From positions 1-23,949 of the IMG/VR virus record IMGVR_UViG_3300008116_000285: a DNA stretch of 23,949 nt; one strand, given 5' to 3'. The DNA comes from a virus. Below the pieces are notes generated by a model. That model did not search any database. It saw only the letters and a program-made list of their open reading frames with translations, and was not told the origin of the DNA. This document shows, in pieces, positions 1-23,949 of the stretch (positions within the stretch are counted from its first letter, which is position 1; each line of letters begins with the position of its first letter). A program made the position numbers and the translations under genes.

Positions 1-6
1 AATTCC

Positions 7-21
7 TGGGCACAATGCCCA
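7..21 (+). other. Short inverted repeat upstream of the first gene
   Basis: A perfect 5-bp stem (TGGGC at 7-11, GCCCA at 17-21) encloses a 5-nt loop. No T-run follows, so it is a poor terminator candidate. It sits just before the Shine-Dalgarno of the first gene and could be the end of an upstream element cut by the window edge. Confidence 0.25.
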
Positions 22-37
22 GAAATAGGAGGATCTA

Positions 38-262
38 ATGAAACAAGATCTTAACAATGATGGAAAGGTAACTATGCAGGAGAAAATTCTCGCAGCATTG
101 TCAAGCTATGGTCGTCACTTTTTAGGTGCAACCATTGCTCTTTACATGACTGGAAATACTGACCCAGGAGACCTAATTAAGGGCGGACTCGCAGCAGTGC
201 TACCCGTTATTTTGAAGGCTCTAAATACAAATGAGCCATCTTTTGGCTTTACTAAGAAGTAA
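38..262 (+). CDS. Holin-like small membrane protein with EF-hand-like N-terminus
   Basis: This 74-residue protein has a hydrophobic stretch at about residues 17-38 and a second, more amphipathic one at about 47-62, then a short Lys-ending tail. Small size, one or two membrane segments and a place beside late genes suggest a holin or other inner-membrane lysis protein, but no family signature settles this. Residues 4-15 match an EF-hand/dockerin calcium loop (D4, N6, D8, G9, T12, E15). A strong AGGAGG Shine-Dalgarno at 27-32 supports the ATG at 38. A hairpin terminator follows the stop, so this gene probably ends a transcription unit that begins left of the window. A structural membrane protein is an alternative. 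Confidence 0.6.
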   Translation: MKQDLNNDGKVTMQEKILAALSSYGRHFLGATIALYMTGNTDPGDLIKGGLAAVLPVILKALNTNEPSFGFTKK

Positions 263-284
263 AAACTAAAATCAATTAGGACGG

Positions 285-314
285 CTCCTATGCTAAAATG
301 GGCATAGGAGTTTT
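285..314 (+). terminator. Rho-independent terminator after the holin-like gene
   Basis: A perfect 9-bp stem (CTCCTATGC at 285-293, GCATAGGAG at 302-310) has an 8-nt loop and is followed by TTTT at 311-314. It lies between the stop at 262 and the next gene at 336. The loop side also contains TGCTAAAAT (291-299), which resembles an extended -10, so the element may both end one transcript and start another. Confidence 0.7.
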
Positions 315-335
315 CCTATTTAGGAGATTTGGCAA

Positions 336-683
336 ATGGCAGGACAAAAGAATTTTGAAGTAGATCAGAATACCACTTTTTCTTTTATTGTAGAATATAA
401 AGATGCTGATGGTAATCCAATTGATTTAGATGGCGCTACAGCTAAAATGCAGGTTAGAGACACCAAGGGTGGTTCAAAGCTAGCGTTTACATTAACATCA
501 CCAAATGGTGGAATCGTAATAGATGCGCCAAATGGAAAGTTAACATGCAAAATGACACCAACACAAACTAATAAACTCTTTTATCCAAAATCATCTTATG
601 ACCTAATGATAGTAGACTCTAATTCAAATAAAACAAAGCTTATTGAAGGATTCTTTACTTTAAGCAGATCGGTAACTATCTAA
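336..683 (+). CDS. Small beta-sandwich baseplate/tail accessory protein
   Basis: This 115-residue protein is beta-rich. It opens with a pattern common in small phage proteins encoded beside fibre genes: a stretch around YKDADGNPIDLDG (about residues 21-33), then AKMQVRD, and later a G-rich turn before a hydrophobic strand, a shape also seen in BppU-type N-terminal domains. A role as a baseplate or fibre attachment protein is inferred from this and from its place at the head of the fibre gene run. The ATG follows a GGAGA Shine-Dalgarno at 323-327. Its stop overlaps the next start as TAATG (681-685), so the two are translationally coupled. I did not recognise a specific named family. Confidence 0.55.
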   Translation: MAGQKNFEVDQNTTFSFIVEYKDADGNPIDLDGATAKMQVRDTKGGSKLAFTLTSPNGGIVIDAPNGKLTCKMTPTQTNKLFYPKSSYDLMIVDSNSNKTKLIEGFFTLSRSVTI

Positions 684-1120
684 TGACAGAAAAAATTGTT
701 GTAGTCGAAGATGTACATAAGGTAATAATTCCGACTGCAGGAATTCAGGGTCCTAGAGGTAAAACTATTCTCAATGGGAATGGCGCACCAGCAGATAATC
801 TTGGCACAGAAGGCGACTTCTACTATGACAAGCAAACAACAAGATTCTATGGCCCAAAACCTCAAGAAACATCTTGGGCTGGAGCAACAAATTACCTACT
901 AAGCACAAGTACGCTAACATATCCATTTTCAATTAATCAGGTTACAAATGAGGGTACCTACTGGGCTCTTGAAATAACCCATAATATGGGCTACAACCCA
1001 AATGTCACTGTCAAAAATAGCGCAGGCGACATATTAGAAACTGGAATAGACTATAATAGTATTAACAAAATTACACTGACTATGGCTCAACCATTCGGTG
1101 GGACAGCATATCTGTCTTAA
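683..1120 (+). CDS. Small tail-fibre protein with collagen-like segment
   Basis: A 145-residue adhesin-like protein. A short collagen-like segment with GIQGPRG lies at residues 20-26. A mini-module of the type G-D-x-Y-Y...W follows (about 43-66), and the C-terminal ~50 residues (from about 95) form a strand-rich module beginning EITHNMGY. Essentially the same C-terminal module ends the next gene. Collagen-like repeats in phages usually support trimerisation of thin fibres, so a small trimeric fibre or fibre tip is likely. Its start overlaps the upstream stop. Five residues per strand turn and the absence of catalytic motifs argue against an enzyme. Confidence 0.65.
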   Translation: MTEKIVVVEDVHKVIIPTAGIQGPRGKTILNGNGAPADNLGTEGDFYYDKQTTRFYGPKPQETSWAGATNYLLSTSTLTYPFSINQVTNEGTYWALEITHNMGYNPNVTVKNSAGDILETGIDYNSINKITLTMAQPFGGTAYLS

Positions 1121-1134
1121 GGGAGAAGTAGAAA

Positions 1135-2358
1135 ATGGCAAGATTATTTGTAACTGATATCAATCTTAACAAGAATGAACTTCAGAATGCCCGCATCCAG
1201 GGGTTAAGCTCTGCACCGTCAGCTGCAGTTACTGGACAGATTTATTACAACACACAAGATAATATTCTTTATTACTACAATGGACTGACTGCACCAGATG
1301 GTCCATGGATGCCTATGGGTTCATCCGCAGAAGTTATTCAAGATGTAATTGGATCTTCTGTTCTAGGCGGAACAGCAATAACAACAACCTACAATGATTT
1401 GGCTGGTACAACAACAGTAACACTTGATGATACTGCAGTAACACCTGGCTCATATGGTTCACAAACACAAATTCCTACATTTACAGTAGATGCACAGGGT
1501 CGTTTAACTGCAGCAGGCACAGTAGACGTAGCAACACAACTAGATTTAGGTGCAGATAATGCACATGGTGGTTATAAGCTAGATCTTCTAACAGACACAG
1601 TTAAGTTTGTTGGTGGAGAAGGCATTGATACCACTTATACAGCAGATGAAACACTACATACAATCACAATTTCTGGAGAAGATGCATCAACAACCAATAA
1701 GGGTATTGCATCTTTTGAAACAGAAGACTTTACAGTTACAGCTGGCCATGTAACAATTAAAAATGTAAACCTAGCCACACAAACAACTGGTAATTATGTA
1801 GCAACAATTTCTGGAACAGAAAATGAAATTACTGTTTCTGGATCAGGTACAGAAAATGCTGCAATTACAATTGGTCTTCCATCAGATGTAACAATTGAGA
1901 ACAACCTTAACATTGGCGGAGATCTCAATGTTGCTGGTGTAATTAACACAGTTAATTCTACACAGGTAAATATCTCAGATAATAAGGTTAACCTTAACTC
2001 TGATATGCCAGAAGCCAACTCACCATCTTTGGATGCTGGAATTGTTGTACACCGTGGAATTGAAGCAGATGCTGAGCTTCTATGGAGCGAGACAGCAGAT
2101 AAGTGGCAAGTAGGACTTGTTGGAGGACATTACCACGATATAGCACGTAAGTATGTATCTACAATTGGTGATGCATCATCTTTAACATATCCAATCACAC
2201 ACAACCTTGGAACTCGTGAAGTTCAAGTTCAAGTTTACGATTCATCAACATACGATACAGTAGAAGCTGATGTTGTAAGAAATACTGCAGACCAAGTAAC
2301 AATAGGATTTACAGTAGCACCTGCTTCTGGAGCATATAAAGTAGTTATCGTAGGATAA
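1135..2358 (+). CDS. Tail fibre protein (407 aa)
   Basis: The protein is rich in Thr, Ala, Gly, Val and Asn with alternating hydrophobic strands, typical of trimeric fibre shafts. The N-terminal part has a GQIYYNTQDNILYYYNG mini-module (about residues 34-50), followed by a segment around FTVDAQGRLTAAGTV (about 116-130) that is common in phage fibres. A repetitive shaft follows (NLNIGGDLNVAG and similar near 260-270). The last ~60 residues contain THNLGTREVQV, the same C-terminal module as in the upstream 145-residue protein. A GGGAG-type Shine-Dalgarno (1121-1125) precedes the ATG. Likely an elongated host-recognition fibre. Confidence 0.75.
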   Translation: MARLFVTDINLNKNELQNARIQGLSSAPSAAVTGQIYYNTQDNILYYYNGLTAPDGPWMPMGSSAEVIQDVIGSSVLGGTAITTTYNDLAGTTTVTLDDTAVTPGSYGSQTQIPTFTVDAQGRLTAAGTVDVATQLDLGADNAHGGYKLDLLTDTVKFVGGEGIDTTYTADETLHTITISGEDASTTNKGIASFETEDFTVTAGHVTIKNVNLATQTTGNYVATISGTENEITVSGSGTENAAITIGLPSDVTIENNLNIGGDLNVAGVINTVNSTQVNISDNKVNLNSDMPEANSPSLDAGIVVHRGIEADAELLWSETADKWQVGLVGGHYHDIARKYVSTIGDASSLTYPITHNLGTREVQVQVYDSSTYDTVEADVVRNTADQVTIGFTVAPASGAYKVVIVG

Positions 2359-2371
2359 AAAGGGGGCTTAA

Positions 2372-2623
2372 ATGTCTGTAAAAAGATTAGTTCCCCTTCA
2401 TGCAGTAGTATTAGATGATAACCCTGTTAATGCACGTATAGGTGATATTTATTACAACAGCATTTCAGAAGAGTTAAGATTTTTTGATGGCTCTAGCTGG
2501 AATCCAGTCGGTGGAGCAATAACTGGAATACTTGACCATATCCATACATATGATGGAGCAATCTTTTCTGTTCAATCTAATGAAGTTCCAGCTTCTGGAG
2601 TTATTGATGGCGGTACTCCATAA
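2372..2623 (+). CDS. Small fibre-associated protein
   Basis: An 83-residue protein consisting largely of one mini-module, RIGDIYYNSISEELRFFDG then a Trp (about residues 22-44), which recurs in four neighbouring fibre proteins. The rest is a short strand-rich tail. It probably decorates or tips a fibre. A very strong AGGGGG Shine-Dalgarno at 2361-2366 precedes the ATG, and the stop overlaps the next start as TAATG. No named family recognised. Confidence 0.6.
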   Translation: MSVKRLVPLHAVVLDDNPVNARIGDIYYNSISEELRFFDGSSWNPVGGAITGILDHIHTYDGAIFSVQSNEVPASGVIDGGTP

Positions 2624-4473
2624 TGCCAGTAATAAGAATAAAAAGAGGAACTACTACCCAGTGGAGTAATTCATTAACACCTTTAACAGGTGGAGAACTT
2701 GGGTATGACATAACATCTAAAGTAATTAAAATAGGTGATGGCACAACTCTTTGGAATGACCTTCTTCCATTAAATAAATTTGAAATTGATGAAATTTCAC
2801 AAGATGCAATTTATAGCGCACTGACAAACTTTGTTTCGGTAGGAAATAATATAACCGTAGAGTATAACGATGTAGATAACTATATGATTTTAGACGTTGG
2901 CCCAAATGTAGTTTTAACGTCTACTCTAGAACAATCTGTTTCAGATAGAATTGCTGAATTAAATACAGACAATTTAAATGAGGGCCTAGCTAATTTATAT
3001 TGGACAGAGTCACGTACAAAAGAAGCAGCAGCAGAGCTATTAGTAAATGCAAATTTAAATAATCTTACAATTACTGGCAATGGATCTGGTTTAACTATTA
3101 CTGCTCAAAACGGGGTGGCTGGCTCAACAACAGACAACCTTCTTGAGGGAACTACAAATCTTTATTTTACAAATCAAAGAGCTTTAGATGCTACAGTATT
3201 AGCATACGATGCTATTGGTGCAGCAACAACAGCACAATCAAATGCAATAGCTTCAGCAAACGAATATACAGACTTAGCAGTATCTGGACTAGGAAACTCT
3301 ATTGGAGATTCTTATGTCCCACAGTCGGACGTTGGCGCATTAGACGGTGTTGCACAACTTGTTGGTGGTTATGTTCCAGATTCTCAAATCTCTCCATCAA
3401 TAGCAAGAGATTCAGAACTATTTAGCGGGTCATATAATGACCTTTCAGACAAGCCAAACATTGCATTGGGCGCAGTTCAATGGACAGCAAACCATACGCT
3501 TCTTCCAGGCGGAGAAAATACAAGATATTTAATTGGAGATATAGTTTATGATGGCGGTAAGATATATGTTGCTAATTATGAAAATGAAAGTATTCCAACA
3601 TCAAGCACACTATATTGGTCAGAAATTGGATCTGGAAAAAGATTAAATATTGACGGCAGAGATATTCCAAATATTACATATAGTCAATTATCTGGAAAAC
3701 CAACCATACCAGATTTAGCTGGTTATGCTACAGAGACATATGTCAATACAGCCGTATCTAATCTTGTAGACACAGCACCAGAAACATTAAATACTCTTAA
3801 TGAATTGGCGGCAGCAATTAATGATGATGCTTCTTATGCATCTACTATTACAACAGCATTAGGCACAAAGGCCCCGTTAGATTCTCCAACATTTACAGGT
3901 ACTGTAAGTGGAATTAGTTCGTCCATGGTAGGCCTTGGAAATGTTGATAATACATCCGATGCAAATAAACCAATTTCTACCGCTACGCAAACAGCACTAA
4001 ACTCTAAATTAGACTCTTCTGGATTTACCTATGCTTCAATTACAATTCCAGTTTATAGCACTATAGCAGAACTGCCTTCTGCCGCATCTAATCATGGCAG
4101 ATGGGCTCATGTTCATGGAGAAGGTGCCATGTTCTTTGCTCACGGTGGCGTATGGTACAGAGCACTATCTGAAACAAATTTATATGTTAACACAAATGCT
4201 CAGTCTAGCTCATATACTTTAGCTACAACTGATTTAGATAAGTTAATTGAAATGTCTGGCGGAGGCACATTAACAATATCAGACTCTGCATCATTCCCAG
4301 TTGGATTTTCATGTGATGTTTTACAAACTGAATCTTCTCAAGTAACTATAGCAGGTAGTGGATTTACTCCAAACGCTACCCCTGGATTAAAATTAAGAAC
4401 ACAATGGAGTTCTGCAACATTAATTAAACGAGCATTAAATTCATGGGTTGTACTCGGCGATTTGAGCGCTTAA
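2623..4473 (+). CDS. Tail fibre with Mtd-like N-terminal attachment domain
   Basis: The first ~50 residues (IKRGTTTQWSN..., GGELGYD, KIGDGTTLWNDL) match the N-terminal domain shared by the Bordetella-phage major tropism determinant and many phage fibres, which attaches the fibre to the tail. Two fibre motifs of the form TDNLNEGLANLYWT follow (about residues 114 and 170). Then comes a segment ending in DVGALDGVAQLVGGYVP (about 236-252) that is nearly repeated in the gene at 6419. A shaft with coiled-coil and SPTFTGTVSG patterns leads to a C-terminal beta-rich cap (about 520-616). Host recognition is the probable role. No variable-repeat or reverse transcriptase is visible, so diversity generation is not supported. 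Confidence 0.8.
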   Translation: MPVIRIKRGTTTQWSNSLTPLTGGELGYDITSKVIKIGDGTTLWNDLLPLNKFEIDEISQDAIYSALTNFVSVGNNITVEYNDVDNYMILDVGPNVVLTSTLEQSVSDRIAELNTDNLNEGLANLYWTESRTKEAAAELLVNANLNNLTITGNGSGLTITAQNGVAGSTTDNLLEGTTNLYFTNQRALDATVLAYDAIGAATTAQSNAIASANEYTDLAVSGLGNSIGDSYVPQSDVGALDGVAQLVGGYVPDSQISPSIARDSELFSGSYNDLSDKPNIALGAVQWTANHTLLPGGENTRYLIGDIVYDGGKIYVANYENESIPTSSTLYWSEIGSGKRLNIDGRDIPNITYSQLSGKPTIPDLAGYATETYVNTAVSNLVDTAPETLNTLNELAAAINDDASYASTITTALGTKAPLDSPTFTGTVSGISSSMVGLGNVDNTSDANKPISTATQTALNSKLDSSGFTYASITIPVYSTIAELPSAASNHGRWAHVHGEGAMFFAHGGVWYRALSETNLYVNTNAQSSSYTLATTDLDKLIEMSGGGTLTISDSASFPVGFSCDVLQTESSQVTIAGSGFTPNATPGLKLRTQWSSATLIKRALNSWVVLGDLSA

Positions 4474-4474
4474 A

Positions 4475-5710
4475 ATGCGTAGAAGATCTGGTAGAGGTGG
4501 AAGTAGAAAATTTAGTGTTCCAAATCTAAATGGGCTTACAAGATCACAAGCAATTGCAGCAATTCAGGCTGCAGGTTTTACATATTCAGAATCTCAACAA
4601 GAAACAAGTACTTCAGGGTTAAATTTATTTATTAGCCAGCAATCTGTTTCTGCAGGAACAGTCATACCACTTGGCTCAACAGTACCTTTTATTTATTATA
4701 ATTATGTAGAGCCAGCTCCAGTAATTACATATGGACCATGTGAGACATACGGCAGCCCAATACAGAATTTAGGCAATAGTACAGGATGTTCTGGCAATTT
4801 TTATCAAGAGCGCACAACATATAGATATAACACAAGAAAAAAGATTTATTCTAATGGCTCATGGGATGGATCTTCATATTCAACAGATGGTTGTGGAACA
4901 ACAGATGTTTTAACTGTTACAAGCAGCAATCAAATAGACGGTTTGTGTGGATACACAGCGCCACCACCCGCATGCACAATTACATCTTATTCGGAATGGT
5001 CTTATGGCAATATTACATGGAGCGGAAACTGTCCATCTGGGACAGAGTCTGGAACAGCAGCATCTAGAAGTAGAACAGATAATTGCGGAAATACTTATAA
5101 TGAAAGCGGAAGCTATTCTGTAACCAGATCTTGTACCCCTCCAGTAACAGTTACTTATGGTCCATGTCAAGCATATGGAGATGCAATAGGAAGTAGTCCA
5201 GTAGGTGGCGGAAGTTATTGTAACGGAACATATACAGTAAATTATCAAACATGGCCATATAACGCTAGAAGAACAATTTTGAATAATGGATCTTGGGATG
5301 GATATTCATATGACTATAGTTGCGGATCTATCAATCAGCAAATTATTATAAGTAATAGCCAGGTAGACGGCTCTTGCGGATATACTACTCCGCCTCCACC
5401 ATCCACAACTTGGTATTGCACTGAATCCTATAATGGTGGTGGTGTTGGAAATTGCGGATATTCAACATCAACATTTAATAATTCAGCATCTGGATCTGGA
5501 TATTCTAGACAATGCTCTACTTCTGGATATCCTGCATGCCAGTCTACAAATCCAACTCCAGTATGTACATCTTATAAATATCAATGCAAGAGTTATGATG
5601 TAACAAATCCAGCAAGCAATAACTACTTCCAATGCTACAATGTGGGAGACTGTACAGCAAACAATAACTCAGATGGATCTAGAACAACGTGTTGTGCAAG
5701 CTATGGGTAA
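4475..5710 (+). CDS. PASTA-domain, cysteine-rich repeat virion/adhesin protein
   Basis: After a basic start, residues 13-77 form a PASTA domain (VPNLNGLTRSQAIAAIQAAG, then a VSAGTVIPLGSTV turn). PASTA domains are known mainly from Gram-positive Ser/Thr kinases and penicillin-binding proteins, where they bind cell-wall muropeptides. The rest is Ser/Thr/Tyr/Gly-rich with 22 cysteines. Two tandem ~78-residue modules start with YGPC (about 86-163 and 228-306) and both carry NGSWDG and end in CGYT-P-P. A different Cys-rich spacer separates them, and another Cys-rich tail ends the protein. There is no signal peptide. The ATG lies one base after the upstream stop, suggesting coupling. A disulfide-stabilised, wall-binding virion adhesin is the best guess. 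Confidence 0.7.
   Translation: MRRRSGRGGSRKFSVPNLNGLTRSQAIAAIQAAGFTYSESQQETSTSGLNLFISQQSVSAGTVIPLGSTVPFIYYNYVEPAPVITYGPCETYGSPIQNLGNSTGCSGNFYQERTTYRYNTRKKIYSNGSWDGSSYSTDGCGTTDVLTVTSSNQIDGLCGYTAPPPACTITSYSEWSYGNITWSGNCPSGTESGTAASRSRTDNCGNTYNESGSYSVTRSCTPPVTVTYGPCQAYGDAIGSSPVGGGSYCNGTYTVNYQTWPYNARRTILNNGSWDGYSYDYSCGSINQQIIISNSQVDGSCGYTTPPPPSTTWYCTESYNGGGVGNCGYSTSTFNNSASGSGYSRQCSTSGYPACQSTNPTPVCTSYKYQCKSYDVTNPASNNYFQCYNVGDCTANNNSDGSRTTCCASYG
4730..5395 (+). repeat. Two diverged Cys-rich tandem modules with spacer
   Basis: The copies lie at about 4730-4963 and 5156-5393. Both encode YGPC at the start, a basic/aromatic middle with YNxR, the shared NGSWDG block, then IDG-C or VDG-C followed by GYT and a proline stretch. 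DNA identity is low outside these anchors, so the duplication is old or maintained by protein selection. Confidence 0.75.
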
Positions 5711-5720
5711 ATTTAAGGTA

Positions 5721-5749
5721 TTTACAAAATTTAACAGAAAAGGTATAAT
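5721..5749 (+). promoter_or_regulatory. Near-consensus sigma70-type promoter, leaderless junction
   Basis: TTTACA (5721-5726) and TATAAT (5744-5749) are separated by exactly 17 bp. The predicted start point, about 7 nt after the -10, falls on or beside the A of the ATG at 5756. No Shine-Dalgarno fits between, so the transcript is probably leaderless. Confidence 0.75.
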
Positions 5750-5755
5750 CTATAG

Positions 5756-6139
5756 ATGATTAATTTACAAGAAGAAGACTGGTTTATTCCAGGAGTAAAA
5801 ATAGCCAAAGTTGCGGCAGGAGAATCAGCAAAACAAGTGGCAGTCATTATAGATGGCCAGATAGCATTCTTTATTGGTGTAAAAGAAGAAATTGCTAATA
5901 AGCTATTAAACGCAACAAGTTTTTTAGAGTGTGAATCTGTAAATGGACTGTTCTGCACATCATTTGTGATTGACACAACAGTTGATCAAATTTTATCTAA
6001 CGAAATGACGCAGGCTGCATTACTTTCAAGTCCAGAATTTGTTTTAGTTGACAAGGATGTTCAAAGGCATGCTGAATTAGCAGAGGCTGGTTGGCTATAT
6101 CAAGATGGTCAATTTATAGTTCCAGGAGTATACGAATGA
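5756..6139 (+). CDS. Unrecognised 127-residue phage protein
   Basis: I do not recognise this protein. It looks like a compact alpha/beta fold: a strand-rich first half (VAVIIDGQIAFFIGV at about residues 28-42), a helical middle and a short C-terminal motif around GWLYQDGQFIVPG (about 111-123). It has no signal peptide, membrane segment or obvious catalytic motif. It is the first gene after a strong promoter whose predicted start coincides with its ATG, and it overlaps the zinc-ribbon gene downstream by ATGA, so the two are co-translated. Because they sit inside the fibre block with their own promoter, they may be accessory rather than structural. Confidence 0.6.
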   Translation: MINLQEEDWFIPGVKIAKVAAGESAKQVAVIIDGQIAFFIGVKEEIANKLLNATSFLECESVNGLFCTSFVIDTTVDQILSNEMTQAALLSSPEFVLVDKDVQRHAELAEAGWLYQDGQFIVPGVYE

Positions 6140-6372
6140 CAGAAAAAAGTAAGTGGCAGCAGTATAAGGAAAAACTTGGAGATACCAGGCCTTGGGATAT
6201 GTTAAATCCAAATACTGAATATGCTACAGAGGAAGAGGGGGAAAGGAGATACGACATTTGTAAGGGCTGCCCAGAGCTCATAGATTTAACAAAACAATGT
6301 AAGCAGTGCGGATGCTTTATGGTTATGAAAACCAAACTACAACACGCTACCTGCCCGCTAGGAAAATGGTAA
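6136..6372 (+). CDS. Small zinc-ribbon protein
   Basis: Starting at ATG 6136 (ATGA overlap with the upstream stop) gives 78 residues; a longer upstream start at 6091 lies deep inside the preceding gene and is rejected. Six cysteines are placed as CxxC (C42, C45), CxxCxC (C55, C58, C60) and C73, a treble or zinc-ribbon pattern. The motif RPWDMLNPNTEYA (about residues 19-31) precedes it and the protein ends in CPLGKW. Small proteins of this pattern recur in tailed phages, but their role is not known to me. Metal binding is confident by pattern. Function, whether regulation or virion stability, is open. Confidence 0.7.
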   Translation: MTEKSKWQQYKEKLGDTRPWDMLNPNTEYATEEEGERRYDICKGCPELIDLTKQCKQCGCFMVMKTKLQHATCPLGKW

Positions 6373-6392
6373 TCTACTAACAAATACTGGGG

Positions 6393-6409
6393 TATAATTG
6401 GAAAAGAGG
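6393..6409 (+). promoter_or_regulatory. -10 element and Shine-Dalgarno for the 6419 fibre gene
   Basis: TATAAT at 6393-6398 is preceded by GGGG, and no good -35 lies 16-18 bp upstream. A predicted start near 6405 gives a short leader. AAGAGG at 6404-6409 is a usable Shine-Dalgarno 9 nt before the ATG, though a start near 6405 would trim it. Unlike the other promoters in this window, this gene is placed about 20 nt from its -10. Confidence 0.45.
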
Positions 6410-6418
6410 TATACGTAA

Positions 6419-7723
6419 ATGGCAACACAATTTCCAGAGGAGCTTGACTCCTTTTTAAATCCGCAACCAACGGATTCGGTTGCCGCCGTATCTCATGCCG
6501 CCCAACACGCAGACGCTAACGATGCCATAGAGGCATTGCAGGCTAAATTAGGCACAAACAATTCAACAGACCCATCTTCTATAGAGTATAGGGTTAAGGC
6601 CCTAGAAGACCAACCGTTTGATTCTGAAGCGGTAATGGATGCAGTTGATTCGGTTCTTATTGCTGGTTCTGGTATAACAAAACTTTATGATGATTCATTA
6701 GATACATTAACTGTATCTGTAGACACCACTACTATATCTACACGTACCTATGCAGATGATGTAGCAAACCTTGCGGCTGGCACAGCCCTCACAAACGCTA
6801 ATGACTATACAGATATTGCAATTACTGCTCTTTCTGCCGTTTACGACTCGCTTGGTTCAGCATCTGCAGCACAAACAGCCGCACAGATATATGCAGATGG
6901 ACTAGCAGTAAATTATGATCCAGTTGGCTCAGCTTCTGCAGCATTGGCCGATGCAAATGAATACACAGATATAGCGGTTGCAGGATTAGGCAACTCTCTT
7001 CCAAATATATATGTACCAATTTCTGATGTAGGAGCCCTAGACGGAGTAGCTCAACTAGTAGGCGGATTTGTACCTTTAAGTCAATTAAATATTACAGAAG
7101 AAATTCAAGATGTTGCAGCTCAGATGATAACATCTGGTACACATACAAATATATTAGTTTCTTATAATGATGAAAATGGAACAATTAGCTTTACTGGGTC
7201 TGCCCCACAATTAACACAAGAAGAGATCCAGGATTACGTAGCCCCTTTATTTAATCATGGCCTACATACAAATATAACAGCAACATATGATGATCAAAAT
7301 AATAAAATTTTACTTACATCTTCTTCTACTGGCGGATCTTTAACACAAGAAGAAGTACAGGACTTTGTAGCCCCACTATTAAATCACGCTTTTCATACAA
7401 ACATAACTGCTTCATACGATGATGCAAATAATAGAATTGTTCTTCAAGGCAACTCTGGCGGTGGCGGTGGTGGAGCTTCTGTAATAATTTCTCCTACAGC
7501 CCCATCAACACCAGGACTAGGAGACATTTGGTTAGACTCAGATAATGGTAAAACATATATCTGGGACGGAGCATTCTGGATAGAAGTCGGTGGATCAAGT
7601 TCTCAAGCAATAGCTGCTGTAACATCTATACCACCAACAAGTCCAGTCCTCGGCTCTATTTGGTTAAATTCTTCAACAGCAAAAACATATATATATGAAG
7701 GCTCATTCTGGGTTGAAGTATAA
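6419..7723 (+). CDS. Tail fibre protein (434 aa) with triplicated beta module
   Basis: The N-terminus (AAQHADANDAIEALQAKLG, about residues 27-45) is a pattern widely seen in phage fibre N-termini. A shaft with YDSLGSA/YDPVGSA repeats follows, ending in DVGALDGVAQLVGGFVP (about 202-218), which is nearly identical to a segment of the gene at 2623. Three ~40-residue modules then occur (nucleotides about 7093-7450), the last two starting LTQEE[IV]QD[YF]VAPL and containing HTNITA[TS]YDD. After a Gly-rich hinge come two copies of the GDIWLD...W / GSIWLN...W mini-module. The modular, repeat-rich composition and late-gene setting indicate a host-range fibre. Confidence 0.75.
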   Translation: MATQFPEELDSFLNPQPTDSVAAVSHAAQHADANDAIEALQAKLGTNNSTDPSSIEYRVKALEDQPFDSEAVMDAVDSVLIAGSGITKLYDDSLDTLTVSVDTTTISTRTYADDVANLAAGTALTNANDYTDIAITALSAVYDSLGSASAAQTAAQIYADGLAVNYDPVGSASAALADANEYTDIAVAGLGNSLPNIYVPISDVGALDGVAQLVGGFVPLSQLNITEEIQDVAAQMITSGTHTNILVSYNDENGTISFTGSAPQLTQEEIQDYVAPLFNHGLHTNITATYDDQNNKILLTSSSTGGSLTQEEVQDFVAPLLNHAFHTNITASYDDANNRIVLQGNSGGGGGGASVIISPTAPSTPGLGDIWLDSDNGKTYIWDGAFWIEVGGSSSQAIAAVTSIPPTSPVLGSIWLNSSTAKTYIYEGSFWVEV

Positions 7724-7985
7724 TTTATGATAAAATTATAACAAGGGGTAAATATGTCATCAGCACTAGGTTTTCCATCATCTCCAACAAATGGACAGCA
7801 GTATGTTATATCTGGAAAAACATTTGTTTGGGATGGATCAGTTTGGAATGCTTTATCTACTGGAGGAGCGACTCTTACTCAAGAAGAAGTTCAAGACTTT
7901 GCTGCACCTCTATTAGCCCACTCAGGACATACAAACATAACAGCAACATACAACGATGCCACTAATAAGGTCATTCTTGCTGGAC
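7093..7985 (+). repeat. LTQEE/HTNIT-YDD module, four copies across two genes
   Basis: Three copies lie at about 7093-7212, 7211-7340 and 7339-7450 in the 434-residue fibre, and one at about 7871-7985 in the next gene. Shared protein anchors are EE[IV]QD, H-TNI and Y[DN]D followed by N-[KR]I or NKV. The first copy is the most diverged. Confidence 0.7.
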
Positions 7986-8041
7986 AAAGTGGTGGCGGTG
8001 GCGGAGAAACAGATATAGGACTTTTAATAGCACTATCATAA
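7754..8041 (+). CDS. Short fibre-like protein sharing modules with its upstream neighbour
   Basis: This 95-residue protein contains one mini-module (QQYVISGKTFVWDGSVW, about residues 16-32) and one copy of the LTQEEVQDF...HTNITATYND module (about 40-77), followed by a Gly-rich hinge and a short hydrophobic tail. The same two modules make up the C-terminal half of the 434-residue fibre just upstream, but in the opposite order. It could be an independent fibre tip or a product of domain shuffling. AAGGGG at 7743-7748 serves as Shine-Dalgarno; an AT-rich -10-like region (7731-7741) with TTGAAG at 7713-7718 may be a weak promoter. Confidence 0.6.
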   Translation: MSSALGFPSSPTNGQQYVISGKTFVWDGSVWNALSTGGATLTQEEVQDFAAPLLAHSGHTNITATYNDATNKVILAGQSGGGGGETDIGLLIALS

Positions 8042-8053
8042 TAAGGGGTAAGG

Positions 8054-8059
8054 TATAAT
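8054..8059 (+). promoter_or_regulatory. TATAAT -10 with leaderless junction
   Basis: The -10 ends 6 nt before the ATG at 8066, the same spacing as at 5744-5749. No convincing -35 lies 16-18 bp upstream. The GG preceding the -10 repeats the GGTATAAT context of the 5744 site. The predicted start falls on the ATG. Confidence 0.5.
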
Positions 8060-8065
8060 AACGAT

Positions 8066-8380
8066 ATGGCCAATTTTAGTAACGCTAAGGCAAATCTAGT
8101 AGGAACAACACCAGTCACATTAGTTGATGCTGAGGTTGCTACAGTAATTTCTGGATGCTCAGTTGCTAATAGGCACGGATCAACAACATCTGTATCTCTT
8201 TATATTGAAAATAATTCAGAGATTTATTATGTCACAAAAGACAGATCAATAGATGGTGGACACAATTTTGAAGCAATTTCTGGAAATAAAATATTTTTAC
8301 AAGCAGGCGATGCGTTAAAGGCAGTCGGAGCAACAGCAGACTCCTTTGATATAGTTGTCTCAGTATTGGATGGTATCTAA
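8066..8380 (+). CDS. Small beta-sandwich virion-associated protein
   Basis: A 104-residue, strand-rich protein with no catalytic motif. Segments such as TSVSLYIENNS (about residues 46-56) and FLQAGDALKA (about 83-92) follow a pattern seen in small tail or neck-associated phage proteins with an Ig-like sandwich fold. A minor structural or fibre-linking role is inferred from this pattern and from position between fibre genes. The ATG lies at the predicted transcription start, and the next gene starts two bases after this stop. Confidence 0.5.
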   Translation: MANFSNAKANLVGTTPVTLVDAEVATVISGCSVANRHGSTTSVSLYIENNSEIYYVTKDRSIDGGHNFEAISGNKIFLQAGDALKAVGATADSFDIVVSVLDGI

Positions 8381-8381
8381 A

Positions 8382-8630
8382 ATGTACGATTATACAAATA
8401 CAACTGAAATAGACCTAAGTTTTCAAAATAAGACTTTTTATGGTTTTAGATACGATAACGACACTGGAAAGCTAGTAATAGAAGTAATAAATGATGGAAG
8501 CCCAGTCAGATTCCCTTCCGAAGGAGTAATCCGCAAGACCGATTATAAGGCTTGGTTTTGGACGAAACATACGGTACAATTTGAGTGGGACACAACCCCA
8601 AATTCAAATCTTTTGATGGAGATAATATAA
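8382..8630 (+). CDS. Unrecognised small fibre-linked protein (82 aa)
   Basis: I chose ATG 8382, which follows the upstream stop by one base, over the in-frame ATG 8355 that overlaps the preceding gene by 26 bases. The resulting protein starts MYDYTNTTEIDLSF and is rich in aromatic residues, with a Trp-rich middle (KAWFWTKHTVQFEW, about residues 53-66). No domain is recognised. It sits directly before the giant fibre gene and may be a small connector or a chaperone-like partner of it. That function is inference from position only. Confidence 0.6.
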   Translation: MYDYTNTTEIDLSFQNKTFYGFRYDNDTGKLVIEVINDGSPVRFPSEGVIRKTDYKAWFWTKHTVQFEWDTTPNSNLLMEII

Positions 8631-8631
8631 A

Positions 8632-11600
8632 ATGACACAACTTATTGACCTTGGCAAAATTAGATTCTACTTTGCAGGACTATGGAGCGATTCTGCTACC
8701 TATGAACTAAATGACGTAGTTAAGTACGGCGGTAACGTATACGTTTACACATACGCACTTTCATCTACTGGAAATCTTCCAACTAATGACAACTACTGGT
8801 CATTGATGATTGAAGGTCTAAAGTTTACTGGTGCATATAACCCAACTACAGAATACAGAGTTGGAGATGGTGTCGCACATGGTGGTAAGGTTTATATTTC
8901 TATCAAAACTGGTTCAGGACAAACTCCTCCAAATGCACAATATTGGTCACAGTTTGCAGACGGAATTCAGTACGAAGGTGCATTTTTAGATACAAGAAAT
9001 TATCAAAAGAATGACGTAGTAACATACGGCGGATCTGTATATATTGCTAAGCAAGACGGAGTAGGAAATCTTCCTACTGTAACAGCATTCTGGGATGAGT
9101 TTGTATCAGGTATTGATGCAACTGGTGTATGGAATCAGGCAACACAGTATAAACCAAATCAATTAGTTGCATATGGCGCAAGAATTTACATAGCTAATGT
9201 CAATAACGTAAATAAAGTTCCTTCAACAAATGCTACTGAATGGACAGTATTTGTTGATGGTGTTCGTGCAATGGGAACCTATAACCCAGCAACACAATAC
9301 CACATTAACGATATTATTGTTTATGGCTCTACAATTTATATTGCAAAGGGTGATACTTTAGGTAACACTCCAAGCGATACAACATACTGGAATGTTCTTA
9401 CATCTGGATTTAGCTATAAGGGTGAATGGACAGCAGCAAATGAGTACCTAGCTGGAGACGTTGTAAACTGGGGCGGAAGCACATACCTAACAAATACTTT
9501 CCACTCATCTTCAGCAGATTTTGCCACAGATCTTAATAGTGGAAAGTGGTCAAAGTATAACTCAGGAATTAGATATCGTGGCGCATGGGTTGCTGCAACT
9601 TTATATGTTTCTGGAGACGTTATCTCTGATGGAGAAAATGCAAGAATTGCAACACAGGACCACACATCTGGCCCATTCTTAGTAGATGACGAAGAGTATT
9701 GGGATATTCTAGCAAAGGGAGCAACTGGTTTGCTTCCAGCTCAAGGTGGACGTGCAGGATATGTTCTTACAACAGATGGTTCAGTAGCAACATTCGAAAG
9801 AGATGTAACAAACCTATACTTTGGTGATGGAGCAAGAGCCTTCATTGAAGGAGATGCTGCACTTACAGACGTTGCAACCGCTGCTTCATGGGATACAGAA
9901 GAATTTGCACAAGGTGTAGTAATTAATAATTTAGATTTATCAACAGGAGATGGAACTGCTCAGTCTGCAGACTTTATCGCTTATACAACAGGCTCTACAA
10001 ATGATGCTGGTTGGGCAGATATGGGATTCACTGGCCCAGACTTCGCAGCATCTCAATTCGGAGTAACTGGTCCAAGCGATGCTTATGTTTTCGGTACAGC
10101 GCAAGAGCCAGTATCTGCAAGCATATCAAATATTGGACTTACAAACAATGAAGTGACTGTAACCACACAGGCCAATCATGGATTTACATCTGGTAAAGTT
10201 GTTCAAATTTCTGGAGTAAGCGCTACATTCAACGGTAGATATACAATTACAGGAACTCCAACTCCAACAACTTTTACATATGCAAAAACAAACGCTGACA
10301 TTCCTTCTGCTCCAACTACTGGAACAGCAGTAATGTACATTGGTGCTGGTAACCTTGTTTTAGCAACAGGTGACACTGGTTCAGATAACAGAATCGTTCT
10401 TGCCGCTGGAGGCTTTGCTTCTGGACGTGAACAGATGATTATCATTCCAGATACAATGGTTCACATTGAAATTGCAACAAATTCAACTGCAGCAAATAAC
10501 GGAGCACTCGTTGTTGCTGGTGGTGCTGGTATTACTGGAGACGTAAATATTGCTGGAGACCTTTCAGTTCTAGGAAACGTAGACCTTCAGGGAGTTACAA
10601 AACTTCCAGTGGGTGCTGGAGCAACAGCATTTGAAACATCAGCAGGTCTTACAGATGCAGTAGTTATCGCAGCTGGAGATTCTGAAGGATACGTACAAAA
10701 TTCTTTAGTTAACCTTGGAACAGGAACTTCATCTTCAGCAGACTATATTGCATACGCAGTTGAAGGCGATAATATGCATGGTTGGGTTGATATGGGTATC
10801 ACAAATGCCTCATTCAATGATCCAACATATGGTGTTACTGGACCTCATGATGGCTACATCTTTATGTCAGCCCCAGAAAATACAACTGGAGCAGGTAATC
10901 TTGTAATAGCAACAGATAACACTGGTACACAGAACAAGATCGTATTTGCAGCAGGTGGACTTGGAACTGGTAATGAGCAGATGGTCATTACTCCAAATCA
11001 AAACGTACACATTGAAATTGAAACACCTTCAACAGACGCTACAACTGGCGCATTTACAGTAGTTGGTGGTGTAGGTATTACTGGAGACATGTCATTCGAC
11101 GGACTCCTAAGAACAAAGGGAACAATCTATGTTGGTGATGGCGCAGAAGCATTCCACGATGCAGCAGACCTAACCAATGCTAAGTTTGTAGCTGAACTCT
11201 CTGGCGGACCATACGCACAGATGGCAGTTCACAACCCAACATCATCTGCTTCAACAGATATTATCGTATACGCATCAAACGGTGACGACGTATCTGGTTG
11301 GATCGACATGGGTGTAACTGGTTCAACATTTAGCCAGTCAGCATTCGGAATCACAGGTCCAAACGATGGATATATCTTCTACGAAGCACCAGAAAATACA
11401 ACTGGTGACGGTAACCTAGTTATTGCAACAGGTGGAAACGGTGATGTAAATGCTATCATATTCGCAGCTGGAGGATTTAGCACTGGTCGTGACCAGATGG
11501 CAATCTATCCAGATGTAAACGTTCACATTGAAATTGCTACACCATCCACATCTCCTTCAACAGGAGCTTTGACAGTAGTCGGTGGAGTTGGTATTCAGGG

Positions 11601-14211
11601 TGACATGAATATTGCTGGTGATGTTAACATTGCTGGTCAAATTACATTCGGTGGTTCAGGAACAGTTGTTGAGACTGAAAACCTAGCAGTTGTAGATCCA
11701 ATGATCTTCGTTGCTAACGGTCAGACTTCTGGAGATAACGTAGACTTTGCCTTCCTAGGTCAGTCACGAAGCCTCCGTCCAAATCTAGTGTTTGGTCCAT
11801 ATACCACAACAAATAAATCTTTAACAAATAACGTAGCAACTCTTTCAACTGGTCAGACAGCCCATCAGTTTGAAATCGGAGATACAGTAGTAGTAGCAGA
11901 CATTGATACTCTAACTACATACTCAACATTCTTCCCAATCGTAAGAAAGAGAGAGACGATTCCTCTAGTAACAGACTACGATGCAAACATTGTTCTTGTT
12001 GCAAGAGATGGTTCAAACGTAGCTACAGTTACAGTAGACATTGCTCACGGATATCAGGTCGGAGAATCAGTAACAATTACTGGTGCTGACTCTGGATATA
12101 ACGGAACATTTACAATTGCATCCGTAACAAGCAATGCGTTCACATTCGCAAATACTGGACTACCAGACTTTGCTAACGTATCTGCTGGTACAACTAGAGT
12201 TTCTAGAACAACAAACTTTGATTATGTAACTCTTACAACATCAGAGCCACACGATTTCGTTGCTGGAGAGACAGTAACAGTATCTGGCGTAAACGCTTTG
12301 ATGAATGGATCATTCGAAATTCATGATGTTCCTTCATCAACAACATTTAGATACATTCAGGCTGGCCCTGCTCAGACACCAACATCTTCAACTGGTTCTG
12401 TACAGGTTGCTAGAACAGTTGCTCCAACATTCAATGGTACACACGTAATTACAGCGGTACCAACAACAAAGTCCTTCTCATTTGCTAAGACAGCAGCAGA
12501 TGTGACTTCTTCAGGAACAAATAAGACATTCATTAACTATGTAACATCATGGTCTATCACAAATGGTGTAGCAACAGTTATTTTGACAAATCCGCCACAG
12601 GAATCAATTGGTGACTCAACTGTTATTCAAGACGTTGATCCACTAATTAATGATACACTTATTGTTTCAGCTAAATCATCTGTAACACCTTACAGCCTAT
12701 CATTTGAAGTTCCACAGGATGACGTTCCTAATACAACACTTGTTACAACCACACAAAAGACGGTAACAAGTAGAAATAGAACTGCAAACGTATCAACACT
12801 TACACTTTCAACAAATCACGATTACATCGTAGGACAGCAAATCGTAGTAGCTGGAGTTTCAGCATCATTCAACGGAACATTTATTGTAACTGCAGTTCCT
12901 GCAGCAAATAAGGTTTCATACGCTCAGACAGCAACAACTATTAACGAAACTGCTTCATCTGGTACAGTTACAACATCAAAGCCAAATCCAGGAACAACTA
13001 CACTAGTTCTTGGAAGCCAGGGAACAGCAACTGTATCTGGACCATTCCGTGGATCATACACAGGTCTTTCAAGAGATCACCTAACAGGTCACTGGTGGTT
13101 GTTCTCAGGTGTTGAAACAAAGCCAACATCAACAATTGACTTTAATACAGTTACAACAAACGATTTACATATTAGAGACTTGTATACAACTGGTGGAGAT
13201 ATTTACTCATCAAATACTACAATGAATATTGTAAACGATACAGTAGCCACACTTAATCTGGCTGGAGCAGCAAGTACAATTAATATCGGTACTGGCTCAG
13301 GAACAATTACAGTTGGTAACCCAACAATAGTTGGAACACAGACAGCACAAACTTTATGGCACACAGTAGCAACAACTGTAAACTTTGCTGGAGCAGCAAC
13401 AACACTAAATATTGCTAATACTGCAACAGCAGCACAGACAGTAAATATGTTTACATCATCAACTGGTGCATCAACATACAATGTTGCAACAGGAGCAACG
13501 GTATCTGGCTCTACAAGAACAATTAACATAGGTACAAATGGTGTTGCTGGTTCAACAACTAACGTAAACATTGGTTCAACCGCATCTCAGAACTCAGCAC
13601 TCACATTGCCGTTTGCCACAGTCAATATTGGAAATGCTGTAACAACTACATCTACATATAATATTGGAACAGGTGCAACGGCAAGCGGTACAATTAAGAC
13701 AGTAAATATTGGTACAAATGGTGTATCTGGCTCAACAACTAACGTAACAATTGGTGCAGCAGATTCAACACTTAATGGAACAATATCTCTAAATGCTAAC
13801 ACAGTAACAATTACTGGTGGAACTACAGTTCAAGTGTCTCAAGACCCAACTGCTGGAGTAGATCTTGCAGTAGCAACTAAGAGATATGTTGATATGAGAC
13901 CAACGATTATCACCACTTCTCAAACACTGGTTGCTCGTGGAAATCTAAGAACAAGCGGCGTACAAAGCACAGGAAATTACTTTATAGTTCCAGCTTCAGG
14001 ACTAACACTGACACTGCCAGCATCACCAGCACTTGGAGATGAAATAGTTCTAACAGATATCGCTGGTACAGCATTCAATACGCCAGTAAATATTGCCCGA
14101 AATGGACAGCTAATCCAGGGCCTTGCAGAAGATATGCCGTTTAACATAAACAATGCTTCTGTCAGATTAATGTTTAGCAATACAACTTACGGATGGAGAA
14201 TCATAGCATAA
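8632..14211 (+). CDS. Giant modular tail fibre (1859 aa)
   Basis: Domains in order: seven ~50-residue repeats (about 12-365), each with an aromatic, then Y-x-x-x-D-V-V-x-x-G-x-x-Y and a late Trp, resembling the CBM5/12 carbohydrate-binding fold; three ~180-residue modules (about 382-1010) each ending in EI-TPSxxxxTGA and a GGxGIxGD strand; a block of ~70-residue beta-sandwich repeats with H-[FY]-x-x-G and [FY]NG[TR] anchors (about 1060-1450); a shaft of NIGT/TINIGT strands (about 1525-1745) resembling a trimeric beta-helix; a KRYVD motif (about 1750); and a beta cap. GGAG at 8618-8621 is the Shine-Dalgarno. The composition indicates a long receptor-binding fibre that probably contacts surface polysaccharide. 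It could be cleaved or intact; no peptidase motif is visible. Confidence 0.85.
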   Translation: MTQLIDLGKIRFYFAGLWSDSATYELNDVVKYGGNVYVYTYALSSTGNLPTNDNYWSLMIEGLKFTGAYNPTTEYRVGDGVAHGGKVYISIKTGSGQTPPNAQYWSQFADGIQYEGAFLDTRNYQKNDVVTYGGSVYIAKQDGVGNLPTVTAFWDEFVSGIDATGVWNQATQYKPNQLVAYGARIYIANVNNVNKVPSTNATEWTVFVDGVRAMGTYNPATQYHINDIIVYGSTIYIAKGDTLGNTPSDTTYWNVLTSGFSYKGEWTAANEYLAGDVVNWGGSTYLTNTFHSSSADFATDLNSGKWSKYNSGIRYRGAWVAATLYVSGDVISDGENARIATQDHTSGPFLVDDEEYWDILAKGATGLLPAQGGRAGYVLTTDGSVATFERDVTNLYFGDGARAFIEGDAALTDVATAASWDTEEFAQGVVINNLDLSTGDGTAQSADFIAYTTGSTNDAGWADMGFTGPDFAASQFGVTGPSDAYVFGTAQEPVSASISNIGLTNNEVTVTTQANHGFTSGKVVQISGVSATFNGRYTITGTPTPTTFTYAKTNADIPSAPTTGTAVMYIGAGNLVLATGDTGSDNRIVLAAGGFASGREQMIIIPDTMVHIEIATNSTAANNGALVVAGGAGITGDVNIAGDLSVLGNVDLQGVTKLPVGAGATAFETSAGLTDAVVIAAGDSEGYVQNSLVNLGTGTSSSADYIAYAVEGDNMHGWVDMGITNASFNDPTYGVTGPHDGYIFMSAPENTTGAGNLVIATDNTGTQNKIVFAAGGLGTGNEQMVITPNQNVHIEIETPSTDATTGAFTVVGGVGITGDMSFDGLLRTKGTIYVGDGAEAFHDAADLTNAKFVAELSGGPYAQMAVHNPTSSASTDIIVYASNGDDVSGWIDMGVTGSTFSQSAFGITGPNDGYIFYEAPENTTGDGNLVIATGGNGDVNAIIFAAGGFSTGRDQMAIYPDVNVHIEIATPSTSPSTGALTVVGGVGIQGDMNIAGDVNIAGQITFGGSGTVVETENLAVVDPMIFVANGQTSGDNVDFAFLGQSRSLRPNLVFGPYTTTNKSLTNNVATLSTGQTAHQFEIGDTVVVADIDTLTTYSTFFPIVRKRETIPLVTDYDANIVLVARDGSNVATVTVDIAHGYQVGESVTITGADSGYNGTFTIASVTSNAFTFANTGLPDFANVSAGTTRVSRTTNFDYVTLTTSEPHDFVAGETVTVSGVNALMNGSFEIHDVPSSTTFRYIQAGPAQTPTSSTGSVQVARTVAPTFNGTHVITAVPTTKSFSFAKTAADVTSSGTNKTFINYVTSWSITNGVATVILTNPPQESIGDSTVIQDVDPLINDTLIVSAKSSVTPYSLSFEVPQDDVPNTTLVTTTQKTVTSRNRTANVSTLTLSTNHDYIVGQQIVVAGVSASFNGTFIVTAVPAANKVSYAQTATTINETASSGTVTTSKPNPGTTTLVLGSQGTATVSGPFRGSYTGLSRDHLTGHWWLFSGVETKPTSTIDFNTVTTNDLHIRDLYTTGGDIYSSNTTMNIVNDTVATLNLAGAASTINIGTGSGTITVGNPTIVGTQTAQTLWHTVATTVNFAGAATTLNIANTATAAQTVNMFTSSTGASTYNVATGATVSGSTRTINIGTNGVAGSTTNVNIGSTASQNSALTLPFATVNIGNAVTTTSTYNIGTGATASGTIKTVNIGTNGVSGSTTNVTIGAADSTLNGTISLNANTVTITGGTTVQVSQDPTAGVDLAVATKRYVDMRPTIITTSQTLVARGNLRTSGVQSTGNYFIVPASGLTLTLPASPALGDEIVLTDIAGTAFNTPVNIARNGQLIQGLAEDMPFNINNASVRLMFSNTTYGWRIIA
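8665..9722 (+). repeat. Seven CBM5/12-like repeats
   Basis: Copies start near 8665, 8827, 8974, 9118, 9268, 9418 and 9577. Each encodes a G-x-[YWF] opener, a Y---[DN][DVLI] core, a G-x-x-[YR]-I segment and a W near the end, then a short D/SG linker. Copies 6 and 7 have longer loops. Similarity is at protein level. Confidence 0.75.
9776..11660 (+). repeat. Three copies of a ~180-residue fibre module, first copy with an insertion
   Basis: Copies lie at about 9776-10580, 10590-11120 and 11120-11660. Each has GDGA-AF or GA-AFE, a W[AVI]DMG[FIV]T core, G[VI]TGP-D-YIF/YVF, GNLV[IL]AT, a G-EQM or GRDQM turn, VHIEI and a GG[AV]GI-GD end. The first copy is longer by about 76 residues inserted between 10114 and 10341. 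Confidence 0.75.
11815..12985 (+). repeat. Beta-sandwich repeats in the fibre shaft
   Basis: About five to six copies, at roughly 11815, 11977, 12210, 12412 (partial), 12541 (diverged) and 12778. Clear copies share an H-[FY] or HGY start, G[EQ]-[VI]-[VI] and [FY]NGT, and then an F-[YF]-A-T-like end. The insert in the first large module (10114-10341) belongs to this same repeat family. Confidence 0.65.
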
Positions 14212-14729
14212 TGGCAACGTTAACCAACTTATTAAACAACTCATTGGGCGGCATTGTTCCAGCAGGAACAGTAATTGCCTGGGGAGCAAATAGCACACCA
14301 AATGGATACATACACTGCAATGGTGCAGCAATCAGTCGTACTCTGTACGCAGATTTGTTCGCAGCAATTGGAGGAAACTTTGGTGGAGGTGATGGCTCAA
14401 CTACATTTAACGTCCCAGATCTTCGTGGAGAATTTATCCGTGGTTTTGATGATGGTCGTGGAGCAGACAGTGGTAGAGGATTTGCTTCTGCACAAGCAGC
14501 AATGATGCCTAGACACCGTCACCAGACCAGATCTTGGTACCTTTACGGATGGGGTCACGCTCAGGTTCAGGGTGGATCACACTTCGGATGGGGAACATCA
14601 AATGAATTCAGATGGGAACCATTTGGAGATTCTGCTGGAGAAAGAAGCATCGATGTTTCTGGCGGAGTTGCTGAAGGAGATCAGCTAAGACCTAGAAACG
14701 TAGCAATGCGTTTTTGCATTAAGTTTTAA
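14211..14729 (+). CDS. Tail-collar domain fibre protein
   Basis: Starting at ATG 14211 (TAATG overlap with the upstream stop) gives 172 residues; the start at 14193 lies inside the giant fibre gene. Residues 17-54 (PAGTVIAWG...GYIHCNG...Y-DLFAAIG) and 63-80 (STTFNVPDLRGEFIRGFD) are the classic phage tail-collar signature also found in T4 gp12-type fibres. An HRH motif (H102, H104) lies in the segment where related fibres coordinate metal. The ending RPRNVAMRFCIKF is typical. A GGAG 12 nt upstream may aid initiation. It probably forms a short fibre or receptor-contact tip that needs the chaperone encoded just downstream. Confidence 0.85.
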   Translation: MATLTNLLNNSLGGIVPAGTVIAWGANSTPNGYIHCNGAAISRTLYADLFAAIGGNFGGGDGSTTFNVPDLRGEFIRGFDDGRGADSGRGFASAQAAMMPRHRHQTRSWYLYGWGHAQVQGGSHFGWGTSNEFRWEPFGDSAGERSIDVSGGVAEGDQLRPRNVAMRFCIKF

Positions 14730-14740
14730 TCTAAACTTAA
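14719..14740 (+). other. AT-rich perfect inverted repeat at the collar gene end
   Basis: TTAAGTTT (14719-14726) and AAACTTAA (14733-14740) form a perfect 8-bp stem around a 6-nt loop that includes the TAA stop (14727-14729). The stem is almost all A/T and is followed by TTAATAA. It could be a weak terminator or RNA processing site, but its stability is low. Confidence 0.35.
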
Positions 14741-14762
14741 TTAATAATAGAAAAGAAAATCT

Positions 14763-15191
14763 ATGATTGCTTATACTTACAACCCTATTACCATGGAGTT
14801 TGTCGGAGAATCTAGCGTAGATGAATCTCCGCTAGAGCCAGGTGTATGGTTAATGCCAGCATATTCTACAGAAATACCTGCTCCAGAATTTAATCCAGAA
14901 ACTCATATTTGTTATTTTAATAAAGAAAAAAATTCTTGGATAATTCAAGATGTTGATACAGAGCCAGAAATTGAAAGAATTTCTGAAGAAGATGTTGCTA
15001 AACTAAAAGAAGAATTAAAAGAAGCTTTAGAAGAAAAATCAAAGATTTTGTTAAAGTTGGGCCTGACTACAGATGAAATTGAATTGCTTTTAGTCAAGCT
15101 TCCGCCAGAAAGTGTGATAGATAATTTATTGGGACAACCAGTTCCAGAATCTGGACTTCCTTTATTGAAAAAGCCAGCGGATGATAAATAA
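14763..15191 (+). CDS. Probable tail-fibre assembly chaperone
   Basis: This 142-residue protein has an N-terminal strand-rich part (YTYNPITMEFVGE at about residues 4-16, then SPLEPGVWLMPAYST) with the layout of Tfa-type fibre assembly proteins. A charged coiled-coil follows (about 72-100), then a short Pro/Leu-rich tail. Chaperones of this type are usually encoded just after the fibre they fold, and this one follows the tail-collar fibre, supporting the call. It would act in the cytoplasm on the fibre trimer. No strong Shine-Dalgarno precedes the ATG. The stop overlaps the next start by 11 bases. I am fairly but not fully sure of the family. Confidence 0.65.
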   Translation: MIAYTYNPITMEFVGESSVDESPLEPGVWLMPAYSTEIPAPEFNPETHICYFNKEKNSWIIQDVDTEPEIERISEEDVAKLKEELKEALEEKSKILLKLGLTTDEIELLLVKLPPESVIDNLLGQPVPESGLPLLKKPADDK

Positions 15192-15519
15192 TAACATATT
15201 AGCCCCAAGATTGGTTGCTCTAGCAAAAGACTCTGCCCTTGAAATGTATTTAGATGCATGGCAAGATAAAAATAATTTTATTACATATAAAGATGTAATT
15301 TCTATTTTTTCTGAAAATAATATTGATCTATTTGAAAAGTCTCCTATTGTAATTAAAGAAGAATTTAAGCATTTAAACCTTCCTCATATTGCAAATATGA
15401 TCGAAGTATCATATAAGGTTATTGAAAATGTTATAAAAGATACATTAAGATTTATTGGAAATGTAAATGAAGGGCCAGGGGTAAATAAATTTGAGTGGGG
15501 ACACTCACATACCCATTGA
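15181..15519 (+). CDS. Unrecognised helical protein (112 aa)
   Basis: I do not recognise this protein. It is predicted largely helical and amphipathic, with no signal peptide or membrane segment, and ends in a histidine-rich WGHSHTH motif (about residues 106-112) that could bind metal. It starts inside the end of the chaperone gene (11-base overlap), so translation is probably coupled. Its stop lies within the -35 of the halogenase cassette promoter. It may be a small fibre-assembly partner, or belong with the downstream cassette. Base composition becomes more AT-rich from about this gene onward. Confidence 0.6.
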   Translation: MINNNILAPRLVALAKDSALEMYLDAWQDKNNFITYKDVISIFSENNIDLFEKSPIVIKEEFKHLNLPHIANMIEVSYKVIENVIKDTLRFIGNVNEGPGVNKFEWGHSHTH

Positions 15520-15545
15520 CTTATATCACATATAAATGATATACT
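15516..15545 (+). promoter_or_regulatory. Halogenase-cassette promoter with palindrome in spacer
   Basis: TTGACT (15516-15521) and TATACT (15540-15545) are separated by 18 bp. The ATG at 15552 lies 6 nt after the -10, so the transcript is probably leaderless. The spacer holds a 7-bp inverted repeat (TATATCA at 15522-15528, TGATATA at 15537-15543), whose right arm overlaps the -10. This could be an operator, but its AT-richness makes chance possible. Confidence 0.65.
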
Positions 15546-15551
15546 GATTAT

Positions 15552-16253
15552 ATGATAAATGTATACTGGTCAAAATATAACATGTTTACCGAAAACATGA
15601 ATTATATGATGGATATTTCTATAAGCCCAGTATTGTCTTCTTTACATAAAAAAATAGGAAATCCTGTACAGGATGATGTAAATTGGCTAGGCTGCCCAGC
15701 TGTTACAAATTTATTAAAGAATACATTTGCATTTACTAACCCTATGACCCTAGATATAAAATTAAATAGCAATAAAACTATAGATTGGTTAGATAATAAT
15801 CTAGAAGATTATATATCTGTAAGAGAGTATTCAGATAAAAATGTCATACTTGATTATTTGGTTCCATTATCATTATTTTCAGAAAATGATATAAATATAA
15901 CATTAAGTCAACCATTTCTATCAAATAAAAATTTAAATAATGCTCATTTAATACCAGGACAATTTAATATTTCAAATTGGTTTAGACCATTAATCCCATC
16001 ATACTCTATATACGATAATGGAAGATTTACCTTGGATAAGGGGGACGACCTATTCTATGTAAAGTTTGACACAGATAAAAAAATTAATTTTATAGAATTT
16101 TATTTTACTGATACACTAAAAGATATTGTAAAAAGTTCATTAGAAATAAAAAGGTATAAAAAGAATACTTCTCTCCAAGATCTTTATGAAAAATTTAATT
16201 CACAACGAATTAATAAAATAGCTATAAAGGAAATTAAAAAGGCAATAATATGA
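15552..16253 (+). CDS. Halogenase-partner protein A (233 aa, unknown function)
   Basis: First gene of the cassette. I recognise the overall pattern as a phage-typical protein of unknown function but cannot name it. Landmarks are GNPVQDDVNWLGCPAV (residues 36-51), a strand NTFAFTNPM (about 57-65), a PLSLFSE segment (about 105-111), GQFNISNWFRP (136-146) and KGDDLFYVKFDTD (163-175), then a basic helical tail. The order of these landmarks resembles partner protein B downstream, suggesting distant homology. Predicted strands alternate as in double-stranded beta-helix or sandwich proteins. It has no signal peptide. The gene lacks a Shine-Dalgarno, matching a leaderless start, and overlaps halogenase 1 as ATGA. 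It may supply or bind the halogenase substrate; that is inference. Confidence 0.65.
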   Translation: MINVYWSKYNMFTENMNYMMDISISPVLSSLHKKIGNPVQDDVNWLGCPAVTNLLKNTFAFTNPMTLDIKLNSNKTIDWLDNNLEDYISVREYSDKNVILDYLVPLSLFSENDINITLSQPFLSNKNLNNAHLIPGQFNISNWFRPLIPSYSIYDNGRFTLDKGDDLFYVKFDTDKKINFIEFYFTDTLKDIVKSSLEIKRYKKNTSLQDLYEKFNSQRINKIAIKEIKKAII

Positions 16254-17878
16254 ATTTAATAGTTAATAAAGTTGTAGTTGTTGGTGGAGGTAGCGCAGGA
16301 TGGATGGCTGCTGCAACAATTAAGTCTGTATTTCCTGAAAAAGAAGTTATTGTAATTGAAAGTCCAGATACTCCAACAGTAGGTGTCGGCGAGAGCACCC
16401 TTGGCTTTATGAATGACTGGCTTAGGTTAATTGGACTGCCTAAAGAAAAATTTATGGCGGAATGCGATGCAATATATAAATTAAGTATTAAATTTAGAGA
16501 TTTTTATGAAAAGGGAAGTGGATCATTTCATTACCCATTTACTAGACCAATTGTAGATTCAATAAAGGGTATGGGAGAAACAGAAGACTGGTATGTAAAA
16601 AAGATGTTTAATCCAGAAACTCCTGTAGAAGACTATACAGATACATTCTACCCAGTCTCACACCTACTGCCTGAAAATAAATTTACTAATATTTTTAAAG
16701 ATAAAGACGGAACCGTATTATTTGATTCCAGTGTTGGATCGGCGTTACATTTTGATGCAAGCATGTTTGGAGCATGGTTAAGAGAAAACTTCTGTTTACC
16801 AAAAGGTGTCATCCTTAAAACAAATACAGTAAAAGATTGGTCATTGTCCGATTCAGGTATTGACTATCTTTTATTAGATAGTGGTGAAAAGGTATATTCA
16901 GACCTTTTCATAGATTGTACTGGCTTTCACTCTATATTAATTGGAAAAGCTTTACAGGAAGAGTGGATTGATTATTCTGATAAAATTCCAAACAATAGAG
17001 CATGGGCTACGCAAATACCTTATATTGATAAAAATAAAGAGATGGAGCCATATACTACATGTACAGCTATAGAAAATGGTTGGGTGTGGAATATTCCTTC
17101 ATGGAAGAGAATAGGTACTGGATATGTGTATAGTGATAAGTTTATTTCGCCAGAAGATGCCTTAAATCAATTTAAAAATTATTTAAAAACAGACTATGTG
17201 AGTGCATATAATCCAGATAGAGACGTAGATTCTATGAGCTTTAAAGATGTTAAATTTAAAATTGGAATTCATAAAAGAACATGGGTTAAAAATGTAGTAG
17301 CAATAGGATTAGCCGCTGGCTTCATTGAACCGCTAGAAAGTAATGGACTTTTTACAGTTCATAAGTTCTTGGAATATTTGTGTGCCACTTTAGAGCGAAA
17401 AAAGGTTTCACAGTGGGACAGAGATGCATACAACAATGTAACATTTGAGCAGTTTAATTTATTTGCAGATTTTGTAACACTACACTATGCTCTTTCTTTA
17501 AGGGATGATACAGAGTATTGGAAAAATGCTACTGGAAAAACCTATTACCCAGAATTAATAAATAGTGAGTATACCATAGCATCCACGCCGCTAGATCTAG
17601 TAGCAAGAAAATTTTATATAAATAAGTGGGGATCTAGAAATGAATACGGAGGTCCAGCATCGGGACTAAGTTGTGTTGCAACTGGATTAAATTATCCTAT
17701 TATTTCTGCAACAGAAGTTTATACTAATCAGGCTTCTCTAGGAATTGATGTACAAGGAAGAATAAACTATCTAGATCAAATTTGGTCTGAAAATAAAAAT
17801 AAATGGTCAGAGCTTTCTAAAGAGCTTCCTACAGTATATGAGCACTTATCAAATACTTTATATAAGGATAAGATATGA
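16250..17878 (+). CDS. FAD-dependent tryptophan-halogenase-like enzyme 1
   Basis: 542 residues, near the usual size of PrnA/RebH-type halogenases. Motifs: FAD-binding GGGSAGW (12-18); VGVGEST (44-50); a lysine in AIYKLSIKF (K77) aligned with catalytic Lys79 of PrnA; HFDA (167-170); IDCTGF (221-226); the halogenase motif GWVWNIP (277-283); and EPLES with E363 and S364 aligned with PrnA Glu346 and Ser347. These enzymes use reduced flavin, oxygen and halide to make HOCl or HOBr, which reaches the substrate indole through the lysine. No flavin reductase gene is seen, so host reductase is presumably used. Insertions relative to PrnA, near 85-125 and 440-510, leave the substrate open. AAGG at 16239-16242 supports the start. 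Confidence 0.88.
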   Translation: MNLIVNKVVVVGGGSAGWMAAATIKSVFPEKEVIVIESPDTPTVGVGESTLGFMNDWLRLIGLPKEKFMAECDAIYKLSIKFRDFYEKGSGSFHYPFTRPIVDSIKGMGETEDWYVKKMFNPETPVEDYTDTFYPVSHLLPENKFTNIFKDKDGTVLFDSSVGSALHFDASMFGAWLRENFCLPKGVILKTNTVKDWSLSDSGIDYLLLDSGEKVYSDLFIDCTGFHSILIGKALQEEWIDYSDKIPNNRAWATQIPYIDKNKEMEPYTTCTAIENGWVWNIPSWKRIGTGYVYSDKFISPEDALNQFKNYLKTDYVSAYNPDRDVDSMSFKDVKFKIGIHKRTWVKNVVAIGLAAGFIEPLESNGLFTVHKFLEYLCATLERKKVSQWDRDAYNNVTFEQFNLFADFVTLHYALSLRDDTEYWKNATGKTYYPELINSEYTIASTPLDLVARKFYINKWGSRNEYGGPASGLSCVATGLNYPIISATEVYTNQASLGIDVQGRINYLDQIWSENKNKWSELSKELPTVYEHLSNTLYKDKI

Positions 17879-18561
17879 GTAAAAAAATAAAATTTTCAAT
17901 TCAAGGAAATGACCTAATAGATATTCCAAATGCTGCTAAAAAGCATATACCAGAATGGTATAGAGATGCTGAAAGGTTTGTAGGCGGAAATATGAAAATA
18001 GGAAATGGCACAAGTAATCATGGGCTAAAGCTATGTATGCCATTTTTAGACGCAATGACTTCTGGGTACACTGCCTTTTTATGGACAGATATTATTGTAG
18101 AGCAGACGGAACTTGGGCCAAAGCTACAGTGGAGACTTGGACCAGATCCAATTGAAAAAAGACCTAGAATAAATAAAACATTGCCCACACCAGCAGGTCA
18201 TGATGAAGATCATTACGCATGGAAGTCATTGTTTAATATCCAGACCCCAAAGGGTTATAGTATTTTAATATCTCACCCACACAATAGGTTTGATCTTCCA
18301 TTTACTACACTTTCTGGTATTGTTGACTCTGACATGACAATGGCAAGAGGCAATCTGCCATTCTTTTTAAAATCAGGCTTTGAGGGCATTATCCCAGTAG
18401 GTACTCCCATATATCAAGTTATGCCATTTAAAAGAGAAAACTGGCAATCTGAACATGATAAATCAATAACAGACATAGCAATTAAAAATGAATTCGATAC
18501 AACAAGAAGAGCATTTGGATGGTATAAAAACTTTAAATGGAATAGGAAGTCTTATGAGTAA
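17875..18561 (+). CDS. Halogenase-partner protein B (228 aa, unknown function)
   Basis: A member of a phage and bacterial family of unknown function. Landmarks: IPEWYR (25-30), LCMPFLDAMTSGY (53-65), PKGYSILISHPHNRFDLPF (125-143), LSGIVDSD (146-153) and EGIIPVGTPIYQVMPFKR (170-187). The late strands look like those of DUF6065-type proteins that I recall beside halogenases, but this is from memory. A beta-barrel or cupin-like fold is likely. HPH (134-136) might bind metal. It sits between the two halogenases, overlaps the first as ATGA and the second by 8 bases, and has AAGGA at 17864-17868. A role in substrate binding or capping is inference. Confidence 0.7.
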   Translation: MSKKIKFSIQGNDLIDIPNAAKKHIPEWYRDAERFVGGNMKIGNGTSNHGLKLCMPFLDAMTSGYTAFLWTDIIVEQTELGPKLQWRLGPDPIEKRPRINKTLPTPAGHDEDHYAWKSLFNIQTPKGYSILISHPHNRFDLPFTTLSGIVDSDMTMARGNLPFFLKSGFEGIIPVGTPIYQVMPFKRENWQSEHDKSITDIAIKNEFDTTRRAFGWYKNFKWNRKSYE

Positions 18562-20086
18562 TATAGTTATTATTGGCGGAGGAACCGCTGGATGGATTAC
18601 CGCTTTATATGCAAAACAAATTTACCCAGATTCTAAGGTAACTGTTATTGCAAGCGAAGAGATAGGAGTACTGGGAGCTGGAGAAAGCACCACCCCAATG
18701 TTCATAGATTTCCTTGATATTATAAAAATTCCATTTTATGAATTAATTCGTAACTGCGAAGCAACCCTTAAAGTTTCAGCAAAATTTAGCAACTGGAATA
18801 AAGATGGCGGATACTATTACAACTCATTTGCAGCAGATGAAGACCTAGCCATATCAACACTAAACTCTTTTATAGATCCAGTAACTCAGTATAACTCCAG
18901 AGCAATAATTTACTCTATAGCAAAGAACAATAAACAGCACCAGTTTGACTTTAATTCAAATTTAGCAGAAAATAATAAATTTCCTTTTTCAATAAATTCT
19001 GATAGGCTGGCACACTTTTCTTTAAATTTTGATGCCAGGTTGGTCGCAGAATATTTTAAAAAAATAGCTATAGAAGAGCGTGGTATATTTTATATTGATG
19101 ACGAAATAATATCATTTGAAGAAAATTCTAATAAAGAAATCGTTAAAATAAATTGCAAAAGCAATGCCGTTCATTCAGATTTTGTATTTGATTGCAGCGG
19201 ATTTAAAAGACTATTAATTGGTAAATACTATAATTCAGAATGGAAAAGTTACTCAGAGCATTTACCAGCAGATAAAGCTTTTCCATTTTTTCTATCTCAC
19301 GAGCAGATGGGAAAGGGAGTTACTTCACATATTAACGCTGTTGCAATGAAGTATGGGTGGATGTGGCAGATTCCAATACAAAGCAGATATGGTTGTGGAT
19401 ATGTGTTTGATTCTTCTTATATAACATTAGAGGAAGCAAAAAAAGAAGTCGAAGAGTATTTTGGATTTGAAGTTCAGCCTCCAAGGCAGGGATTATTTTT
19501 TGAATTTAATCCAGGGTCATTTAAAAATGTTTGGATTAAAAACTGCATCGCTGTTGGGTTATCTTCAGCTTTCATTGAACCGCTAGAAGCAACTTCTATC
19601 TTGTCAAGCCTTCAAAGTTTAAAAAGACTTCCAGGAAATATAGAAGATCTGCTTAAGGCCACAGAACCAGACAAAAATAATTTTAATGCTAAATTTAGGT
19701 CAGATCAAGAAGAAATATTAAATTTTATCTACCTTCATTATGTAACCAATAGGGATGACACAGAGTTTTGGAAAAATTTTACAATCAATAACAAAATGCC
19801 AGACTTCACAAAACAAATATTGTCTAAATCTAAGAATAATATTTTAGAGTATAAAGATTTTGAAGGCACTAATATTTTTGCCTTAGAAAACTACTTGTTT
19901 GTAATGCAGGGAAATGGTATACTTAATTTAGAGCCCTATATAAAAGAGTTCAATAATACTTATTCCGAAGAAGAGAACAAGAATTATGAGATTTTTAAAA
20001 TAAAGCAAAACTTAACATTACAAACTTCTGCTAATTGGCAACAGGTTTTAAAAATGATCGAGGATAGACATGATGCAGTTAAATGA
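18554..20086 (+). CDS. FAD-dependent tryptophan-halogenase-like enzyme 2
   Basis: ATG 18554 is chosen because it gives the canonical N-terminus MSNIVIIGGGTAGW; the start at 18488 would add 22 residues inside partner B. The 510 residues show FAD-binding GGGTAGW (8-14), GAGESTTP (41-48), K73 (TLKVSAKF) aligned with PrnA Lys79, NFDARL (158-163), FDCSGF (212-217), GWMWQIP (268-274) and EPLEAT, with E345 as the catalytic glutamate. The residue after it is Ala346 where halogenase 1 and PrnA have Ser. Overall identity with halogenase 1 is low outside motifs, so the duplication is old or the two were acquired separately. AGGAAG at 18544-18549 is a close Shine-Dalgarno. Likely active, with a different substrate. 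Confidence 0.85.
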   Translation: MSNIVIIGGGTAGWITALYAKQIYPDSKVTVIASEEIGVLGAGESTTPMFIDFLDIIKIPFYELIRNCEATLKVSAKFSNWNKDGGYYYNSFAADEDLAISTLNSFIDPVTQYNSRAIIYSIAKNNKQHQFDFNSNLAENNKFPFSINSDRLAHFSLNFDARLVAEYFKKIAIEERGIFYIDDEIISFEENSNKEIVKINCKSNAVHSDFVFDCSGFKRLLIGKYYNSEWKSYSEHLPADKAFPFFLSHEQMGKGVTSHINAVAMKYGWMWQIPIQSRYGCGYVFDSSYITLEEAKKEVEEYFGFEVQPPRQGLFFEFNPGSFKNVWIKNCIAVGLSSAFIEPLEATSILSSLQSLKRLPGNIEDLLKATEPDKNNFNAKFRSDQEEILNFIYLHYVTNRDDTEFWKNFTINNKMPDFTKQILSKSKNNILEYKDFEGTNIFALENYLFVMQGNGILNLEPYIKEFNNTYSEEENKNYEIFKIKQNLTLQTSANWQQVLKMIEDRHDAVK

Positions 20087-20357
20087 TTTTAAAGTAGTCA
20101 GTAAAAGATTTTTTCAAAAGTCCTACTGGAACAAAGTAAATACTATAGAGGCAGTCTCATTTGGAACAAAGATTAGTATTATCTTTCCTGGATTGCTTTT
20201 CGGTAAACAATGGTGGTGGCTATTCATCTTTGCTTTGATTTCAAGTATGACATTGATAGTTACTTCAACAATTAAAACATTGCCAACAATTATATGGTTT
20301 AATATAGCATGGTGCATCTTGGCGACGGCCTCGATACTTAAGCACTTCTTAGCCTAG
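20070..20357 (+). CDS. Small membrane protein at the end of the halogenase cassette
   Basis: A 95-residue protein with a basic, cytoplasmic-looking N-terminus (about 1-25), then hydrophobic segments at about 31-46 (weak), 48-68 (WWWLFIFALISSMTLIV) and 72-91, ending KHFLA. It is probably a two- or three-pass inner-membrane protein. It overlaps halogenase 2 by 17 bases, with GAGGATAG just before the ATG, and an alternative ATG lies three bases downstream. It could be a second holin, or a membrane partner or exporter for the cassette. Neither is shown by sequence. Confidence 0.6.
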   Translation: MMQLNDFKVVSKRFFQKSYWNKVNTIEAVSFGTKISIIFPGLLFGKQWWWLFIFALISSMTLIVTSTIKTLPTIIWFNIAWCILATASILKHFLA

Positions 20358-20365
20358 GAGAAAAA

Positions 20366-20647
20366 ATGACAGAAAATATGGAAAACGTAGAAGAATCTAC
20401 ACCGCAAGATGAAGTAAAGGAAGATGACTCTCAAAAAGTTGAGACCCTCTTTTTTGTAGTTAAAGACCTCAATGGAACATTTCGTGTAATTACGGATGTT
20501 TCAAAGAAGTTTGAGATTCAAAGACAAGCAAGTCTATTGGATATCAGATCGGCAGCAAAAGATATTGCCAGCGCTATTTCTACTAGAGAAACAGCTGAAA
20601 TGGTAGTAGCCCTTCTTAACCAAGCAAATAAGCAATCTGATAACTAA
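20366..20647 (+). CDS. Unrecognised acidic small protein (93 aa)
   Basis: A highly acidic N-terminus (about 1-25), then a short beta segment (TLFFVVKDLNGTFRV, about 27-41) and a helical Ala-rich C-terminus. No family is recognised and no catalytic motif is seen. A strong AGGAG Shine-Dalgarno (20356-20360) overlaps the upstream stop, so it is probably the last gene of the same transcription unit as the cassette. It may be a soluble structural or regulatory protein. Confidence 0.55.
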   Translation: MTENMENVEESTPQDEVKEDDSQKVETLFFVVKDLNGTFRVITDVSKKFEIQRQASLLDIRSAAKDIASAISTRETAEMVVALLNQANKQSDN

Positions 20648-20652
20648 TACTG

Positions 20653-20658
20653 TATAAT
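20653..20658 (+). promoter_or_regulatory. TATAAT -10 with leaderless junction
   Basis: The -10 ends 7 nt before the ATG at 20666, and no Shine-Dalgarno fits between. The -35 region is weak (TAAGCA at 20629-20634 with an 18-bp spacer). The TG immediately before the -10 lacks the usual one-base gap of an extended -10. Confidence 0.5.
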
Positions 20659-20665
20659 ATAAAAT

Positions 20666-22411
20666 ATGTCTTACCAGCTGAAAGTCATCAAGGACTCTCC
20701 AGTGGGCTTTTGGCCCCTGGATGAGTCCTCTGGTGTTATCGCAGCAGATTCATCTGGATGTGGCAATAACGGAACCTACGTTGGTTCTCCTGCATCAAAC
20801 ATGTTGCCATTAATTCCAAGCGGGGTATCGGGAACCAGGATAACTAATACAGCATATATTACTTTACCAACATCAAAAGATTTTTATGGATCAAGCGTTT
20901 CAAATGGACTTGCAAACAAATACTCATCAGATAATGACTTTACTTTAGAGGTATGGATTAGTCCATCTATTCAGTCATCATCAGAAACAACAATATTTGC
21001 CGATACAACAGATGGCATAGGATTATATTGGGAAAAGGGCGATGTAGTATTTAAGGCTTCAGGCACAGAACAAATTAGGTGGGCAGTAACATATACTAAG
21101 AAAACAATACATGTCGTAGGTATATATTCAGTAAATTCTATTTCTCTATATATTGACGGAACTCAGGTTGCAACTAAAACTCTAGATCCTAATTTTAAAT
21201 TTACAAATACAGCATTTGACCTACAGATAGGTCCAACATCTGACTCTGAAGATTCTTTTATAGTAGATGCTCCAGCAGTATATCGATATGGATTAAATTC
21301 AGCGGCAATTACAAGACATTACAATGATGCCAATTATTACATACAGCCAATACATGTAGTGAACCCAGAAGAAGGAACATTATTTTCATGTTCAGATAGA
21401 ACAAATAGAATAGATTTCAGCTATACCTATGGAGTAGATGCTACATGGGATAGCTTTATAGAATCAAATACATACTATGATGATAAGGGTAAATATATAG
21501 GATTTATTCCAACAGATACAGCCCAGTCGAAGTCTTTTACTATCAATGACTTTTTATTTGTTCCAACGGAGTCAGGATTCACAAACTCTAAAATTGAGTG
21601 GCGGAATGAATTAGGCATATCAGTTGAAACCAGTATAGACGGAACAATATACCTTCCTTGCGTAAATGGAGAGGCAATTCCACAATATAAAAAAGGAAGC
21701 TTTGATACAAATGGGCTTCTATATATTAGAATTACCATGACTACTACAGATGCTAGCAAATTCTTGCCAAGACTATCGCATTTCTCAATTAAGTTTTATA
21801 GCCAGACTAGAATATATGCCGATAACTTTAATAGCTATATTGAGTCAGATGATCAATTTGCCATAGGGTCTTTAAATTATTCCCCGCTTCTTAGACATTA
21901 TAATAATGGAATTAGGCCTGCTTCAGGATATGGATTTGATATCAATACTGAATTAGATATAAATACAGTAGAGATGTTTTTTACTCCTAAAACAACTGGA
22001 GCAAATACTTTATTCTATGATACAACAACCAGCACCAAGTACGCCTGGAATGGGTCTGGAACGGTCTCTAAGGCCTCTATAAGCAAGGTTTACGTCAATG
22101 GGGTAGATAAGACCTCACAGACCAATATAAGCAATTTCCTGGTGGCAGGAGAGCCACATCATATTGTTTTAGTATTTTCAGCATCAGTAACTGGATCCCT
22201 TCAATTTAATTATGAAACTTCAGGCGGACCAGATAATCTATATAACAATATTGCAATATATAATAGATCTCTTACTGAGGAAATGGTAGATACCCATTTC
22301 GATTTATATTGTGGAAGACCGTCTTCTTCAACCACCGATCCAGTCATAGACATGACAGAATTAGCTCCAGTATATTATGATAATGACTGGGTTGTGGTGC
22401 AAAGCGTATAA
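20666..22411 (+). CDS. Double LamG-domain virion protein (581 aa)
   Basis: The N-terminal part (about 10-225) starts GFWPLDE (14-20) with DSSGCGNNGTYVG after it and FTLEVWISP (92-100), the signature of LamG/concanavalin-A-like jelly rolls. A ~170-residue middle region follows, and the C-terminal part (about 395-555) repeats the pattern (VEMFFTP, then HHIVLVFSA and NIAIYNRSLTEEM). Such domains bind glycans and occur in minor phage structural proteins and adhesins. There is no signal peptide or catalytic motif. It is preceded by a -10 box whose predicted start coincides with the ATG, so it has its own transcript. A capsid or tail surface protein binding host glycans is most likely. Confidence 0.7.
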   Translation: MSYQLKVIKDSPVGFWPLDESSGVIAADSSGCGNNGTYVGSPASNMLPLIPSGVSGTRITNTAYITLPTSKDFYGSSVSNGLANKYSSDNDFTLEVWISPSIQSSSETTIFADTTDGIGLYWEKGDVVFKASGTEQIRWAVTYTKKTIHVVGIYSVNSISLYIDGTQVATKTLDPNFKFTNTAFDLQIGPTSDSEDSFIVDAPAVYRYGLNSAAITRHYNDANYYIQPIHVVNPEEGTLFSCSDRTNRIDFSYTYGVDATWDSFIESNTYYDDKGKYIGFIPTDTAQSKSFTINDFLFVPTESGFTNSKIEWRNELGISVETSIDGTIYLPCVNGEAIPQYKKGSFDTNGLLYIRITMTTTDASKFLPRLSHFSIKFYSQTRIYADNFNSYIESDDQFAIGSLNYSPLLRHYNNGIRPASGYGFDINTELDINTVEMFFTPKTTGANTLFYDTTTSTKYAWNGSGTVSKASISKVYVNGVDKTSQTNISNFLVAGEPHHIVLVFSASVTGSLQFNYETSGGPDNLYNNIAIYNRSLTEEMVDTHFDLYCGRPSSSTTDPVIDMTELAPVYYDNDWVVVQSV

Positions 22412-22425
22412 ATTTGTCACCTACC

Positions 22426-22466
22426 TTGACAAAAAGCTGGACTTAGATAGTAAAGAATGGTAAAAT
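22426..22466 (+). promoter_or_regulatory. Promoter region with two -35-like boxes and a -10 near the ATG
   Basis: TGGACT (22438-22443) and TAAAAT (22461-22466) are 17 bp apart. The ATG at 22475 lies 8 nt after the -10, with no Shine-Dalgarno. A better -35 match, TTGACA at 22426-22431, is too far from this -10 and lacks a good partner near 22448-22454. One or two start points are possible. Confidence 0.5.
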
Positions 22467-22474
22467 AAAAACCT

Positions 22475-22822
22475 ATGGATATTAAAAGAATGGGCGCCAA
22501 GTTCAATGAGGACGAAACAACTCTTGGAGTATATGTCTGGGAAATGCCAGACGGACGCTGGATAGGAGATGATGATGGAAACTTTCTTTCGATCACGTCC
22601 AAAAAAGGAAATAGATCCAGAATCGATGCTTTGGCTAGAGAAGTTCGCTCATACGGTATATATGAGGGCGGGCCTAAATTTCTTATGGGTAAACGAAAAA
22701 TCAACGACGAAGAATTTGAAGAACAGCAAACAAGATTAAAGTGGGGACTCACACCAGATCCTTTGGATATTGGTGAATATAAAGACCAGATGAAGGCTCT
22801 TAAAAATGGGGGGACAAGATGA
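22475..22822 (+). CDS. Unrecognised phage protein upstream of the portal (115 aa)
   Basis: I do not recognise this protein. It begins with a strand-rich half including YVWEMPDGRWIGDDDGNFLS (about residues 20-39), then a helical, charged half with KKGNRSRIDALAREV (about 43-57), and a short Lys/Arg-rich end. It has no membrane segment or signal peptide. The stop overlaps the portal start as ATGA, so the two are co-translated, and it may be a virion or packaging accessory. The ATG lies at the predicted transcription start with no Shine-Dalgarno. Confidence 0.6.
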   Translation: MDIKRMGAKFNEDETTLGVYVWEMPDGRWIGDDDGNFLSITSKKGNRSRIDALAREVRSYGIYEGGPKFLMGKRKINDEEFEEQQTRLKWGLTPDPLDIGEYKDQMKALKNGGTR

Positions 22823-23949
22823 TAGAGTTTATTGATGATGAAGGCGGAGAAGAAGTATCAATTTCCAATGTTGCAGATTGGATGAGATTTAATACCCCAG
22901 TGGAATCAAAGAGCAATGACCCATTTAAAATTCAGGGAGAAGATTTAACAAAGGTGTCTGGATTAGGCGCTTCATTCCGTCGCAAGATGAACAGAGATTT
23001 GCAAAAGCGTTTCCAAGGAATTGACGGAACAGAAACACAACAGAACCTCCTTGCACAAGCTATTACTGGCTACGCAATGTTTGATCTTATTGAGCCACCA
23101 TATAACTTAGATTATCTTTCACAGATTTATGAAATTTCACCATACAACTATGCAGCAATTAATGCTAAAGTTTCCAATATCGTTGGCTTAGGCCACGACT
23201 TTGTTGAGACAAGAAAAACACAAGAAGCGTTTGATAACATTACAGACGATAAAGCACTGGAACGTGCACGTCGTAAACTAAATCGACTTCGCCAAGATTT
23301 ATATGATTGGCTAGAGGAATGCAATGAAGAAGAAACATTTACTGAAACTTTAATCAAGGCCTACACAGATGTTGAGGCCACAGGTAATGGCTACCTTGAA
23401 ATTGGTAGAACCTCAGCAGGTAAGATTGGATATATCGGACATATACCAGCAAAGACTATGCGAGTTCGCCGTTTGCGTGATGGCTTTATTCAATTGCTTT
23501 ATGGCAAAGCTGTTTATTTCCGTAACTTTGGAGATCAAGACACACCAAATCCGATTGATGGCGGACTAGAAAGACCAAATGAGATTATTCATTTAAAGAA
23601 GTATACTCCAACAAATAACTATTATGGTATCCCAGATATTATTGCATCACAGAATGCAATGGCAGGAAACGAATTCGCTGGCAAGTACAACCTTGACTAC
23701 TTCGAAAACAAGGCGGTCCCAAGATATATTATCACTGTAAAGGGTGCTAAGTTATCTACAGAATCAGAGCGTAAGCTTCTAGAGTTCTTCCAGGTTGGAC
23801 TAAGAGGCAAGAATCATAGATCTTTATATATCCCTCTTCCACCAGATTCACCAGACTCAAAGGTTGAATTTAAGATGGAGCCAATTGAGGCAGGAACTCA
23901 AGAGTCTTCATTTAACGTGTATCGTAAATCTAATAGAGATGAAATTCTA
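22819..23949 (+). CDS. Portal protein, PBSX/HK97 type (partial, runs off the right edge)
   Basis: The open frame runs from ATG 22819 to the last base without a stop, covering 377 residues, and the C-terminal part is missing. The segment PPYNLDYLSQIYEISPYNYA (93-112) followed by NAKVSNIVGLGHDF (115-128) is the signature of PBSX-type portals, and further strands and the long charged helix (about 140-175) fit. Portals form the dodecameric channel through which the terminase packages DNA. GGGGGG at 22808-22813 is a Shine-Dalgarno, and the start overlaps the upstream stop as ATGA. It marks the beginning of the head-assembly genes, with the rest to be expected to the right of the window. Confidence 0.85.
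   Translation, partial: MIEFIDDEGGEEVSISNVADWMRFNTPVESKSNDPFKIQGEDLTKVSGLGASFRRKMNRDLQKRFQGIDGTETQQNLLAQAITGYAMFDLIEPPYNLDYLSQIYEISPYNYAAINAKVSNIVGLGHDFVETRKTQEAFDNITDDKALERARRKLNRLRQDLYDWLEECNEEETFTETLIKAYTDVEATGNGYLEIGRTSAGKIGYIGHIPAKTMRVRRLRDGFIQLLYGKAVYFRNFGDQDTPNPIDGGLERPNEIIHLKKYTPTNNYYGIPDIIASQNAMAGNEFAGKYNLDYFENKAVPRYIITVKGAKLSTESERKLLEFFQVGLRGKNHRSLYIPLPPDSPDSKVEFKMEPIEAGTQESSFNVYRKSNRDEIL

Follow-up and report, generated by a model that had tools for sequence, protein, structure and literature searches.

A tail-fibre gene in the window (the whole stretch of 23,949 nucleotides of viral DNA that we analyzed) is followed by an intact reading frame for a 411-aa protein and then by a small gene for a 127-aa protein (Table 1). 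The stop codon of the fibre gene, TAA, is separated by a single base from the ATG of the 411-aa protein, which consists, in order, of a basic peptide, a PASTA domain, a first YGPC module (A), a middle module, a second YGPC module (B) and a C-terminal tail. A sequence-only reading of the same DNA had described a 22-cysteine protein, and the translation indeed contains exactly 22 cysteines (4 + 4 + 4 + 10 from module A to the tail), all of them within residues 89-407, with residues 1-83 free of cysteine. That reading, however, had set the start at 4730, where the codons of the first YGPC module begin; the gene starts 255 bases upstream, at 4475. The modules and cysteines of the anatomy it proposed were thus correct, while the N-terminal PASTA domain had been overlooked. 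It had also noted the lack of a signal peptide, and we likewise found none apparent by eye, since the protein begins MRRRSGRGGSRK and a hydrophobic stretch is absent. Cysteine accounts for 5.35% of the 411-aa protein compared with 0-1.6% for the remaining genes listed for the window, the one exception being a 78-aa DUF6171-type protein (6136-6372) with 7.7%. The dN/dS of the gene against six relatives was roughly 0.1-0.35, and this purifying selection indicates that the gene is real. All 22 cysteines are retained in the related proteins at loci L001, L002 and L010.

Table 1. Coordinates of the features at the fibre locus (window numbering; residues refer to the 411-aa protein).
Feature	Position	Strand	Basis
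Tail-fibre gene, Mtd_N domain	2623..4473	+	PF18454 E=6.5e-11; phrog_8780 minor tail protein
Fibre C-terminal domain, putative docking site	4186-4470	+	shared C-end
PASTA + Cys-rich protein, probable tail-fibre tip, 411 aa, 22 Cys	4475..5710	+	intact ORF; dN/dS vs relatives
Basic N-terminal peptide MRRRSGRGGSRKFS, residues 1-14, putative docking peptide	4475..4516	+	shared basic start
PASTA domain, residues 15-70	4517..4684	+	PF03793 E=6.1e-8; fold match
YGPC module A, residues 86-160, 4 Cys	4730..4954	+	multiple alignments; module model pLDDT 92
Middle 4-Cys module, residues 167-220, pattern C..W..C..R.R..C..C	4973..5134	+	conserved in L002, L010, L018
YGPC module B, residues 228-303, 4 Cys	5156..5383	+	46% identity with module A
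C-terminal tail, residues 313-411, 10 Cys	5411..5707	+	strong conservation in L002, L007, L008, L010
127-aa protein, probably a chaperone or cognate partner for YGPC tips	5756..6139	+	co-occurrence

The PASTA assignment is supported by both score and structure. PF03793 matched at 33 bits against a gathering cut-off of 23.2 and was the only Pfam hit at E<=1, and Foldseek aligned residues 15-70 with the PASTA domains of PknB, PrkC and PBPs at a probability of 1.00. In contrast to the PASTA kinases and PBPs, the domain is present here as a single copy, in a phage protein and with a basic tail.

The two diverged YGPC...CGY modules reported from the sequence alone are real repeats, being 46% identical and aligning with a score of 183, when the best of 1000 shuffles scored 65. 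A module model built from 27 sequences (pLDDT 92) contains four strands, the order of which makes a pairing of the first cysteine with the fourth and of the second with the third plausible. A search of the PDB and BFVD with this fold yielded no structural match at E<=0.001, but since small elongated beta folds are difficult targets for Foldseek, the novelty of the fold is only suggested. The module likewise had no match in Pfam, PHROGs, NCBIfam, PDB, INPHARED or BFVD, and the claim that it belongs to no known phage family withstands these searches. The complete 411-aa protein matched nothing in PHROGs or by tblastn in INPHARED (E<=0.01), where its N-terminal end alone also found nothing (E<=1), and sequence and profile searches of the PDB returned nothing for the cysteine-rich part. 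No description of the family was found in the openly licensed literature. Sampled cellular genomes, scanned with the YGPC module and with the full alignment, contained no relatives; these scans, like those of IMG/VR, relied on short peptide patterns and would overlook relatives that have diverged strongly. Relatives of the module, which the sequence-only reading had missed, are present in about 18 IMG/VR contigs, all from uncultured phages.

Close relatives keep the PASTA start, carry one to four YGPC modules and mostly have the same tail. YGPC modules also terminate giant fibre-like proteins of about 700-1030 aa (L011, L019, L021, L036-L039), where they are accompanied by related or different cysteine tails; the 10-Cys tail itself forms the C-terminal end of the L011 and L036 proteins, and fn3 in L021 is supported by Pfam. 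At L032, YGPC modules lie near the end of the protein and an internal PASTA-like stretch scores just under the cut-off. The middle module resembles thrombospondin type 1 repeats by eye in its W, R.R and cysteine spacing, but we rejected this assignment because there was no TSP_1 (PF00090) match at E<=1. The fold of the tail was not predicted (pLDDT below 40), and the full-length model was poor past residue 300.

We analyzed what follows the fibre C-terminal domain in other phages. This domain is present in 199 INPHARED records, 193 of which are Gordonia phages. Two Gordonia phages were examined, and in each the fibre gene is overlapped by a following gene for a basic-start protein of about 200 aa (Baddon gp40 and Phinally gp39, the latter annotated as a minor tail protein); neither protein has a PASTA domain, cysteine modules or a Pfam match. 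As a bait in IMG/VR, the fibre C-terminal domain retrieved 236 loci. In the 80 of these that were analyzed, the next gene usually encodes a PASTA or FN3 protein with a basic start and a variable C-terminal end, which may be a repetitive stalk with a small cysteine knob, YGPC modules, a Gly-rich region or a Hint-like domain; the pattern was unchanged at 44 loci retrieved with the PASTA start as a second bait. The basic start is common to tips behind the same fibre end and is also seen in the two proteins encoded at this position in Gordonia phages. Similarity of the fibre C-terminal end correlated with that of the tip N-terminal end at r=0.91 and with that of the tip C-terminal end at 0.51 (n=46), and for PASTA tips alone the values were 0.88 and 0.59. 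Shared phage ancestry feeds both correlations and could account for part of the co-variation, and it is the contrast between them that is informative. Some departures from the usual arrangement were seen: at L059 and L069 the gene after the fibre end resembles, by reading only, a 2OG-Fe oxygenase and not a tip, and at L018 a Gly-rich tip (PF21722, just under the cut-off) and then a PASTA-YGPC tip come after the fibre gene, the same tandem order of two tip genes as at L042:2667-3758. The tips at L134 and L135 are near-identical, with a different copy number of TPPIIAV stalk units.

We consider it likely that the 411-aa protein forms the tip of the tail fibre whose gene lies upstream, with its PASTA end docking and its cysteine modules facing the host. 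The basic peptide and the PASTA domain would dock on the C-terminal domain of the fibre, and the YGPC modules, the middle module and the 10-Cys tail would point outward and touch the host surface. The adhesin idea of the sequence-only reading gains support in this way from context, as a tail-fibre gene immediately precedes this one, which is itself a member of a family of swappable tip genes. A signal peptide would not be needed, since the tips would be assembled inside the cell and exit at lysis. Neither the absence of an apparent signal peptide nor the coupling to the fibre gene is expected of a stand-alone effector that is secreted, or released by lysis, and works outside the virion. YGPC modules are moreover also the C-terminal ends of giant fibre-like proteins, and we regard such an effector as very improbable, even though the 411-aa protein has no PHROG match.

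Since the best-known role of PASTA domains is to bind the cell wall, the PASTA domain might be the host-binding part and not the dock. It would then anchor the virion to the cell wall through muropeptide binding, as in PknB and PBPs, and the cysteine modules would serve as a rigid spacer or decoration; the protein would still be virion-associated, with the roles of its two ends reversed. Consistent with this, the PASTA match is genuine and the host may be an actinobacterium, given WhiB in four related contigs. It is, however, the basic peptide and PASTA domain that stay constant and co-vary with the fibre end, FN3 takes the place of PASTA behind a diverged class of fibre ends, and the cysteine part is the one that is swapped, all of which make the reversed arrangement unlikely.

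Docking through the N-terminal end would have a parallel in gp38. In T2-type phages, a mismatch between fibre and tip was cured by exchanging the N-terminal 113 residues of gp38 (PMC12892980); the requirement that this end match the fibre resembles the co-variation between fibre C-terminal and tip N-terminal ends. The protein described here would, like gp38 (T2/S16/PP01-type), be a separate fibre-topping protein with a conserved, fibre-matched N-terminal end and a variable outer part, and its gene, like that of gp38, comes immediately after the fibre gene. Unlike gp38, the protein has PASTA and cysteine modules, lacks the glycine-rich/PGII architecture and shows no sequence match, and it is best read as gp38-like by logic and not by descent.

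The number of cysteines, counted outside Hint-like regions with boundaries defined by hand-written motifs, was even in 33/33 distinct tips with at least two cysteines (32/33 in an earlier automatic pass) and in 16/16 similarity families, whereas control ORFs from the same loci had 87 even and 56 odd counts. The sequence-only reading had offered disulfide-stabilised folding outside the cell or metal binding; the even parity indirectly supports the first of these. Sets of four cysteines that bind zinc or iron, in a cytoplasmic or a virion protein, would likewise give even counts, and the neighbour at 6136-6372 is a cysteine protein of the DUF6171 type. Nevertheless, the cysteines of the YGPC module are spaced by about 16, 35 and 18 residues and form no CxxC pairs, the even counts are kept by tip C-terminal ends that are unrelated in sequence, and cysteine is nearly absent from the products of the window's other fibre genes, which leaves metal binding with little probability. 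For disulfide-stabilised tips, the cysteines would be reduced in the host and the disulfides would close after lysis, outside the reducing cytoplasm. Help with oxidative folding encoded by the phage is unsupported, because thioredoxin was found in 3/19 contigs and in none of the closest ones. If the tip reading is right, it also raises the testable question of how proteins with 4-30 cysteines come to fold when they are produced in a reducing cytoplasm and freed by lysis.

We also investigated the 127-aa protein encoded next to the 411-aa protein. Its homologues adjoin 7/7 YGPC tips and 0/32 other tips in a comparison of 39 loci, from which L042 was excluded because it shares a contig with L130 and has a YGPC tip after a Gly-rich tip. 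The gene also accompanies the giant YGPC fibres at L011, L021 and L036-L039, and no homologue was detected beside L019, where a different small ORF is present, or beside L032. Many other tips carry other small genes at this position, some of which are distant relatives by HMM. The persistence of the link across different scaffolds suggests that the 127-aa protein acts on the YGPC modules; it would be a cognate folding or assembly partner and may shield or fold the cysteine part. There was no Pfam or NCBIfam match, including to tail fibre assembly chaperones (Tfa), for which its position and its GW.Y.dG.F C-terminal end are only suggestive. Between the window and L001, identity is 94-100% for most of the region at about 4000-6160, apart from a gap (about 3880-3999) and isolated 60-base steps of 83% and 90%, compared to 73-80% past 6160 (sliding scan) and about 84% in the upstream genes. 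This block of high identity within diverged flanks indicates that the fibre end, the tip and the 127-aa gene travelled as a unit in a recent exchange.

There is in our view an even chance that these proteins belong to a large family of interchangeable tips, not described before, from uncultured phages that probably infect actinobacteria, in which a PASTA or FN3 dock carries disulfide-knob, new all-beta YGPC or Hint-like payloads, often with a partner gene of its own. If the tip reading is right, the likely receptor-binding gene has been identified for a group of uncultured phages, it can be found by the rule that it is the next gene after the conserved fibre C-terminal end, and the family constitutes a natural plug-in system of cysteine-rich tips with matching partner genes. 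WhiB, an actinobacterial marker for host prediction (PMC6802176), was above the cut-off in four contigs with the tip or fibre system, and the host of the window phage may accordingly be an actinobacterium. A cyanobacterial host is not favoured, since photosystem reaction-centre genes (PF00124) were found in 0/16 related contigs.

Several tips with a PASTA start end in Hint-like (hedgehog/intein-type) domains (L131:6001-6948, L148:4454-5455, L155-L157, L161 and L162), and degenerate forms are present at L139 and L144-L147. Some keep an intact-looking C...HN pattern, with Pfam scores that are under the cut-offs (best E=4e-6, L148). The Hint-like C-terminal end at L139:6790-7233 has distant tblastn matches to Erwinia and Dickeya phage proteins annotated as virion structural or tail proteins. 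Self-processing or self-attachment of such tips upon meeting the host would be new. Downstream of the tail genes, the window contains a tryptophan-halogenase-family gene at 16250-17878 (PF04820, E=3e-97) and, by reading, a second halogenase-like gene at 18488-20086. The 78-aa DUF6171-type protein, which has six cysteines, is encoded behind most tip loci examined and also occurs in unrelated phages of Synechococcus, Stenotrophomonas and Rhizobium.
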